In this document: piece after piece, positions 1 through 64,000 of the stretch
How the letters are laid out: the number at the start of each line of letters is the position of its first letter
How positions within the stretch are numbered: position 1 is the first letter of the stretch
DNA from: Malonomonas rubra DSM 5091
Lineage (GTDB): Bacteria; Desulfobacterota; Desulfuromonadia; Desulfuromonadales; Geopsychrobacteraceae
NCBI RefSeq assembly: GCF_900142125.1
Contig: NZ_FQZT01000007.1
Span: forward strand, 124,001-188,000
DNA length: 64,000 nucleotides
Direction of reading: 5' to 3'
Translations under genes and position numbers: made by a program
Notes under the pieces: generated by a model
Database searches by the model: none
Told to the model about the DNA's origin: nothing
What the model saw: only the letters and a program-made list of their open reading frames with translations

Positions 1-1
1 T

Positions 2-3000
2 CGTGTCGACTGGACACCGGATGACGGCGCTCAACTGATCCCGCAACATCAATTGCAGGACAAAAGCGACCGTTACTATTTCCAAGAAGGTATGCGCCCC
101 GGCAACAACATCTATATTTCCGCTCTCGATCTGAATATGGAAAATGGCAGGGTCGAACTGCCATTTAAGCCGATGCTGCGCCTGACAGCCCAGATCACCG
201 ATCAGCAGGGAGAGGTTCAGGGGCTGATCGTGCTGAACTATCGTGCATCGCACCTGTTGAACCGGTTGCAGCAGGTTTTTTCCGAGCAGGCCGGGGAACA
301 TCTTTTACTGAATCAAGCAGGCTATTTTATTATCGGCCCCAGCGCAGAGCAGGAGTGGGGCTCTGTCCTGAGGGAGCGGAATCAGAGCACCTTTTCCCGT
401 TACGCTCCTGATACCTGGCAGAAAATCAGCGAAGGAACCAGAGGCCAGCTCGCAACCGATAACGGTCTGTACAGCTATGCCCGCATCTCTCTTTTTAAAC
501 ATTTACAGGACGTGCACAACTCACAACTGAAAGGTTCTGTCAGCGAAGATTGGTTCCTGGTCTCCAGGATCCCACCGGAGTTGATGGTTGAGCCGCACCG
601 CTTTCAGTCACAAGCAATTGCACTGCTCGCCATTAGCTTTCTGGCCCTGCTCTCCCTTGCCTGGAGTCGGGCCAATGTTAAAAATCGGAGGACGCAGGAA
701 CTGCTGCATGAAAGTGAGGACCAGTTCCGCAACGCTTTCGAGTACGCTCCGATCGGTATGGCCCTGATCAACAGGGACGGAAATTATGCCCAGACCAACC
801 AGGCGATGTGTAACATGCTCGGCTTCAGCCCGGAAGAACTGAAACAACAGAACTGCATCGGTTTAAGTTGTGCTGATGAGATCGACGACATTCAGGAACT
901 TTTCCAGCGCCTGCTCTCCGGGGAGCGTGACCATGTACAGATGGAAAAGAACTACCTGCGCAAATCGGGCGAAAAAATACGGGCCCGGGTGTCCGCCTCG
1001 GTTACGCGGGATAACCAGGGTCAGGTCAAGCAGATCATTGCCCAGATTGAGAATATCGACGCGATCAAAAAAACGCAGCAAGCACTGATCGACGCCAAAC
1101 ATGAAGCGGAACAGGCCAACGCGATCAAAGACCGTTTCATGGCGACCATGAGCCATGAGATCCGTACACCGATGAACGGTGTTATCGGCATGACCGAGCT
1201 GGTCCTCGACACCGAGCTTGACCGGGAACAACGTGAATGCCTGGAGATGGCCAACAAGTCTGCCAAGGCGCTCTCCAGCCTGCTCAACGACATCCTCAAT
1301 TTCAGCCGCTGGCAACAGATCGGGTTGGGATTGCAGGAAGAACAATTCAACCTGCCCCAGTTACTGGACGAAACGGTCAAAGGCCTTAGCGTTCAAGCGC
1401 GCAGCAAGGGGCTGGAACTGATTTACGATGTCCCGAAAGATATTCCGCAGCAGGTCATCGGTGATTCCAGCCGCCTGCGCCAGGTCATCTACAACCTGTT
1501 GTGGAATGCGATCAAGTTTACCAGCTCCGGTGAGGTTGAGCTGAAAGTCCGCAGTAAAGGACCGGCCGTTGCCGGAACCAAGGTTCCGCTCACCTTTGCC
1601 ATTCGCGACACCGGGATCGGCATTCCAGAAGAAAAGCAGCAGGATATTTTCCGCAGTTTCGTTCAGCTTGATAACGGCTCTAACCGGCAGAACGAAGGCG
1701 CCGGCCTCGGACTGGCCATCGTCTCGCAAATTCTGCAAGCGATGGACAGCAACCTAGAACTGCAAAGCGCTCCGGGCCAGGGCAGCACCTTCTCTTTCAG
1801 TGCCCAGATTCTGATCGCCGAAACAGCGGAGGAAGAGGCCCCGACAGAGGCTGAAGAGCAGCAGGTTCTGCTGGTCGATGACAACAGCAACGCCGCCAGC
1901 GTTTACAGCGCGATCCTGGCAACACTCGGCTTTCAATCACTGGTTGCCCACGATGGCTACCAGGCGTTGTCGCTGTTGAAAAAGCAACGGCAAAAAGGTG
2001 AATCTGTCTGTCTGGCGATCATCGATTATTCGATGCCGGGGCTGAACGGGCTGGAGCTGGCAGAGAAAATAAAAGACGACCCGGAAATCGATGATTTCCC
2101 CCTGCTGATGCTCAGTGGCGGTGTCGGAATTTCACCGGAGCGTTGGCAGGAAGCCGGTTTCATCGATTATCTGCAAAAACCGATTTCGGCCAGTGAGCTG
2201 CAACAGGCAGTAAGAAAAACCCTGCAGCTGACAGACCCCGAGCAAAATCAGCAGATGCCCCACATAAAAGGGCCGGTCGATCGCAGCAAGGGATTGAATA
2301 TCCTCGTCGCTGAAGATAACTTGGTGAACAGCGAAATCGTCCGCATCCTGCTGGAGCGGCTGGGGCATCGTTCGACCCTGGTGGAAAATGGCCTGAAGGC
2401 GGTCGAGGCTTTGGACCAGCAGCAATTCGACCTGATCCTGATGGATGTTGTTATGCCGGTACTTGACGGCTATGCTGCAACCAAGCTGATCCGGACCCAG
2501 CCGAGCCAGGAGAACGAACAGGATATCCCGATAATCGCCCTGACCGCAAACGCCGGCGATGAAGACCGGCAGGCCTGCTTCGCCGCCGGAATGAATGGCT
2601 TCCTGCCAAAACCTTTGGACCTGGCTGAGCTGCGCGATAAGATCGACGAACTGGTCGGTGACAGCAGCGGGAAAAGAACCCAGCCGACGGTCGCTGTCGA
2701 CATCATCAGCAAGCGGCTGGATGGCGACACAGAAGCAATCAAAGTGGTCTGTGAAGCCTTTCTGGAAAGCGGTAACAGTCAACTCGCAGCGTTGCAGAAC
2801 GCTTATGACAGCAGCAATCTCGCCGAGTTGAAACGCCACGCCCACTCGCTGAAAGGGGCGGCAAGAAACATTGCCGCCGAAAAGCTCGCCCTGCTGGCTG
2901 AAGAGTTGGAAGAACAGTGTACGGGCGAATTAGATATCGACTTTTTATTCCAGCAATTGACTGCTGAAATGCGGCAAGTGCTGAACGAACTGAAACATCT

Positions 3001-3010
3001 TAACCTGTAA
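2..3010 (+). CDS. Hybrid sensor histidine kinase (sensor-TM-PAS-HisKA-HATPase-REC-REC-HPt), 5' truncated by window
   Basis: The reading frame is open from the first bases, so the true start lies outside the window; about 1000 codons are visible. An extracytoplasmic Cache-like sensor portion is followed by a membrane segment encoded near 610-665. A PAS domain (about 700-1050) comes next, then HisKA with the phospho-acceptor His in MSHEIRTPMNG (near 1150) and a HATPase with N, G1 (DTGIGIP) and G2 (GAGLGLAI) boxes. Two receiver domains follow (about 1860-2220 with IIDYSMPG, and 2300-2660 with LMDVVMP), and a C-terminal HPt domain carries HAHSLKGAAR (near 2836). All relay residues are present, so a full His-Asp-His phosphorelay can be inferred. 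A single-receiver protein gene starts 21 bp downstream and is a likely output. The ligand cannot be read from the sequence. Confidence 0.93.
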   Translation, partial: RVDWTPDDGAQLIPQHQLQDKSDRYYFQEGMRPGNNIYISALDLNMENGRVELPFKPMLRLTAQITDQQGEVQGLIVLNYRASHLLNRLQQVFSEQAGEHLLLNQAGYFIIGPSAEQEWGSVLRERNQSTFSRYAPDTWQKISEGTRGQLATDNGLYSYARISLFKHLQDVHNSQLKGSVSEDWFLVSRIPPELMVEPHRFQSQAIALLAISFLALLSLAWSRANVKNRRTQELLHESEDQFRNAFEYAPIGMALINRDGNYAQTNQAMCNMLGFSPEELKQQNCIGLSCADEIDDIQELFQRLLSGERDHVQMEKNYLRKSGEKIRARVSASVTRDNQGQVKQIIAQIENIDAIKKTQQALIDAKHEAEQANAIKDRFMATMSHEIRTPMNGVIGMTELVLDTELDREQRECLEMANKSAKALSSLLNDILNFSRWQQIGLGLQEEQFNLPQLLDETVKGLSVQARSKGLELIYDVPKDIPQQVIGDSSRLRQVIYNLLWNAIKFTSSGEVELKVRSKGPAVAGTKVPLTFAIRDTGIGIPEEKQQDIFRSFVQLDNGSNRQNEGAGLGLAIVSQILQAMDSNLELQSAPGQGSTFSFSAQILIAETAEEEAPTEAEEQQVLLVDDNSNAASVYSAILATLGFQSLVAHDGYQALSLLKKQRQKGESVCLAIIDYSMPGLNGLELAEKIKDDPEIDDFPLLMLSGGVGISPERWQEAGFIDYLQKPISASELQQAVRKTLQLTDPEQNQQMPHIKGPVDRSKGLNILVAEDNLVNSEIVRILLERLGHRSTLVENGLKAVEALDQQQFDLILMDVVMPVLDGYAATKLIRTQPSQENEQDIPIIALTANAGDEDRQACFAAGMNGFLPKPLDLAELRDKIDELVGDSSGKRTQPTVAVDIISKRLDGDTEAIKVVCEAFLESGNSQLAALQNAYDSSNLAELKRHAHSLKGAARNIAAEKLALLAEELEEQCTGELDIDFLFQQLTAEMRQVLNELKHLNL

Positions 3011-3031
3011 CTGATAGCTGGAGAATTTCCC

Positions 3032-3433
3032 ATGCGTATCCTGATCGTCGAAGATGATTACACCAGTATGAAGTTGATGCAAAAGCTGCTCTCGGCTTAC
3101 GGCGACACCACCACCGCCAGCAATGGAGAGGAAGCTCTCGAGTGCGTTCGCCTGGCGCTGGAAGAAGAAAAACCGTACGAACTGATCTGTCTCGATATCA
3201 TGATGCCCGGTATCGACGGTCACCAAGTGCTCAAATCGATTCGCGCAATGGAAAAAGTCCGCGGCATCACACCGAAAGACGAAGCGAAAATCATCATGAC
3301 CACCGCCCTCGATTCGCCGAAAGATGTGATCGAAGCCTATTATCAGGGCGGATGTTCCTCCTACCTGGTCAAGCCGATCGAGAAACAGCAACTGGTCGAC
3401 AAGCTGGATGAACTGGGATTGATCAACACTTAA
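3032..3433 (+). CDS. Single-domain response regulator (CheY-like)
   Basis: This 133-residue protein is a lone receiver domain. The acidic pair is in ILIVEDD, the phospho-acceptor Asp in CLDIMMPG, the Thr switch in MTTA and the conserved Lys in LVKPIE. It has no DNA-binding or enzymatic output domain, so it must act by protein contact (flagellar motor, kinase relay or another partner). It starts 21 bp after the hybrid kinase with a GGAG-type ribosome site (ctggagaatttcccATG), and the cheB-like gene begins 14 bp after it. Co-transcription of the three is inferred. It could be the relay target of the upstream HPt domain. Confidence 0.92.
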
Positions 3434-3447
3434 ATACGGGGTTTTCT

Positions 3448-4518
3448 ATGGCAAAGAAAATTAAAGTCCTGGTGGTCGATGACTCTGCCGTGGTGCGCCA
3501 GACCATGCAGCAACTGCTCGACTCCGATCCCGAGATCGAAGTGATGGGAACCGCCAACGATCCCTTCGCCGCCGCCAACCGGATGAAGGAAGAGGTGCCG
3601 GACGTCATCACTCTTGATGTGGAGATGCCGCGCATGGACGGGCTGACCTTCCTGAAGAAGATCATGAGCCAGCACCCGATCCCGGTGCTGATGTGCTCCA
3701 GCCTGACCGGCAAGGGAACGGAGACCGCGCTTAAAGCCCTAGAATACGGTGCAGTCGATATCATCACCAAGCCGGTGGTCGGCACCAAGCAGTTTCTCGA
3801 AGAGTCGAAAATCCGCATCTGCGATGCGGTCAAAGCAGCGGCACAAGCCCGCCTGCAGAAACAGGCGAAACCGACACTGAGCGCAGCGCCAAAATTGACG
3901 GCCGACGCCGTGCTGTCTAAAGGGTCAAGCAAAAGCCAGGCGATGATTCAAACCACGGAAAAGATCATCGTGGTAGGCGCCTCAACCGGTGGGACAGAAG
4001 CCTTGCGGGTCTTTCTGGAATCTTTTCCGGCCGATTCTCCCGGCATCGTCATCGTGCAGCACATGCCGGAACACTTCACCGCCACTTTCGCTCAGCGGCT
4101 CAATGAACTCTGCAACATCAGCGTGAAAGAAGCCGCCAACAACGATACAGTCGTGCGTGGTCGTGCGCTGATCGCACCCGGCAGCAAACATACCCTGCTC
4201 AAACGAAGTGGGGCCCGCTACTATGTTGAAGTGAAAGATGGCCCGCTGGTCTCGCGCCATCGCCCGTCGGTCGACGTGCTGTTCCGCAGCGCCGCCCGTT
4301 ACGCCGGGAAAAACTGTGTCGGCGTTATCATGACCGGCATGGGCGATGACGGTGCCAAAGGGATGCTGGAAATGAAAGAGTCGGGGGCCTACAACATCGC
4401 CCAGGATGAAGCAACTTCGGTGGTTTACGGTATGCCGAAAGAAGCAGTCAAACTTGGTGGTGTGGACAAAATCGTGCCGCTTGATAAAATCTGCATGGAA
4501 GTTCTACGGTCCTGCTAA
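3448..4518 (+). CDS. cheB: Protein-glutamate methylesterase/deamidase CheB
   Basis: The 356-residue protein has an N-terminal receiver (VLVVDDS; Asp in [11 protein letters not shown]; Lys in ITKPV), a linker of about 40 residues, and a C-terminal CheB methylesterase domain. The catalytic triad is visible: Ser in [10 protein letters not shown] (about residue 178), His in VQHMPEH (about 205) and Asp in GMGDDGAKG (about 299). The family hydrolyses glutamyl methyl esters on chemoreceptors and deamidates Gln when its receiver is phosphorylated. No CheR, CheA, CheW or receptor gene is visible between here and the right edge. The rest of a chemosensory cluster may lie to the left of the window, or this CheB may serve the neighbouring hybrid kinases. 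Confidence 0.95.
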
Positions 4519-4572
4519 AGGCATTAGCTTCACATCGACCTTCGAGAAATTAGTTTTCGCAGAAGGGCAAGT

Positions 4573-7206
4573 ATGACAGGGAAGAGGTTTCAGATAAAAA
4601 ACAAGCTCTGGTGCATCATGGCTGCCATCTGGACCCTGTTGCTGGCGTTCAGCACCTGGAACCAGATCAGAATTAGCGATGCTGGCGTTTTCAAGTTGGC
4701 ACAAAGAGAGGCCCTGGTCAGCTATAATAAGGACCTGGTCTATCGACGCTGGGCTACCGACCATGGCGGTGTCTACGTTCCGGTAACCGAGCAGACCCCG
4801 CCCAATCCCTACCTGTCCCACGTTTCCAACCGTGACATCACAACACCAGCGGGTCAGCACCTGACCCTGCTCAACCCTGCCTATATGACCCGCCAGGTGC
4901 ACGAACTTTCAGCCGAACAGTACGGCGTAAAAGGGCACATTACCAGCCTCAAGCCTCTCCGCCCCGAGAACACACCCGACCCGTGGGAAGAGAAACAGCT
5001 GCAAAACATTCACGCGGGGAAAATGCCAACCTGGCAGATATCCATGATCGCCGATGAAGAGCACCTGCGCATGCTTTACCCGATGATCACGGAAGAAAAA
5101 TGCCTGAAGTGTCACGCTCACCAGGGCTACAAAATCGGTGATATCCGTGGCGGGATCAGTGTTTCTGTACCAATGGCAAACTACAATGCCACCAACCTGC
5201 AGAACCTCAAAATCATCAGTTTGACCAACAGCACCATCTGGCTGCTTGGTATCAGCGCCATCTTCTGGATACGACGCTATGTCAACAGGCAGTTCGGTGA
5301 GCAGGGTCAATTGCGTGAAGCGGCGGAAGCGTCACAGAAGAAGTTCCAGGTTCTCTTTGATGATGCGCCCTACGGGGTTGGCATTGCAGATAGCGAATCC
5401 GGAAAAATCCTCACCTGCAACCAGGAGCTGCTGAGAATTACCGGCTACAGTGAAGAAGAGCTGATTGGTCAGCCACAGGCAAAACTGCATCCGACCAATG
5501 GCGACGGCAACAATTATTCAGAAAGCTTCAAAAAGCATCTTTTGAAACCGGGCGGCACCACCCTGGTGACCCAAGTCCTGACCAAGCGGGGAGAGCTGCG
5601 TGATGTCGAGATCAAAACCAGCCGTTTAGAAATGGATGGAAAGCAGGTCCTGCACGGCTTTTTCAACGATATCACCGAACAAAAAGCCATCACCGATGCC
5701 CTGCGCTTGAGCGAAGAAAAATTTGCCAGCGCTTTCGGCCATGCTCCGATCATGATTACCATCAGCAACTTGGAAGACGGCACCTACCTGGATGCAAATG
5801 CAAAGTTTTACCAGGTGACCGGGTTCAGCAAAGAAGAAGTGATCGGCAGGACATCAACGGAACTGGGGTGGATCACCCCGGAAACCCGTGAGCAGCTGAT
5901 TGAAGTTCTGCGCCGCGATGGCCGGGCCGCAGGGATGGAGTTGGAGACCCGCGGCAAGGACGGCAGTGTCTGTAAATGCTCCTATTTCGGCGAGATTATC
6001 GAGGTTTCCGGACAGAAGAGACTGCTCTCGCTGGCGCTAGACATTACCGAACAGCGTGACCTGGAAGAACGTTTACTGCAGGGCGAAAAATTGCAAGCGA
6101 TCGGCCTGCTGGCCGGTGGGATCGCTCACGACTTCAATAATCAGCTTTCAGCCGTGCTCGGCTATGCCGAACTGATGGAGCTGAAAGCCCAGGACGATCA
6201 GACCCGCTCCTTCGCCCAAAAGATCAAGATCGCGGCAAAACGTGCAGCGGATGTCACCCAGCAGCTGCTGGCGTTCAGCCGCAAAAAAGACAGCCTGGAA
6301 CTGCCGATAAAAATCGACATGCTGGTCAACGAGGTGGCGTCTATCCTGGAGCATAGCATCGACAAGAAGATCCGCATCCGCAAAAACTTCGACGCCATCC
6401 ACTCCACGGTTTTGGGTGATGTCAGCCAGCTGCAGAATGCACTGCTGAATATTGCCATTAACGCCCGTGATGCCATGCCGAATGGCGGTGAACTGAGTTT
6501 CAAGACCGACCTGAAGAAACTGGATGAAAAATACTGCCAGACACGTCCGGAGGAGTTGGCCGCAGGAACCTATCTGCAGCTGCAGATCACCGACACCGGT
6601 ACCGGCATCGAGCCGGAAAACCTGAAAAAAATCTTCGATCCCTTTTTCACCACCAAGGACATCGGTAAAGGAACCGGCATGGGGCTGGCCAGCGCTTACG
6701 GTACCTTGCGCAGCCATCACGGCTTTATCGAGGTCAGCAGCGAGCTCGGCATCGGCACGACTTTCAGCCTCTACCTGCCACTGCTGATCGAACAGGACAT
6801 GGAAGCGGTGCTGGACACAGACTCTCCTCTGCCGCGGGGGGAAGGAAAAATCCTGCTGGTCGATGACGAAGAGCTGGTGCGAAAAGTGTCCTCGGCCATG
6901 CTGGCAGAGTTGGGTTACCAGGTGAAGTGCTTTCCGGATGGAGAGGCCGCCTTCGAATACTATCGCAGCAACTGGCGCAATATTGATTTGGTGATCCTCG
7001 ACATGATCATGCCGAAACTGAACGGTTTGGAAACCTACGCTGCCATGAAGCAGGTTAACCCGGCGATCAAAGTGATCATGGCCTCCGGCTACAGTGGCGA
7101 CAAGGAGATCGAAGAAATCCTTCAGAATGGTATTCTCGGCTTCGTCTCCAAACCGATGGAGCACCAAGAGCTGGCCAGCATCATCGCCAGAGTATTAAAG
7201 AAATAA
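4573..7206 (+). CDS. Hybrid histidine kinase with heme-c (DUF3365/Tll0287-like) sensor, two PAS domains and receiver
   Basis: This is an 877-residue membrane kinase. A membrane segment at about residues 12-30 is followed by a periplasmic DUF3365-type domain containing a CLKCH heme-c motif (residues 177-181), then a second membrane segment at about 215-235. Two PAS domains (about 255-375 and 380-500) precede an NtrB-like HisKA with the His in [10 protein letters not shown] (about 518). A HATPase domain (TDTGTGI, GTGMGLA) and a C-terminal receiver ([14 protein letters not shown], about 806) complete it. A covalently bound heme facing the periplasm suggests redox or gas sensing; this is inferred from the motif and family. 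The ATG at 4573 is preceded only by a weak aagggc ribosome site. It lies 54 bp after cheB on the same strand. Confidence 0.92.
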
Positions 7207-7267
7207 CCAATTATTGCTTCATCTTTTTTTGACTGTCGTTCACAACACGGTGAACGTCGGCAAGGCA

Positions 7268-7426
7268 TCAGCGCCCTTCAGGATGCATATCCGGGCATTG
7301 ACAGCTTCCCTTTTGTTTTTCCGCCACGATTTTTTCCAGAATCGCTGATCGACCGTTATTCCGCTGAACATCGTCGCGTATGTCGGCTTCGCTGTAATTG
7401 AAGCAGTAGCAGATTTTTTTCTTCAT
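7268..7426 (-). CDS. Small [2Fe-2S] BFD/CopZ-N-like protein
   Basis: This is a predicted 52-residue protein. The start chosen is the ATG at 7426, because the protein then opens with KKKICYCFNYSEADI, typical of small CopZ-N/BFD-like [2Fe-2S] domains. Cysteines occur as CxC (residues 6 and 8) and again as CxC (near residue 41), giving the four ligands expected for a [2Fe-2S] cluster. The frame is open 15 codons further upstream, but that extension has no family character. It precedes the cardiolipin synthase gene on the opposite side of a 7-bp gap and shares its orientation. The role (electron transfer or cluster carrier) is unknown. Confidence 0.7.
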   Translation of the reverse strand: MKKKICYCFNYSEADIRDDVQRNNGRSAILEKIVAEKQKGSCQCPDMHPEGR

Positions 7427-7433
7427 CACATCT

Positions 7434-8852
7434 CTATAGGTAAGGCGTAAAGAGCTTGCAGAAAGAGTCACGTAAGCGCAATGGCAGTGAACGCTGATCG
7501 ATCTCTTCCAGCGTCACCTTCCGCGATAGTTTGCGTGACTGGTCGAAGTGTTCACAGAGTTCATCAATACTCTCGTCACTGAATATTTCCACGTTAAATT
7601 CAAAATTTAGCCGCAGGCTGCGCGGATCAACATTGGCTGAACCGATCAGGGCATACTCGTCATCGATCAGCAATAGCTTGCTGTGAACAAAGGGGGGTGG
7701 CTGGAAATAGATTTCGACTTGATGCTCCAGTAGCTCAAAGAGGAAAGCATTGGTCGCCCAGGCAACATAGGGCAGGTTGTTTTTCTCTGGCAGCAGTATC
7801 TCAACTTTAACACCACGCAGTGCTGCAGCGTTGATTGCCGCTAGCTGGGCACGGTTAGGAATAAAATAAGGGGTCATAATACGGATACGCCGTTTGGCAC
7901 AGGCGAGCGCCCCGATCAGAATCCAGTTCAGCTTTTCATGCGGCTCGTTCGGCCCGGAACTGATCCCGCGGCAGCAGGCGTTGCCAACGACCTGAGCCTC
8001 TGGCCATTCCCGCTGTTTGCGTTTCTCGTCGGTTGCAAAATGCCAGTCTTCCAGGAAAGCATCGCGCAGCTGGTGGCTGACCGGCCCTTCAAAACGGAAA
8101 TGCAGGTCGATGGTGCGGCGGGGGTTGTTCTTGATTTTTGCCAGGTGTTTGTCACAGATATTCATCCCGCCAGTAAAGCTGCACTGGTTGTCGATCACCA
8201 GAATTTTACGGTGATTGCGCATGTTCAGATAAAGACTGCGTGTCAGACTGGGCGGCATGAAAACAGCGTACTTAACCCCCTCTGCCGCCAGCAGCTTGCG
8301 TACTTTGGCAAAAGCGTAATACTGGCCGAAGGCATCGATCAGCACCCGGACATCCACGCCACGCCGGGTGGCATCAGCCAGCTCCTTGACGAACAGCTGT
8401 CCGGTCCGATCCGCCTTGAAAATATAGCTGCAAAAAAACACCGAATCCTTGGCCGAGCGGATCGCTTCCAACATTGCCGGGTAGGCCTGTTCGCCGTTAT
8501 AGAGCACTTTGACCCGATTGCCGCAAACCAAGGGGCGACGGGTGACAGCATCGGAGAGGTGAATCAGGGCACGACTGGTCGTGCTTTCCGGGAAATAGCA
8601 GGAATCGAGATCACTTGGAGGGGTATCGTCATTCAGCCAATGCATCCCCTGCCCTTGCCGCTGCAGTTCCAACGCGCGGGTGCGGATGCGGTTGACTCCA
8701 AACATCCAGTAAAACAGTGCCCCTGCTCCCGGGACTGCAAGGCAGGTCACAATCCAGCCGAGTCCGGCGCGGGGATCACGCTTGGAGAGCAGCGCGTGAC
8801 CGGCCGAGAAGAAGGAAAACAGCCAGAGAACAACCAGTAGCATGTTCAGCAT
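7434..8852 (-). CDS. cls: Cardiolipin synthase (phospholipase D family)
   Basis: The 472-residue protein has two N-terminal membrane segments (about residues 2-20 and 33-52) and two phospholipase D active sites. These are HxK in NHRKILVIDN followed by GGMN, and HSKLLLIDD followed by GSANVDPRS. The family joins two phosphatidylglycerol molecules, or PG and PE, to make cardiolipin at the inner membrane. The size matches bacterial ClsA-type enzymes. Two in-frame ATGs (8852 and 8843) are possible starts; the only nearby ribosome-site-like stretch is a run of G, so the start is not certain. It is probably monocistronic or co-transcribed with the small [2Fe-2S] protein downstream. Confidence 0.93.
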   Translation of the reverse strand: MLNMLLVVLWLFSFFSAGHALLSKRDPRAGLGWIVTCLAVPGAGALFYWMFGVNRIRTRALELQRQGQGMHWLNDDTPPSDLDSCYFPESTTSRALIHLSDAVTRRPLVCGNRVKVLYNGEQAYPAMLEAIRSAKDSVFFCSYIFKADRTGQLFVKELADATRRGVDVRVLIDAFGQYYAFAKVRKLLAAEGVKYAVFMPPSLTRSLYLNMRNHRKILVIDNQCSFTGGMNICDKHLAKIKNNPRRTIDLHFRFEGPVSHQLRDAFLEDWHFATDEKRKQREWPEAQVVGNACCRGISSGPNEPHEKLNWILIGALACAKRRIRIMTPYFIPNRAQLAAINAAALRGVKVEILLPEKNNLPYVAWATNAFLFELLEHQVEIYFQPPPFVHSKLLLIDDEYALIGSANVDPRSLRLNFEFNVEIFSDESIDELCEHFDQSRKLSRKVTLEEIDQRSLPLRLRDSFCKLFTPYL

Positions 8853-8972
8853 GGACCCCCCGAAAAAGAGGAGATATTTAACATTTTCAATAGGTTAACA
8901 GGTGAAACCAAGGTTGTCCAGAACCTGAAGAAGGAGCGGTTAAGCGGATCGCTAAAGCGATCCGCAGGAAAA

Positions 8973-9305
8973 CTAACGTAAAGAGGTACCGCAACGGGCA
9001 CAGGTAAGAACTGTATTGGTGGAAATCTTATCGCCACAGGTCGGGCAATTGAACCAATGGCGGCAGAAACGGCATTGCTGCTCTGAAAGGCCCTGTTTCT
9101 TTTTACACTTCGGGCAGCGCCGATACATTTTGCGATTTTTCAGGTAATCCTCAAAAAACAAGCCACAGCGCGGGCATTCCGCTGTGCCCGGCTTGTGAAT
9201 AATCGCTTCGCAACCGGGGATCGGGCACTTGAAGACCCTTTTACAGTTGTTGCACCAGTATTCACCTTTTAACTCTTCACCGCAGCTGGGACATTTTTTT
9301 GCCAT
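8973..9305 (-). CDS. Zinc-ribbon protein of unknown function
   Basis: This 110-residue protein is built almost entirely of CxxC/CxxxC knuckles: KKCPSCGEEL, WCNNCK, KCPIPGC, CPRCG, RCPKCKKK, CRFC, NCPTCG and CARCG. That arrangement fits four or five treble-clef or double zinc-ribbon units. The ATG at 9305 was chosen because a GGAG ribosome site sits 7 bp upstream; the longer frame to 9413 has no family character. There is no membrane segment or signal peptide, so a cytoplasmic role in nucleic-acid or protein binding is plausible but unproven. Confidence 0.8.
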   Translation of the reverse strand: MAKKCPSCGEELKGEYWCNNCKRVFKCPIPGCEAIIHKPGTAECPRCGLFFEDYLKNRKMYRRCPKCKKKQGLSEQQCRFCRHWFNCPTCGDKISTNTVLTCARCGTSLR

Positions 9306-9463
9306 CGTTCGACTCCGTTGTCGTTGTTGATCGTCGAGATAGTCAACTTCAATAATAATAGACCACGGCGGGATTGCCAAGAAGAAGTCGATACCGCTTG
9401 TCTTGGATGACACTTACTGCTATTCTAGTTTAGCTGTTTCTAATAATTGTGCAGGAGTTGCTG

Positions 9464-9916
9464 ATGACCAACGATTTCCGCGTTGAAAAAAGGGAAGAGC
9501 AGATCCGCCTGTTCATGGCTGATGGCTTTGAACTGAGCGCCACCGTTTTTCTCGCCCAATACGCCATGTTTCACTCCGGCGAACAAACTGTTCTCGACCT
9601 GCTGCTGGAAGAAGATCCCTTCCTCCCGGCCAAATCGACGGACGGCGAATTCCACCTGATACGCAAAAGGATGCTGAGCCACGTCTGCTGCCCGGTCGTA
9701 CTGGACGACGCCCTTGGCTACAGTGAACGCAATGTCCGTATCTGTTTTCCGGGCGGTGTTGAACTGCAGGGAATCGTCAAAATGGATCTGCCATCACATG
9801 CCGCCCGGCTGACCGACTATATCAACGGCGGCAGCGAGTTTTTCCCCCTCTTTGCTGAAGGAGAGAGCTACCTGGTCAATCGCCATCTGGTTCGCAATAT
9901 CGTGCTGATCGATTGA
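9464..9916 (+). CDS. Conserved hypothetical protein (150 aa)
   Basis: The protein is acidic and soluble. It appears to contain two related halves: one around RLFMADGFELSATVFL and the other around RICFPGGVELQGIVKM. Each resembles a short beta-rich module in which a D/GG turn is followed by a hydrophobic strand. The C terminus has FFPLF..GESYLVNRHLV, resembling the DUF6812-type small-protein family; that match is from memory and tentative. The ATG at 9464 is preceded by GGAG. It is followed by a strong intrinsic terminator at 9941-9976 and is probably monocistronic. No function can be assigned. Confidence 0.75.
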   Translation: MTNDFRVEKREEQIRLFMADGFELSATVFLAQYAMFHSGEQTVLDLLLEEDPFLPAKSTDGEFHLIRKRMLSHVCCPVVLDDALGYSERNVRICFPGGVELQGIVKMDLPSHAARLTDYINGGSEFFPLFAEGESYLVNRHLVRNIVLID

Positions 9917-9940
9917 GAGAAAATAAGCATTAAAATGAGC

Positions 9941-9976
9941 GAAGGCCAGTCCCGCAAGGGGCTGGCCTTCTTTTTT
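9941..9976 (+). terminator. Intrinsic terminator after the 9464-9916 gene
   Basis: A perfect 9-bp stem (gaaggccag/ctggccttc) with a 12-nt loop is followed directly by six T. It lies between two convergent genes and could weakly serve the opposite strand as well. Confidence 0.9.
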
Positions 9977-10010
9977 GCCGGCAAATCTGGCAGATGACGA
10001 GAAGAACGAT

Positions 10011-10403
10011 TTATGGCTCTACATCGAGTTTCGCTGTCATCTGCGGGCTGCTGCGTTTCATGACGAACAGATAACTTTCTTTCAGCTTTTTGGTGAACAG
10101 GGTCCCGAGCCAGAGGGGGCTCCAGACCACGCCCGCCGCCAACCAGCGCTTCATAGCGCCGGAATCAGTTTTGTCAGCCTTGATGGTCAGATCGACCTGT
10201 TCGTAACCTTGCTGCGAAATGGTCACCTGATGCTGACTTCCACTGCTCAGAGCGTAATCGTAGCGAACCGGGGTTTCCCCGATTTCTTTACCATCAATAG
10301 TTACGACAGCTCCGGGCGGTTCTGATTGGATCAGTGCCTGATGGGGGGCACAGGCGCAGAGAAACGCGCACAATACGATAAGGGTTAGCAGTTTACTTTT
10401 CAT
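10011..10403 (-). CDS. PEGA-domain lipoprotein
   Basis: This 130-residue protein has a lipoprotein signal peptide ending in a lipobox (FLCAC), so it is predicted to be acylated at Cys18 and exported. The mature part starts with a PEGA-type beta-sandwich: SEPPGAVVTIDGKEIGETPVR, then ..HQVTISQQGYE. A short hydrophobic stretch (about residues 85-105) and a basic tail follow. PEGA domains are usually surface or periplasmic binding modules. The start is supported by AAAGGAG 7-8 bp before the ATG. The partner is unknown. Confidence 0.8.
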   Translation of the reverse strand: MKSKLLTLIVLCAFLCACAPHQALIQSEPPGAVVTIDGKEIGETPVRYDYALSSGSQHQVTISQQGYEQVDLTIKADKTDSGAMKRWLAAGVVWSPLWLGTLFTKKLKESYLFVMKRSSPQMTAKLDVEP

Positions 10404-10710
10404 TTAAGTTCTCCTTTACGAACCGACTTGCCGGCAGATCTATTTGTGCAATGCCTGTGCCGCCGCTCGAGCTTACGCGGTCTGACTGCGAAAAGTGAAG
10501 GACAAGCGGTGTAATATCAGCAGGATAAATTACTCAAAATAAGAATCTAAATGCTTATCGACCTGTCTTCACATAAACTTAAGGAGTTATTTTTGCGACA
10601 CTTTTTGCCACTGATGTGCAGTTTTTGCGTCAGCGGGGTGGGAGCAAGAGCTTCTGTTTTTTCACCCCCGGGAGCACATATCCTGCTCCCGGGAAATTTA
10701 ATTATTGCGT
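10404..10710. other. Intergenic region with one GC-rich inverted repeat
   Basis: No credible gene is seen. The only structure is the inverted repeat at 10667-10693 (cccgggagca/tgctcccggg, 7-nt loop). It lies just beyond the 3' end of the minus-strand membrane protein gene and lacks a U-tract on either strand. Confidence 0.5.
10667..10693. repeat. Inverted repeat, possible 3'-end stem-loop
   Basis: Perfect 10-bp arms with a 7-nt loop lie 18 bp beyond the stop of the 450-aa membrane protein gene. In that gene's direction the stem is followed by ggtgaaaaaa, not by T, so it is more likely a 3' RNA-stabilising stem or a factor-dependent site than a classical terminator. Confidence 0.5.
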
Positions 10711-12063
10711 TTACCGTTCCCATTGGTTGAGGCGGGTACGAACATGCTGCACCCTTGCGCGCAGCCGACCGCCGTTGCGCTCGAGGAAGGACGCCGAAAT
10801 AATTATCGCCACACCGATGACCATCAGACTGCTCCAGCCGGCCAGCGAGAAATGGTGCAGGGCAGCTTTTACCTGGTAGCCCAAACCGAACAGAGTCCCG
10901 AGAGCCCCACTGAAAAAGATGATTTTCTGCTCACAGAGATAGCCGTAGACCAGCACGCTGATCGAAATCAAAAGGCAGAAAAGTGCCGCTTGCAGACCGG
11001 AGTGGAACAGCAGGTTCGCGCTGCCGCCGAGGATGGCGACAATAGCTGCGGCACGCCGGTAGTTGCGCCCGCTGCAGAGGGAAAATCTGGAGAGAAGATA
11101 GAGGATCCCGGAAATCGGCATAATTGCCAGCAGCAGTTCCCAATCTGATCCGATGCGCCAGCTGCGATCAAGCAGCTCCGCCAGGTTCAGCCAGGCAACG
11201 CTGGCGACAATGGCGCCAAAAATCTGCGAAGCTCTCTGCCAGGAGGCACGGCCGGTGAACTGTGGCAGAATGACGAAAAAGAGGGCCGCAACAGCAATCA
11301 ATATGGCAGAGACGAACAACTGGTTTGGCGTGTAGAAGTAGCAACCACGGCCGATCAGAATAGCTGCAGGAATCCACAGAGCGGTACGCGAAAGAATGCC
11401 TTCAAATGTGCGCAAAGAAGTCTCTTTTCGGAAAGCACTGATTTCGTTGAAGGTCAGAGCCGCGATCAGCAACATAAAAACTGCAGCGATTGCATTCGGC
11501 TGTCGGGTCGGCAGCAGCAACGTCAGGTTGCTTATCAGAAAGGTCACTGAAAGCAGCTTGGCCCGGTTGTGACCAAGGGTCATGAAAGAGAAATGTCCCA
11601 GCGGGGCCAGCACGGCAATTCCACCTAACGCCATCAACAGGGCCATGCCGGGGCTGGATGCAACCCAGGTCGCATATCCCGGAAGTTGTGCAAAGGAGCC
11701 ATCCCAGGAAAATTGGGAGAAGAGGAGAGCGCCCATGATAGAGAAGTTGATCGGCGTAACCGCCAGGGTCAGGCCGAGCAGGGTTCTGGCCCCTTTGCTC
11801 TCCTGCAGGCGCAGACCGCAGAACAGACCGCCCAGCGACAGGATGGCAGTAAAGCCGAGCAGCAGCAGAAAGCGCTGCAGGTCGCTGCCCGGTGTCCAGT
11901 GCTGAAAAAGAAAGGTCGATGCCGAAGCGACAATAATAATAGCACCGAGGCTGCGCAAAATACGCGAAATGGTCTTGGTATCGGTCAGGCGAAAAGTATC
12001 CTGCGGCTTGGCCTTTTCGTCTTCAACTTCAAAAATAAAATCTGGTCCGCTCTGGTTGTTCAT
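10711..12063 (-). CDS. Polytopic membrane protein of unknown function
   Basis: This 450-residue protein has about 37 hydrophilic N-terminal residues followed by roughly 12 predicted membrane segments with short loops. It ends in a basic C-terminal tail. I do not recognise a transporter signature; the pattern resembles large uncharacterised multi-spanning families. A good ribosome site (AGGAGGCAG) precedes the ATG. The start is 25 bp downstream of the stop of the PspA-like gene on the same strand, so the two are probably co-transcribed. A link to membrane-stress handling is inferred from that context only. Confidence 0.75.
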   Translation of the reverse strand: MNNQSGPDFIFEVEDEKAKPQDTFRLTDTKTISRILRSLGAIIIVASASTFLFQHWTPGSDLQRFLLLLGFTAILSLGGLFCGLRLQESKGARTLLGLTLAVTPINFSIMGALLFSQFSWDGSFAQLPGYATWVASSPGMALLMALGGIAVLAPLGHFSFMTLGHNRAKLLSVTFLISNLTLLLPTRQPNAIAAVFMLLIAALTFNEISAFRKETSLRTFEGILSRTALWIPAAILIGRGCYFYTPNQLFVSAILIAVAALFFVILPQFTGRASWQRASQIFGAIVASVAWLNLAELLDRSWRIGSDWELLLAIMPISGILYLLSRFSLCSGRNYRRAAAIVAILGGSANLLFHSGLQAALFCLLISISVLVYGYLCEQKIIFFSGALGTLFGLGYQVKAALHHFSLAGWSSLMVIGVAIIISASFLERNGGRLRARVQHVRTRLNQWER

Positions 12064-12088
12064 AACTGCCTCCTGTCTCAGCCGGTGT

Positions 12089-12733
12089 CTAGTTCTGCGT
12101 ATCGATCAGCTGCTGTAATTCTTCGCGGAGTTCCGCTTCTATCTCTTCGCTGGCAAAAGACTCTTCCAGCGGGTCGATATTGATCGCGCACTCGCTGCTG
12201 AGTTCTTTTTCGGTAATCCGGATCTCCCAGCGATCGAAGATATCGTCTACTTCGTTGCCGATGTCGGTGCTGCCGACCTGAATGCTCGACAGCGCTTCGG
12301 CACAGGACTGCCGGGAACGCATCATGTTGCGCTTTTCCACCAATTCGGCCAGTTGCTCCTCCATGCCAGCGACTTCTTTGCCCAGCTGTGCCTCAACCTG
12401 CTCATGCTCCCTGACCCGTTTCTGCAGTTGACTCCGCAGTTGCTCTGCCTGTCTGCCGCGGCGCAAACAGTCAATCGCCCGTGCTTCGTCGGCTTTTGCC
12501 ACCTGTGCCGCCCGTTCGCGCCAACGCTCAACGTTCTGCTCTTCGTTCTGCAGCCGCTGGCGGAGTTTGTTGCCATCCTGGCGGAGGCGACCCAACCGAA
12601 CCTTGGCCTTGGCGACCGCCTCGCGCGATTCTTTCAGGGTGCTGTTGATCAGCGCTTCCTGGTTTTCGATCTGGCTGACGGCCCAATCGACTCGTGAAAA
12701 AATTCCGGTTGTCCAACGCTTGATTGCTTTCAT
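12089..12733 (-). CDS. PspA/IM30 family protein
   Basis: The protein has 214 residues counted from the ATG at 12733, which is preceded by AAAGGAG; the longer open frame upstream is not family-like. It begins with the amphipathic PspA-type segment (GIFSRVDWAV) and continues as a long alpha-helical coiled coil rich in Arg, Glu and Gln (about residues 25-150), including the DEARAIDCLRRGRQAE stretch typical of the family. An acidic C-terminal tail of about 60 residues replaces the short E. coli C terminus. PspA/IM30 proteins assemble into ESCRT-III-like polymers that protect the inner membrane. No PspF, PspB or PspC gene is adjacent; instead the partner is the 450-aa membrane protein. Confidence 0.8.
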   Translation of the reverse strand: MKAIKRWTTGIFSRVDWAVSQIENQEALINSTLKESREAVAKAKVRLGRLRQDGNKLRQRLQNEEQNVERWRERAAQVAKADEARAIDCLRRGRQAEQLRSQLQKRVREHEQVEAQLGKEVAGMEEQLAELVEKRNMMRSRQSCAEALSSIQVGSTDIGNEVDDIFDRWEIRITEKELSSECAINIDPLEESFASEEIEAELREELQQLIDTQN

Positions 12734-12988
12734 GATTTTCTCCTTTTTTGATGTTTGCAAACAACATCGCAGGAGCCATGCCAGACTGAACGAATCGACA
12801 CAAACCACTGAAAAAAAAGAGCTTTCCATTAAAAGCGAATATTGCAAGTTCACATCGAAACAAAACTGATAAACATAAATTGCATATTAAGTATTCATTT
12901 TTTGAACAGATGGGAAAAAGATATCGGGGCAGAGGAGCAAGCTTTCATGCTAAGCTTGATTGGAACAGCCCCTGAGAAAGAGCAGAGA

Positions 12989-13396
12989 ATGAAGAGCCTT
13001 GTCACCATAATAGTCCTAACGATGATCAGCTCCAGCGCCATCGCCGGCGAGTTGAAACCTTTCACCTCCGATGGTTGCAGCTCATTTCCAGACGGTACCA
13101 TCGCACAGCAGAACCTGTGGCTGGAGTGCTGCGTGGAACATGACAAGGCTTATTGGGCGGGAGGAACCGAGGAGCAAAGAGAAATCGCGGATGAAAAGCT
13201 GAAAAAATGCGTCACCAAGGTCGGCCAGCCGGAAATAGCCAAGCTGATGCTGGCAGGCGTCCGGGTCGGCGGCACACCTCACTTGCCAACCTCGTTCCGC
13301 TGGGGTTATGGATGGCCATTTCCGCGAGGCTACAAGGCGCTAACCGAGCAGGAGATGCTCGAGGTCAAAGAAAAGCTGGCAGCCCGGCCCGAGTAG
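12989..13396 (+). CDS. Secreted protein with phospholipase A2-like CCxxHD motif
   Basis: The protein has 135 residues from the ATG at 12989 (purine-rich gaaagagcagaga upstream). It starts with a Sec signal peptide (about 19 residues, cleavage near SAIAG). The mature part contains DGCSSFPDG and then CCVEHDKAYWAGG, which resembles the CCxxHDxCY catalytic helix of secreted phospholipase A2 with the second-to-last Cys replaced by Ala. Another Cys in KKCV could form a disulfide. A lipase function is an inference; the calcium-binding loop of classical PLA2 is not obvious. It is convergent with uvrA. Confidence 0.7.
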   Translation: MKSLVTIIVLTMISSSAIAGELKPFTSDGCSSFPDGTIAQQNLWLECCVEHDKAYWAGGTEEQREIADEKLKKCVTKVGQPEIAKLMLAGVRVGGTPHLPTSFRWGYGWPFPRGYKALTEQEMLEVKEKLAARPE

Positions 13397-13417
13397 CCTT
13401 GGACCGGACCTTCCAGA

Positions 13418-16228
13418 TCACGTCAGGTATTGGCGTAAAAACTCACCGGTGTAGGAACCTTCAACCTGCGCCACATCCTCCGGGGTCCCAGCCGCTATGA
13501 CGCGGCCACCACCACTACCCCCTTCCGGGCCGAGATCGATGACGTAGTCGGCGGTCTTGATTACATCGAGGTTGTGTTCGATCACCACCACCGTGTTGCC
13601 GGTTTCGACCAATCGGTTGAGCACTTCCAGCAGCTTGTGGATATCGGCGAAATGCAGACCGGTGGTCGGCTCATCGAGGATATAAATCGTCTTGCCGGTC
13701 GCCCGTTTGCCCAGCTCGCGCGCTAGTTTAACCCGTTGCGCCTCACCACCGGACAGGGTGGTCGCGCTCTGTCCCAGCTTGATATAGCCGAGACCGACAT
13801 CACGGATCGTCTGCAGCTTGCCGCTGATCTTCGGGATATTCTCCAAGAAACGGCTCGCCTGGTTGACGGTCATGTTGAGCACATCGGCGATGCTCTTGCC
13901 CTTGTATTTCACTTCCAGGGTTTCGCGATTGTAGCGCGCCCCGTTACAGACTTCACACTGAACGTAGACATCAGGCAGGAAATGCATTTCAATCTTGATG
14001 ATACCGTCACCGCTACAGGCCTCGCAGCGTCCGCCTTTGACGTTGAAGGAGAAGCGGCCCGGTTTGTAACCACGGATCTTCGCCTCTGGCAGTTGAGCGA
14101 ACAGTTCACGAACGTCGGTAAAAACACCGGTGTAAGTCGCCGGGTTTGAGCGCGGGGTGCGGCCGATGGGAGACTGATCGATATCGATCACCTTATCGAG
14201 CTGCTCCAGCCCCTTGATTCCCTTGACCGGTCCGGCTTTCTCGCGATTTTTGTGCAGCTTCTGCGCGAGCGCTTTGTAGAGGGTCTCGATCACCAGAGAA
14301 GACTTGCCGGAGCCAGAAACACCGGTGAAACAGGTGAGTACGCCGAGGGGGATTTTCACGTCGACATCCTGCAGGTTGTTGGCCCGTGCACCAAGGATTT
14401 CCAGCCAGCGCTCGGTTGTCCGGCGCTCGCTCGGCACCATGATCTGCCGCTTACCGGAAAGGTACTGCCCGGTCAACGACTCCTCGACCGCCATCACCTC
14501 TTCCGGCGTGCCCGCGGCAACCACCTCACCGCCGTGCATACCGGCGGCAGGCCCCATATCGATGACATAATCGGCAGCGGCAATAGTCTCCTCGTCATGC
14601 TCCACCACCAACACCGTGTTGCCGAGATCGCGCAACCTCCGCAACGTTGCCAGCAAGCGCTGGTTGTCCCGTTGGTGCAGACCGATAGAGGGTTCGTCGA
14701 GGATATAGAGCACGCCCATCAGCGAAGAGCCGATCTGGGTCGCCAGCCGGATCCGCTGGCCTTCGCCACCACTCAACGTGCCGGAACTACGGTCGAGGGT
14801 CAGGTAACCGAGGCCAACGTGGGACAGGAATGAAAGGCGTTCGCGAATCTCCTTGAGAATCCGCCGGGCGATCTCCGCCTGCTTGCCCGGCAGTTCCAGT
14901 TCGGTGAAGAATTTTTCCGCATCCGCAATCGACATGGCGCAGGTCTGCTGGATATTTTTCCCTGCCACCATGACGTAAAGGGATTCCGGCCGCAGCCGCG
15001 CCCCTTCACAGGTCGGGCAGGGAATCACGCTCATAAAACGTTCGAGGTTCTCACGCACGCCGTCAGAGTCGGTCTCGCGATAGCGCCGCTCCAGGTTGGT
15101 AATCACCCCCTCGAACGGTTTTTCGTAGAAATGCCGCCGCTCGCCCTGGTCGTAAAAGAAGCGCACGTTCTCTTCGCCGGAGCCGTAGAGGATAATATCC
15201 TGCAGCTTTTTCGGCAGCTTGTTGAACGGTTTGCGGATGTCGAACTCGTAGTGCATCGCCAGCGCTTCAAGCAGTGCCTGGTAATAATAGCCGGTACGGG
15301 TATCCCAAGGGACGATGGCACCGTCACGCAGACAGAGATCGGGGTTCGGCACCACCTGCTCCGGGTCGAAATAGTTGCGCGTTCCCAGTCCGCTACAGTC
15401 AGGACAGGCTCCGTGCGGGTTGTTGAAGGAGAACATGCGCGGTTCGATATCGGGATAGGAGAGGCCGCAGGAAATACAGGCGTGCTTGGCGGAAAAAATG
15501 TAACTATCCCCATCCGGCACCTCGATCCGCACCAGCCCGTCAGCCAGCCGCAGCGAGGTTTCAATCGAATCAGCCAACCGCGACTGAATACCATCTTTGA
15601 TCACCAAGCGGTCGACAACGACTTCAAGGGTGTGCTTTTTCTTTTTATCCAGTTCGATCTCTTCACCCAGTTCGCGCATCTCTCCATCGACACGAATGCG
15701 GACAAAACCGTCCGCTTGCAGCTCGGCCATCTCCTTGCGGTACTCGCCCTTACGTTCGCGCACAATCGGCGCCATCACCAGCAGCTTGGTCCGCTCCGGC
15801 ATCTGCATCACCCGGTCGACCATCTGCTCAACAGTTTGCGAACTGATCTTTTCGCCGCAACGGTGACAGAGAATCTCGCCGACGCGGGCGTAGAGCAGGC
15901 GCAGGTAATCGTAGATTTCTGTTACGGTACCGACGGTGGAACGGGGGTTTTTCGAGGTGGTTTTCTGTTCGATAGAGATCGCCGGTGAGAGGCCGTCGAT
16001 CTGATCGACATCCGGCTTCTCCATCTGCTCAAGGAACTGGCGGGCATAGGCCGACAGGCTTTCAACGTAACGGCGCTGCCCCTCGGCGTAAATGGTGTCG
16101 AAGGCGAGAGTCGATTTGCCGGAGCCGGAGACGCCGGTAATGACCACCAGTTCGTCGCGCGGGATGTCGATATCGATATTTTTCAGGTTGTGCTCGCGGG
16201 CACCGCGGATTTTTATTTTGTCGATCAT
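13418..16228 (-). CDS. uvrA: Excinuclease ABC subunit A
   Basis: The 936-residue DNA damage-recognition ATPase of nucleotide excision repair is near the E. coli length. The first Walker A is GVSGSGKST (about residues 33-41) and the second is again GVSGSGKSS in the C-terminal half. ABC signatures [12 protein letters not shown] and [12 protein letters not shown] and Walker B ILDEPS/ILDEPT are all intact. Zinc-finger cysteines occur as CxxC pairs ([31 protein letters not shown]). It is probably monocistronic. The region just upstream contains the unusual C27G27 palindrome, which falls where a promoter would be expected. Confidence 0.98.
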
Positions 16229-16388
16229 AACGTTTTCCCCTCCCCTCGAGGGAGGGGATTAAGGGGAGGGGGCGCTTATGCCACCCCCCCCCCCCCCCCC
16301 CCCCCCCCCCGGGGGGGGGGGGGGGGGGGGGGGGGGGCGCTTATGCCACCCCCACCCTAACCCTCCCCCCTCAAGGGGGAGGGGACTT
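16229..16388. other. GC-skewed uvrA-pdxA intergenic region with duplicated segment
   Basis: The region is composed of purine/pyrimidine tracts: cccctcccctcgagggaggggatt, then ggggaggggg, and at the far end ccctcccccctcaagggggagggg. The sequence ggcgcttatgccacc occurs twice (16271-16285 and about 16336-16350), once on each side of the C27G27 tract. No promoter can be read with confidence. Confidence 0.6.
16284..16337. repeat. Perfect C27G27 homopolymer palindrome
   Basis: Exactly 27 C are followed directly by 27 G. This makes a self-complementary tract with no loop, bracketed by direct copies of cgcttatgcca. Such a tract would be very hard to replicate and to sequence, so an assembly or consensus artefact is a strong alternative to a real hairpin or quadruplex-forming element. 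Confidence 0.85.
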
Positions 16389-17387
16389 TTACTTGGTCAT
16401 CTCTTCCGCCATCTTGATCGCTGCAATCAGGCTGGCGGTATTCGCTTTACCGGTTCCGGCCAGATCGTAAGCGGTGCCGTGATCCACGCTGGTACGGATA
16501 ATCGGCAGACCGAGGGTAACGTTGACGCCGTCATCAAAATGCAGCAGCTTGAGCGGAATCAGCCCCTGATCATGATACATGCAAACGACCGCATCGTATT
16601 CCCCTTTGGCCGCGAAATGGAATAAGGTGTCAGCACTGTGCGGGCCACTTGCGTTGATGCCATAGCTGCGCGCCTGCTCAATGGCCGGAGCAATCAGCCG
16701 CTCCTCCTCGTCGCCGAACAGCCCGCTCTCCCCGGCATGCGGGTTGACAGAGAGCACCGCCAGCTTGGGATCGGCGATACCGAACTGGTTGCGCAGACTC
16801 TGGTCGGTAATGTGAATCGTCTGCAGAATTTCCGCCGTATTCAAAACCCGCGACACATCCCTGAGACCAAGGTGAGTGGTCACCAGCGACACTTTCAGCT
16901 TTTCACCGGCCAGCATCATCACCACCTTTTCCACCCCGCAGCGCTCGGCCAGCAGCTCGGTGTGCCCGGGGAAGTGTACCCCGGCCTGGTTGATGATCGC
17001 CTTGTTGATCGGGCAGGTCACCATCCCGGCCGCCAAGCCGACCAGGCAACGCGCCACCGCCCACTCTATGTAATCGGCCATTGCCCGCCCACAGGGTAGT
17101 TTGGGGCAGCCGAACTCAACCTTTTCTTCATCCAGGTAAGAAAGATTGACCACCGGCAGACTGCGTTCTCCGCAGGTCAGCGTCCAATCCTGGTGCGAAT
17201 GCTGCTCCAACTCGGCTTCACAGTCGAAAACTTTTGCTGCCCGCTGCAGTACGGCGGCATCTCCCACCACCTGCAGTGGTCGCTCGAAACGATCCAGCTC
17301 ACCGGCCAGCAAAGCTTTGATAATCAATTCCGGCCCAACCCCGGCCGGATCACCCATGGTTATCAGTAACGGCTTCAATGCAACCAC
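16389..17387 (-). CDS. pdxA: 4-hydroxythreonine-4-phosphate dehydrogenase
   Basis: This 332-residue enzyme of the DXP-dependent pyridoxal 5'-phosphate pathway oxidises 4-phosphohydroxy-L-threonine with NAD. Family marks are TMGDPAGVGPE at the N terminus, INKAII and GHTELLAE in the middle, and the metal-binding His in MYHDQGLIPLK. The length matches E. coli PdxA (329). The first possible start is GTG at 17387. A TTG three codons later (17378) is better spaced from the AAGGTGG ribosome site, so the protein may begin with LKPLLITMGD. It lies downstream of nothing obvious on the same strand and converges with no gene. Confidence 0.96.
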   Translation of the reverse strand: MVALKPLLITMGDPAGVGPELIIKALLAGELDRFERPLQVVGDAAVLQRAAKVFDCEAELEQHSHQDWTLTCGERSLPVVNLSYLDEEKVEFGCPKLPCGRAMADYIEWAVARCLVGLAAGMVTCPINKAIINQAGVHFPGHTELLAERCGVEKVVMMLAGEKLKVSLVTTHLGLRDVSRVLNTAEILQTIHITDQSLRNQFGIADPKLAVLSVNPHAGESGLFGDEEERLIAPAIEQARSYGINASGPHSADTLFHFAAKGEYDAVVCMYHDQGLIPLKLLHFDDGVNVTLGLPIIRTSVDHGTAYDLAGTGKANTASLIAAIKMAEEMTK

Positions 17388-17567
17388 CTTTCGAATCTCG
17401 CAAAAGCGTAAGTTTAACCGATTTGGTCAGGGTAAAACAATAGCTGGGGCGGTATACATTTTCTGAAGAATATTTGCGAAGTGTTAAAATTGTGTGATTG
17501 GTTTTCCCATGATCGAAAAGACGCTATGCTGAAGCTAATTATCCATAACAAAAAGGAGAAAAAATAG

Positions 17568-18230
17568 ATGAAACATGTCGTCATTACCGGTGCCAACCGG
17601 GGTATCGGTCTGGAATTGGCCCAGCACTACCACGCTGAAAAATGGAAAGTGACCGGAGTCTGCAGAGAAAGTTCTGCCGAGCTCGATGCCGCAGCCGAGC
17701 AGGTTATCAGCAACATTGATGTCACCAGTAAAGAAGATGTCGACAAACTGGTGGCGAGCCTCAGCGGGCAAAGCATCGACCTGCTGATCAACAACGCAGG
17801 CCTGCTGCAGGATGAAGTGCTCGGTTCCATCGACTACGATTCCATCCGCCTGCAGATGGAGATCAACGCCTACGCACCGTTGCGCATCAGCGAAGCGCTG
17901 CTGCCGAACCTGCAAGCAGGCAGCAAGATCGCCAACATCACCAGCCGCATGGGCTCCATCGCCGACAACGATTCCGGCGGCCGTTACGGCTACCGCGCCT
18001 CGAAAGCGGCGCTCAACGCTTTCGGCAAATCGTTGGCGGTCGATCTGCAACCACGTGGTATAGCCGTGGCGCAGTTGCACCCCGGCTATGTCAAAACCCG
18101 CATGGTCGATTTCGGCGGCCTGATCACGACGAAGGAATCGGTCGAGGGCCTGATCAAGCTGATCGACAACCTCAACCTGGAAAACAGCGGCTCATTCTGG
18201 CACAGCAATGGTGAAGAACTGCCTTGGTAA
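17568..18230 (+). CDS. Short-chain dehydrogenase/reductase
   Basis: This is a 220-residue classical SDR. The cofactor loop is TGANRGIG (residues 7-14), the structural motif is NNAG, a catalytic Ser lies in ITSRMGS, and the catalytic pair is Tyr and Lys in YRASK. The C-terminal part (HPGYVKTRMV) is typical of the carbonyl-reductase-like SDRs that act on small aldehydes and ketones. A strong AAGGAG ribosome site precedes the ATG. The substrate is unknown. It is followed by a GC-rich stem at 18237-18264 shared with the convergent FMN reductase gene. Confidence 0.9.
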   Translation: MKHVVITGANRGIGLELAQHYHAEKWKVTGVCRESSAELDAAAEQVISNIDVTSKEDVDKLVASLSGQSIDLLINNAGLLQDEVLGSIDYDSIRLQMEINAYAPLRISEALLPNLQAGSKIANITSRMGSIADNDSGGRYGYRASKAALNAFGKSLAVDLQPRGIAVAQLHPGYVKTRMVDFGGLITTKESVEGLIKLIDNLNLENSGSFWHSNGEELPW

Positions 18231-18236
18231 AATTGT

Positions 18237-18264
18237 CCGGTCGGGTCGTCCACGACCCGACCGG
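18237..18264. terminator. Bidirectional stem-loop between convergent genes
   Basis: Perfect 13-bp arms (ccggtcgggtcgt/acgacccgaccgg) with a 2-nt spacer lie between the SDR gene and the convergent FMN reductase gene. Neither side has a long T-run; the minus direction has caatttta. The position favours a terminator role. Confidence 0.65.
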
Positions 18265-18271
18265 AAGCAGA

Positions 18272-18811
18272 TTATTCTGTTACCTTTTCCGTCCAGCTTT
18301 TAAGTGCCGACAGCAACGCTTCAACCTGGCGCATAATATCTTCACTGGTGAGTGCCCCGGCGTTATCGAACGTACCGGCAAATGCATTGACAAAAACCTC
18401 CGGCTTATTCAGCGGATGCAAATCAAGGTAGACACAGACCTGCCGCAAGTGATACTGCGCTCGGGCGGTCCCCACCCCACCGCCGGCACCAAGGATCGCC
18501 ACCGGCTTGCCAGCCAGCAGGTGGTTGTCCGGTTCACGCGATGCCCAGTCGAGGGCATTCTTCAATGCCGGTGCCAGTGAATAATTGTATTCGGGACAGG
18601 CCAGCAACAGCGCATCGGCCTGCTCAAGCTGTTGCAATAACGTTTCAACTGCCGCCGGTTTTTCCGCGATATCGGAGTTGTAAAAAGGCACTTCTGTCAG
18701 ATCGGCAATGTCGATTTCCATCCCTTCAGGCGCGTTATCCTGGGCATAACGAAGCAACCCCATGTTGGTTGAGTCTTTTCGCAAACTACCATTGATTCCA
18801 AGAACGTTCAT
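18272..18811 (-). CDS. NADPH-dependent FMN reductase family protein
   Basis: The 179-residue flavodoxin-fold protein has the FMN phosphate loop GSLRKDSTN (residues 9-17) and the LLACPEYNYSLAPALKNALDW segment characteristic of the NADPH:FMN/quinone/azo-reductase group. These cytoplasmic enzymes reduce FMN, quinones, chromate or azo dyes. The start is supported by AGGAGG. It lies 18 bp downstream of the pirin gene and after the MarR regulator gene on the same strand, suggesting a small electrophile- or redox-stress operon. Confidence 0.9.
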   Translation of the reverse strand: MNVLGINGSLRKDSTNMGLLRYAQDNAPEGMEIDIADLTEVPFYNSDIAEKPAAVETLLQQLEQADALLLACPEYNYSLAPALKNALDWASREPDNHLLAGKPVAILGAGGGVGTARAQYHLRQVCVYLDLHPLNKPEVFVNAFAGTFDNAGALTSEDIMRQVEALLSALKSWTEKVTE

Positions 18812-18829
18812 CGTTTCCTCCTGTTTCTG

Positions 18830-19543
18830 TTAGCTTTTCAGCGGCACTTCAATCGCCAGTATTTCCGCAGCATCGTCGGCCTTAATCAAAAACTCGCCAC
18901 CTTCGACAAGCCCAAGTCCATCCCGCTCTGCCAATTGTCGCCCGGCAATGGTCGGAGCTCCGGAAAGGACAAAGAAATAGACCCCGTTCGTCTCTAGCTG
19001 CTTTGAGTAGACCAGCTCGCTGCCGGGGCCCTGTTTAGCCAATGACAGCCATGCGTTCTGGTTGATCCAGATCGTGTCCATCCCCTTTTCCGGGGAGGCC
19101 AATGTTTGAAAGCGATTGACCCGCTGCTGGGGGTCAAAGCGCTGCTGACCATAGCGCGGAGCGATATCCTGCTCTTTGGAAAAAATCCAGATCTGCAGAA
19201 AATTAACATCGTCCTGCTCGGAGTTGTTGTATTCCGAGTGAGTGACGCCGCTACCGGCCGACATCACCTGCACCTCACCGGCTGAAACGACATGCTTGTT
19301 GCCCATGCTGTCCTGGTGGCGCAACGAGCCGGACAAGGGAATCGAGATGATTTCCATGTTGGCGTGGGGATGAGTACCGAACCCCATGCCCGGCTTGACG
19401 ATATCGTCATTGATCACCCGCAGCAGGCCGAAACCCATCCGCTCCGGATCCTGGTAGTCAGAGAAACTGAAGCTGTGCCGACTGTGCAGCCAGCCGTGGT
19501 CTGCCAGTCCTCGCGTTTCCGCTTTGTGCAGTACCTGTGTCAT
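18830..19543 (-). CDS. Pirin family protein (YhhW-like)
   Basis: This 237-residue bicupin resembles E. coli YhhW/quercetin 2,3-dioxygenase-like pirins. The metal ligands are recognisable: His residues in GFGTHPHANMEI and Glu/His in GSGVTHSEYN. It opens with LADHGWLHSRHSFSF..Y, a pirin hallmark. The biochemical role may be dioxygenase or redox-linked regulatory function. An AAGGATAAGGATA purine tract precedes the ATG. A perfect TTTCGACGTCGAAA palindrome lies 26-39 bp upstream, matching one in front of the adjacent MarR gene. Confidence 0.92.
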   Translation of the reverse strand: MTQVLHKAETRGLADHGWLHSRHSFSFSDYQDPERMGFGLLRVINDDIVKPGMGFGTHPHANMEIISIPLSGSLRHQDSMGNKHVVSAGEVQVMSAGSGVTHSEYNNSEQDDVNFLQIWIFSKEQDIAPRYGQQRFDPQQRVNRFQTLASPEKGMDTIWINQNAWLSLAKQGPGSELVYSKQLETNGVYFFVLSGAPTIAGRQLAERDGLGLVEGGEFLIKADDAAEILAIEVPLKS

Positions 19544-19568
19544 TATCCTTATCCTTTTCTGCAGAATG

Positions 19569-19582
19569 TTTCGACGTCGAAA
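19569..19582. promoter_or_regulatory. Palindromic operator upstream of pirin gene
   Basis: TTTCGACGTCGAAA is a perfect 14-bp palindrome between the marR-like stop and the pirin start. The same half-site, TTTCGA, occurs in inverted orientation upstream of the marR-like gene itself, so autoregulation plus target control by that protein is inferred. Confidence 0.75.
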
Positions 19583-19596
19583 TAATAACTTAAAAA

Positions 19597-20037
19597 TTAT
19601 TTCCCTTTACCCAGTTTTTTCAGCAACGTCGCCAGCTGTTCCTGTTCATCCGCACTCAATACGCTGAATTCATGCTCAACAATCTTGGCGTGGCGTGGAA
19701 AAACCCTGCCGATCAGTTTTTCGCCTGCATCGGTCAATGTTACTGTCACCCGCCGCCGATCTTCCGGAGCTCGCATCCGCCGCACCAGGTCCTTTTTTTC
19801 CAGACTGTCAACAACGGTGGTCAGGTTGGCGTTGCTGCGCAAAATCTTTGCGCCCAATTCGCCCTGACTCAAAGGGCCGAGATGGTAGAGAGCTTCCAGC
19901 ACGGCAAACTGGCTGTGAGTCAGCTTGTCCGCCGCAAGATGCCGGTGAATATCGCCTGTGACCCGGTTGGTGGCCCGCATCAACTTGACATATAGATTGA
20001 GGGCCTGGCGCTGCGATTTCTCGGGTTGTTTTCTCAT
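19597..20037 (-). CDS. MarR family transcriptional regulator
   Basis: The protein has 146 residues from the ATG at 20037, which has GGAG about 7 bp upstream; a TTG four codons earlier is less likely. The winged-helix core includes THSQFAVLEALYHLGPLSQGELG, a recognition helix near RSNANLTTVVDSLEKKDLV and the wing APEDRRRVTVTLT. The family usually represses its own and neighbouring genes and is released by oxidants or phenolic compounds. Here the palindromes TTTCGA(CA)TCGAAA at 20051-20068 and TTTCGACGTCGAAA at 19569-19582 are the obvious operators. The likely targets are itself, the pirin and the FMN reductase. Confidence 0.92.
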   Translation of the reverse strand: MRKQPEKSQRQALNLYVKLMRATNRVTGDIHRHLAADKLTHSQFAVLEALYHLGPLSQGELGAKILRSNANLTTVVDSLEKKDLVRRMRAPEDRRRVTVTLTDAGEKLIGRVFPRHAKIVEHEFSVLSADEQEQLATLLKKLGKGK

Positions 20038-20050
20038 TTTCCGCTCCAAT

Positions 20051-20068
20051 TATTTCGACATCGAAATA
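20051..20068. promoter_or_regulatory. Palindromic operator upstream of marR-like gene
   Basis: TATTTCGA-CA-TCGAAATA has perfect 8-bp arms and lies 14-31 bp upstream of the marR-like start codon. It matches the operator in front of the pirin gene. Confidence 0.75.
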
Positions 20069-20118
20069 TTTAACTTCAGCATAAAGCCTGCTCCGATAAG
20101 AAATCAATACCCTGGTAT

Positions 20119-20154
20119 TAAAAAACGGGCGCGATGTAAAAATCACGCCCGTTT
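20119..20154 (-). terminator. Intrinsic terminator of the disulfide oxidoreductase gene
   Basis: In the minus direction the sequence forms aaacgggcgtgat/atcgcgcccgttt with one G-T pair and a 6-nt loop, followed by six T. It starts 13 bp after the stop codon of the minus-strand gene. Confidence 0.88.
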
Positions 20155-20166
20155 CCTGCCTTCACT

Positions 20167-21534
20167 TTAAGCCTGGTACTGGAAATGGTGCACCGCTTTG
20201 ACGACGTTGGTCGAATGGGTCGGATGCGCATGCACGGTGTTGCCGACCTGTTCCAGCGTCAGCCTGTTATCCACGGCCAAAGCCAGCTCGTGAATCATCT
20301 CGGTCGCTACTTCACCGACTATGATGGCACCGGTGATGACAGAGCTTTCTTCTTCGGCGAACAGCTTGACGAATGCCGGCGCCACTTTGTCGACCACCGA
20401 GCGCCCGTTCGGAACCGGCGACATGGTGAAGCTCTTCATCCCTGCTTTTACTTCGCTGACACCGATGGCGGCGACTTCCGGATAACTGAAAACCACGCGC
20501 GGCACGCCATCTTCATCAAGCGATGCGTTAGCTCCTTTTGCCATATTCATGGCAAGTATCGCGCCTGCCTTTTCGGCGGCATGGGCCAGCATCAGCCCCC
20601 CGGTGACATCTCCAACGGCGAAGATATGCGGCACGCTGGTCTGCATCGCCGGAGAAACTTTAATCGCACCCTTTTCGACTTCAACCCCGGCCGCATCGAG
20701 ATTGAGCCCCGCAACCATCGGTTTGCGACCGACACCGACCAGAACTTTATCGACGATCTCAGTCGTCTCGCTGCCCTTGTATTTGACCACAACCTGCCCG
20801 TTTTCCACCTGCAAGGCTTCGATCATGGTTCCGGTTTTGACGCTGATCCCCTGGTTTTCGAAAGCATCAGCCAACGCTTTGCCGGCTTCAGCATCCTCAC
20901 GCGGCAACAGGGTTTCAAAGGCTTCAACCAGGGTCACTTGACTGCCGAAACTGTGATACATGGTAGCAAACTCGCAACCGATCGCGCCGCCACCGACAAT
21001 CAACAACCTTTCCGGCAACTCGGTGTTCTTCAGCATATGATCGCTGGAGAGGATATATTCTCCATCAAATGGGGCAAACGGCAGCTCGACCGATTCGGAA
21101 CCGGTTGCGATAATAATCTGCTCACCTCGAATGATTTCGCTGCTGCCGTCATTTTTTGTAATCAGAATTTCGTGCTCCGACTGGAAAGAGCCGAGACCGC
21201 GGAAAATCGTGACCGGAGACGGGTCAATCGATCCCTGGATCATACCCTTCAACTTATCCAGGTCAGCATCTGCGACCGCCCGCAAACGTTTCAGATCGAC
21301 CGGACCGGCACTTAAATCGAGACCGTATTTCTCGCCCTGCCTGGCATAACGATAAGCCGTCGCAGCCTTGAGCAAGGCCTTGGTCGGCATGCAACCGCGG
21401 TTGAGGCAGACACCGCCAAAATCGTCATGCTCGGCCTGAACCAGGGCGACCGATTTTTCCATCGCGGTCAACATCATGCCCGCGGTAAGTCCGCCTGGGC
21501 CACCGCCAAGAACAACAACATCAAAGCTTTTCAT
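20167..21534 (-). CDS. Dihydrolipoyl dehydrogenase-like pyridine nucleotide-disulfide oxidoreductase
   Basis: The protein has 455 residues from the ATG at 21534, chosen for its strong AAGGAG site. It has an FAD-binding loop GGGPGGLTAG, the redox-active disulfide GGVCLNRGCMP, the NAD loop VGGGAIGCEFA and the second FAD motif FAVGDVTGG. The C-terminal dimer segment is HAHPTHSTNVV. The catalytic His is present, but the Glu that normally completes the His-Glu dyad of lipoamide dehydrogenases (HPTLSE) is replaced by Thr. It may therefore not be a standard E3 subunit. No 2-oxoacid dehydrogenase genes are nearby. It is 10 bp downstream of a MarR-type regulator gene and probably forms an operon with it. 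Confidence 0.9.
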   Translation of the reverse strand: MKSFDVVVLGGGPGGLTAGMMLTAMEKSVALVQAEHDDFGGVCLNRGCMPTKALLKAATAYRYARQGEKYGLDLSAGPVDLKRLRAVADADLDKLKGMIQGSIDPSPVTIFRGLGSFQSEHEILITKNDGSSEIIRGEQIIIATGSESVELPFAPFDGEYILSSDHMLKNTELPERLLIVGGGAIGCEFATMYHSFGSQVTLVEAFETLLPREDAEAGKALADAFENQGISVKTGTMIEALQVENGQVVVKYKGSETTEIVDKVLVGVGRKPMVAGLNLDAAGVEVEKGAIKVSPAMQTSVPHIFAVGDVTGGLMLAHAAEKAGAILAMNMAKGANASLDEDGVPRVVFSYPEVAAIGVSEVKAGMKSFTMSPVPNGRSVVDKVAPAFVKLFAEEESSVITGAIIVGEVATEMIHELALAVDNRLTLEQVGNTVHAHPTHSTNVVKAVHHFQYQA

Positions 21535-21544
21535 CTTTATCTCC

Positions 21545-21985
21545 TTAAATTTCGTTATTTGTTTCCAGTGCCAGCAGGGCACTGTCGAGTAGCCGGTGGA
21601 AATCTGAGATGTCGTTCACCGACATACGACCAGTCATTTTACCGATCACCTCGTCACGCTTTTGCTGCAACGCCTCCACCGTCGGCCTGATGCGATCAGT
21701 CAGGTAGACCCGCGACTGGCGTTTGTCCTGCTCGCAGGGAATCCGCCGGATCAACCCATCCCGCTCCATCCGCCGCAGTGTATTCGCCATAGTCGGCTGC
21801 TCCACCTGGATCCGGGTACAGAGCTCGGCCTGGGTCTGACCTTCCAGATCATGCAGACAGCAAAGCACCGGCAGCTGCCCTTGGGACACACCTTCCGGCT
21901 TGATCTGGTCATTCAGCTGAAGCATCAGCAGACGATTCAGGTAGTGAAGCTTGTAAGCCAGATTGTCATTTTTACTGTCTTCCAT
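21545..21985 (-). CDS. MarR family transcriptional regulator
   Basis: The protein has 146 residues from the ATG at 21985 (GAGG about 9 bp upstream). The winged-helix portion includes SQGQLPVLCCLHDLEGQTQAELC, a recognition helix EQPTMANTLRRMERDGL and the wing CEQDKRQSRVYLT. It heads a two-gene operon with the disulfide oxidoreductase. A 44-bp inverted repeat immediately upstream (22001-22044) contains two copies of ATAGC-NN-GCTAT and is the expected operator. Inducer unknown. Confidence 0.92.
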   Translation of the reverse strand: MEDSKNDNLAYKLHYLNRLLMLQLNDQIKPEGVSQGQLPVLCCLHDLEGQTQAELCTRIQVEQPTMANTLRRMERDGLIRRIPCEQDKRQSRVYLTDRIRPTVEALQQKRDEVIGKMTGRMSVNDISDFHRLLDSALLALETNNEI

Positions 21986-22000
21986 CGTCCGACCTCGCAA

Positions 22001-22044
22001 AATAGATAGCCTGCTATGGAAAATTACATAGCAGGCTATCTATT
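22001..22044. promoter_or_regulatory. Double MarR-type operator (nested inverted repeat)
   Basis: Perfect 18-bp arms are separated by 8 nt. Each arm is itself a palindrome: ATAGCCTGCTAT at 22006-22017 and ATAGCAGGCTAT at 22028-22039. The two centres are 22 bp apart, about two helical turns, so two dimers could bind the same DNA face. It lies 16 bp upstream of the MarR start codon. Confidence 0.85.
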
Positions 22045-22066
22045 GTCAAGCTTATTAGGGAAGCTC

Positions 22067-22948
22067 TTAAGCGATCCGCAGTTCCCGCATCATCTCTGCC
22101 GGGCTCTGGCCGAAATAACGTTTAAACTCTCGGCTAAACTGCGACGGGCTTTCGTAGCCGACCCGGTCGGCGGCAACGTAGGCTTTCAAACCATCCTGTA
22201 CGATGAAATCGCGCGCTTTACTCAAGCGGATCTTTTTCAAGTACTGCAGCGGCGAGTCGGAGGTCACCTCTTTAAATGCGCGGTGGAACGCGGAAGGGCT
22301 CATGTGCGCCTGCTGCGCCAGGCGATCGACATCAAGGTTTTCAGCAAAATCTTTTTGGATCAATTGCAAAGCACGAGCGACACGGGCAAAGTTGCCACTG
22401 TGGGAGGCCAACGCGTACAGTACCGGGGACTGCTGCCCCTGCAGGGCGCGAAACAGGATCTCTTTGCGCAATCCGGGGCCAAGAATCTTCGCTTCAGTTT
22501 CGCTCTGCAGTGCTTTCAGCAAACGGCCAACAGCTGCACTCATTTCCGGTTCCAGCAGCGCCGGCCCGATGGCCCGCGGCAGGACGTTATCACTGCGCAC
22601 CGTCACCTCGTGATCCTGCCCCAGCTGGGCGATCAGTTCATGCAACAGCGGCAGGTCGATATCGATATAAATACCCAGTACCGGGTTCTCCGGCGACGCC
22701 TGGGTTTCGCACTCGAACGGCATGGTCACCGAGGTGACCAGGTAGTTGTCGGCATTGTAGGGAAAGGACTTACCGCCCAAGTAGCCAATTTTTTTGCCGG
22801 AGACAACAATGCAGATACCGGGATCGTAAATCAGCGGGCAACGAGGAATCGGCCGCGAGGCTTTGAACAGGCGGACTCCGGCCAGCCTAGTTTCAGTAAA
22901 GCCGTCCCTCGGTGTGAGCTGCTGCAGCAATTTTCCAAGTTCACTCAT
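22067..22948 (-). CDS. AraC family regulator (YqhC-like)
   Basis: The 293-residue protein has an N-terminal AraC-type regulatory domain (including CPLIYDPGICIVVSG and a DNYLVTSVTMPFECE cupin-like strand). It is followed by a C-terminal double helix-turn-helix (about residues 195-293) with HMSPSAFHRAFKEVT and the family signature VGYESPSQFSREFKRYFG. It is divergent from a yqhD-type aldehyde reductase gene, exactly as in the yqhC-yqhD locus of enterobacteria where YqhC activates yqhD in response to aldehydes. Equivalent regulation is inferred here. The ribosome site is AAAGGAA. Confidence 0.92.
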   Translation of the reverse strand: MSELGKLLQQLTPRDGFTETRLAGVRLFKASRPIPRCPLIYDPGICIVVSGKKIGYLGGKSFPYNADNYLVTSVTMPFECETQASPENPVLGIYIDIDLPLLHELIAQLGQDHEVTVRSDNVLPRAIGPALLEPEMSAAVGRLLKALQSETEAKILGPGLRKEILFRALQGQQSPVLYALASHSGNFARVARALQLIQKDFAENLDVDRLAQQAHMSPSAFHRAFKEVTSDSPLQYLKKIRLSKARDFIVQDGLKAYVAADRVGYESPSQFSREFKRYFGQSPAEMMRELRIA

Positions 22949-23060
22949 CGCAGATTCCTTTTTGTATCAAAAGAGATGATTCGACAAGAAATCTACCATA
23001 TTTAGATTTAAAAAGGCATCTTCAAGCAGGAATAGGCAATTCTTTGACAGGATTCAATAT

Positions 23061-23088
23061 TTGCAACCGGCTTTCGCCTGCCTATACT
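23061..23088 (+). promoter_or_regulatory. Candidate sigma-70 promoter of the yqhD-like gene
   Basis: TTGCAA and TATACT are separated by 16 bp, with the -10 box ending 46 bp before the ATG. The element lies in the intergenic region shared with the AraC-type regulator gene, where an activator site would be expected. Confidence 0.55.
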
Positions 23089-23134
23089 CTAAACTATCAA
23101 AACAGCCCATACACCAAGTGAAAGGATAAGCGAG

Positions 23135-24307
23135 ATGCAGAACTTCAATTTTCACAACCCGACCAGCATTATCTTCGGCAAGGGCCAGATGAAACAGCTC
23201 GACAGCCAGATACCGCAGAACTCCAAGGTGCTGATCACCTACGGCGGCGGTAGCGTCATCAAAAATGGCGTACTCGACAAAGTCAAAACCGAACTGGCCA
23301 AGTCACCACGCGAAGTCATCGAGTTCGGCGGCATCGAGCCGAACCCGAAATTCGAAACCCTGATGAAAGCAGTCGAAATCGCCCGCGCGGAAGAGGTCGA
23401 CTTCCTGCTCGCCGTCGGCGGTGGCTCGGTGATGGACGGCACCAAGTTTATCGCCATTGCAACGGTCGCCGATGAATTCAAGGGAGAAGAAGAAAAAATC
23501 CTCGGTTTCGGTTTCGGCCCGGTTCCGGTAAAACGCGCCCTTCCGCTCGGAACCGTTGTCACAATGCCGGCGACCGGTTCGGAAATGAATATGGGAGCAG
23601 TTGTCAGCCGAGGCGAGGACAAGATGCCGGTGATGAGTCCACTGACCTTCCCGAAGTTCTCCATCCTCGATCCGGAATTAACCTACACCCTGCCGAAAAT
23701 CCAGGTGGCCAACGGCGTGGTCGACACTTTTGTGCATACGGTGGAGCAGTACATCACCTACCCGGCGGAGGGGCGTTTTCAGGATCGCACTGCTGAAGGG
23801 ATCCTGCAGACCCTGATCGAGATCGGCAAAACCACCGTCGACAACCCGACCGACTACGATGCCCGTGCCAACCTGGTCTGGTGCGCGACCATGGCGTTGA
23901 ACGGCTTGATCGGTGCCGGCGTGCCTCAGGACTGGAGCATCCACATGATCGGCCACGAGATCACCGCACTGTTCCATGTCGATCATGCGCAGACGCTGGC
24001 CGTCGTCACCCCGGCGATGTGGCGCATGCGACGTGAGCAGAAACGGGAGAAGCTGCTGCAGTACGCCGAACGGGTCTGGAATATCGCGGAAGGGTCCGAG
24101 GATGAAAAGATCGACGCCGCTATCGCCAGAACGGAAGAGTTTTTCCACAGCCTCGGCATCAAAACCCGGCTGTCCGACCACAGCATCAATGAGGCCGGTA
24201 TCGAACGAATCATCCAGAACCTGGAGAAACACGGTATGGTCAAGCTGTCGGAGCACGGCGACATCACCCCCGATGTTGCCCGGAAAATCCTCCAGAAAGC
24301 ATTGTAA
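23135..24307 (+). CDS. yqhD: Iron-containing (NADPH-dependent) alcohol dehydrogenase, YqhD-like
   Basis: The 390-residue protein is collinear with E. coli YqhD (387). It opens with NFNFHNPTSIIFGKG, has the GGGSVIK and VGGGSVMDGTKF nucleotide loops, and retains the metal ligands: Asp and His in NGVVDTFVHTVEQY and two His in MIGHEI..HVDHAQTLAV. Enzymes of this type reduce short-chain aldehydes to alcohols with NADPH, detoxifying glyoxal, methylglyoxal or lipid aldehydes. An AAAGGATAAG tract precedes the ATG, and an intrinsic terminator follows at 24316-24351, so it is probably monocistronic. Confidence 0.95.
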   Translation: MQNFNFHNPTSIIFGKGQMKQLDSQIPQNSKVLITYGGGSVIKNGVLDKVKTELAKSPREVIEFGGIEPNPKFETLMKAVEIARAEEVDFLLAVGGGSVMDGTKFIAIATVADEFKGEEEKILGFGFGPVPVKRALPLGTVVTMPATGSEMNMGAVVSRGEDKMPVMSPLTFPKFSILDPELTYTLPKIQVANGVVDTFVHTVEQYITYPAEGRFQDRTAEGILQTLIEIGKTTVDNPTDYDARANLVWCATMALNGLIGAGVPQDWSIHMIGHEITALFHVDHAQTLAVVTPAMWRMRREQKREKLLQYAERVWNIAEGSEDEKIDAAIARTEEFFHSLGIKTRLSDHSINEAGIERIIQNLEKHGMVKLSEHGDITPDVARKILQKAL

Positions 24308-24315
24308 TCATCTGT

Positions 24316-24351
24316 AGAGAACGCCCACAAACAATTTTGTGGGCGTTCTCT
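24316..24351 (+). terminator. Stem-loop terminator after yqhD-like gene
   Basis: Perfect 15-bp arms (agagaacgcccacaa/ttgtgggcgttctct) with a 6-nt loop start 9 bp after the stop codon. The downstream sequence is pyrimidine-rich (caatctcttccctttt). Confidence 0.85.
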
Positions 24352-24744
24352 CAATCTCTTCCCTTTTACCATCTCCTCATTTGACATCTCCATCCATCCT
24401 CGTTTATGGTCATAGGGCTAGGCGGCACCCCGCCAGGGTGTTCCGACCTTGTCCCGCAAGAAGATCGTTAAGAACATCGCCCCGTGTGATGCTTCGCAGA
24501 TCTTCTTTCCAATCAGAGTTGCGCTTGGTTCTGTGGTTCCCGCATTACCGGGTCGCGGGTCGCTCTGTCCGTTATAAAACTTAATATTTATTTTCAGGGA
24601 CGCTGCTGATTGCAGACCTCCACCCCTCTTCCGCTCGCTCTCGGCTGTGCTCCTTGGTGTTGTTACTTTCTTATCAGGTCTTTACCAACACCATAAATCC
24701 AACTGAAACATTCCTGATAAGTCATTGAAGTTAAAGAGGAATTT
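24352..24744. other. Intergenic region with an orphan open frame of uncertain nature
   Basis: No gene can be assigned. On the minus strand a frame is open from about 24645 down to a stop at 24418-24420, about 75 codons, passing through SLKINIKFYNGQ and IGKKICEASHGAMFLT. It has no good start or ribosome site, so it may be chance or a remnant. GC-rich self-complementary stretches (ggcggcaccccgcc; cccgcattaccgggtcgcggg) are also present. The last 50 bp hold the ribosome site of the proV-like gene. Confidence 0.4.
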
Positions 24745-25992
24745 ATGACTGAGCCAGTCAAGATCGAAGTCAAAAATCTATACAAAATATTCGGCCCACA
24801 GCCGAAAAAGGCCATGGCCCTGCTTAAACAAGGGCTGGACAAAGAGGCAATTTTTGAAAAAACCGAAACCACGGTCGGCGTGCAGGACGCCAGTTTCGAG
24901 ATTTTCAAAGGCGAGATTTTCGTCATCATGGGCCTCTCCGGTTCCGGCAAGTCGACCATGGTGCGGATGCTCAACCGGCTGATCGAACCGACCTCTGGCC
25001 AAGTGCTGATCGACGGCGAAGATATTGTTGCCATGAATGATGATCAGCTGGTCAAAGTACGACGCGCTAAATTGAGTATGGTGTTCCAATCTTTCGCTCT
25101 GATGCCGCACATGACCGTGCTGCAGAATGCGGCTTTCGGCCTGGAGATGGACGGAGTCGACAAACAAACCCGTGAGCAGCGCGCCTTGCAAGCACTTGAG
25201 CAAGTCGGTCTGGAGGCCTGGGCTGAGAGCATGCCGGACGAGCTGTCGGGTGGCATGCAGCAGCGAGTCGGACTAGCCCGCGGGCTGGCGGTCGATCCCG
25301 ACATTCTGCTGATGGATGAAGCCTTCTCCGCCCTCGATCCGCTGATCCGCACCGAGATGCAGGACGAACTGCTGAAGCTACAGGCGAAAGCGAAGCGGAC
25401 CATCGTCTTCATTTCCCACGATCTGGATGAGGCGATGCGCATCGGCGACCGGATCGCCATCATGGAAGGCGGCAGAGTGGTCCAGGTCGGCACGCCGGAA
25501 GAAATTTTACAGAACCCGGCCGACGATTATGTCCGCGCGTTCTTCCGCGGCGTCGATCCGACCAACATTCTCACTGCCGGCGACATCGCCACGCAAACCC
25601 AGGTCACAATCCCGATCACCGACGGCAAAAACCCGCGGGCAGGCCTGCAGCGACTGGTAAAGAACGATCGCGATTACGCCTATGTGCTCGACAGCGAAAA
25701 AACCTTTAAAGGTGTTGTTTCGACCGACTCCCTGCGTGACATGCTTGAAAATGACAACGTTCCTCACCTGATCCCGAACGCCTACCTCGAAGAGGTCGTG
25801 GCCGCGCATAAAGATGATTCTCTGCAGGACATTCTGCCAAAAGTGGCAGCACACCCCTGGCCACTGCCAATCCTCGACGATGATGGCAGGTATCTGGGCG
25901 CCATTTCGAAAAACCTGTTTCTGAAAACCCTGCATCGCAACCAAAGTGATGAACCCGCGGATATGGAACCCGCCACGAACGGAGCTCAGTAA
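24745..25992 (+). CDS. proV: Glycine betaine/proline ABC transporter ATP-binding protein
   Basis: The 415-residue ATPase has Walker [10 protein letters not shown] (about residues 69-77), signature [14 protein letters not shown], Walker [13 protein letters not shown] and the H-loop [12 protein letters not shown]-terminal pair of CBS domains (about 285-400) follows, as in ProV/OpuA where they sense ionic strength. The N-terminal extension ([14 protein letters not shown]) is also ProV-like. It is the first gene of a three-gene operon; its stop overlaps the permease start as TAATG. It would power betaine or proline uptake during osmotic stress. Confidence 0.96.
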
Positions 25993-26831
25993 TGAACTTT
26001 TTCAGCTTTAAAGAAAAACTGATCCCTCTGGACGAATGGGTTCAGGACTTGGTCGACTGGCTGGTTTACAACCACCGGGATATTTTTCAGGCGATCAAAG
26101 CTCCAATCGAGCTCTGTCTGAATGGTTTTGAGTGGGTTTTCACGTCACTGCCGCCGCTGGTGATTATTCTGTTTTTTATCGCCGTTGCCTGGCGCTACGC
26201 CGGCAAGGGAGTAGCAGCCTTTACCCTTATCACACTTTTACTGGTCGGCTACTTGGGACTTTGGGAAGATACTATGGTCACCTTGGCGATGGTGGTCAGT
26301 TCGGTCTTTTTCTGCGCTTTAGCGGGCATCCCACTCGGCATTATGGCCGGACGCAGTGATCGCTTCGAAATATTCCTGCGACCAGCGCTCGATGCCATGC
26401 AGACCATCCCGCCTTTTGTCTACCTGGTGCCGGTGGTCATGCTGTTCAGCATCGGCACTGTTTCGGGGATTCTGGCAACGATCGTCTTTGCTCTGCCGCC
26501 GATTGTGCGACTGACCAGCCTCGGCATCCGTCAGGTCCACCCGGAACTGATCGAGGCGGCTCTCTCTTTCGGTGCCACCGATTGGCAGGTGCTGCGAAAA
26601 GTCCAGTTCCCGCTGGCGCTGCCCTCTATCATGGCCGGCCTCAACCAGACGTTGATGATGGCCCTGTCGATGGTCGTTATCGCAGCATTGATTGGTGCCG
26701 GCGGACTCGGCAACCCGGTCGTGCAGGGGCTGAACACACTAGAAATTGGTTTGGCAACTATCGGCGGTCTGGCGATCGTCATGCTTGCCATGATGCTTGA
26801 TCGAATCACCCAGAGTTTCGGGCAGAAATAA
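25992..26831 (+). CDS. proW: Glycine betaine/proline ABC transporter permease
   Basis: This 279-residue inner-membrane permease has six to seven membrane segments. The cytoplasmic EAA-like loop, which contacts the ATPase, is in SFGATDWQVLRKVQFPLALPSIMAGL. A PLGIMAGRSDRFE segment and a QTIPPFVYLVP segment are typical of ProW. Its start codon overlaps the stop of the ATPase gene by one base, indicating translational coupling. The substrate-binding protein gene follows 35 bp later. Confidence 0.95.
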   Translation: MNFFSFKEKLIPLDEWVQDLVDWLVYNHRDIFQAIKAPIELCLNGFEWVFTSLPPLVIILFFIAVAWRYAGKGVAAFTLITLLLVGYLGLWEDTMVTLAMVVSSVFFCALAGIPLGIMAGRSDRFEIFLRPALDAMQTIPPFVYLVPVVMLFSIGTVSGILATIVFALPPIVRLTSLGIRQVHPELIEAALSFGATDWQVLRKVQFPLALPSIMAGLNQTLMMALSMVVIAALIGAGGLGNPVVQGLNTLEIGLATIGGLAIVMLAMMLDRITQSFGQK

Positions 26832-26866
26832 ATTTTAATCACCCATTCCATGAAAAGGAGAAATCG

Positions 26867-27886
26867 ATGAAACGTCTGATTATATTGGCAATGATGCTCT
26901 GCCTTGCGGTTCCCGCATTTGCAGATGGCCACAAGCCGGGCAAGGGGGTCGAAGTCAAGCCGGGCCGCGCAACCTGGAACACCGGCTACTTCCAGGAGGC
27001 CCTGGTCCGCACCGGTTTAAAAGAGTTGGGCTACGAGGTTGAAGATCCGAAGGAACTGCAGAACCCGCTCTTCTACCAATCTGTCGCCCTGGGCGATCTC
27101 GATTACTGGACCAACGGCTGGTTCCCGATTCATTATGCGCAGATGCCGAAGAACCATGAAAAACGGATGGAACTGGTCGGCTACGTCGCCAAGGCCGGCG
27201 GCCTGCAAGGTTATCTGGTATCGAAAAAAGAAGTCGAGCAATACAACATCAAATCGCTGGATGATTTCAAGCGGCCGGAAGTCAAAAAAGCCTTTGACGC
27301 CAACGGTGACGGCAAGGCCGATTTGACCGCCTGCCCTCCGGGCTGGGGTTGTGAGAAAACTATCGGCTTCCACATGGAGGCTTATGGCCTCGAAGATCAC
27401 ATCAACCTGATCAAAGCCGGTTACTCCGCCAGTATGGCCGATGCCCTCGGTCGCTACCAATCCGGCAAACCGGTCTTCTTCTATACCTGGGCGCCAAACT
27501 GGACCATCTTCAAACTCAAGCCGGGCGAGGATGTTCTCTGGATGAACGTTCCGGAAATCAAGCCGACCGAAGCTCAAAAAGCACAGGCTGATCGCCTGAC
27601 TGCCAGTGGTGTCGTTGGCGCAGTGACCGATCCGGTCAAGCTCGGCTTTATTGCCGCCGATATCCGCATTGTCGCCAACAAGCGCTTCTTGGAGAACAAC
27701 CCGGCTGCGAAGAAATTCTTCGAAGTTTTCACCCTGCCGCTGGCCGACATTAGCGAGCAGAACACCAGGATGGAAAATGGTGAAAAATCGAAAGAAGATA
27801 TCGATCGCCACGTCAAAGAGTGGATCGCCAAAAATCAGGAAACCTGGAATGGCTGGCTGGAGGCTGCTCGCAAGGCAGCCAAGTAG
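26867..27886 (+). CDS. proX: Glycine betaine/proline ABC transporter substrate-binding protein
   Basis: The 339-residue periplasmic protein has a 19-residue signal peptide ending in VPAFA-D. The mature part (VKPGRATWNTGYFQEALV..., GDLDYWTNGWFPIHY) matches the OpuAC/ProX fold. The Trp-rich segments (YWTNGW, FYTWAPNWT) could form the aromatic box that binds quaternary amines. It ends the operon, with AAGGAG before the ATG and a strong terminator 20 bp after the stop. The precise ligand among betaine-like solutes is not resolved by sequence. Confidence 0.94.
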   Translation: MKRLIILAMMLCLAVPAFADGHKPGKGVEVKPGRATWNTGYFQEALVRTGLKELGYEVEDPKELQNPLFYQSVALGDLDYWTNGWFPIHYAQMPKNHEKRMELVGYVAKAGGLQGYLVSKKEVEQYNIKSLDDFKRPEVKKAFDANGDGKADLTACPPGWGCEKTIGFHMEAYGLEDHINLIKAGYSASMADALGRYQSGKPVFFYTWAPNWTIFKLKPGEDVLWMNVPEIKPTEAQKAQADRLTASGVVGAVTDPVKLGFIAADIRIVANKRFLENNPAAKKFFEVFTLPLADISEQNTRMENGEKSKEDIDRHVKEWIAKNQETWNGWLEAARKAAK

Positions 27887-27905
27887 CCCAAGCAGCATTG
27901 TCACT

Positions 27906-27941
27906 AAACGGCCGGTGGGATCTCCACCGGCCGTTTGTTTT
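27906..27941 (+). terminator. Intrinsic terminator of the proVWX-like operon
   Basis: 13-bp arms (aaacggccggtgg/ccaccggccgttt) with a 5-nt loop are followed by gtttt. Confidence 0.9.
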
Positions 27942-27968
27942 CAGGATTAAATTCCGGCAGAGGTCTAC

Positions 27969-28550
27969 ATGAAAATTATTGCCCTCAATGGCAGCCGCAG
28001 AAAAAAAGGCAATACCAGGATTTTGCTGGAAACCATTTTAAAACCGGCAGCAACGGCTGGCATCGAAACGGAACAGATCTTTCTCGGCGATTATCGCATC
28101 GAAGCCTGCACTGGTTGCGAGGGCTGCAGTAAATCTTGGGATTGCGTCATCAAGGATGACTTTGCCGAGATTATCGCAAAGCTGGATCATGCAGATGGCA
28201 TTGTCTTCGGTTCGCCAACCTACTGGTACACGGTGACTTCAGACATGAAGCGCTTCCTCGACCGCTGCTATAGTTTGATCCAGTTTCCCAAGACCCGTCA
28301 GCAGTGGATCGGCAAGTATCAAAACAGCGGAAAAGTATGCGTGACTGCGGCGGTCTGTGAACAGCATGAAGAAGCCATGATGGGCACGACCCTGACACTG
28401 TTGAGTGATTTTTCTCGCGATATCGGGCTGGAGTTGCTCGATTCGGTTGCTGCACTTCGTTGTTTCGAGGCCGGCAGCATCAAGCAGGAGAGCGCTGTCC
28501 TGCAGCAAGCAGAACTGGCGGGGAACAAACTGGCCCGGCAGAAGAGTTAA
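27969..28550 (+). CDS. Flavodoxin-fold NAD(P)H reductase / iron-sulfur flavoprotein-like
   Basis: The 193-residue protein has the FMN loop LNGSRRKKGNTR (residues 6-17), then YRIEACTGCEGCSKSWDCVIKDD. This is the compact Cys cluster characteristic of the iron-sulfur flavoprotein/MdaB-like group. A GSPTYWYTVTSDMKRFLDR segment closes the FMN site. Whether the cysteines bind an iron-sulfur cluster cannot be decided; the pattern CxxCxxCxxxxxC fits a four-ligand cluster. It is a stand-alone gene between two terminators. Confidence 0.88.
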   Translation: MKIIALNGSRRKKGNTRILLETILKPAATAGIETEQIFLGDYRIEACTGCEGCSKSWDCVIKDDFAEIIAKLDHADGIVFGSPTYWYTVTSDMKRFLDRCYSLIQFPKTRQQWIGKYQNSGKVCVTAAVCEQHEEAMMGTTLTLLSDFSRDIGLELLDSVAALRCFEAGSIKQESAVLQQAELAGNKLARQKS

Positions 28551-28589
28551 GCCTGCAAACACCTTTCGCAGATGTTTGCAGGCGATTTT
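28551..28589 (+). terminator. Intrinsic terminator after the flavoprotein gene
   Basis: 11-bp arms (gcctgcaaaca/tgtttgcaggc) begin immediately after the stop codon and are followed by gattttt. It lies between convergent genes. Confidence 0.85.
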
Positions 28590-28611
28590 TGATCTTTAAC
28601 ACTGAGAAACG

Positions 28612-29913
28612 TTAAGACTCTCTCCCGCTGGATTTCCTGCTCCCGCTACGCCTTCTGCGCGGATCTTCGTCACGACGATTCGCAGCCGCCTTGGCATTGC
28701 CATGGTTGCGGTTATTTCTACGGGGTTTTCCTGGCGGGTGTGGTCTCTTTGTCTGAGCCGGTTCAGCAGCGACATTGGCTGCCGGCTCAAAACCCGTCAC
28801 CGTCAGCTTCGGCAGTTTCCTCTTCAGAAGTTTTTCAATATCCTTGAGCAACTTCATCTCATCGCTTGAAACCAGCGAAACCGCTTCTCCCGCGCGGCCG
28901 GCACGTCCGGTGCGGCCGATACGATGGACGTAGTCTTCGGGAACATTCGGCAGCTCGAAATTGACCACCTGCGGGAGTTGATCGATGTCGAGGCCACGCG
29001 CGGCGATGTCGGTGGCAACCAGCACCCGCACAGCATTCTTTTTGAAATCGGCCAAGGCCTTAGTGCGTGCACCCTGGCTTTTGTTGCCGTGAATCGCGGC
29101 GCTGCTGATACCATCCTTCGCCAGCTGCCCGGCCAGTCGGTTGGCACCGTGCTTGGTCCGCGTAAAAACCAGCACCTGCTGCCAGTTGTTGTTACTGATC
29201 AGGTGCGAGAGCAGGGCGCGCTTACGACTTTTCTCCACCTGGTGGATCGACTGAGTGACCGCCTCGGCAGCAGTATTGCGTCGCGCGACCTCGATCATGG
29301 CCGGCTCGTTAAGCAAGTTATCAGCAAGTTTTTTGATCTCGTTGGAGAAGGTGGCCGAAAACAGTAGGTTCTGCCGTTTTTTTGGCAACAGAGCCAGAAT
29401 TTTGCGGATATCTCGAATGAACCCCATATCGAGCATCCGATCCGCCTCATCCAGCACCAGTATTTCTACCTGGGACAAATCGAGGGTTTTCTGGTTGACA
29501 TGATCGAGCAGTCGGCCCGGCGTGGCGACCAAGACATCGATTCCTTGACGCAGACGGTCGATCTGCGGGCGGATACTGACACCGCCAAAAATTACGCTCG
29601 AGCGCAGCGGCAGAAATTTGCCGTAAGCACTGATGCTCTCTCCCACCTGGGCGGCAAGTTCGCGGGTCGGGGTGAGGACCAGGGCACGCACTGATCGTTT
29701 AGCAGATTGCGGTTGGGCCGCATGTAATCGTTGCAGTAGTGGCAGGGTGAAACCGGCAGTTTTACCGGTGCCGGTCTGGGCGCCAGCGAGTAGATCGCCA
29801 CCTTTGAGGACAACCGGGATCGCCTGGCTTTGAATGGGTGTAGGTTGGCTGTAGCCCTGTTCAGACACAGCACGAAGCAGTTCGGTCGCAAGACCGAGGT
29901 CGTTAAACGTCAT
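28612..29913 (-). CDS. DEAD-box ATP-dependent RNA helicase, RhlE-like
   Basis: The protein has 433 residues from the ATG at 29913; 17 further codons upstream are open but unlike the family. Motifs are the Q-motif [21 protein letters not shown] (I), PTRELAAQ (Ia), TPGRLLDH (Ib), [11 protein letters not shown] (II), SATFS (III), [11 protein letters not shown] (V) and [11 protein letters not shown] (VI). The C-terminal 60 residues are Arg/Lys/Pro-rich ([11 protein letters not shown]), as in RhlE proteins that bind structured RNA. The role is ribosome biogenesis or cold adaptation by family analogy. The long untranslated region before it (to about 30240) could hold a leader. Confidence 0.95.
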
Positions 29914-30243
29914 GAAATATATAAACTCCGAAAATGGAACCGGCCCATCCGATGCGTTAAACAAAGGAACGGTCTGTAGGCTGGAAACTCTTAGATGGTG
30001 TCAGGGGAATATCGCAAAGAAACTACCGAGAGCACGTACATAGTGCCGACCGATGGGCACAGAGATTTGTGGATATTAGCGGAGCTGTGGGTTAAATGCA
30101 AGAAATATCGCGTTTTTTAAAGATCCGAACGACAAATCAGGCAAACCGGTGCCGCAGTGTGTCCTGAAACGAATCAAGCGAACAAAAAATCCAGCTGGCG
30201 GCCGGACCTCTGTGTCGATGCCAGACGATCACCAATAACAGGC
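29914..30243. other. Intergenic region between helicase and thyX
   Basis: About 330 bp without a credible gene separates two minus-strand genes. It must hold the helicase promoter and 5' leader and the thyX 3' end. I see no clear terminator, no tRNA and no riboswitch signature. An AT-rich stretch (gcgttttttaaagatc) lies near 30110. Confidence 0.45.
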
Positions 30244-31167
30244 CTAAATAAAACCCTTAAACGGCTCTGCAATCCCAAGCTTTTCAACCTTGGCCACAAA
30301 CTCGGACCCTTCCCGAGAGAGCTTGCTGTTCTTGCCGATCCAACCTCTTTCAAGCAACCAGCTTTTAGCTCCTTCGTGGTTGCCGGCAATCAGAAGAGAG
30401 AGCAGGTCCTGGTCCTGCTGAGACAGCGATATCTGCCCCATCCGGTAGTCCATAAAGGCCTCCCAGGTTGCAGGCACCCACTTGCTGACTATTTCCTTGC
30501 CGATAACTTCGGCATATCGGCGGATCTCCAACTGGGCGTGCGGGTCCATGCGCAGGGCAAGAAAATGCAGCAGGTTGTGCAGGTCCATCTCCCAGTAAGC
30601 TTCGGTGTAGGTTGATAACGGCAGATCTTTGCGGGCTTGTTCGCGGGCAACCCCGGCGTCAATCCGATCACGGTAAACAGTGCGGGCGTGCTGGTAAAGT
30701 TCTTGTTCGGCAGCAGTAAGTTTTTCGCCGGTTGCAACAGGCAGAAAATCGCCGCTGCCCTGCTTGTTGTCGGTCGACTGACTGCGCCACTGATCAGCGC
30801 CGGTTTGTACTGCCTGATCGATGGCGAGTGAATAACGGGTGCTGTATTCGTTGACTGAAGCGGTCCGATGGCGGATCCATTGCCGCCATGCGTCCATCGG
30901 CACCCGCAAGTGAAACTTGATCGTACACATCTCAAAAGGGGTGGTATGAAAGTTTCTCAGCAGATAGCGGATGAGCCCGCGGTCTTCTGAAACCTTCTTG
31001 GTTCCTGCACCATAAGAGACCCTGGCCGCCTGAACAACTGAACTGTCATTGCCCATATAGTCAATAACCCGCACAAAACCATCATCGAGAACCGGGAACG
31101 GGATGCCAAGAATGTCGTCCAACTGCGGGCTGACGGGGCGAGAAAGTTTTTCAAATGATGGCTTCAT
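30244..31167 (-). CDS. thyX: FAD-dependent thymidylate synthase
   Basis: The 307-residue flavoenzyme makes dTMP from dUMP using methylene-tetrahydrofolate and NADPH. The ThyX signature RHR-x-x-S-x-NEYSTRY is present (RHRTASVNEYSTRY, about residues 97-110). A conserved HTTPFEMCTIKFHLRVPM region precedes it, and the C-terminal WEMDLHNLLHFLALRMDPHAQLEIR holds the flavin and dUMP contacts. The start is preceded by AAAGGAC. No thyA-like gene is in the window. It appears to be a single gene. Confidence 0.96.
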   Translation of the reverse strand: MKPSFEKLSRPVSPQLDDILGIPFPVLDDGFVRVIDYMGNDSSVVQAARVSYGAGTKKVSEDRGLIRYLLRNFHTTPFEMCTIKFHLRVPMDAWRQWIRHRTASVNEYSTRYSLAIDQAVQTGADQWRSQSTDNKQGSGDFLPVATGEKLTAAEQELYQHARTVYRDRIDAGVAREQARKDLPLSTYTEAYWEMDLHNLLHFLALRMDPHAQLEIRRYAEVIGKEIVSKWVPATWEAFMDYRMGQISLSQQDQDLLSLLIAGNHEGAKSWLLERGWIGKNSKLSREGSEFVAKVEKLGIAEPFKGFI

Positions 31168-31288
31168 GCTTGCGTCCTTTATGACCGTTAGTCATCGGCT
31201 GCGACCTCATGACTGAAACAGATCTGCTGATTTGATGCGTTGCTGGCATTAAAGTTTCGGCCATTGGGATTGGCCTCAAATTCAAAAC

Positions 31289-31690
31289 CTATTCCCAACG
31301 TCCACCGCGGCGACGGCGTAGTTCGATATCGAGAGATTCAACCCGGCCCCGATCGCTGATAAATGAACTCAGCAGCAGGCTGACAAGACTGATAATCAAT
31401 GATCCCAGCAAAGCGTAGCCGAATCCATCAACAACGAGCCCTCCGATAACTCCAGAAGTCATCAGCAACAGCACGGCATTGATGACAAAAGTGAACAAGC
31501 CGAGGGTTAATACATTGATCGGCAGGGTCAGAATAAACAGGATCGGTCGAAAAAAGGCATTGAGAAAACCCAACACCAAGGCGGAAACCAGGGCTGTTCC
31601 ATAGCCATCAACATGAATACCCGCAAAAAGATGAGCGGAGATCATAATAGCAACAGACAGGATCAGCCAACGAAGGATAAGTCCTTTCAT
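31289..31690 (-). CDS. Phage holin superfamily IV / YvlD-like membrane protein
   Basis: The 133-residue protein has four predicted membrane segments (about residues 5-23, 31-51, 57-78 and 88-108) and the NAFFRPILFILTLPINVLTLGLFTFVINA segment that marks the YvlD/holin-IV family. The C terminus is Arg-rich (LRRRRGGRW) and cytoplasmic. The name holin is historical; no phage genes surround it, and YvlD-type proteins are linked to envelope stress in other bacteria. It lies 15 bp upstream of the aldo/keto reductase stop on the same strand, so it could be the second gene of that transcript. Confidence 0.85.
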   Translation of the reverse strand: MKGLILRWLILSVAIMISAHLFAGIHVDGYGTALVSALVLGFLNAFFRPILFILTLPINVLTLGLFTFVINAVLLLMTSGVIGGLVVDGFGYALLGSLIISLVSLLLSSFISDRGRVESLDIELRRRRGGRWE

Positions 31691-31705
31691 AAGTAAACGA
31701 CCTCT

Positions 31706-32875
31706 TTACTGTTGTGGAGTAAAAGTCTCTGCCACCCGCTTCAACTCATCCGGTATCGCAATGTTTTGCGGGCAGTGCTGCAGACATTGGCCACATTCGG
31801 TACATTGATCGGCACGTGCTCCGGGCTCCAGAGTCATGTTAAACAAAGCCCGGGCCAGGTGACGGCTGCCGTCGCTGTCGAACTTGTGATATTCGTTGTA
31901 AAGGGACAGGTTGCCGGGGATATTGACCCCGACCGGGCAGGGCATGCAGTAGCCGCACTTGGTGCAGGGCACCCGCTGCTTGCTACGGTAGATCTCCTTC
32001 ACCTGCTCGACCCGCGCCAGCTCATCTGCCGTCAGCGAGTCGGCGTAGCCTTCAGCGGCAATTTTCAGATTTTCTTCCGCCTGCGATGCTTCGGTCATAC
32101 CGCTAAGCAGTGTTGTGACACGGGCATCGTTCCACAACCAGCGCAGCGCCCATTCGGCGTGACTGCGTTTGGTCTCTGCCCCGGCAAAAACGGCTTCAGC
32201 CTCTTCCGGCAATTTCCCCGCCAGGTTACCGCCCCGCAGCGGCTCCATGATGACGATTCCCAGACCTTTTTCCGCCGCGTATTCCAAGCCTGCTTTTCCG
32301 GCCTGGGTCTCTTCGTCCAGATAGTTGTACTGGATTTGACAGAAATCCCAGTCATAGGCATCGACGATCGGTTGAAACTGTTCCGGATTTTCGTGATAGG
32401 AGAACCCGGCCCGCTTGATTTTACCATCGGCCAGCGCCTTGTCGAGAAAATCGAGCACCTTGTGCTGTTGCAGGTTGGCCCAGAAATTTTTGTTCAGCGC
32501 GTGCAGCAGATAATAATCGATGCTGGCAGTCTGCAGCCGCTCCAGCTGATGATCGAGAATCCGCTCCATATCGTCATGACTCTGTATCAGCCACGACGGT
32601 AGTTTTGTGGCAATCTTCACCTTTTCACGGTAACCGCCTTTGAGCGCCCGACCAACAAAAGGCTCCGACTCCCCTGGCACAGTCATATCGTTGCCGTGGT
32701 AAGGATAATCTGTATCGACATAATTGACCCCGGCATCGATGGCGTTGCGCAGTAACGGAATCGCCAGCTCGTCGTTGATCTTACTGGTGTCACCGTCGAT
32801 GATCGGCAGGCGCATGCAACCGAATCCGAGGATCGAAACTTCGTCGCCACATTTGCCCATTTTCCTGTAAAGCAT
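31706..32875 (-). CDS. Aldo/keto reductase with C-terminal ferredoxin-like [4Fe-4S] domain
   Basis: The 389-residue protein is a TIM-barrel aldo/keto reductase (GFGCMRLP at residues 17-24; NYVDTDYPYHGN with the catalytic Asp/Tyr). A C-terminal extension has two cysteine sets, CTKCGYCMPCPVGVNIP and CTECGQCLQHCPQNIAIP. These are two classical [4Fe-4S] motifs, so the enzyme can probably accept or donate electrons through ferredoxin as well as NAD(P)H. This family is common in strict anaerobes. Start: GGAGGAG before the ATG. Substrate unknown. Confidence 0.92.
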   Translation of the reverse strand: MLYRKMGKCGDEVSILGFGCMRLPIIDGDTSKINDELAIPLLRNAIDAGVNYVDTDYPYHGNDMTVPGESEPFVGRALKGGYREKVKIATKLPSWLIQSHDDMERILDHQLERLQTASIDYYLLHALNKNFWANLQQHKVLDFLDKALADGKIKRAGFSYHENPEQFQPIVDAYDWDFCQIQYNYLDEETQAGKAGLEYAAEKGLGIVIMEPLRGGNLAGKLPEEAEAVFAGAETKRSHAEWALRWLWNDARVTTLLSGMTEASQAEENLKIAAEGYADSLTADELARVEQVKEIYRSKQRVPCTKCGYCMPCPVGVNIPGNLSLYNEYHKFDSDGSRHLARALFNMTLEPGARADQCTECGQCLQHCPQNIAIPDELKRVAETFTPQQ

Positions 32876-33056
32876 CGACTCTCCTCCGCAAAGATCTTTC
32901 GCCAGATCTTGGTCTGATAGGCCATTTTAGCAGAGCAGGCTGAATTGTCCGACACAGATTTCCCAGACATGTTCCTGCCGATAACTTGCCTGTTTCTATT
33001 TCGGCTTTTGTGTATTAACCTTTGGGCGGTGCAATCCTAGTGTTAAAGGAGCAAAT

Positions 33057-33500
33057 ATGCCTGCCGACAACCTTAAATGTCCCAACTGCAACACCGTTGT
33101 TAAAGCCTACCGCAATCCTTTTCCAACTGTTGATATCATCATCCGGCAGGAAGGCAAAATTGTCCTGATCAAACGGAAAAACGAACCCTTCGGCTGGGCG
33201 CTGCCCGGTGGTTTTGTTGATTACGGTGAAAGCTTCGAGCAGGCCGCCGTGCGTGAAGCGAAAGAAGAAACGGCCCTGACACTGAAAAACCTGCAGCAGT
33301 TTCGCGCTTATTCCGACCCCGCTCGTGACCCGCGACAACACAACATCTCGCTGGTTTTCACCGCGGACGGCGAAGGGCTGTTGTGCGGGGGTGACGATGC
33401 AGCACAGGCGCAGCTGTTCAGCCTAAACGATCTGCCAAAGCTCTGCTTCGACCACGCTGAAATTCTGGAAGATTACCGTCAATCACTCTCGGCGGATTGA
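33057..33500 (+). CDS. Nudix hydrolase
   Basis: The 147-residue protein has a short N-terminal zinc-knuckle-like start (LKCPNCNTVV) and then a Nudix fold with the box G-x5-E-x7-REAKEET (GFVDYGESFEQAAVREAKEETAL). The last Gly of the classical box is Ala. This type hydrolyses nucleoside diphosphate-linked substrates; the particular substrate (ADP-ribose, NAD, oxidised nucleotides) is not clear. It starts with AAAGGAG 5 bp before the ATG and converges with the tautomerase gene. Confidence 0.9.
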   Translation: MPADNLKCPNCNTVVKAYRNPFPTVDIIIRQEGKIVLIKRKNEPFGWALPGGFVDYGESFEQAAVREAKEETALTLKNLQQFRAYSDPARDPRQHNISLVFTADGEGLLCGGDDAAQAQLFSLNDLPKLCFDHAEILEDYRQSLSAD

Positions 33501-33507
33501 CATCGAA

Positions 33508-33906
33508 TCAATCCGCCAGCGGATCCTCTCCCTCCTGCCAGCTTGCCAGATACCTTTCCAGCAGATGAAAATCCTCACCCTTGTGCTCCGTCAGGGTAAC
33601 GTACATCTGCTCTTTCGGAAGGTTCCAGCGATCCTCGATCAGGTCCATAAAACCGAGGCAGAGGGTGCGGCGCTGCTCCATTGTCCGTCCCTCGCGGATA
33701 TCGGCATTGACCACCGCGATCCCCTTCTTCGGCTCGTCGGCCCGGCCGATCGACAGATTGTACGTGCCATACTCGCGGATCGATATGCTAATGTGGTCGG
33801 TGCCGGTGTCCATCACATCGGAAAACAGCTGACGAACATCTTCGGCAAACTCGATCTTATCACTGTCGGTCAGGCTACGGTTAAATTCGAATTGCAGGTG
33901 TGGCAT
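33508..33906 (-). CDS. Tautomerase/MIF superfamily protein
   Basis: The protein has 132 residues from the ATG at 33906, which has AGGAG 5 bp upstream. Pro2, the catalytic base of the tautomerase/MIF fold, becomes N-terminal after Met removal (M-PHLQFEFNRSL). The pattern ADIREGRTMEQRRTLCLGFMDLI and ..MYVTLTEHKGEDFHLL fits the longer tautomerase-like proteins. The longer upstream frame is not family-like. Possible activities are keto-enol tautomerisation or a dehalogenase-like reaction; no pathway context is visible. Confidence 0.85.
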   Translation of the reverse strand: MPHLQFEFNRSLTDSDKIEFAEDVRQLFSDVMDTGTDHISISIREYGTYNLSIGRADEPKKGIAVVNADIREGRTMEQRRTLCLGFMDLIEDRWNLPKEQMYVTLTEHKGEDFHLLERYLASWQEGEDPLAD

Positions 33907-34105
33907 GGGGACTCCTATCCTCTTTTGCAGCAAATAAACTCCGATAAAGATCTGTCGCGGCACGACATGATCTGCCAGTACGATTCGCTCTCCAACAATT
34001 AAAGCATCATTCAGCGAAGCTACAACTGCAGGGGGAGAAAGAGAAAAATTGGGGAGACAGATCACCAGTAGAAAAACAAAGAACTTTGCCTGGCGGGCGA
34101 TCGAG

Positions 34106-34140
34106 AAATAAAAAAGCCTCTCGAAATTCGAGAGGCTTTT
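34106..34140 (-). terminator. Intrinsic terminator of the receiver-like gene
   Basis: In the minus direction, 14-bp arms (aaaagcctctcgaa/ttcgagaggctttt) nearly meet and are followed by a T-rich run (cttttttattt). It lies 12 bp after the stop of the minus-strand receiver-like gene. Confidence 0.9.
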
Positions 34141-34151
34141 CCCGCTACACC

Positions 34152-34565
34152 TCAGTGTAACGTTCGATAGACAATCTGACTGAAATCTTCAATCAGGAAA
34201 GGCTTGTTTATAATCCGCTCACTGGCAATCTTGCGCCCACACTCGGTTTCCAGCTGAGTATCATGAACACTGGAAAACAAGGTCTTTGCCTGCGGATAAA
34301 ACTCACGCACCCGCTGAACAATTTCTTTGCTCTCGCGGATTGGAGCCGCTCCATCCAGAATCAGGAGATCAATCTGCTGCAACACATCTTCGCGGCAGCA
34401 CAATTCCTGTTGGCTCGAGGCAGTTACAACTTGATAGTTCAATTTTTCCAGTACGTCCTTGCCGAGTCGCCGCAAATTCTCTTCACGCTCAACCAGAAGA
34501 ACCGTTTCACCGTTGCCGAAGACAAGCGTGTTGAAACTCAGGGGTCTATTTTTCGCTGACAACAT
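34152..34565 (-). CDS. Degenerate response-regulator receiver protein
   Basis: The protein has 137 residues from the ATG at 34565 (GAGG nearby). The fold is a receiver domain, but the acidic pair normally found as DD after the first strand reads VEREE, while the phospho-acceptor strand keeps Asp (LILDGAAP) and the conserved Lys is in NKPF. With the Mg-binding acidic pocket altered it may not be phosphorylated normally. It has no output domain. The upstream region (34566-34700) is AT-rich and may hold its promoter. Confidence 0.8.
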   Translation of the reverse strand: MLSAKNRPLSFNTLVFGNGETVLLVEREENLRRLGKDVLEKLNYQVVTASSQQELCCREDVLQQIDLLILDGAAPIRESKEIVQRVREFYPQAKTLFSSVHDTQLETECGRKIASERIINKPFLIEDFSQIVYRTLH

Positions 34566-34757
34566 TCTCTTAAACCTCGAAAAGTTATAAATGAGTTTCC
34601 CCCTTCCTGAATACCAATAAATATAAATATTGAGATATATGCTTGTCAATATTTTTAATACTCTTTCATATTTCTTCCCAACCTCTTAAAAACTCCGGAA
34701 TCCTTGCTTCGATCATGGCAACCGGTTAAGGTGTGCAGCAGTTTTCAGGAGCAAGCC

Positions 34758-35291
34758 ATGAGCAAAAAAACCAACGTCCGCAATATGTTGCTGCGTTATC
34801 AGAAAGAGCGTCAGAAGAACGTCCTGGCCAAGCCGGGGGAGCATCAATTTCTTTTGGTGCTTGACCACCTCAAACCTGGCTTTAACGTGCCGAAAATCTT
34901 TCGCAGCGCTGAAGCTTTCGGGGCAGCGGGAATCCACCTTGTCGATATCGGCCCCTTTGATCCCGCACCCGCCAAAGGGTCGTTCCGCAAAGTACCGGCG
35001 ACATTCCATGATGATTTCGAAAGCTGCTATCAACAGTTAAGAGAGGACGGCTACCAGCTGTTCAGACTGGCGCCGGATGCAGAAGAGAGTTTGTGCAACT
35101 GCCAACTGCCGGAAAAGAGTGCTTTTATCCTCGGCCACGAGGAGTTCGGCTGCAGCTTCGAACCAGCAGAGTTCCCCGCAATTAGGTCATTGAGCATCCC
35201 GCAATATGGCAGTGTGCAAAGTTTGAACGTGTCAGTGGCGTCATCAGTTGTGATGTACGAGTACGTGCGACAGTTTCAACCAGAAAGCTGA
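34758..35291 (+). CDS. TrmH/SpoU family RNA 2'-O-methyltransferase
   Basis: The protein has 177 residues from the ATG at 34758 (AGGAG 8 bp upstream). It has the SPOUT knot motifs: motif 1-like KPGFNVPKIFRSAEAFG, motif 2 FILGHEEFG and motif 3 SIPQYGSVQSLNVSVASSVVMYE. Such enzymes methylate the 2'-OH of a tRNA or rRNA nucleotide using S-adenosylmethionine. The target nucleotide is not predictable from sequence alone. Its stop codon abuts the stop of the convergent RRM gene with no base between. Confidence 0.9.
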   Translation: MSKKTNVRNMLLRYQKERQKNVLAKPGEHQFLLVLDHLKPGFNVPKIFRSAEAFGAAGIHLVDIGPFDPAPAKGSFRKVPATFHDDFESCYQQLREDGYQLFRLAPDAEESLCNCQLPEKSAFILGHEEFGCSFEPAEFPAIRSLSIPQYGSVQSLNVSVASSVVMYEYVRQFQPES

Positions 35292-35627
35292 TCAAGAGCG
35301 TCTGCGCCCCCGGCCTGTCGACCGCCTGCGCGTTGTGGTTTCTTCCTGCTCAAGCGTCTTCTCCGGCTTATCCTTGGCCGCAGAAACGCGGATACAGCGG
35401 TCGATCAGCAGGGCGCCATCGAGGGTCTGCACGGCATCTTTCGCTTGTGCATCGGTGCCCATGCGAACAAAGGCACGCCCCGTGAACTTGCCGCTGCGCT
35501 GATCGGTCAGCAGCTTGACGCTTTTCACCTCGCCGCAAACGGCAAACAATTTGCGTAAATCCTCTTCACCCGCCTCGAAGGAGATCTCGCCAACGAACAG
35601 ATCTTTATTTTTGGCCCGGTTTTTCAT
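35292..35627 (-). CDS. RRM-type RNA-binding protein
   Basis: The 111-residue protein has one RNA-recognition motif: RNP2 in LFVGEISFEA and RNP1 in GRAFVRMG, about residues 8-85. A short charged tail rich in Arg (RRRSTGRGRRR) follows. Small glycine/arginine-tailed RRM proteins occur in cyanobacteria and Desulfuromonadales and are often cold-induced. Its start overlaps the stop of the RbgA gene by 4 bases (ATGA), so the two are translationally coupled. A role in rRNA handling alongside the GTPase is inferred. Confidence 0.9.
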   Translation of the reverse strand: MKNRAKNKDLFVGEISFEAGEEDLRKLFAVCGEVKSVKLLTDQRSGKFTGRAFVRMGTDAQAKDAVQTLDGALLIDRCIRVSAAKDKPEKTLEQEETTTRRRSTGRGRRRS

Positions 35628-36496
35628 AAATCCTCTTCTTTGTCAGGTGCAGCTTCCACAACAATGTCGCTCGGTCTTTCCAGGCTGATGCGACCGATCT
35701 TGCCGCTACGCAGCTCGCGTAGCAACAGCTCGGCAGCACGATGCAGGTCGACATCTCCGCCGCTGACCAGACAGCCACGCCGGCGGCCAATCTCTTCCAG
35801 CAGCTCCACTGAGCCGGCAGGTAACTCCTGCAACTTGTATCGCTTCTGCAGTAGCGGCTGATAGCGCTCAGCGAGATAGGCAGCCGTCTCCATAGCAACC
35901 GCCGTCGTATCGAAAGCGTTATCACCAATCGCACCGCTGGCAGCAAGGCGACAAGCGCCAGCCTGATTTTCCAGTACTGGCCAGAGTAAACCCGGGGTAT
36001 CGGACAGCAGGATACCATTCCGCAAGTCGATCTGCTGCGGGCAGGTGGTGATCGCCGGCTTGTCGCCGACACGAGCAATTTTTTTCCCGGCCAGGGTATT
36101 GATCAGGGTCGACTTGCCAACATTCGGAATGCCGATAATCATCACCCGCAGTGGTTTCTGCCCCTTGTTACCCCGGTTCGGCACCAGTTTGCGGCAGAGT
36201 TTTGGCAACAGGCCGACATTGCGCCGGTCGGTCGCCTCCAGCGGCAGCGCACGCACCGACTGCTGCTTGTCGAAATGCGTCACCCAGGCTTTGGTGATGG
36301 TCGGGTCGGCCAGGTCGCTTTTGTTCAACACTTTTATACAAGGCTTATCTTTACGCAGCCTTTCCAGCAGCGGATTCGAGCTACTGTCAGGCAAACGGGC
36401 ATCGAGGACCTCGATAAACAGGTCGATACTCGGCAATACTTCAATAATCTGAGCCCGGGCTTTTTTCATATGCCCCGGGTACCAGTCGATAATCAT
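35624..36496 (-). CDS. ylqF: Ribosome biogenesis GTPase YlqF/RbgA
   Basis: The 290-residue protein is a circularly permuted GTPase. It opens with the hallmark IDWYPGHMKKAR, then G4 LNKSDLAD precedes G1 GIPNVGKST (Walker A) and G3 SDTPGLL. A C-terminal RNA-binding region follows. RbgA acts in late assembly of the 50S subunit. The start has GGAGAG upstream. It is the first gene of a pair with the RRM protein, consistent with a ribosome-assembly theme. Confidence 0.94.
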   Translation of the reverse strand: MIIDWYPGHMKKARAQIIEVLPSIDLFIEVLDARLPDSSSNPLLERLRKDKPCIKVLNKSDLADPTITKAWVTHFDKQQSVRALPLEATDRRNVGLLPKLCRKLVPNRGNKGQKPLRVMIIGIPNVGKSTLINTLAGKKIARVGDKPAITTCPQQIDLRNGILLSDTPGLLWPVLENQAGACRLAASGAIGDNAFDTTAVAMETAAYLAERYQPLLQKRYKLQELPAGSVELLEEIGRRRGCLVSGGDVDLHRAAELLLRELRSGKIGRISLERPSDIVVEAAPDKEEDL

Positions 36497-36532
36497 CTCA
36501 TCTCTCCAAAAATTCTCGTTCCTTGATGGTGC

Positions 36533-37975
36533 TCAGTTTTGCTCCCGGCTAACGCAGTTACGTCCCTGCTCCTTCGCGTCATAAAGCGCCTTGTCGACCC
36601 GGTCGACCAGAGTTGCCTCGGTGTCACTCCGCCGGTACTCAGCGACACCAACACTGGCGGTGATCCTGATCTCCGGTCTGATCGTACTGTAATCGATCTC
36701 CTCAACGGTCGAACGTATCTCTTCCGCGACCAAGGCCGCAGCCTGCAAATCGGCTCCTTTAAGCAGCACGATAAACTCCTCGCCGCCCCAGCGACAAAAC
36801 TGATCAACAGCACGCAGGCGCCGCTGAATCTTTTCCGCTGTCAGTTGAATAACCTGATCACCGACCGGGTGGCCGAAACGATCATTCACCTCTTTGAAAT
36901 GATCGATATCGATGAGCAGTACGCTCAATGATTCGTGCTGCCGCTTGACCACTGCCGTCATCTGCTCGAAGTGGATCTTGAACGCCCGCCGATTACCAGT
37001 TCCGGTCAAACCATCCTGTAGTGCCAGCCCGGACAGCCGGTCATGAAAACGCCGCAGAGTCCTGCAGTGCAGCAGTACCACCAGCAAGGTTACTAAAGCG
37101 CAAACCCCAAGGTTCAACTGCAGGTTGAGCCGGAAATCGGCAAGAGCATCTGTCGCGGCCTGCTCGACCACCAGAACCCAGTCCAACTCGGGGATGAAGC
37201 GAGAGTTCAAGAGGATGGTTTCACCGCCGCTTCTGAATTCGTACTGCTGCTCCTGCCGCAGATCGGCAGCCTGCAGACTTTCCCCAATGCGTTCCTGCAA
37301 TGTCTGCGGCCCGCTGTAATCTCGCCCATGCAACACCACAGAGCCGCTGGCATCAGTAAAATAAACGCTGCGACCAAAGCGCTGCTGATATTCTTCAATC
37401 AGGTTTTTGACGGAATGAACCGTCAGGCCAACACCTGTTGCGCCAATATAATTTCCCAGGTAATCGTAGCTTTTATAATTGATGAAGATGGTCATGACAT
37501 CGGCGTTCGCCATATCCAGATCAACGTTAACCTCGTAGTCACCGGCCATCTGCTGTACCCGGAAATACCAGGCATCGCGGGGCTCCTTTTCATCAACCCC
37601 CTTGAGAATTCCTTCAGGATAATAGTAGTTACGACTCTGCTCTGAGACAAAGAAGCTACTGACCGTGTGATATTTCTCCTTGATCTCGGACAGGTACTTG
37701 CTGATCTGACGGGCATCTTTCTCCCCGGCAATCACCCAGTCGCGAACAAAAGTGTCGCTCGCCATCAGCGAAGAGATAAAAATCGGCCGCAGCAGATCAC
37801 GCTGAATCTCCGAAAAAACATTGTCGCTGGTCAACGGCAGTTCACCAGTCAGAATCGCATCTTTGACGGTGCGGGTCGCCACGACATAGCTGGAGACACT
37901 GGTAAACAAAAAGCCGAGAATAATAATCAGCCCTACTATCGAAACCAGTCCAAAGCGGCGAGGTTCCAGATTCAT
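36533..37975 (-). CDS. Diguanylate cyclase with extracytoplasmic Cache sensor
   Basis: The protein has 480 residues from the ATG at 37975 (AGGGGG upstream). A membrane segment (about residues 9-30) leads into a dCache-like periplasmic domain of about 250 residues (SSFFVSEQSRNYYYPEG.., GATGVGLTVHSVK). A second membrane segment (about 284-305) and a C-terminal GGDEF domain follow. The active-site loop is WGGEEF, so it should synthesise c-di-GMP. An inhibitory RxxD site is not obvious. It is divergent from a receiver-PilZ protein gene across a 414-bp region, forming a c-di-GMP producer/receptor pair. Confidence 0.93.
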   Translation of the reverse strand: MNLEPRRFGLVSIVGLIIILGFLFTSVSSYVVATRTVKDAILTGELPLTSDNVFSEIQRDLLRPIFISSLMASDTFVRDWVIAGEKDARQISKYLSEIKEKYHTVSSFFVSEQSRNYYYPEGILKGVDEKEPRDAWYFRVQQMAGDYEVNVDLDMANADVMTIFINYKSYDYLGNYIGATGVGLTVHSVKNLIEEYQQRFGRSVYFTDASGSVVLHGRDYSGPQTLQERIGESLQAADLRQEQQYEFRSGGETILLNSRFIPELDWVLVVEQAATDALADFRLNLQLNLGVCALVTLLVVLLHCRTLRRFHDRLSGLALQDGLTGTGNRRAFKIHFEQMTAVVKRQHESLSVLLIDIDHFKEVNDRFGHPVGDQVIQLTAEKIQRRLRAVDQFCRWGGEEFIVLLKGADLQAAALVAEEIRSTVEEIDYSTIRPEIRITASVGVAEYRRSDTEATLVDRVDKALYDAKEQGRNCVSREQN

Positions 37976-38274
37976 AAGCCCCCTGTCATTTCTATGGTTG
38001 ATCACTTCCGGAGCTGTTTATAACACAGAGCCCCTCTGCTTTACAGCTTATCGATTTAGGATCGCCTGTAAAGCTGCCTGGGGCACAACAATCAAACAAT
38101 CGCTCTATATGAATAGTCGGGCTTTTGGCTAAACAGGATTGGGGATATCCCTGAAACCCCTGTCACAGAATTGAGGATTTCCCAGATTTAGACAACATTT
38201 TTCACCTGTGCCGCACTCAAGAAAAAAAAGATTTTTCCCTTTTTGTGGGCTAAAGCCTTGCCATCCCTAAATCA

Positions 38275-38312
38275 TTTACCAGCAGCATAAAAACACATAA
38301 AAAGCTGGTAAA
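38275..38312. repeat. Inverted repeat next to the sigma-54-like element
   Basis: Perfect 9-bp arms (tttaccagc/gctggtaaa) enclose 20 bp and end 3 bp before the -24 element. It could be a regulator site. Confidence 0.5.
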
Positions 38313-38315
38313 ACT

Positions 38316-38331
38316 TGGAATGGCTCTTGCT
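38316..38331 (+). promoter_or_regulatory. Candidate sigma-54 (-24/-12) promoter of the receiver-PilZ gene
   Basis: TGGAATGGCTCTTGCT has the GG and GC doublets at the required 10-bp spacing and the TTGCT -12 block. It ends about 58 bp before the ATG at 38390. The -24 block differs from TGGCAC at two positions. Confidence 0.5.
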
Positions 38332-38389
38332 GTCATTGCTTTTGTTGCAGATGTCTTTTTAATCTGTGTTTTGTATCAGGAGTTGGGAA

Positions 38390-39085
38390 ATGAAAATCGC
38401 GCCAAGGAAAGTTCTGCTCATCGACAGCGAAATGCTGATTCATTTGGCAGTTTCGCAGGCATATCGGGACAAAGGGCCCTACTTCATCACGGCAGCCAGC
38501 AACAAAGAAGCGCTGACCAAAATGGATATTTTCAGCTTCGACCTGTTCCTGCTGGCCCTCGATCTTAAGGATGTCGAAAGCCTCGAACTTCTGAAGACAA
38601 TCGATGAACGTTTCCCCGAAGCACCGGTTATTCTGATGACCAATGGCGCAACCGAATACTGCAGCCTGCTCGAAAAAATTGAGGAAACCAGAAAACACGG
38701 CACCTGGCAACTGATCGAAAAACCCTTCAACCTCGATATCCTTACCGTCTTGATTGAACGTTGCCTGCACGAACAGGAGCGCGACCAGATCAGCAAAGAA
38801 CAGGATAGCGAGGGGCACGAAAAGCGCTGCTACCTGCGCAGCTCGCACGTCCAAACAATCCAGCTGCTTATCGATGCGGCCGACAGTGGCTACAAAGAAG
38901 AGAAATCGGTCAGGGCGACACTGACAGATGTCTCTGACGGTGGTCTCGGACTGGTCACCAAGTACCCGCTGAAAAAATCACAGTCGATCCGTTTTGCCGG
39001 CGGCTCCATCAGCAAAAGCGGGGTGGTTGCCTGGACCGCGCTGATGGACAACCACATCTGCCGCGCTGGGGTGCAGTTCTGCTGA
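38390..39085 (+). CDS. Receiver-PilZ protein (c-di-GMP effector)
   Basis: The protein has 231 residues from the ATG at 38390 (CAGGAG upstream). An N-terminal receiver-like domain has an altered acidic pocket (LLIDSEM; the acceptor strand reads LALDLKD) and the conserved Lys in IEKPF. After a coiled linker the C-terminal PilZ domain (about residues 150-231) includes RATLTDVSDGGLGL, matching the DxSxxG half of the c-di-GMP motif. The RxxxR half could be supplied by basic residues near 149-155 (EKRCYLRSS). Likely a c-di-GMP-controlled adaptor for motility or surface behaviour; it is divergent from the cyclase gene. Confidence 0.85.
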   Translation: MKIAPRKVLLIDSEMLIHLAVSQAYRDKGPYFITAASNKEALTKMDIFSFDLFLLALDLKDVESLELLKTIDERFPEAPVILMTNGATEYCSLLEKIEETRKHGTWQLIEKPFNLDILTVLIERCLHEQERDQISKEQDSEGHEKRCYLRSSHVQTIQLLIDAADSGYKEEKSVRATLTDVSDGGLGLVTKYPLKKSQSIRFAGGSISKSGVVAWTALMDNHICRAGVQFC

Positions 39086-39184
39086 TTTAGTGCCGGTGCG
39101 CCACCCCATTTTGTACGAGGTAGCGGCTCTTCAAAAAACTCACTACTATCAAGGCACGATTGTGTCTTGGAAATTCAACCCATT

Positions 39185-39811
39185 TCATACTGCGATCTTT
39201 TGCTGCAACTGCCGCGTCGCTTGCAATGGATCAGAGGCAGAGCAGATTGCGGAAACGACCGCAACGCCATCAGCTCCCGATTTAAGAATTGCTGAAATAT
39301 TTTCGTGATGGATGCCGCCAATGGCGACAAGCCGGTGGCGCGATAACCGCCGAATGCTGGCAACGCCTTCAAGTCCAAGCGACTCTGTCAGTTCGCACTT
39401 GGTCGGGGTTGTGAACACAGGGCTCAGGCCCAGGTAATCAACATCCAGAATTTCGGCGGCCTGCGCGTGGGCTTCCGACTCAACGGAAAGGCCGATGATT
39501 GCATCAGTCCCCAGTAAGCGTCTCGCATCAGCATAAGGCATATCGCTTTGACCGATATGCACTCCATCCGCTCCGATCGCCAGCGCGATATCGACCCGGT
39601 CGTTAATAAGGAGCGGAACAGACGATTGTTGCAACAAGGAAGAAACAGCGCGTCCAAGTTCAACAAATTCCCGGGTTGCGCACTCCTTTTCGCGCAACTG
39701 CACGACAGAAACGCCTCCCTGAACGGCAGCCTGAACGATATCGAGGAGATCCCGGCCAAGAGACAGGTTGCGATCGGTGACAAGGTGCAGGCTTAAATCA
39801 AGCGGCTTCAT
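39185..39811 (-). CDS. thiE: Thiamine-phosphate synthase
   Basis: This 208-residue TIM-barrel enzyme joins the thiazole phosphate and pyrimidine pyrophosphate to make thiamine phosphate. Motifs: LVTDRNLSLG at the N terminus, VSVVQLREKE (diphosphate site), GVHIGQSDMP, and VAIGGIHHENI near the end. Its start overlaps the end of thiM by 4 bp, so the two genes are coupled. The length is typical of ThiE (about 210). Confidence 0.95.
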   Translation of the reverse strand: MKPLDLSLHLVTDRNLSLGRDLLDIVQAAVQGGVSVVQLREKECATREFVELGRAVSSLLQQSSVPLLINDRVDIALAIGADGVHIGQSDMPYADARRLLGTDAIIGLSVESEAHAQAAEILDVDYLGLSPVFTTPTKCELTESLGLEGVASIRRLSRHRLVAIGGIHHENISAILKSGADGVAVVSAICSASDPLQATRQLQQKIAV

Positions 39812-40617
39812 TTTGCCTCCGGGTCAAGCCAGTGTGCTTCAACCTGTTCCGCATTTAAATTGTAGAAGGCATCGATAAGATGAACCTGGAAGCTCCCCGG
39901 ACCCGTTGCCTGTGCTGCGGCGAGTTCCCCGCAAATCCCCATGACCATCATGGCGTGACTGGTCGCCACAAGGATATCTTTGTTGACGGCGCAGAAGGCA
40001 CCGATCAGGGCTGTCGCTGTGCAGCCAAGCCCTGTGACCTTTGGCATCAGCGCGTGGCCATTGCGCACCCTCATGGTTTGACGGCCATCCGTGATTAAAT
40101 CGATCGCACCACTGACGCAGACCACGCAATCATATTTTTTTGCCAGAGCCAAAGCAGCACTCTCGGCATCAGACGCCGCCGCCGAACTGTCGACCCCTTT
40201 CGTCTGCACGCAATCACCAGCCAACGCCATAACCTCTGAGGCGTTCCCCCTGATGACAGCTGGTGCGGCCCTCTCAAGCAAGCTAAGGCAGGTGCGGGTT
40301 CGGAACTCGGTTGCACCGGCCCCGACCGGATCGAAAATAATAGGAATTCCTTTCTCATGCGCTGCAGCCATCGCAATGGCCATGCCGGAAATCCACTCCT
40401 TGCTAAGTGTCCCAATATTGATTACCAGCGCCGAGGCCAGTGTCACCATCTCAGCAACTTCTTCAGCGGCATGGGCCATCACCGGCGATGCTCCGATGGA
40501 GAGCAGGGCGTTAGCCGTATTGTTCATGACGACATAGTTGGTGATGTTGTGAACCAGCGGCGCAGTGTCTCGTACTTTCTGCAGGTCGTCAGATAAATTT
40601 TTAAATTTCAGTTTCAT
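39808..40617 (-). CDS. thiM: Hydroxyethylthiazole kinase
   Basis: This 269-residue salvage enzyme phosphorylates 4-methyl-5-(2-hydroxyethyl)thiazole. The protein contains HNITNYVVMNNTANALLSIGASPVMAHA (substrate site), FDPVGAGATEFR and GNASEVMAL, and the catalytic GLGCTATALIGAF anion hole with Cys in the usual place. The ATG at 40617 was chosen because AGGAAGG lies 7 bp upstream. It forms an operon with thiE but without thiD, suggesting thiazole salvage. I could not find a TPP riboswitch upstream. Confidence 0.95.
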   Translation of the reverse strand: MKLKFKNLSDDLQKVRDTAPLVHNITNYVVMNNTANALLSIGASPVMAHAAEEVAEMVTLASALVINIGTLSKEWISGMAIAMAAAHEKGIPIIFDPVGAGATEFRTRTCLSLLERAAPAVIRGNASEVMALAGDCVQTKGVDSSAAASDAESAALALAKKYDCVVCVSGAIDLITDGRQTMRVRNGHALMPKVTGLGCTATALIGAFCAVNKDILVATSHAMMVMGICGELAAAQATGPGSFQVHLIDAFYNLNAEQVEAHWLDPEAK

Positions 40618-41006
40618 GGGCATCCTTCCTGAAAAAATCTCATCTTTGATTAAGCGCTCTATCATACCAACCCGCCGATGTCTACTCTCTTGCTTCCGCA
40701 GTTGAAAAGCCTCGGCATAGGTTAGGGTTTCATGTTGTCCCTAGCCGCTAAACGGTCAAACATTTTTTTAGTTGGCGGCGAATTATTCGCTAACTTACCC
40801 TGAAAACTAAGAACTCCCCTGCAAAATTTTGCCGCCAAGAAACAGGAAACTCATTGCGAATCTCCTTGAAGTTTTTTCAGAGCAACTGATTTCGATCATA
40901 TTGACTGGCCAGATTCATCGTAAAACGCACCTGATTCGCCCTTGGCAAAAAGCCCGCTATCTTCTATATTCCCCGCAATAACAACTCCCAATGGCAGGGC
41001 AACAGC
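40618..41006. other. Intergenic region upstream of thiM and lysE-type gene
   Basis: This 389-bp region between divergent genes holds no credible gene. A small palindrome gcgaat-t-attcgc lies near 40790, in an AT-rich stretch. I looked for the TPP riboswitch CTGAGA and its P4/P5 arms on the minus strand and did not find them. Confidence 0.5.
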
Positions 41007-41642
41007 ATGTTCAGCGTGACCACCATACTGCCCTTTTTAACCGTCAGTTTTCTGATTGCGGTTTCCCCCGGGCCAAGCTGGCTCTACACGATCTCCACCA
41101 CGTTGAGCCAGGGGCGGCGTGCGGGAATGGCGGGGAACCTGGGCAACTCAACCGGTATACTCTGCCATGCCCTGGCAACAGGCTTCGGCCTCTCTTTACT
41201 CCTGCAATATTCCTCTACCACCTTTCACCTGTTGAAATTTCTCGGTGTTTTCTACCTCTGCTACCTTGCTTGGCGGAATTTTCGTGGCAACTCTCTGCTC
41301 GATACTGGAGAGACACGACGCAACAAACGCTCTCTCGGAAAAATTTTCTTCAACGGTATTTTCGTCAGCCTGTTCAATCCGAAAATCTTCCTGCTGATGG
41401 TTGCCCTGCTGCCACAGTTCGTCTCCCCTGACAGTAACAACCCGCAACTGCAGTTGGCCCTGCTCGGTTCGCTGCACGCGCTGGTCGCTGGCCTGTTGCA
41501 TACGTTCCTGATTTTCTTCTCGGCCGAAATCTCCCGCCGTATCAAAGCCTCCGGCCGGGCACAGAAGTGGCTGCGCTGGGCAACCGGAACTCTGTTTCTC
41601 GGTTTCGGTGCCCGGCTGGCGATGGCCGGACAGGGCTCCTGA
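41007..41642 (+). CDS. LysE/RhtB family amino-acid exporter
   Basis: The 211-residue protein has six predicted membrane segments. The LysE signature SPGPSWLYTISTTLSQGRRAGMAG follows the first helix, and a LYLAWRNFRG-like loop (CYLAWRNFRG) and FNGIFVSLFNPKIFLL mark the family. It should export small amino acids or their analogues from the cytoplasm. Only a weak ribosome site (GGCAGGGC) precedes the ATG. It stands alone. Confidence 0.92.
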   Translation: MFSVTTILPFLTVSFLIAVSPGPSWLYTISTTLSQGRRAGMAGNLGNSTGILCHALATGFGLSLLLQYSSTTFHLLKFLGVFYLCYLAWRNFRGNSLLDTGETRRNKRSLGKIFFNGIFVSLFNPKIFLLMVALLPQFVSPDSNNPQLQLALLGSLHALVAGLLHTFLIFFSAEISRRIKASGRAQKWLRWATGTLFLGFGARLAMAGQGS

Positions 41643-41748
41643 CTCTTACACCCCAGGCAAAATATTCCTCTCACCCTGTCAATTGAGCACCATTTCAGTT
41701 ATATTTATCAATAAACCCAATCCTCTTCAGTACTAACGAGGTAATTCT

Positions 41749-42099
41749 ATGGCCAAAGTCATTCCTTTTCCGGAGAGCCGGAAACAGGCCGGTAAAATTG
41801 TAGACCAAATCATCGCCGAGCGTATGCCGCACAAGCCGCCGGAAATCCTCCGCTGCCTGAAAATCGAAATGACCGATTTGATCAGAAAATATTTCAGTGA
41901 CCAGGAGATGACTCTCTCTCTGGTTCTGCCGAACGATCTCACAGAAGAGCAGTTCCGCATTATCGAGCATGGCATTCAGGAGACCATCGGTGATCACAAC
42001 AAGCGCATGAGCCAACGCTCCAACCAACTGTTTTTCGATCTCTGCATGTCACGCATGATGATATGTGAGTTGCGCTACGAATTACAGCAGCAGAACTGA
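41749..42099 (+). CDS. Hypothetical protein (116 aa)
   Basis: I do not recognise this protein. It is soluble and mixed-charge. It starts with AKVIPFPESRKQAGKIVDQIIAERM and ends in a probable helix with Met/Cys residues (FFDLCMSRMMICELRYELQQQ). A GAGG ribosome site precedes the ATG. It lies 54 bp upstream of the MerA-like oxidoreductase gene on the same strand and may be co-transcribed. The many Met/Cys residues near the end could suggest metal or redox contact, but this is speculative. Confidence 0.65.
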   Translation: MAKVIPFPESRKQAGKIVDQIIAERMPHKPPEILRCLKIEMTDLIRKYFSDQEMTLSLVLPNDLTEEQFRIIEHGIQETIGDHNKRMSQRSNQLFFDLCMSRMMICELRYELQQQN

Positions 42100-42152
42100 T
42101 TCCATATGCTACTGTTATATTTTGATGAGTTGTCGAAACAGTGGAGGAGTTT

Positions 42153-43544
42153 ATGCCCCAGCCCTATGACCTGATCATCCTCGGTGCCGGTACGACTGCA
42201 TTCGCCGCAGGGCGAATGGTTGCTGCGCGGGACAAAAAAGTCTTGCTGATCGACCAGTCACACGTCGGTGGGACCTGCGTCAACTGGGGCTGCGTTCCGA
42301 GCAAAACCCTGATCCACAAAGCTGAAATGTACCACGCAGCTCGCAAAGGAGAGTTCTGGGGGCTCAACCTGCAAGCGGGAAAACCTGATTGCACCACCCT
42401 GATGCAGTTAAAACGTACCGCTGTTGAAACCCTGCGCGATCAGCACTACAAGCAGGAGCTGGCACAAACTCCGAACATGGACATCCACTACGGCCGTGCG
42501 TATTTTGTCAGCAAAAACGAGGTCGCCACTGAAAACGGCCGCTTCACGGCCCCTGACATCCTCATCGCGACAGGTGGCCAAGCCCGCGTGGTGCCAATCC
42601 CCGGTCTTGAAGCTGTCAAGTACCTGACCTACAACAGCGCCCTGCATCTGCCCTGCTTCCCGAAATCCTTGATCATTCTCGGTGGTGGCGTCATTGCGCT
42701 GGAGATGGGGCAGATGTTTGCCCGCTTCGGCACCCAGGTCACCATTCTTGAACGTGGCCCGAAACTGCTGGCCGAATTCGACCCCCGCCTGACTGAACAG
42801 TTCCGCGCCATGCTGGAGCGGGAAGGGGTAAAAATTTTCTTCAACGCAGAGACAGAACGGATCGAACAACGAGCGGACGGCGTCTGCCTCTACGCCCGTG
42901 TCGCCGGGGCCGAGATCGGCATCACCGCCGAGCGCTTCATGCTGGCGATCGGCACCACTCCGGCGACGGAAGGTCTCGGCCTGGAGAAAATCGGCGTCAA
43001 AACCGATGCGGCCGGTTTTATCAAGGTGGATAACGGCCTGCGCACCAGTGTCGAAGGAATCTGGGCTGCAGGAGATGTGACCGGCAACCCGATGATTGCC
43101 CCAGCCGGAGCACGTGAAGCACAGATCGCAGCCAAAAACATCCTCCACCCGGATCAGGAATTCACCATCGACCACCGTTTTTCACCGATGGCGGTCTTCG
43201 TCGATCCCGAGTTCGCCACAGTCGGTCTCAATCGCGAGCAGGCCGAACAACAGGGCTATGAAGTGGTCACAACCTACCTTGGCCTCGACCGGGTACCGAA
43301 AGCGCATGTCATGGGAGAAGAGTTGGGCGGCTTCCTGCTCAACGCTGAGAAAGGCTCAGGTAAGGTTCTCGGTGTACAGATGCTCTGCCCACGCGCTGCC
43401 GATATCATCCACGAAGCGACTCTCGCCATTCGTTTCGGCCTGAGTGTTGTCGACCTGACGACGACAGTCCATGTTTATCCGAGTATCAGTGACGGGCTGC
43501 GTCAAGCTGCGCGCGACAACGCTTTCGTCCAGGGACTGCTTTAG
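42153..43544 (+). CDS. MerA-like pyridine nucleotide-disulfide oxidoreductase
   Basis: The protein has 463 residues from the ATG at 42153 (GGAGG upstream). FAD loop GAGTTAFAAG, redox disulfide GGTCVNWGCVPSK, NAD loop GGGVIALEMGQ and second FAD motif WAAGDVTGNPM are all present. The C-terminal segment reads YPSISDGLR where lipoamide dehydrogenase has HPTLSE, as in the mercuric reductase branch. However, it lacks both the N-terminal HMA domain and the C-terminal Cys-Cys pair of true MerA. A general metal-, quinone- or disulfide-reductase role is more likely than mercury reduction, and no mer genes surround it. Confidence 0.88.
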   Translation: MPQPYDLIILGAGTTAFAAGRMVAARDKKVLLIDQSHVGGTCVNWGCVPSKTLIHKAEMYHAARKGEFWGLNLQAGKPDCTTLMQLKRTAVETLRDQHYKQELAQTPNMDIHYGRAYFVSKNEVATENGRFTAPDILIATGGQARVVPIPGLEAVKYLTYNSALHLPCFPKSLIILGGGVIALEMGQMFARFGTQVTILERGPKLLAEFDPRLTEQFRAMLEREGVKIFFNAETERIEQRADGVCLYARVAGAEIGITAERFMLAIGTTPATEGLGLEKIGVKTDAAGFIKVDNGLRTSVEGIWAAGDVTGNPMIAPAGAREAQIAAKNILHPDQEFTIDHRFSPMAVFVDPEFATVGLNREQAEQQGYEVVTTYLGLDRVPKAHVMGEELGGFLLNAEKGSGKVLGVQMLCPRAADIIHEATLAIRFGLSVVDLTTTVHVYPSISDGLRQAARDNAFVQGLL

Positions 43545-43655
43545 TAGAAGAACGCTAAACCCCTGTTATAATTTTTCCCTTCTTTCCTGTTTTACCCCCT
43601 CGCCTCTTTGTGTATACTGCATACCAGAAAAATCAAATTTTCCCTTTCATGACTG

Positions 43656-45629
43656 ATGATTATGGCCCGACACCTGTTTTCATTCATAAATAAAATGAAG
43701 ATACGCTGGAAGATGCTGGTGGTTATCCTGCCGTTGGTCGTGGTTCCCATCTTCGTCCTCGGCGGACTGATCGGCTACATTGCGACGGAGCAGGCCTATC
43801 AAGGCATCACGGCAACCAGCAAGGCTGATCTCGATCACATGGCCAGCTTCACTCTCGACCTGCTTGACAGTCACTACCGCCAGTTCCAGGTTTACCGGCA
43901 GGACAAGAAAAAAATCGTCCAGCAGGAGATGAGGTCGCTGGTCGACCTCGCCTACACCCTGATCAACGAACAGCAACGTCAGCTGAATGAGGGGAAAATC
44001 AGCTTAAAGGCAGCGCAGCAAGCGGCCCGCAACAGCCTGAAAAACGTCAGCATCGGCAGCAGCGGCTACCTGTTTGCCATCGACACCGATGGCATGCTCC
44101 AAGTCCACCCGGCGCTGGAAGGGAAAAACGTCATCGACGCCCAGGATAAAGACGGTCGCTTCTTTATTCGCGAGATGATTGAGCAATCACTTGAAGTCGA
44201 GCCGTCTGAGGTCAGCTTCACTATCTACCCCTGGCGCAACGAAGAACTGGGAGACAAACAACCGCGGGAAAAAATCGTCGCGTTCCGCTACTGCCCGCGC
44301 TGGGATTGGGTGGTCGCCGCCGGCGGCTACCTGGATGAAACCTACGAAGATCCCATGTTTGAGCAAAGTGCCATGAAAACGCTGGCACAACAGATCAAGA
44401 GCAAGAAAGTCGGCAAAACCGGTTACATCTTCTGTATGGACAGCAGCGGCACCCTGACCATTCATCCAGATGCGGAAGGACGTAACATCAGCAACGCCCG
44501 CGACTCGGAATACCGCCCCTTTATCGCCGAAATGCTGGAGCAGAAAAACGGCTGGATCCGTTACCCCTGGCGCAACCAGGGTGAAAGCAAAGAGCGGATG
44601 AAGATTGTCCGCTACCGCTATTTCGAACCCTGGGACTGGATTGTCGCTGTCGGCAGCTACGAAGAAGAATTCTACCAGGCGGCCAACGAACTTAAATGGC
44701 GTATTGCGACCCATGTCTTCCTGCTACCGCTGTTCATTGGCCTGATTTCAGCAGCGCTGGTCTTCCTCGCCGCCAAGGTGTTGACCGACCCGATTCACGA
44801 AATGATCACGGTCATCCGCCGGGTCAAACAGGGGCGACTCGACGAACAGGTCCCGGTGGAGACGCACGACGAACTGGGTGAGTTGGCCATCGCCTTCAAC
44901 CGCATGACCCGCATGCTGCGAAAAAACAAAGAGATGGAGGCAGCACTGGCCCAGCAGGGCAAGATGGCCTCTCTCGGTGTGCTCTCTTCTGGCGTCGCTC
45001 ATGAAATCAACAACCCTCTCGGCGTTATTCTCGGTTACGCCGGCTACCTGGAGAAAAAGATCCCGGAGGATGACCCGAATTACACCTTCATCAACGAGAT
45101 CAAAAGGGAGAGCAAGCGCTGCAAGAAAATCGTTCAGGACCTTCTCAGCTACGCGCGTACTCCGAAGCCGGTGCTGGAAACAACCGACATGAACCGGCTG
45201 CTGCGGCAGATTATCGATTTCGCCGGCAACCACACCGATCTCTACCACATCAAAATTGTGCAGGAGCTGTCACAACACCTGCCCTCCGTCCCTGCTGACG
45301 GCGACCAACTCCGTCAGGTCGCGATCAACCTGTTGCTGAACGCAGGTGCGGCGATGCCGGATGGCGGAGAAATCCGTGTCAGCACAATTCTGGATGAAGA
45401 TCATTACATCCGCATTGAAGTGGCTGATAACGGAGAGGGAATTCCCGAAGAGAACCTGGAAAAGATTTTTGAGCCGTTTTTCACGACCAAAGCCCGTGGC
45501 ACAGGGCTTGGCCTGGCCATTACCAAGCAGATTATTGATATGCACCAAGGGGAAATGTATATAGACTCGCAAATTGGAGTCGGCACCACCGTGGTGATCC
45601 GGTTGCCGCTGGTGCGCGAGGAATATTGA
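43656..45629 (+). CDS. Cache-domain sensor histidine kinase (NtrB/DctB type)
   Basis: The 657-residue kinase has a membrane segment near residues 18-40 and a tandem Cache sensor. The two halves share the motif [22 protein letters not shown] and [23 protein letters not shown] second membrane segment (about 350-370), HAMP (about 372-425), HisKA with the His in [13 protein letters not shown], and HATPase ([15 protein letters not shown]) follow. dCache kinases of this type often sense carboxylates or amino acids. The NtrC-type regulator gene begins 87 bp later and is the likely partner. Two nearby start codons are possible (43656, 43662); no strong ribosome site is seen. Confidence 0.92.
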
Positions 45630-45716
45630 TCCCCCTGGAACGTTGAATGTAGAACCGCTGGGAATCGCCCCGACAAGCGAGCTCCCCTCTAGAAAGTGCT
45701 AAAGAGAGAGAAAATC

Positions 45717-47081
45717 ATGCCCGCAAGAAAAATCATGATTGTTGACAACGAGGAAGGCCTCTGCCGCATGATGGAAGCCGTCCTCATGGATGACGGTCAC
45801 GCCGTGCGCTCTTTCACCAATCCACTGGAAGCGGTCGAGCTGTTCCGCCCCGGTGTCTGGGATCTGGTGATCAGTGACATCAAAATGCCCGGCATTGATG
45901 GACTCGAAGTGCTGCAACGGATCAAAGCGGTCGAACCGGACATCCCGGTAATCATGATAACCGCTTTTGCCACCGTAGAAATGTCGATTCAGGCATTGCG
46001 TAAGGGCGCTTACGACATGTTGACCAAGCCGTTCGAACCGGACGAGCTCCTGTTTCGTGTGCGAAATGCTCTAACTCACAACGAGTTACAGAGCGAAAAT
46101 AAACAACTACGTGAAGAACTGGCTGGTAAATTTAATTTCGACAATATCATCGGCGCCTCGATGGCCCTGCAGAAACTGCTGGACAAGGTGGAAAAGGTCG
46201 CCATCCGGGACACCTCGGTTCTGATCACCGGCGAATCGGGAACCGGCAAGGAGCTGATCGCGCAGGCAATCCACTACAACTCTCCACGTAAAGAGCAACC
46301 CTTTATCGCCATCAACTGCGGAGCCATCCCCGATTCGGTTCTGGAAAGCGAGCTGTTCGGCCATAAAAAGGGCTCTTTTACTGGGGCTGACAGCGACAAG
46401 GAAGGTCTGCTCAAAGCAGCCGATGGCGGCACTCTTTTCCTCGACGAAATTGGCAACCTGCCGCTTAACGTGCAAAAAACGCTGCTCAGGTTTCTGCAGG
46501 AGCAGGAGTTCCGCCGCATCGGCGACACCGAATCAACGCGGGTTGACGTGCGCCTGATCTCCGCTACCAACGCTGACCTGACCACCGATGTCGAGAAAGG
46601 TGAATTCCGCGAAGATCTCTTCTATCGCCTCAACGTCATCAACCTGCACCTACCACCACTGCGTGAGCGACGCGCGGACATTCCCCTGTTGGCAGCCCAT
46701 TTCATCGCCGAACAGAACAAAAAGTTCAACACCAGCATCAAAGGCTTGTCAGCCGAGGCCCAACGCGCTGCGAGCGAGTACAGTTGGCCCGGCAACATTC
46801 GCCAGTTGCGCAACGTCATCGAAGCCTGTATCACCATCGAGACGGGAGACCAGATCGATCTGTCCACCCTGGCGCAGTTCATCGAAACCGATGCCGTACC
46901 AACTGAAGAGGATGGCTACAATGAGGCGCTCGGCCGGTTTGAGATCGATTATCTGCGGCAACTGCTTCGATCCGTTGATGGAAATATCGAAGATGCCGCC
47001 CAGAAAGCAGGGATGAACATGGCAACGATCTACCGCAAACTGAAGAAGTACGGGTTGCGCAAGGAAGACATCCTCGACTGA
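45717..47081 (+). CDS. NtrC-family sigma-54-dependent response regulator
   Basis: The protein has 454 residues from the ATG at 45717 (AGAGAG upstream). The receiver (MIVDNEE; Asp in VISDIKMPG; Lys in LTKPF) is followed by a sigma-54 AAA+ domain with Walker A GESGTGKE, a GSFTGA loop (family GAFTGA with Ala changed to Ser), Walker B GGTLFLDEIG and the R-finger region. A C-terminal Fis-type helix-turn-helix (GNIEDAAQKAGMNMATIYRKLKKYG) binds DNA. It should activate sigma-54 promoters when phosphorylated by the upstream kinase. A sigma-54 promoter for the YaaH transporter and a pair of repeated TTTTGC-type sites lie just downstream. Confidence 0.95.
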   Translation: MPARKIMIVDNEEGLCRMMEAVLMDDGHAVRSFTNPLEAVELFRPGVWDLVISDIKMPGIDGLEVLQRIKAVEPDIPVIMITAFATVEMSIQALRKGAYDMLTKPFEPDELLFRVRNALTHNELQSENKQLREELAGKFNFDNIIGASMALQKLLDKVEKVAIRDTSVLITGESGTGKELIAQAIHYNSPRKEQPFIAINCGAIPDSVLESELFGHKKGSFTGADSDKEGLLKAADGGTLFLDEIGNLPLNVQKTLLRFLQEQEFRRIGDTESTRVDVRLISATNADLTTDVEKGEFREDLFYRLNVINLHLPPLRERRADIPLLAAHFIAEQNKKFNTSIKGLSAEAQRAASEYSWPGNIRQLRNVIEACITIETGDQIDLSTLAQFIETDAVPTEEDGYNEALGRFEIDYLRQLLRSVDGNIEDAAQKAGMNMATIYRKLKKYGLRKEDILD

Positions 47082-47082
47082 T

Positions 47083-47131
47083 TTTTGCAGTTTTGGAAAT
47101 CTGCGAAATCTGGATTTGCAAAACTGCAAAA
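47083..47131. promoter_or_regulatory. Tandem TTTTGC-N6-GCAAAA-type activator sites
   Basis: The element at 47114-47131 reads ATTTGC-AAAACT-GCAAAA (one mismatch to the palindrome). A degenerate partner, TTTTGC-AGTTTT-GGAAAT, starts 31 bp earlier, three helical turns. The outer 14-bp arms tttttgcagttttg and caaaactgcaaaaa are also exact complements. The same element occurs at 52862, 53002 and 53034. Confidence 0.65.
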
Positions 47132-47331
47132 AATTCCTAAAACCCCACAAAATCAACATCATACAGCGTTCTACTTTTGGTAGATAAATTTCCCCCCTGC
47201 TTCTACCCGTCCTGTTTTCGCACATTTGCAAAGCAAACAGCTTATCAAAGCAAACGTCTGAGCACTGAGAATCCATACAAGCTCTGCTAAATAGCGGGCT
47301 TTCTCACTTTTTTCAGAGAAGTCACAAAAAT

Positions 47332-47347
47332 GGGCACAGCCATTGCT
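47332..47347 (+). promoter_or_regulatory. Sigma-54 (-24/-12) promoter
   Basis: GGGCACAGCCATTGCT matches the consensus TGGCAC-N5-TTGCT at all key positions, with GG-N10-GC spacing. It ends 92 bp before the ATG of the YaaH-family transporter. Confidence 0.8.
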
Positions 47348-47439
47348 AGTTCTTCAGAGCATAGAAAAACCTCTTTTTAGGGGGGCGGGTTGGATTTGAA
47401 TCCGTCCTCCCCCCAATTTTTTTTTCGGAGGATAAAATC

Positions 47440-48039
47440 ATGACAAGAGATTTCCCCGTTGCCGAAAACAAAATCCCCAGCCTCGGCCTACTTGCCTTGG
47501 CTCTTAGTATAACCACCTACGCCATCAGCCAGACCGGCTACCTGTCAACACCTGCGGCTACCCTGGGAACCGCCCTGTTACTGGGTGGTGGGCTACAAAT
47601 CATGGCCGGCATCCGCTCACGTAATGCCGGGAGCCCATCAGCCACGGCAACCATGCTCCCTCTCGGTCTCTTCTGGCTGTCTCTGATTGCTTTTGAAGTT
47701 TTCCCGAAACTTGGCCTCGGCAAAACACCGGGAGCCGTCACAATGGTCGCCTACCTGAGTATGTGGGGCTTGTTCGCTGCCATCCTCTTCCTCGGCAGTT
47801 TTCAACAAAGCCGTGCCCTGCAACTGGTTTTTTCAACGCTGATGTTCTGTCTGTTGTTCCTTGCCATGGGCAAACTGCGCGACAACGCAGTATTCCTGCT
47901 GATTGGTGGAGTTTCCGGTCTCATCTGTGGCGCAGCAGCCTGCTATACCGCAATGGCTCAGCTGTTCAACCAGTGGATGGGTCGCTCAATCTTTCCCACC
48001 GGGCAATGGCAAGGCACATTGGAAAACGACCTTCACTAA
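47440..48039 (+). CDS. Acetate/succinate uptake transporter, GPR1/FUN34/YaaH family
   Basis: The 199-residue protein has six predicted membrane segments. It starts with an NKIPSLGLLALALSITTYAIS region that corresponds to the NPAPLGL motif of the family, slightly divergent. A GGGLQIMAGI segment matches the family's GGxxQxxAGI. YaaH-type proteins carry acetate, succinate or related short carboxylates. Expression from a strong sigma-54 promoter is inferred, directed by the adjacent NtrC-type regulator. GGAGG lies 7 bp before the ATG. A 130-residue membrane protein gene follows. Confidence 0.85.
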   Translation: MTRDFPVAENKIPSLGLLALALSITTYAISQTGYLSTPAATLGTALLLGGGLQIMAGIRSRNAGSPSATATMLPLGLFWLSLIAFEVFPKLGLGKTPGAVTMVAYLSMWGLFAAILFLGSFQQSRALQLVFSTLMFCLLFLAMGKLRDNAVFLLIGGVSGLICGAAACYTAMAQLFNQWMGRSIFPTGQWQGTLENDLH

Positions 48040-48123
48040 ACCGTTCCCCTCTTGAAAAAAAGTTTGAATTGGGGTAATTTGAGCCAGTTAAAGTTATAAA
48101 ACAGCATTCTATTAGGTTTTCGG

Positions 48124-48516
48124 GTGAACGTGAATTTAAGTCAACAAATGACCTTGTTGGGACTTGCGGCCATGGTCTTCTATGCCGTCATGCTGGCGAC
48201 AGGTGTCGTCGGGATGGATGTCATGCCGCAATTCATGGTCTCTGCCGTTATCTTTCTCTCCTCCGGTCGCTTAATGCGGATGGCAGCGAAAAAACTGCCG
48301 CCAAAAGAGATTGACGAGGAAAAGGAAAAACGCAAGCAGGAGCGGCCCAAAACTGACTGGGACTGGATGAGCCAATTTCTCAACTGGGCGATGGCGCTGA
48401 TCATTCTCGGAGCCTTGGCCCTCTGGATCATGAAACCGGTCGGGGTTTCGATAATCGATGCGATCAAACAGTACAAACCCGATTCGCACCCATATTATTC
48501 GGACCACATACCTTAG
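48124..48516 (+). CDS. Small membrane protein of unknown function
   Basis: The 130-residue protein starts with GTG (AGG about 8 bp upstream). It has two predicted N-terminal membrane segments (about residues 9-30 and 32-50), a charged linker rich in Lys and Glu (about 54-77), and a third membrane segment (about 86-105). It was not recognised as a known family. It lies 84 bp after the YaaH-family transporter gene and ends in a strong terminator, so it may be the last gene of that transcript. A role as an accessory to the transporter is only an inference. Confidence 0.7.
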   Translation: MNVNLSQQMTLLGLAAMVFYAVMLATGVVGMDVMPQFMVSAVIFLSSGRLMRMAAKKLPPKEIDEEKEKRKQERPKTDWDWMSQFLNWAMALIILGALALWIMKPVGVSIIDAIKQYKPDSHPYYSDHIP

Positions 48517-48540
48517 CCCAAGCTGAAAATTAATAAACCA

Positions 48541-48577
48541 AAGCCCTCCGCAAGCAATTGCCGAGGGCTTTTTTATT
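48541..48577 (+). terminator. Intrinsic terminator after the 130-aa membrane protein
   Basis: 8-bp arms (aagccctc/gagggctt) with a partly paired 14-nt loop are followed by ttttattt. Confidence 0.85.
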
Positions 48578-48828
48578 TCTGACCAACTGTAAAAGCTCGA
48601 GACATTTACCACCCCTGCTGGAACACCTTGTGGCCTTGTCGCTTGTAAAATATTGGCCATAAATCCAACCATGAATAAAAGTCCATGGCCTTGATGAAAT
48701 AGCCTTGCATCAGCTAAATTGATAGTTAGATAGCCCTTCCAGCATGGCCCACGGGATCTGGCGGGAGATCAAAGAAGAGGATCTTTCTGCTCCACTACCA
48801 TTTTAGCGAAGCAAGGAGAGAATCGACG
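48578..48828. other. Intergenic region upstream of the FG-GAP protein gene
   Basis: About 250 bp after the terminator, AT-rich and without a credible gene. The right end holds the ribosome site (AAGGAG) of the next gene. No clear promoter boxes. Confidence 0.45.
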
Positions 48829-49782
48829 ATGTCATTTAGCAAGCAATCGACTATAAGGCGACCAGAAACAACCGCTTCTCGCCGCAGTCGCCCTTTTTTC
48901 TTCTGGCTTTCGAGGACCCTTGCGGGATACCTGATAACGCTTGCTTTTCTTTTCCCTGCCAATGCCAGCGATGTCAAATTGGCAACCGACAGAACGTTAA
49001 CTGCCCTGAAAGCGGATAAAGCTGTTATCAGAGCCCTGACGGACGAATTTTCTCAACTTCCGGAAAAACAGATCAGCGTTAGCGAGGATGGTGCTGTTTA
49101 TGCCCAATACTCTCAGCCAACCACTCGCTATCAGCACGGAATTCTGGGTGACGCTATCGAGGCTGGACAGTTGATCGTCGCCAGGAATGGAACTTTTTAT
49201 AAGCATACTCTTGCAGAGCAGTACGTTTTTGAAGATATCAAGCCCCGTCTCTTCGATGTCGATAATGATGGGCAGATGGAGATTGTCACAATCAGGAGCC
49301 ACATCAAAAAAGGCGCCGGCATCATGATCTACAAGATCGAGAACGATGCACTGACTGAATTTGCCTGGATTGAAGAGATAGGAACTGCATCGAGATGGCT
49401 CAACATAGCAGCTATCTACGATCTGGATGGCGATGGACGCGTTGAAATGGCATGGATTCAGACACCCCACATCGGTGGCATTTTAAAAGTCGCCAGGATT
49501 CGTCCAGGAAAGCTCGTCGCGCTGTCGGAAAGCTCCCCCTACAGCAACCACAGCATTGGTGAAAGAAACCTCTGCCTCTCCCTGGTAGCCCAAGAGGAAA
49601 ACGCCACGCTCCTCTATGTTCCAGCACAAAATCGCCGCCAGATCGTAGGCTTTCAGCTAAAAGATAACACCATGAAAAAAATAAAAACCATCTCGCAGCC
49701 AGTGAACTTCTCAACCCCGCTGGTACGACAGCACAACTTCAGCAAAGTTGTTCAGAGTGGTGTTTCCTGCCCGGAATTCTGA
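48829..49782 (+). CDS. Secreted FG-GAP/VCBS repeat-like protein
   Basis: The 317-residue protein has a basic N-terminal stretch of about 23 residues and then a hydrophobic signal segment (PFFFWLSRTLAGYLITLAFLFPANA), so export is expected. The mature part has two calcium-binding loops of the FG-GAP/VCBS kind: DVDNDGQMEIVTI (about residue 143) and DLDGDGRVEMAWI (about 197). These sit in beta-propeller-like surroundings. It may be a cell-surface or periplasmic scaffold. Start: AAGGAG 11 bp before the ATG. It has no operon partner. Confidence 0.8.
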   Translation: MSFSKQSTIRRPETTASRRSRPFFFWLSRTLAGYLITLAFLFPANASDVKLATDRTLTALKADKAVIRALTDEFSQLPEKQISVSEDGAVYAQYSQPTTRYQHGILGDAIEAGQLIVARNGTFYKHTLAEQYVFEDIKPRLFDVDNDGQMEIVTIRSHIKKGAGIMIYKIENDALTEFAWIEEIGTASRWLNIAAIYDLDGDGRVEMAWIQTPHIGGILKVARIRPGKLVALSESSPYSNHSIGERNLCLSLVAQEENATLLYVPAQNRRQIVGFQLKDNTMKKIKTISQPVNFSTPLVRQHNFSKVVQSGVSCPEF

Positions 49783-49935
49783 TTTTTCCTGCCAGCACTT
49801 CGCAAGCGTCTGTATGCCTTCATCTTTGCAAAGCAGAGGTTTTTAGCATACTTTTTCATGGCCACTGACAGATTTCACATCATAGAGACCTGGAAGGCAC
49901 AGCACACGGAATAAACGCTTCAAGCCATAAGAACA

Positions 49936-50343
49936 CTACTCCGGCGCGATAACCGGGTAGCCTCTGGCAATCCAGTCAGTAATCCCCTTGGTGACATTAT
50001 AGACCCGGGAGAAGCCAACCTGCTGATCAAGAAACTGGCTGATAATCCCGGTGCGGTTACCGGTACGACAAATCAGGATAACCGGGTCATCTTTGCCAGC
50101 GATGGGTGCCAGCTGCGTCAGCCAGGCACGGGCATCGTAGTTACCGGCGGCATCGAAGAAAGTGATCAGATGACTGCCTTGAACAACTCCGGTTTGTTTC
50201 CACTCTTCCGCCCGACGAATATCGACAACTGGCACGCCTTCTGCCAGCAAGGTTTCCAGTTGAGCGTTATCAAGCTGTTTCACCTCAGCCTGAGCAGATA
50301 ACGCTATCAACAAAAGGAGCAGTAACGTAAGAATCGACCTCAT
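49936..50343 (-). CDS. Periplasmic rhodanese-domain protein
   Basis: The protein has 135 residues from the ATG at 50343. GGAGG sits 7 bp before this ATG but directly abuts the earlier ATG at 50349, so the later one is preferred. A signal peptide (LTLLLLLLIALSAQA) is followed by a single rhodanese domain with the active-site Cys in LICRTGNRT. Such proteins move sulfane sulfur or bind cysteine-modified partners. It is the last of three collinear minus-strand genes after the OFA transporter and cytochrome c genes. Confidence 0.9.
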   Translation of the reverse strand: MRSILTLLLLLLIALSAQAEVKQLDNAQLETLLAEGVPVVDIRRAEEWKQTGVVQGSHLITFFDAAGNYDARAWLTQLAPIAGKDDPVILICRTGNRTGIISQFLDQQVGFSRVYNVTKGITDWIARGYPVIAPE

Positions 50344-50357
50344 TTTCATCCTCCATT

Positions 50358-50456
50358 GAATTGTCGAGTTTTCTACTATTGTATAAGCCGACCGGCAGAG
50401 CTGACAAGTCGGAGCAGAACGAAAAAGAGGCCCCGCACTTGGCGGTGCCTCTTGAT
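50358..50456. repeat. Imperfect direct repeat, copy 1 (terminator plus upstream region)
   Basis: About 100 bp including attgtcgagttttctactattgtata and the stem ccccgcacttggcgg. It resembles 50968-51066 at about the same order and spacing. Confidence 0.65.
50421..50453 (-). terminator. Intrinsic terminator of the cytochrome c gene
   Basis: In the minus direction: aagaggc...gcctctt with an inner paired block ccgc/gcgg, followed by TTTTT. It begins about 100 bp after the stop of the minus-strand cytochrome gene. Confidence 0.8.
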
Positions 50457-50551
50457 TGAACGTAAGAGCTTATACTGTTTCCATATATCCAGATCGAACT
50501 TTGCTGTGCAGATTTTTTCGTACCAAAACTTGGCACTTAAGGCTCTGGATC

Positions 50552-50863
50552 TCAAGTTTGTGGATGATCAGTGTCAGCGGCAAAATCATATACAAACTGC
50601 CAGATATCCAGTCTGTCCTTTTGAGACAAATCAACAAAGACGCTCCCTGGATGTTTTCGTTTCTTGACGTTGAAGTATCTGTCCCACTGCGCCATCGTTT
50701 TGTCAGAAGGGGAAAGAGTGCCAGCCTCGGTGCCCATCTTGTGGCAGGGCACACAGCTTTTCTTGAACAGCACCCTTCCTTTGTACGGATTTCCACCCGA
50801 TATGGCGAACGCTGTTGAGGCCACAAAAGTGAAAATTATCAGCGAAACAACCACTCTCTTCAT
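50552..50863 (-). CDS. Small monoheme cytochrome c
   Basis: The 103-residue protein has a signal peptide (about 20 residues, cleavage near STAFA) and one heme-c site CVPCH (about residues 37-41). A Met as distal ligand is possible near MAQWDRYF or MGTEAG. The size and single CXXCH fit a class I-like periplasmic electron carrier. GGAGG lies 7 bp before the ATG. It lies between the OFA transporter and rhodanese genes on the same strand but has its own terminator and probably its own promoter. Confidence 0.9.
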   Translation of the reverse strand: MKRVVVSLIIFTFVASTAFAISGGNPYKGRVLFKKSCVPCHKMGTEAGTLSPSDKTMAQWDRYFNVKKRKHPGSVFVDLSQKDRLDIWQFVYDFAADTDHPQT

Positions 50864-50967
50864 GCTAATACCTCCATGCTCGGCCTCTGCTCGCGTTTTG
50901 AAGATAAATTTATAGCGGCAAATCCGCTGTTGCTCCGACTTCGCTCTCTTCCCTCATCCATCCACGA

Positions 50968-51066
50968 AATTGTTTAGTTTTCCACTATTATATATCTCTT
51001 CCCTCTGCCGGCAAGTCGCCGCCAGAACGAAAAAAGGGCCCCGCACTTGGCGGAGCCCTTTGATCG
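50968..51066. repeat. Imperfect direct repeat, copy 2 (terminator plus upstream region)
   Basis: About 100 bp that parallels 50358-50456: attgtttagttttccactattatata and the same ccccgcacttggcgg stem core. It places a terminator for the OFA gene and the upstream region of the cytochrome gene in the same arrangement as copy 1. Confidence 0.65.
51031..51061 (-). terminator. Intrinsic terminator of the OFA transporter gene
   Basis: In the minus direction: aaagggc...gcccttt around the same ccgc/gcgg core, followed by a T-run. It is 27 bp after the OFA stop codon. Confidence 0.88.
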
Positions 51067-51087
51067 ATCTTTTATTGAAACTCGATA

Positions 51088-52368
51088 TTAGTCTTGAGCG
51101 TTCTGCAGAACCAGATCTTCCTCTTCTGCGGTAACGGTTTCGGTCGCCTCGACAGCGGCCTTTTTCGGACGCAGGGTCAGGGCCATCATAGCACCGACGA
51201 GCAGCATCACACCGGCGACGGTGAAGGAGGTGCTCATGCCACCGAACTTAGCCGACAGGAAGGCGGACAGTTTGACCAGAACGAATGCGCCGACGCCCCA
51301 TGCGGAGAACAGGATACCGTAGTTCATGCCGTAGTTTGCGCTGCCCCAGTAGTCCTTGGCGAAGGACGGGAACAGGGACAGGTTGGTACCGTAGTTGAAG
51401 CCGATGAAGGATGCGAGCAGGGTCACCAGTACTGCGCTGGAACCTTCGCCAGTAACGACCGGGATTGCTGCGAACATCAGGGCAGCTTGGAAAACCAGCA
51501 TGATAGTCAGGGTTGCGGCGCGACCGATTTTGTCAGAGAGGACACCGGCAACAACACGACCGGAAGCGTTACCGACCGACATGACACAGACAGCGATGAA
51601 AGCCATCTCGCCCATGCTCTGCTTGGCCAGACCAGCGATGCTACCGATAACCATCAGGCCAGCACCGGCACCGATGAAGTAAGTCAACCAGCAAGTGTAG
51701 AAGCGACCATCTTTGAGCATCTGGGACGGAGTCTTGTCTTCAACAGCAACTTTCTTAGCAGCAGGTGCACCTTTTTTAGCAGCAGCTTCAGCCGGGACAA
51801 AACCTGCCGGCGGATTAGCAACCAGCATTGCCATACCACAGACAACGACCACAAAGGCAATACCGAGGTACATCATAGTCTGCTGCAGACCGTAAGAAGC
51901 GAGCAGGCTTTTTGCGATCGGGGCCAGGTAAACCGGGGCAATACCAAAGCCGGCAACAACGATACCAGCGATCAGGCCGGTTTTCGCCGACGAGAACCAC
52001 TTCAGAGCCGGCGGAGTCGCTGCCGAGTAACCGAAGCCGAAACCGGTACCAGCAACCAGACCGAAGCCAACAATCCAGCCCCAGTAGCTGGAAGTTTGGG
52101 AACAGATGATGAAACCCGCACCAACCAGAATACCACCGAGAATAGCAGTCAGACGCGGACCAACTTTATCCTGCATCTTACCGCCGATAATCATCGACAA
52201 AGCAAAAGCGAGACATGCAGTTGCGTACGGGTCGCCAGCGCCATCAAACAATTTTCCGATTTCACCTTTGAGCATACTGTAGGCATAAAGAACACCTAGG
52301 GCCAGGTTGATACCGGTACCTGCCAAGACGACTGTCCAACCACGGGCATTTGAAGTTTTTTGACTCAT
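51088..52368 (-). CDS. OFA (oxalate/formate antiporter) family MFS transporter
   Basis: The protein has 426 residues from the ATG at 52368, which carries a good GGAG-rich ribosome site (gagaggagaaagttgttATG). The start MSQKTSNARGWTVVLAGTGINLALGVLYAYSML is a classic OFA N terminus. About 12 membrane segments follow, with a cytoplasmic linker rich in Ala/Lys (AEAAAKKGAPAAKKVAVEDKTPSQMLKDGRFYTCW) between helices 6 and 7. The family exchanges oxalate, formate or other small monocarboxylates. The same frame remains open upstream to 52704, so a fused longer protein is possible (see next entry). Sigma-54-like and TTTTGC-type elements lie upstream. Confidence 0.9.
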   Translation of the reverse strand: MSQKTSNARGWTVVLAGTGINLALGVLYAYSMLKGEIGKLFDGAGDPYATACLAFALSMIIGGKMQDKVGPRLTAILGGILVGAGFIICSQTSSYWGWIVGFGLVAGTGFGFGYSAATPPALKWFSSAKTGLIAGIVVAGFGIAPVYLAPIAKSLLASYGLQQTMMYLGIAFVVVVCGMAMLVANPPAGFVPAEAAAKKGAPAAKKVAVEDKTPSQMLKDGRFYTCWLTYFIGAGAGLMVIGSIAGLAKQSMGEMAFIAVCVMSVGNASGRVVAGVLSDKIGRAATLTIMLVFQAALMFAAIPVVTGEGSSAVLVTLLASFIGFNYGTNLSLFPSFAKDYWGSANYGMNYGILFSAWGVGAFVLVKLSAFLSAKFGGMSTSFTVAGVMLLVGAMMALTLRPKKAAVEATETVTAEEEDLVLQNAQD

Positions 52369-52704
52369 AACAACTTTCTCCTCTCTCTGTGCTTCGATAG
52401 AATGATTATTCGCACTTAAATAACGAAGGCGATAAGGCAACGGCCATTTGTTCCGAAAAGCGATTTTTACCTGGGCGGTTTTTCTTTCTTCTGCGGCAGC
52501 TGGCTGATCTGTTCTGAAACGAGCAGCAGCCGGTTGATGATTCAGCTCTTCCGGGTGCCGGGCGACCAGCTCCTGGAATTTCTCGCACTCGCTATAGCGG
52601 CCAGAGCAATAATGCGAGATCGCCTCGACATCATGCGGAGAGATATAATCTGCTCCGACATCACAGAAATTTTCTCCTCGACCGTAATAGGGACAAACTG
52701 ACAT
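52369..52704 (-). CDS. Cys-rich small-protein-like module, in frame with the OFA transporter
   Basis: The 112-codon stretch from the ATG at 52704 (GGAG 7 bp upstream) has SVCPYYGRGENFCDVGADYISPHDVEAISHYCSGRYSECEKFQELV. This Cys-rich motif is like those of small stand-alone proteins in related bacteria (from memory). After about residue 70 the sequence loses character (AQVKIAFRNKWPLPYRLRYL), as if intergenic DNA were being read. No stop codon separates it from the OFA start at 52368. Either the two are fused or one small gene has lost its stop. The four to five Cys could bind metal. Confidence 0.55.
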
Positions 52705-52758
52705 GCGATACTCCACAGCGAAAAATCTTCGACGACCTATTCGTCACTCTCCCCTTAC

Positions 52759-52774
52759 TACAAGCGCCATACCA
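52759..52774 (-). promoter_or_regulatory. Candidate sigma-54 promoter toward the OFA-side gene
   Basis: On the minus strand TGGTATGGCGCTTGTA fits TGGYRYR-N4-TTGCW except for T in place of the C of the -12 GC. It lies about 55 bp upstream of the ATG at 52704. Confidence 0.4.
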
Positions 52775-52860
52775 ACTCACAAAAAAAAATAAATTGGCCT
52801 GTCATTATAAGCACTTAAAGTAGCTTCTGTGTTTTTCTAAAGTTGTTTTAGCGCAGGATG

Positions 52861-52880
52861 TTTTTGCATCTGTGCAAAAA
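52861..52880. promoter_or_regulatory. TTTTGC-N6-GCAAAA palindrome (site B)
   Basis: TTTTTGCA-tctg-TGCAAAAA has 8-bp perfect arms. It is the best match to the element next to the NtrC-type gene. Confidence 0.65.
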
Positions 52881-53001
52881 GCGAGATGAGACCAAAAGAG
52901 AGGACGAACAGCTATCTCAGAGCATTATCATATCTGTGAAAGCCGCATAAAAAGGGGATTTACAGGCTCACTAAAAATTTACACGTATACAGAAAACAGG
53001 G

Positions 53002-53019
53002 TTTTGCAATTGCGCAAAA
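53002..53019. promoter_or_regulatory. TTTTGC-N6-GCAAAA element (site C)
   Basis: TTTTGC-AATTGC-GCAAAA; site D begins 32 bp to the right, three helical turns. Confidence 0.6.
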
Positions 53020-53033
53020 GCCTTTGGGGACTG

Positions 53034-53051
53034 TTTTGCGTAATTGCAAAA
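53034..53051. promoter_or_regulatory. TTTTGC-N6-GCAAAA element (site D)
   Basis: TTTTGC-GTAATT-GCAAAA. It overlaps a weak plus-strand sigma-54-like sequence (TGGGGACTGTTTTGCG, 53025-53040). Confidence 0.6.
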
Positions 53052-53218
53052 AAAGAGCAAGAAGCCCCAAAGAGGCAAAATGGTATTGAGACTTGGCAAA
53101 CAAACCAGCGTTCCGCTAACCTGTACCAGTGGGTGAATGGCGGCAAAGAAGCCTGCGAGCCATATGATCCTCCACTGGTTCAGAGCGAAGCGAAAATCAG
53201 CGTTAAAGGAGAAAACCA

Positions 53219-53794
53219 ATGACGAAGAAAGATAAAGTCATGACTCGCGGCGGAGACAAAGGGGAAACCAGCTTGGTCGACGGTAGCCGCATCGCCAAAT
53301 CGTCGTTACGTGTCAACGCCTATGGAACTGTTGATGAGCTGAACTCAGTGCTGGGATTGGTGCGCTGTGAAAACCTTCCGGATGGTCTGAACGATAAAAT
53401 TCTGCAGCTGCAAAATGAACTTTTCGATCTCGGCTGCGAGCTGGCGACCCCGGCAGAAAGTGCCATGGCTAAAAATATCCCGAATGTCCGCCAGCAGCAG
53501 GTCGACCTGCTGGAGCAGTGGTTGCAAGAAACGAATGATCAGCTGGAACCGGCCGGGACCTTCGTCCTGCCCGGTGGTAGCCGCGCTTCTGCCGCCCTGC
53601 ATCTGGCCCGCACCGTCACCCGCCGCTGCGAACGGCAGCTCGTTGCCCTGGTAGAGAGCGGTGAGCAGATCAACCCCTGCTGCCTGAAATTCCTCAACCG
53701 GCTTTCCGATCTCTGTTTTGTCTGGGCTCGACAATGTAATGATAACGGCAGAAGCGATGTGCGCTGGCAGCCGGGGCCGCACATCGACGACTAA
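53219..53794 (+). CDS. Cob(I)alamin adenosyltransferase, PduO type
   Basis: The 191-residue enzyme transfers adenosyl from ATP to cob(I)alamin to make coenzyme B12. Markers: TRGGDKGETSLVDG at the N terminus (ATP site), NAYGTVDELNSVLG, and FVLPGGSRASAALHLARTVTRRCER, which holds the Arg and Asp pairs of the PduO active site. AAAGGAG precedes the ATG. It is divergent from the OFA-side gene. B12-dependent mutases (for example methylmalonyl-CoA mutase) are possible users, but none is in the window. Confidence 0.94.
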   Translation: MTKKDKVMTRGGDKGETSLVDGSRIAKSSLRVNAYGTVDELNSVLGLVRCENLPDGLNDKILQLQNELFDLGCELATPAESAMAKNIPNVRQQQVDLLEQWLQETNDQLEPAGTFVLPGGSRASAALHLARTVTRRCERQLVALVESGEQINPCCLKFLNRLSDLCFVWARQCNDNGRSDVRWQPGPHIDD

Positions 53795-53870
53795 AACGCA
53801 TCTGCAGCCCACTTGACGACCTCAAGGGACCGGAAAAATCCGCGACTCGCGGACTGCCTCGACGTCGCCG

Positions 53871-55082
53871 TTAGTGCAGCACCTCCGGCCGATACCCCTC
53901 TTCTTCGAGAACCAGAAGTATCTCTTGGATATGCCCCGGGCCGCGGGTTTCCAGATCGAGGATGACTTCCGCCTCGCCAAGGGGCAGCGATGATTTATGC
54001 CGGTCGTGACTGACCTGGAAGATGTTTGCGCCGATCTCGCTGAGGACCTTGGTCAGTTCTGCCAGCGCACCCGGCATATCGATCATCTCCAGTCGCAACT
54101 TCAGATAACGACCTTCCGCCAGCATGCCGCGCTCAACCACGCGCGCCATCGTCTGCACATCGAGGTTCCCGCCGGAGAGCAAACAAACGGTCGTTCCCTT
54201 GTGGATGGTTTTCAGTCCGAACAACATTGCTGCCAGTCCGACTGCGCCGGAGCCTTCCACCACCAGCTTGCCCCGCTCCATCAAGCTGACGATCGCCATG
54301 GCGATCGCTTCTTCCTCCACGGTCACGATCTCTTCGACATAGCGTTCGATGATCGGGAAAGTCAGGTCACCAACCTGCTTGACGGCAATACCGTCGGCCA
54401 GCGAATGACACCTTGTTGGCACCTTCACCGGCCGCCCTTTACGCCGCGCCAGCTGTGCGCTGGCAACGCTGGCCGCTTCAACACCGATTACGCGCACTGA
54501 AGGCTTTGTTTCGCAAACTGCTGTGGCGATTCCTGAAATCAAGCCACCGCCGCCGATCGGCACAATCAGGGTATCGAGCTCCGGCAAATCTTCCAATAGC
54601 TCCAGGCCAATGGTTCCCTGGCCGGCCATGATCAGTTCATCATCGAACGCCGGAACATAAAACAGTTCCCGCTCCTGCGCCAGCTGCTTGGCATAAATGA
54701 CGGCTTCATCGAAATTGGCCCCGTGAATTTCAACCTCGGCACCGTAATCGAGAGTCGCCAGTTCCTTCGCCAGCGGGGTTCCTTCCGGCATAATCACATG
54801 GCATGGACAGTCGAGCAACCTGGCCGCGTACGCCAGCCCCTGTGCGTGATTCCCCGCCGATGCGGTGATGACCCCCGCTCCCAGCTGTTGCGGTGTTTTT
54901 TGTGACAGGCAATGATACGCACCGCGGATTTTAAAGGATCCTGTGTGTTGCAGGTTTTCGCACTTGAAATAAAGTGGCACACCCAAACTACTGGAATAAT
55001 AGGGGGAATGAATCAATTCCGTGCGCCTGACCTCGCCTTTGAGATTTTCGGCAGCAAATTCAATCTGCTCACGTGTCAGCAT
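53871..55082 (-). CDS. ilvA: Threonine ammonia-lyase with C-terminal ACT domain
   Basis: The protein has 403 residues from the ATG at 55082 (GGAGGTGAGG upstream). This fold-type II PLP enzyme deaminates L-threonine to 2-oxobutanoate. The PLP Lys is in GSFKIRGAY, the phosphate loop is IPIGGGGLISG, and a C-terminal ACT domain (about residues 325-403, MIDMPGALAELTKVLSEIGAN) suggests allosteric control. A single ACT domain makes it closer to the shorter IlvA/TdcB-like forms than the two-ACT E. coli IlvA. It may supply isoleucine precursors or catabolise threonine; the gene symbol reflects the first possibility. Confidence 0.93.
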   Translation of the reverse strand: MLTREQIEFAAENLKGEVRRTELIHSPYYSSSLGVPLYFKCENLQHTGSFKIRGAYHCLSQKTPQQLGAGVITASAGNHAQGLAYAARLLDCPCHVIMPEGTPLAKELATLDYGAEVEIHGANFDEAVIYAKQLAQERELFYVPAFDDELIMAGQGTIGLELLEDLPELDTLIVPIGGGGLISGIATAVCETKPSVRVIGVEAASVASAQLARRKGRPVKVPTRCHSLADGIAVKQVGDLTFPIIERYVEEIVTVEEEAIAMAIVSLMERGKLVVEGSGAVGLAAMLFGLKTIHKGTTVCLLSGGNLDVQTMARVVERGMLAEGRYLKLRLEMIDMPGALAELTKVLSEIGANIFQVSHDRHKSSLPLGEAEVILDLETRGPGHIQEILLVLEEEGYRPEVLH

Positions 55083-55192
55083 CCTCACCTCCCGGAGATT
55101 CAAAGCATACAAACAGGTTAGCAGATTGTTTTTTTCCTGCACTCTTTCAACAAACTGATATATTTCTGGAAACTGCAATAAGGAGATTTTTC

Positions 55193-55702
55193 ATGGCAGA
55201 TTTACCGGAGGAACCGATCATTCCCAGGTTATTGGCGAGCAACGCCCTGCGCGCCAACCTGACCAAACATATGATCCTGAACCAGATGGCCGACTCCAAA
55301 GCCGCGATGATCATGACGGCTTCGTCGTTGCTGATCACCATCACTCTGACCCAATATGAAAAGCTGCCGCTGGCCTCAACCCTGCTGCTGGCCGGCGGCG
55401 GACTGCTGGCTGTGATCTTCTCAATTCTGGCAATCATCCCACCGCTGCACATCAGCGACCATACTAACCTGTTTTACTTCCGCTCCTTCGCCGACCTGAG
55501 CGAAGAAGAGTTTAAGACCAACTTCAAAGCCACCATCACCGACCGCGACAAGCTCTACGACGCCTACATGCACGAAATCTATTATCTCGGCACTCACCGC
55601 CTGACGCGGAAATACCGCTTGATCCGCAACGGACTCTGGTCCTTGTTGGTCGGTCTACTCGGCGCCACAGTCTACGCTTTATATTTTCATCTTCTCGTCT
55701 AA
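55193..55702 (+). CDS. PycTM-like (Pycsar effector family) membrane protein, orphan
   Basis: The protein has 169 residues from the ATG at 55193 (AAGGAG upstream). Two adjacent membrane segments (about residues 36-53 and 61-83) are followed by a cytoplasmic part with LFYFRSFADLSEEEFKTNF...DRDKLYDAYMHEIYYLGTHRLTRKYRLIRNGLW, and a third membrane segment (about 145-167). This FRSFADLSEEEF-IYYLG-KYRL pattern is that of the DUF5706/PycTM effectors of Pycsar anti-phage systems (recognised from memory). No uridylate or cytidylate cyclase is adjacent: the neighbours are ilvA and a bd-like oxidase operon. It may be an orphan effector or a housekeeping relative. Confidence 0.75.
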   Translation: MADLPEEPIIPRLLASNALRANLTKHMILNQMADSKAAMIMTASSLLITITLTQYEKLPLASTLLLAGGGLLAVIFSILAIIPPLHISDHTNLFYFRSFADLSEEEFKTNFKATITDRDKLYDAYMHEIYYLGTHRLTRKYRLIRNGLWSLLVGLLGATVYALYFHLLV

Positions 55703-55874
55703 GCGATCAGCAGGGCGTCAGATAGGTGACCTTTTTTGTAATTATTTCATTGAAATCCAAGGTTTAACCCGGTATTCTTCGCTAATTATGTGACAAACGG
55801 ATTTCATCCTTTATTATTATTTGATGCATAAAAAACAAGAACATCGCTGAACCGTTTTATAAAAAGGAGGAACG

Positions 55875-56945
55875 ATGGATTTCGCTGCCCTGATTCCCAC
55901 CCCCGATGCCATCCCCGTTGACTGGGGCTGGTTCTATGTGCTGCTAATGGTGACTTTCCTGCTCCACCTGCTGGTGATGAACGCCATGCTCGGCGGCGGT
56001 ATCATCGCCCTGTTCAGCCTGTTTCAAGGTGGTGAGCAGAACAACCTGCTCGGCAAAGAGGTCGGCTACAAGCTGCCTTACACCATCGCCTTCGCCGTCA
56101 ACATGGGTGTGGCCCCGCTGCTGTTCGTACAGGTGCTGTTCGGTCAGTTCATTTACAGCAGTTCGGTAATGATGGCGGTCTGGTGGCTCTCAATCATCGG
56201 CCTGCTGATCCTTGCCTATTACGCGGCCTATATTTACGATTTCAAGTTCGACGCCCTGCAGGGGCTGCGCACCCTGGTGCTGATCTTCTCGGTCGGCATC
56301 CTGCTGTTTATCGGTTTCATGTTCAGCAACAACATGACCCTGATGCTGCAGCCGGAGAAATGGGTGGCTTATCTCAGCAATCCCGGAGGCACCCTGCTCA
56401 ACGCTGAAGACCCAACCCTCTGGCCGCGTTACCTGCATTTCGTCATCGGTGCCGTCGCTATCGCCGGCCTGTTCCTGGCCCTGGTCGGCCATTTCGGTTT
56501 CACCAAAAGCAAGGTCGATCCGGCAACCCTGATTGAACGCGGGATGAGCTACTTCACCAAAGCAACGATCATCCAAATTTTTATTGGCCTCTGGTTTCTG
56601 GTTGCACTCCCCAAAGAGGTGATGATGGTGTTCATGGGCAAGAGCGCTTACGGCACCGCACTGCTGACCATCGGCCTGGTGCTGGCTGTCGCCCTGGTCT
56701 ATTTTGGCCTCAAGCGCAACCTGCTGCTCACTTCGGTCGTCGCCCTGATACAGATGGTGGTGATGATCCTGATGCGAGACCTGGCCCGTTTCGCTTATCT
56801 CAAACCCTACTTCCACCCAGCAGATCTGCAAGTCACCCCGGAGTACTCGCCACTGATCTTCTTCCTGGTGGTCTTCGCCATCGGCCTGGTGCTGATCGGC
56901 TACATGATCAAACTGGCCCTCGGCTGTAAGAAGGAGGTGGCGTAA
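55875..56945 (+). CDS. bd-oxidase-like membrane subunit (small partner)
   Basis: The 356-residue integral membrane protein has about nine predicted helices. The second helix region (LLHLLVMNAMLGGGIIALF) parallels HVLVSHFAVGGGLFLV in the downstream 880-residue protein, so the two look like homologous halves of a membrane complex. A His-rich helix contact (LHFVIGAVAIAG, LVGHFGF) could ligate heme b. The start has AAGGAGG 4 bp before the ATG. Its stop overlaps the next start (TAATG), showing strict coupling. I infer a quinol-handling membrane core related to cytochrome bd subunits; the exact family is uncertain. Confidence 0.8.
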   Translation: MDFAALIPTPDAIPVDWGWFYVLLMVTFLLHLLVMNAMLGGGIIALFSLFQGGEQNNLLGKEVGYKLPYTIAFAVNMGVAPLLFVQVLFGQFIYSSSVMMAVWWLSIIGLLILAYYAAYIYDFKFDALQGLRTLVLIFSVGILLFIGFMFSNNMTLMLQPEKWVAYLSNPGGTLLNAEDPTLWPRYLHFVIGAVAIAGLFLALVGHFGFTKSKVDPATLIERGMSYFTKATIIQIFIGLWFLVALPKEVMMVFMGKSAYGTALLTIGLVLAVALVYFGLKRNLLLTSVVALIQMVVMILMRDLARFAYLKPYFHPADLQVTPEYSPLIFFLVVFAIGLVLIGYMIKLALGCKKEVA

Positions 56946-59587
56946 TGAATTATCCGGTTTGGGATCTGACAACCTACGGTGGCGGTTTCCTCATCGCCCT
57001 GATCGCCATTGTTCACGTGCTGGTATCTCACTTCGCTGTCGGCGGTGGCCTGTTCCTGGTCACGCTGGAGAAAAAAGCCTACCGGGAAGAAAACCCGGCA
57101 CTACTCGACTACGTAAAGAAGCACAGCAAATTTTTCATGCTGCTGACCATGGTTTTCGGCGGCATGACCGGCGTCGGTATCTGGTGGACCATCGCCCTGC
57201 TCAACCCCGCGGCCACTTCCAGCCTGATCCACATTTTCGTCTTCGGCTGGGCGGCCGAATGGGTCTTTTTCGTCGGCGAAATCGTCGCCCTGTTCATCTA
57301 CTACTACACCTTCGGTCGAATGGATCGGAAGAATCACCTGATCATCGGCTGGATCTATTTCATCTGCGCCTGGATGTCGCTGTTTTTGATCAACGGCATC
57401 ATCGACTTCATGCTCACCCCCGGCGCCTGGATCGAAAACCACAACTTCTGGTCCGGCTTCTTCAACCCGACCTTCTGGCCGTCGCTGGTCTTCCGCACCG
57501 GCCTGTCATTGGTCCTCTGCGGCGTCTTCGGTTTCGTCACCGCCGCTTTTTTAAAAAACGACAAACTGCGCCAGAACCTGATGCGCACCTGCGCCGCCTG
57601 GGCCGCGCTGCCCTTCGGCATCATGCTGATCGGCGGAGCCTGGTATATCAAGGCGTTGCCGGAAATCCCGAAGATGATCATCTTCGAGAAGTCACCGGAG
57701 ATCGGCGCCTATCTGACAACCCTCGGCTGGTTCGTACCGATTCTTCTGCTGACGTGCGTCTTCATGGCGCTGCGTCTGCCGCAGAGCCTGCAGAAGTACA
57801 TGAGCTTCGCCGTCATCGCCATCGCCCTGATCTACTTTGGCGCTTTCGAGTTCGTCCGCGAAGCGGGCCGTCGCCCGTTCATCATCTACGACCACATGTA
57901 TTCCAACCAGGTTTATGTCGATGATGTGCCGAAGATTCAGCAAGCCGGGTTCCTCGCCAACGCAAAATGGATGTCGGCCAAAGAGATCACCACTGACAAC
58001 CAGCTGCAGATCGGCGCAGAACTGTTCCGCTACCAGTGCAGCGCCTGCCACTCGGTTGGCGGTCTGCTCAACGACATCACTCCACTGGTGAAAAAATACG
58101 ATAACGTCTTTGGCATGGATGCCAAATTGAACGGCCTCGGCAAACTGAATCCCTATATGCCGCACTTCTTCGGCAACGCCGAAGAGCGTAACGCGCTCGC
58201 CAGCTATATTGTCAGCGAGATCAACGGCATCGACCTGAGTATCCCGGCCAACCCGGTGGTCGAAGCAAAAGAGCTGCCACTGGAGATTCCGGCGTTCAAC
58301 AAGGATAAAGACGAGTACGTGCTGCTGGCGTGGAACAACCTCGGCATGCACTGCATTTCTGACAGCGATCCCTACTGGGTGCTGCTGCCACCAGCCAACG
58401 ACCTGTTCGCGCAACTGGTCAAGCGGGGGGATTCGCCGGAGATCATTACCGAAGGAGTGGAGATCCGCTATGCGGTGGAAAAAGGCTTCGAATTCCCGGA
58501 AAAACAGGTCCGCTTCTGGGAGTTCGCTGACGAAATTTTCGGCGCTGAGTTGCGCCCCGGGGTTGGTCTCAGTGGCAAACGTTTGAACGGTGCCCTCGAT
58601 CTGGATGCAGAGAAACGCGCCTACGAAGCGTCACTGATTCCGGTGGTGCCTTACCCGTCGGATGGCAGTTTCAACCCGTACCCAATCTTCACCGTCACTG
58701 CGGTCGACAAAGACAGTGGCGAAATCCTGGCAACCACGAAAACAGTCGCTCCCACCTCGACCGAAATGGGCTGTAAAAACTGTCACGGCGGTGGCTGGCG
58801 GGTTGCCGGTGTCGCCGGGTTTACTGATGATACCAGCCTCGACGTGCTGGCAGCGCATGACAAAAACAGCGGCACCAACCTGGTCGAGCGGGCAAAGAAC
58901 GGGCAACCGATGCTCTGTCAGTCCTGCCACGCCGACCCGGTCCTCGGCACTGAAGGCAATCCGGAATTGCTTAACTTCCCGGCAGCGATTCACGGCTGGC
59001 ATGCCAACTTCCTCACCGATCGTGAAGGCATGGACGCCTGCGTTGCCTGTCACCCGTCACGTCCGGACGGCCCAAGCCAATGCTTCCGCAGCCATCACTC
59101 GATGTTCATGGACTGCACCAACTGCCACGGCACCATGGAAGATCACGCCCTCAGCCTGTTGAAGAAGGAACAGGAAGCGGGCAAAAAGGGGGCCGCCCGG
59201 CTGATGGCCGGACTGAAACCACGCAACGTCGACTCACTGGAACAGATCAACGGCCGCACCCCCTGGATCAACATGCCGGATTGCCTCAACTGCCACGAGG
59301 ACTTCCAGATGGGCATGACCGTCGATGCCTTCAACACTTGGACAGACGGTGCTGATGAACTGTTCCGCAACCGCCACGACATGATGGGCGCAATGATGTG
59401 CGAAGCCTGCCACGGCAGCACCCACGCCGTCTATCCGGCGACCAACAATAAACTGGGGGCCAACCGCGACAGCATCCAGCCGCTGCAGTACCAGGGCAAC
59501 GACCGCCCGATCGGCAACCCCTGCACCACCTGTCACACCGTCCAACCGGAGTTCGAAGGGCATCACCCGAACTCGTTACGACTGTAG
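56945..59587 (+). CDS. Cytochrome bd subunit I-like protein fused to octaheme cytochrome c domain
   Basis: This is an 880-residue fusion. Residues 1-320 hold about eight or nine membrane helices with CydA-like character (GGGFLIALIAIVHVLVSHFAVGGG, GGMTGVGIWWT). Residues from about 330 are extracytoplasmic and carry eight CXXCH motifs: CSACH (365), CKNCH (610), CQSCH, CVACH, CTNCH, CLNCH, CEACH and CTTCH (860). Between the first and second heme motifs lies a 230-residue domain with NNLGMHCISDSDPYW, seen in large Geobacter-type cytochromes. It could pass quinol electrons to an eight-heme wire rather than reduce oxygen; this is an inference. Coupled to the previous gene and followed by a strong terminator. 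Confidence 0.9.
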   Translation: MNYPVWDLTTYGGGFLIALIAIVHVLVSHFAVGGGLFLVTLEKKAYREENPALLDYVKKHSKFFMLLTMVFGGMTGVGIWWTIALLNPAATSSLIHIFVFGWAAEWVFFVGEIVALFIYYYTFGRMDRKNHLIIGWIYFICAWMSLFLINGIIDFMLTPGAWIENHNFWSGFFNPTFWPSLVFRTGLSLVLCGVFGFVTAAFLKNDKLRQNLMRTCAAWAALPFGIMLIGGAWYIKALPEIPKMIIFEKSPEIGAYLTTLGWFVPILLLTCVFMALRLPQSLQKYMSFAVIAIALIYFGAFEFVREAGRRPFIIYDHMYSNQVYVDDVPKIQQAGFLANAKWMSAKEITTDNQLQIGAELFRYQCSACHSVGGLLNDITPLVKKYDNVFGMDAKLNGLGKLNPYMPHFFGNAEERNALASYIVSEINGIDLSIPANPVVEAKELPLEIPAFNKDKDEYVLLAWNNLGMHCISDSDPYWVLLPPANDLFAQLVKRGDSPEIITEGVEIRYAVEKGFEFPEKQVRFWEFADEIFGAELRPGVGLSGKRLNGALDLDAEKRAYEASLIPVVPYPSDGSFNPYPIFTVTAVDKDSGEILATTKTVAPTSTEMGCKNCHGGGWRVAGVAGFTDDTSLDVLAAHDKNSGTNLVERAKNGQPMLCQSCHADPVLGTEGNPELLNFPAAIHGWHANFLTDREGMDACVACHPSRPDGPSQCFRSHHSMFMDCTNCHGTMEDHALSLLKKEQEAGKKGAARLMAGLKPRNVDSLEQINGRTPWINMPDCLNCHEDFQMGMTVDAFNTWTDGADELFRNRHDMMGAMMCEACHGSTHAVYPATNNKLGANRDSIQPLQYQGNDRPIGNPCTTCHTVQPEFEGHHPNSLRL

Positions 59588-59595
59588 CAAACAGC

Positions 59596-59633
59596 AAAAA
59601 GGCCCGACGCCGACTTAAGCGTCGGGCCTTTTT
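59596..59633. terminator. Bidirectional intrinsic terminator
   Basis: Perfect 15-bp arms (aaaaaggcccgacgc/gcgtcgggccttttt) with an 8-nt loop. T-runs flank it on both strands, and it lies between convergent operons. Confidence 0.92.
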
Positions 59634-59690
59634 AAATGCCAAATCTCAACAGTTCAGCCAGCCTAGACTTTCACCTCGCCGCCAACAGTC

Positions 59691-61376
59691 CTACCTGTCC
59701 ACCACTTCCAGCTTGGAAAATCTGCTCCCCAGCAATGCCGCAATAATCACCAGCAGCGATGAGATGAGAATCATAATGATGCCCAAGGCCGACAACCTGC
59801 CCCAAAGGCCGTCCTCGGCAAAGCGCAGAATCTGCACGGCCAGCACCTCGGTGCCGGGCCGCGAAAGTACCACTGACAGAGTCAGCTCGCGCAGAAACAT
59901 GCTTGCCATCAGGATCCAACCGGAAACAATGCCGGGGATCAGCAGCGGAATGATCACCCGGCGCAGGGTGTAGAATGGAGAACCGCCGCAGACTCGCGAG
60001 GACTCCTCCAAGGTGCTGTGAATCTGGATAAAAGCGCTGGAAAGTGGGCGAATGCCATACGGCAGGTAGGTCGCGATGTAGCCGATCATCAGGGCCGTCA
60101 GGGTGCCGTAAAGTGGGGTGCGAACGAAAAACCACATGAAACCGACGCCGATGACAATGCCGGGAAAAGAGAAAGAAAGAAAACTGAGCGATTCGAGGAT
60201 CCCTGAGGCGGTCGTACGGATCTTGACGATGACGTAAGAGACGAAGATCGACAGGATCGTTCCCAGGGTCGCGCCGACCACGCCGAGGAACAGGCTGTTC
60301 TTCAGCGACAGCAGGGAAATCGGGTCGTTCAGCACCTCAATCCAATTGTTCCACGACATCAGCGAGAAGGCGCGGGCGCTTGGCGGCATCGAGTAGGGCA
60401 GCATCGAGATATAGAAAAGCACCAGCACCGGCAGCAGGATAAGAACGAAAGAGAGAATGCCGACGATGACCAGCAGCGGATATTTCCACTTCTTCAGCCG
60501 GAGCAGCGTCGGTTTGAAACCACGGCTGGAGATGGTAACGAATTTGCCACTCTCCGCCGTCAGGTAGCGATAAACATAGATCAGAGTGATTGATGCCACC
60601 AGGGCGCTCATGCCAATCGCCGCGGCAAGGCCGTAGTCGGCAGCAAAGCCGCTCGAGATGTTGCGATAGATGTGGGTCGAGAGCACGTATATCCGTCCCG
60701 GCATGCCGACCACCGAGGGAACGGCGAAAGAAGCCAGGCTCCTGACGATGACCAGGATCGCCGAAGCGAGAATAGCGGGACGCAGGACCGGCAAGGTCAC
60801 CTTGAACAGAGTGCGCAGGTTGGAGGCGCCACAGACCTTCGACGACTCCTCCAGCGAGACGTCGAAGGCGCTCATCGCCGGGGCGATAATCAGGTAGGCA
60901 ATCGGCAGGTCGAGCAACCCCTCGACCAGGATCATCCCTTTGAGCGAATAGATATTAAACAGGGCTTCGCGCGTCTCGAACAGGTTCATGAACAGGCGGT
61001 TGAGAATGCCGTTGCTCGGGTTGAGCAGCAGCACCCAGCTGGCCGAAAAAAGAATGTGCGGGATCATCATCGGAATGATCGAGATGATCTTGAATATGAA
61101 CTTGAACGGCAGATCAGTGCGGGTATTGACGTAAGCCAGGAACAGGGCGAGCAGGGTCGCATGCAGCGCCGAACCGACGGTAAAGATGACCGTGTTGACC
61201 AGGATGTCGGCGAAATCGGGATCGGTGTAGGCGGCGATGTACTTACTGGTGGTGAACTGGCCGAAGCTGACAAAGTCCTTCGAAAAGCTGCCGAGCAGCA
61301 GCATGATGACCGGACACAGGGTCAGAAAACCAACGATGATAATCAGAGTCGTGGTCAGGGTCGGTTTTTTAAACAT
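59691..61376 (-). CDS. Fe(III)-type ABC transporter permease (two fused permease halves)
   Basis: The 561-residue inner-membrane protein has about 12 membrane segments. Two EAA loops are present: EESSKVCGASNLRTLFKVTLPVLRPAIL in the N-terminal half and EESSRVCGGSPFYTLRRVIIPLLIPGIV in the C-terminal half. Such internally duplicated permeases are typical of FbpB/AfuB ferric importers, and similar ones serve 2-aminoethylphosphonate or spermidine. It starts 7 bp after the stop of the ATPase gene, and is the last gene of the operon. Confidence 0.92.
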   Translation of the reverse strand: MFKKPTLTTTLIIIVGFLTLCPVIMLLLGSFSKDFVSFGQFTTSKYIAAYTDPDFADILVNTVIFTVGSALHATLLALFLAYVNTRTDLPFKFIFKIISIIPMMIPHILFSASWVLLLNPSNGILNRLFMNLFETREALFNIYSLKGMILVEGLLDLPIAYLIIAPAMSAFDVSLEESSKVCGASNLRTLFKVTLPVLRPAILASAILVIVRSLASFAVPSVVGMPGRIYVLSTHIYRNISSGFAADYGLAAAIGMSALVASITLIYVYRYLTAESGKFVTISSRGFKPTLLRLKKWKYPLLVIVGILSFVLILLPVLVLFYISMLPYSMPPSARAFSLMSWNNWIEVLNDPISLLSLKNSLFLGVVGATLGTILSIFVSYVIVKIRTTASGILESLSFLSFSFPGIVIGVGFMWFFVRTPLYGTLTALMIGYIATYLPYGIRPLSSAFIQIHSTLEESSRVCGGSPFYTLRRVIIPLLIPGIVSGWILMASMFLRELTLSVVLSRPGTEVLAVQILRFAEDGLWGRLSALGIIMILISSLLVIIAALLGSRFSKLEVVDR

Positions 61377-61383
61377 AGCGAGC

Positions 61384-62469
61384 CTATGATGCCAGCAGGA
61401 AACAGTGGTCGGGATCGAAGGAAACGGCGATGCTGTCCCCTTCGCGGAAATCAGCGGTCGGTTCCACGGTGGTTGTCAGCAACGTCTCGCCGATGCGGAT
61501 CTCCCCTTCAAAGGCCTCGCCGATAAAGATCAGCGTTTCCACCTTGCCGCTGTAGCTGTTTTGCTCCTCCTTCCGTTCTTTTGCCAGTCGGATGAATTCC
61601 GGTCGCACACACAGGAAAGCCTCCTGACCGAGCGGAATCTGCTGGCTGTTGAGAGCGCGGACGGGACCGATTTCTGAAGCGAACACCGCATGATCGCCGT
61701 CGAGCTCTTCTACGGTTCCCCGAATCAGGTTGGCCCGACCGATGAAATCGGCGACGAACTGGCTGTCCGAGTTGAAATAGATCTTCTTCGGTTCGTTGAT
61801 TTCGATGATCTTGCCGGAACGCATAACCGCGATCAGGTCGGACAGGGCCAGCGCCTCTACCCGGTCGTGGGTAACATAGATGGCGGTGATCTGCAGCTCG
61901 GTGAGGAAGCTGCGCAGCTCCTTGCGCGTCTCCTCGCGCAGCTTGGCATCGAGGTTACTGAGCGGCTCATCGAACAGGATCACCTTCGGCTCCGCCACCA
62001 GGGCGCGGGCCAGGGCCACGCGCTGCTGCTGGCCACCGCTCAGCTTGGTCGCCGGCCGGTTCTCGTATCCGGACAGCTGAACGAAATCTAGTACCTTTGC
62101 GACCTTGCGCCGAATTTCCTCTTTTGCCATTTTCTGGGTCTGCAGCGGGTAGGCGACATTGTCGAAAACGTTCATGTGCGGCCAGATGGCGTAGGTCTGA
62201 AAGACCATGCCGAGACCGCGCCGTTCCGGCGGGACGAAGATGTTCTTCTCTTTCGACCAGACCAGCTCGTCACCGATGTAGATCTCGCCGCCATCCGGAA
62301 CTTCAAGACCGACGATACAGCGCAGTAGCGTTGTCTTGCCACAGCCGCTGGGACCGAGCAGGGTGAAAATGCGGTTGGCGGGAATAGTCAGATCGACATG
62401 ATCAAGAGCCTTGATCTGCTTCCCCTCGGAGGAGTACGTCCTCACCAGATCCTGAATACGAATTTCCAT
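61384..62469 (-). CDS. Fe(III)-type ABC transporter ATP-binding protein
   Basis: The 361-residue ATPase has Walker [10 protein letters not shown] (about residues 38-46), the [21 protein letters not shown]-loop region, signature [15 protein letters not shown], Walker [14 protein letters not shown], and a C-terminal TOBE-like domain (residues about 240-361). The overall arrangement is the FbpC/PotA/CysA branch. It lies between the substrate-binding protein and the permease genes on the minus strand. Confidence 0.94.
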
Positions 62470-62484
62470 AAGACCTCAAGACAA

Positions 62485-62516
62485 GCGGCCGGAACCGAAT
62501 AAGAGACTCCGGCCGC
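62485..62516 (-). other. Intercistronic stem-loop after the substrate-binding protein gene
   Basis: 9-bp GC arms (gcggccgga/tccggccgc) with a 14-nt loop lie between the binding-protein stop and the ATPase start. No T-run follows, so it probably stabilises or partly terminates the upstream message, raising binding-protein levels over the membrane subunits. Confidence 0.65.
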
Positions 62517-62539
62517 AATCAGGTGCCAGGCAGCAAAAA

Positions 62540-63517
62540 CTATTGATAGAAAATCTTCTGAAATTCGTCACCCCAGTGGCGGATTTCCTCGTCGGAAAGC
62601 TGACGAATCGGCAGCACCTTGACCTTGTCTACCCCTTCAATCGGCGGATAAACGCCGGGAGTCAGAACGTATTCTCCAACCTTGTCGGCCAGCAGCTGCA
62701 TCGCCTTTTTACTCAACCAGTAATCGATGAAGACCTTGCCACCTGCCGGATTGGGAGCTTTGGCGGCCAAGGCCATGGCGCGGGTCGTGCCGAACAGGGT
62801 ATCGACGCGCGCCCAGGCAAGGGGTGCCGGAGCCTTGGTGATGATGTACTTCGGCATTGAAATGCCGAGCAGTTTTTCTCCACTTTCGATCGGTGCCGGA
62901 GACGGGCCAAAGGATTTAACGAACATCGGCCTGTTGGCGGCCAGCCCCTTGATGAACTTCATCCAGCCGTCGTCATCGCCAAAAACTTTGGCCTCTTTCA
63001 GACCGATCAGCCAGGAAATGGTCGTTGCGTGGGAGGCCGGATCGGGCATGACTATCTTGTCGTACCATTTGGGATCGGTCAGATCCATATAACTGGTCGG
63101 CACATCTTCGGCCTTAACCAGTTCCTTGTTGTAAATCGGGGCAACGTATTCGATGCCGAACTGGACGATGGTATCGTCCTCCGTCGCCCAAGACGGATAG
63201 CCACTGGCAGAGGATGATTTATAGGGGGCCAGCACTCCTTTTTCCTTTAGCATCTGCAGGATCGGCAGCGGTCCCTGGAGCACATCTGCCCGCAGTTTTC
63301 CCGCGGAAAACTCGGTCAGCACCGTGGCCAGGTATTTGGATGTCGAAATCCGGGTATAAATCCCTTCCTCGCTGCTCTGACCGGCATTAAAGTCGGCCAT
63401 GATCGGCTCGATCGCAGTGATGTTCGCATACAGGTTGACTTTTTCCGCAGCCATCACAGTTGCACACAGACCGGGAAGCAGGACAAGACCAAGCAACAGA
63501 ACAACCAACTTCTTCAT
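62540..63517 (-). CDS. Fe(III)-type ABC transporter substrate-binding protein
   Basis: The protein has 325 residues from the ATG at 63517 (AGGAGATG 5-10 bp upstream). A signal peptide of about 24 residues ends in TVMAA-E. The mature type II binding fold (VNLYANITAIEPIMADF..., YVAPIYNKELVKAEDVPTSYMDLTDPKW, DYWLSKKAMQLLADK) matches the FbpA/AfuA-like solute-binding group. Tyrosines in GIEYVAPIYNKE could ligate Fe(III), but related proteins bind other anions, so iron is the leading but not the only possibility. No Fur box was recognised upstream. It heads the operon. Confidence 0.9.
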   Translation of the reverse strand: MKKLVVLLLGLVLLPGLCATVMAAEKVNLYANITAIEPIMADFNAGQSSEEGIYTRISTSKYLATVLTEFSAGKLRADVLQGPLPILQMLKEKGVLAPYKSSSASGYPSWATEDDTIVQFGIEYVAPIYNKELVKAEDVPTSYMDLTDPKWYDKIVMPDPASHATTISWLIGLKEAKVFGDDDGWMKFIKGLAANRPMFVKSFGPSPAPIESGEKLLGISMPKYIITKAPAPLAWARVDTLFGTTRAMALAAKAPNPAGGKVFIDYWLSKKAMQLLADKVGEYVLTPGVYPPIEGVDKVKVLPIRQLSDEEIRHWGDEFQKIFYQ

Positions 63518-63785
63518 GACGCATCTCCTTTCGTGAGACTCGATAAATTGCTCGTCAGGTGAAGGCAAATGTTCGTGGCAAGGCAATAAATGAATTAGCA
63601 GGCTAACAATATGAGCGCATAAAATTCAGTTTAACAGATAAGTTGCCGGAGAAAAGAGGGCGTAAAGTTTTGCTGCCGACAAAAATAAGCAGGCCTTTCT
63701 TTTGCTGATTTGCAGCTGAAGAACAGGCCACAAATTCGACAAAATATGCTTTCGCCGAACTCTCAATCCGGCTAGACTGCGCGGC

Positions 63786-64000
63786 ATGAACCTGATCCTG
63801 CTGGAAGAGAAAGATTTCATCGCTGAAAACCTGGTGCGCCTGAGCGGCCGCCGACTGCAACATATCCGCAGTGTGCATCAGGCGGAAGCCGGGCGGGAAT
63901 TACGCGTCGGACTGCTCAACGGCAAGATCGGCAGCGGTAAAGTTCGTCGCATCGATACTGATGCGGTTGAGCTTGAAATTGCGCTGACTATCGATCCGCC
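63786..64000 (+). CDS. rsmE: 16S rRNA m3U1498 methyltransferase RsmE-like, 3' truncated by window
   Basis: The first 71 codons are visible: MNLILLEEKDFIAENLVRLSGRRLQHIRSVHQAEAGRELRVGLLNGKIGSGKV... . The RLSGRRLQHIRSVHQAEAGRELRVG and LNGKIGSG segments match the N-terminal PUA-like domain of RsmE, which methylates N3 of U1498 in 16S rRNA. The SPOUT catalytic domain must lie beyond the right edge. The ribosome site upstream is weak. It is divergent from the Fe(III)-type transporter operon. Confidence 0.8.
   Translation, partial: MNLILLEEKDFIAENLVRLSGRRLQHIRSVHQAEAGRELRVGLLNGKIGSGKVRRIDTDAVELEIALTIDP

Follow-up and report, generated by a model that had tools for sequence, protein, structure and literature searches.

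NtrC-family activators have their sites roughly 80–300 bp before the promoter, and such systems are known from Desulfovibrio vulgaris, which belongs to another order. In that species, two-component sigma-54 activators (the lactate regulator DVU3023 and others) control lactate permeases and carboxylate genes, in regulons established through comparative genomics and binding assays; these regulons comprise other genes, and no OFA/YaaH regulon with the element treated below is among those described in the available parts of the two sources (PMC3333781, PMC4641369). Escherichia coli AtoC is a sigma-54 activator with two atoD sites carrying TGCA or TGC cores, according to the available part of PMC3118216. 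AtoS/AtoC, a short-chain fatty acid (acetoacetate) system, is the best NCBIfam match of both the regulator (446.9 bits) and the kinase (258.9 bits) considered here, but the equivalog cut-offs (714 and 646 bits, respectively) are far higher; the AtoC sites, as presented in the same part of the source, form an inverted pair of 20 bp each and lack a strict consensus, whereas the sites here follow TTTYGCA-N4-TGCRAAA, with transporters as the targets. Uptake or use of short monocarboxylates is also under the control of two-component systems in the case of CrbS/CrbR (MxtR/ErdR) for acetate and of RpuS/RpuR for pyruvate (PMC5715377 and PMC9100948, available parts). The kinase of these systems is an SLC5–STAC fusion, whereas the kinase here is of the double-Cache type. 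Regulators of the CrbS/CrbR and RpuS/RpuR type are LuxR-type proteins and are not known to depend on sigma-54.

The metal- and sulfur-reducing Desulfuromonadales, in which regulation is little mapped, rely on acetate and other short acids as key electron donors. In the window (the whole stretch of 64,000 nucleotides that was analysed), a palindromic element recurs at a YaaH and an OFA transporter unit close to an NtrC-type regulator (Table 1). The preferred reading, with a probability of roughly 0.86, is that this element constitutes the upstream activating sequence of the regulator at 45717-47081 and serves the YaaH and OFA units and an alpha/beta-hydrolase-like gene. The type, an NtrC-family sigma-54 activator regulon, is already known; no description of this particular regulon was found in the literature searched, and it appears not to have been described previously. 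The outcome is a concrete, conserved set of regulator, sites and targets, open to testing in a relative that is in culture; probable functions are proposed for the kinase, the regulator, the two transporters and the unlinked hydrolase-like gene.

Table 1. Features of the regulator–transporter locus, in window positions
Feature	Position	Strand	Remarks
Sensor histidine kinase, two periplasmic Cache modules	43656..45629	+	Pfam dCache_2, sCache_2, HAMP, HisKA, HATPase_c
NtrC-family response regulator, proposed binder of the element	45717..47081	+	REC, sigma-54 AAA+, Fis-type HTH (Pfam)
Element copy, distal YaaH-unit site, ATTTGCAAAACTGCAAAA	47114..47131	no strand	1 mismatch; kept in G003, G007, G006
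Element copy, proximal YaaH-unit site, TTTCGCACATTTGCAAAG	47216..47233	no strand	Kept in G003, G007, G006
Sigma-54 promoter of YaaH, GGGCACAGCCATTGCT	47332..47347	+	Score 19/20; reached by 0/200 composition shuffles
YaaH/acetate uptake transporter family	47440..48039	+	NCBIfam AceTr_1 123.8 bits, cut-off 50; Pfam Gpr1_Fun34_YaaH
Small membrane protein, TctB-like	48124..48516	+	Pfam TctB 22.7 bits, below cut-off 29.1
OFA/MFS monocarboxylate transporter, SfMCT-like	51088..52368	-	NCBIfam SfMCT (L-lactate MFS transporter) 368.5 bits, cut-off 320, computed on frame 51091-52707; PDB 6g9x E=2.2e-40
Cys-rich domain, in frame with OFA	52540..52704	-	Protein start 52704 if joined to OFA
Sigma-54-like promoter of OFA unit, TGGTATGGCGCTTGTA	52774-52759	-	Weak -12 (TTGT for TTGC)
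Element copy, proximal OFA-unit site	52862..52879	no strand	Exact TTTTGC-N6-GCAAAA; begins 105 bp before OFA promoter
Element copy, distal OFA-unit pair	53002..53019	no strand	Exact TTTTGC-N6-GCAAAA
Element copy, distal OFA-unit pair	53034..53051	no strand	Exact TTTTGC-N6-GCAAAA

Palindromic sites and sigma-54 promoters

An earlier note on this DNA had reported the palindrome TTTTGC-N6-GCAAAA at 47114 (one mismatch), 52862, 53002 and 53034, the last two 32 bp apart. All of these coordinates and the spacing were reproduced, and the 53002/53034 pair is kept in the relatives G003 and G007. A degenerate partner placed 31 bp before 47114 (at 47083) was rejected because the stretch is unconserved and partly gapped in an alignment with three relatives. 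The partner that is conserved, absent from the note, is instead the site at 47216-47233, which lies 102 bp downstream of 47114 and begins 116 bp before the YaaH promoter. From 106 sites, the element was refined to 7-bp half-sites with a 4-bp spacer (the formula given above). This refined pattern derives partly from sequences later used as test set, and the independent test is that of the unrefined original pattern only.

In the window alone, the original pattern is weakly enriched (11 matches at up to two mismatches versus a shuffle mean of 5.87, with 4 of 100 shuffles reaching 11). This modest excess would suit an explanation by chance or by conserved DNA devoid of a regulatory role, such as copies of a dispersed repeat, and one genome (G058) does contain a repeat mimicking the original pattern, TTTTGCCCGGCAGCAAAA, in at least 10 identical copies (either strand). 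Such an explanation is hardly conceivable, however, given that sites differing in their flanks and central bases are repeatedly found at the same three gene families, at limited distance from sigma-54 promoters and in many families of the order; it is also contradicted by the shuffle controls on OFA regions and by the unlinked hydrolase set, both presented below.

For the whole genome (3.96 Mb), the scan proposed in the note was run with patterns instead of a matrix. It revealed enrichment of the original pattern (5 exact matches versus 1 for the reversed pattern, among the matches listed; 53 versus 22 at up to one mismatch), but no strong enrichment of the refined one (23 versus 14 at up to one mismatch). 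The scan also added an unlinked target, the alpha/beta-hydrolase-like gene: two or more sites (up to one mismatch) within 200 bp are found at three places only in this genome, namely at YaaH, OFA and the hydrolase gene. Other candidates were set aside. The exact site at C15:16431 is one base off the refined pattern, and the pairs 4743/4777 of C3 and 60211/60261 of C22 each retain a single member when the refined pattern is applied with one mismatch. A lone exact site near an SLC5-type symporter cluster (G000:C25:123071) is regarded as unproven, since it is not accompanied by a convincing sigma-54 promoter and since the exact refined sites of G003 and G007, among the matches listed, include none matching its place.

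Concerning promoters, the near-consensus sigma-54 promoter announced for YaaH was located at 47332-47347, and its core is nearly invariant in the alignment with three relatives. A -24/-12 promoter (GG-N10-GC) is clear at the YaaH unit and at the hydrolase gene. The OFA-side candidate, not listed in the note, scores 14.5/20 and is not significant when taken alone (shuffle p 0.665); it aligns with TGGTACGGCGGTTGCG of G003, and its -12 element, with GT in this genome, is intact in most relatives. Of 86 upstream regions scanned, 61 bear sites, and in 53 of these the top-scoring sigma-54 candidate stands out against composition shuffles (p ≤0.05). The promoters are of the type TGGYAY-N5-TTGC, usually 87–148 bp past the nearest element site; a candidate scoring at least 16.5 is present in 59 of 61 regions with a site at up to one mismatch (60 plus the hydrolase region of this genome), and 45 of those 59 fall within this range of distances. 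Site-to-promoter spacings cluster near 90, 104 and 116, and a helical-phase reading of them is not claimed. The genome encodes rpoN (Sigma54_DBD match of 223.1 bits at C19). Palindromic sites, usually more than one, are seen directly in the sequence upstream of the promoters, as expected for an NtrC-family regulon. For the OFA protein GSU2490 of G. sulfurreducens, the available part of PMC2725144 gives an RpoD promoter, which would count against the regulon if GSU2490 is the ortholog; PMC545781 has no sigma-54 content.

Conservation and the candidate regulator

The palindrome is genuine and kept throughout the order. In OFA upstream regions outside the genus, the unchanged original pattern is found exactly in 12 of 37 (reversed 0/37) and at up to one mismatch in 29 of 37 (reversed 0/37); it is this comparison between genomes that gives strong evidence. 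The refined element at up to one mismatch is present in 41/42 OFA upstream regions (≤1 kb, own included; reversed 3/42), and 50 pattern shuffles matched a mean of 0.42 of these 42 regions, with a maximum of 3. The 42 regions stem from 41 of the 43 OFA-bearing genomes, own included; one locus with 0 bp upstream (L164) was left out and two short regions were kept (L174, 649 bp; L195, 348 bp), while the upstream regions of the OFA fragments of G034 and G044 and of a second G028 copy (G028:C81) are not among the 42. For the G034 and G044 fragments, the match listings do contain sites, as far away as would be expected; one SfMCT-like OFA copy (L156, in G055) has no site in its upstream region. Among the matches listed, the 46 genomes with the regulator contain 94 exact refined sites (reversed 13) and the 14 without it contain 10 (reversed 2); because the genomes are related, these site counts, like the co-occurrence counts below, do not represent independent events.

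The regulator comprises Response_reg, Sigma54_activat and HTH_8 domains (Pfam), and its GAFTGA-type loop reads GSFTGA, a variant also present in DVU2394 (PMC4641369, available part). Among the matches listed, 46 of the 60 genomes, counting this one, have an ortholog (at least 66% identity, the next listed being at most 48%). It is unlikely that the palindrome is the operator of another protein (another enhancer-binding protein or an acid-responsive one-component repressor) and that the adjacent regulator acts elsewhere. This alternative would find candidates among 32 further NtrC-like matches in the genome, and it would fit G005 (76% complete), where the hydrolase gene has a site and a promoter and a regulator ortholog was not found among the matches listed. 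Yet OFA (at least 55% identity) is present in 43 of the 60 genomes, and a regulator ortholog in 43/43 of these; no genome among the 60 has OFA without the regulator, three have the regulator without OFA and 14 have neither, among the matches listed (Fisher p 4e-11, kinship among genomes ignored). The recognition helix of the HTH, MNM[AT]T[IV]YRK, is invariant in this ortholog group only (68/68 rows, with some genomes represented twice and partial matches left out; 0/26 own-genome paralogs with an aligned HTH), the spacing between sites and sigma-54 promoters is that of an activator, and regulator, OFA and YaaH are found together on one continuous stretch examined in 21 relatives. Site conservation, co-occurrence, clustered order and the invariant helix support the view, already put forward in the note, that one enhancer-binding protein would govern the short-carboxylate transporters. 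The whole cluster is present in a Pelovirga terrestris record (named as strain). In G046, YaaH lies on a contig other than that of the regulator, yet has an exact site and a promoter. A point against the reading is a Geobacter MAG (L226) in which a regulator-like gene (60–65% identity) is near an OFA at 57% and no site was found.

According to the preferred reading, the palindrome probably marks where one sensor-controlled activator switches short-acid uptake genes on together. The kinase would sense a C2–C3 monocarboxylate (acetate, propionate, pyruvate or lactate) through its two Cache modules and phosphorylate the NtrC-type regulator, dimers of which would fill two or three palindromes. The bound regulator would then loop to the sigma-54 polymerase ~100 bp downstream, driving the unit of YaaH and the TctB-like gene, that of OFA with its Cys-rich N-terminus, and the distant hydrolase-like gene. 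Sites, promoters, their spacing, gene content, co-occurrence and conservation are direct sequence observations; binding by this regulator and activation as the direction of control are predictions from them, as are the ligand and the substrates.

Signal, transporters and neighbouring genes

Cache sensors of C2/C3 carboxylates have Tyr, His, Tyr and Lys in contact with the carboxylate and two Trp that sandwich it. Compared with the acetate/propionate pockets of 4k08 and 5g4y (pocket residues from the available parts of PMC3831638 and PMC5062169), both Cache modules of the kinase retain Tyr/His/Tyr/Lys and a single Trp, with Phe in place of the second Trp. Since most pocket residues are kept in both modules, a C2–C3 monocarboxylate is the likely signal.

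SfMCT is a proton-coupled L-lactate transporter with N276, R280, Y119 and Y331 among its carboxylate contacts (PMC6573034, available part). The OFA protein exceeds the SfMCT cut-off and keeps these contacts (N276, R280 and Y119 aligning with N267, R271 and Y114) as well as F359 and L28; it differs at L145, F335 and C362. At the proton site, S, K, Q, S, A and M stand opposite H250, R256, D257, K377, D378 and Y383 of SfMCT. With the proton-site residues changed, its coupling or substrate may differ from those of SfMCT, and it is therefore named SfMCT-like. A further difference from SfMCT is the Cys-rich region that precedes most OFA copies, an in-frame open extension of at least 108 codons being found in 36/42. 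Four Cys are invariant in 27 chosen sequences of this domain, for which Pfam, NCBIfam and PDB yielded no family apart from a weak Pfam match and a weak NCBIfam match, in 1/27 members each; a fold search with a model of pLDDT 71.7 gave no PDB match with E <7. The domain occurs on both transporter families and is undescribed. The TctB-like gene adjoins YaaH in many relatives.

Another reading has the OFA-side sites acting on the divergent cobalamin adenosyltransferase, either in addition to OFA or in its place, as implied by the link to B12-dependent metabolism drawn in the note. They lie 185–357 bp upstream of its start, and sites are found upstream in 10/10 copies adjoining OFA, own included, all in the divergent arrangement. 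This role is very unlikely, as a site occurs in 0/15 unlinked copies with 700 bp upstream, 8 of them in regulator-bearing genomes (L297, with 90 bp upstream, and L309, a gene fragment, were left out of the count). Moreover, the stretch from the nearest site to the adenosyltransferase contains the top sigma-54 candidate (one per region) in 0/10 linked copies, and OFA units lacking this neighbour keep their sites. The gene was rejected as a target and looks like a bystander. Taken as a whole, the earlier proposal is supported where it ties the NtrC-type regulator to YaaH and OFA through a shared element and sigma-54 promoters; its B12 link is not supported, and its 47083 partner is wrong.

The unlinked alpha/beta-hydrolase-like gene has sites at C27:20550/20642 and the promoter TGGTATATTCATTGCT in this genome, and the element is found at this gene in 15 other genomes. 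A protein search gave 30 hydrolase loci: 13 with a site within 700 bp, 13 without, two cut by contig ends (L258, L277) and two directly behind YaaH (G041, G046). The 13 site-free loci form one separate, supported clade in a tree (L235, too short, was omitted). The reversed pattern has no match in these hydrolase regions. The hydrolase-like protein is, as judged from its nucleophile elbow (G-x-S-x-G), often devoid of the catalytic serine: the own copy has Ala, and among 16 site-bearing copies nine have Ala or Gly and seven Ser, in a sample biased by three members found via their sites (L235, L244 and L252, the first and last being partial matches). A further reading, of rather low probability, sees a control module for uptake shared by the whole order: the kinase, a new Cys-rich domain fused to two unrelated transporter families and a serine-losing hydrolase-fold protein would jointly set carboxylate import; the hydrolase-like protein would be a ligand-binding or partner protein and not an enzyme, and the Cys-rich domain, as a metal or redox centre, would gate the transporter. 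Eight more hydrolase rows of the protein search fall outside the 30 loci, one being L244 and seven remaining outside the count; for one of these seven, G045:C7, the match listing gives an exact site at a distance of 348 bp on the upstream side.

Element copies and gene set in Malonomonas rubra

The palindrome TTTTGC-N6-GCAAAA and the genes around it are predicted with high confidence to form an NtrC-family sigma-54 regulon in Malonomonas rubra DSM 5091 (type Desulfuromonadales, genome of 3.96 Mb). A pattern scan of the window, which spans C17:124001-188000 of this genome, confirmed the positions of three exact copies (52862, 53002 and 53034) and one one-mismatch copy (47114). The 11 matches at up to two mismatches are a modest excess, equalled by 4 of 100 shuffles. 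The genome-wide frequency check proposed in the earlier note gave five exact copies, three of them the OFA sites, versus one of the reversed pattern used as control. For the refined pattern given below, at up to one mismatch, the overall excess is weak (23 sites versus 14 reversed); at least two such sites inside 200 bp are found only at YaaH, at OFA and at C27:20550/20642 (contig C27 of the same genome), with ~0.03 such pairs expected for 23 randomly placed sites.

Features of the predicted regulon
Feature	Position	Strand	Remarks
Double-Cache histidine kinase	43656-45629		
NtrC-type regulator	45717-47081		after kinase
YaaH-family transporter	47440-48039		after regulator
Small TctB-like gene	48124-48516		after YaaH
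OFA-family transporter	~3 kb beyond TctB-like gene	minus	divergent from cobalamin adenosyltransferase
Alpha/beta-hydrolase-like protein	L233:5492-6376 (contig C27)		nucleophile Ala, HD for usual HG

Pairing of the site at 47114 with a degenerate copy at 47083 does not hold: in alignment with three compared genomes (G003, G007, G006) the 47083 stretch is unconserved and partly gapped, and 47114 and 47216 are both conserved 101-103 bp apart; 47216 is the true partner.

Another exact copy lies at C25:123071 (L018:5072), between a small gene and a 634-aa gene. The small gene stands behind what is presumably an SLC5-type symporter cluster. No convincing sigma-54 promoter was found beside this copy, and in G003 and G007 none of the exact refined sites among the matches listed is at its counterpart. 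In the compared genome G058, at least 10 identical copies of TTTTGCCCGGCAGCAAAA, on either strand, are scattered over many contigs, apparently a dispersed repeat mimicking the original pattern.

Conservation of sites, promoters and regulator

The proposed comparison of orthologous regions covered 60 genomes (own and relatives), searched for the original pattern, YaaH, OFA and the regulator, and 60 stretches fetched and mapped around these genes. Most stretches carry palindromes ahead of OFA and in the gap from the regulator to YaaH, and 21 hold all three genes. When one mismatch to TTTYGCR-N4-YGCRAAA is allowed, a site is present in 41/42 OFA upstream regions (from 41 of the 43 OFA-bearing genomes, own included) and is exact in 29, versus 3/42 and 0/42 for the reversed pattern; shuffles at one mismatch gave a mean of 0.42 regions (maximum 3). 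The sole region without a site belongs to the second OFA copy of G055. Since the refined pattern was derived from the tested data, the original pattern outside the genus is a fairer test: it occurs exactly upstream of OFA in 12/37 cases, its reverse in 0/37. Upstream of YaaH, sites (up to one mismatch) were found in 19/43 regions, and many of the YaaH genes without their own site come after OFA in an operon.

An additional set comprised 29 OFA loci from named records, several shared with the main genome set; 18 of them carry a site in the first 1 kb upstream. The nearest such record, a MAG labelled Malonomonas rubra, has an OFA 92% identical to ours. Four of the other 11 have short upstream DNA (L214, L225, L232) or a gene fragment (L231); L222-L224, L226 and L228-L230 (OFA 57-60% identical) show no site within 1 kb. 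L223 and L230 have three sites further upstream; in L230, from Pelobacter sp. GS8, these are followed by a Cys-rich ORF, then a 349-aa ORF and then OFA. In the Geobacter MAG UBA6169 (L226), the distance between a regulator-like gene (60-65% identity) and an OFA of 57% identity is ~3 kb. This OFA has a strong sigma-54 promoter candidate but lacks any copy of the element, and may belong to a sister regulon that uses another site.

The two-fold consensus of 106 distinct sites is TTTYGCA-NWWN-TGCRAAA, and neighbouring sites are most commonly 30-33, 101-102, 137-141 or 166-171 bp apart. Sigma-54 promoters were sought in 86 regions. In the 61 with a site at up to two mismatches, the best candidate beats composition shuffles (p <=0.05) in 53; a candidate scoring at least 16.5 lies downstream in 59 of the 61 regions whose site has one mismatch or none, 45 at 87-148 bp and 14 at 238-287 bp past the nearest site. 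The near-consensus YaaH promoter reported earlier is indeed near-perfect, its core nearly invariant in relatives. The M. rubra OFA promoter has an intact counterpart in the alignment with G003. Its own -12 reads TTGT, as also in L221, and alone it is not recognisable (score 14.5 of 20, p 0.665).

Among the matches listed, OFA (at least 55% identity) is present in 43/60 genomes, every one with a regulator ortholog (at least 66% identity; next match at most 48%); 3/60 have the regulator without OFA and 14/60 neither. Exact refined sites, again among the matches listed, number 94 versus 13 reversed in the 46 regulator-bearing genomes and 10 versus 2 in the 14 others. These associations all lie inside one order, so p-values overstate independence. 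All 68 rows of regulator orthologs, in which some genomes appear twice, carry the recognition helix MNMATIYRK nearly unchanged. None of the 26 own-genome paralogs that aligned across the HTH has it; three more did not align there.

Regulon members, ligands and novelty

The proposal that one enhancer-binding protein joins carboxylate uptake to B12-dependent metabolism is supported for the transporters by sites, promoters and OFA-regulator co-occurrence, and is not supported for B12. Sites precede 10/10 adenosyltransferase copies beside OFA and 0/15 copies elsewhere (8 of these in regulator-bearing genomes), and the best promoter candidate lies between nearest site and adenosyltransferase gene in 0/10 OFA-linked copies. 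The adenosyltransferase is probably a bystander.

The C27 site pair precedes an alpha/beta-hydrolase-like gene with a candidate promoter, TGGTATATTCATTGCT; this gene is a new, predicted target, upheld by sites and promoter candidates at the hydrolase loci of relatives. A protein search gave 30 loci: 13 with a site within 700 bp, 2 directly behind YaaH (G041, G046), 2 cut and 13 without a site. With three copies found via their sites (L235, L244, L252), the site-bearing copies come from 16 genomes, and all 16 have a promoter candidate scoring at least 16.5. All 13 copies that lack a site group in a single clade of their own (99/98; tree rooted at its midpoint) and keep the nucleophile Ser, which is replaced in 9/16 site-bearing copies.

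By family profile, OFA passes the curated threshold of the SfMCT L-lactate transporters, as YaaH does that of the acetate uptake transporters. In SfMCT, the carboxylate is reportedly held by N276, R280 and Y119 (PMC6573034); OFA keeps all three, but 0/6 proton-site residues. Acetate or propionate is held by Tyr, His, Tyr, Lys and Trp in 4k08 and 5g4y (PMC3831638, PMC5062169). Both kinase Cache modules retain these with one Trp; in each module Phe takes the place of the other Trp, and hydrophobic contacts vary. With moderate confidence, our best guess is that signal and cargo are both a C2-C3 monocarboxylate.

The regulator is nearest AtoC and the kinase nearest AtoS, both far under those families' cut-offs. 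Literature searches and papers on sigma-54 in Geobacter, Desulfovibrio and bacteria at large and on the G. metallireducens genome, a coverage that takes in few subscription papers, turned up no account of this element or regulon. Element and targets would fit, with high confidence, the known NtrC-family sigma-54 regulon type as a newly found case.

A Cys-rich domain with four invariant Cys (CP[YF]..C-D-V-G..Y-I-S..C..C) is encoded at 52540-52704 (minus strand), its single copy in this genome, and in L154, L161, L192 and L230:5661. Against Pfam, NCBIfam and PDB the only hits were weak, a single one in Pfam and a single one in NCBIfam, for 1/27 members in either case; a fold search gave no match. 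In most relatives the domain shares its reading frame with OFA (at least 108 codons of open extension in 36/42); it also stands ahead of YaaH copies in other families and lies two genes before OFA in L230.
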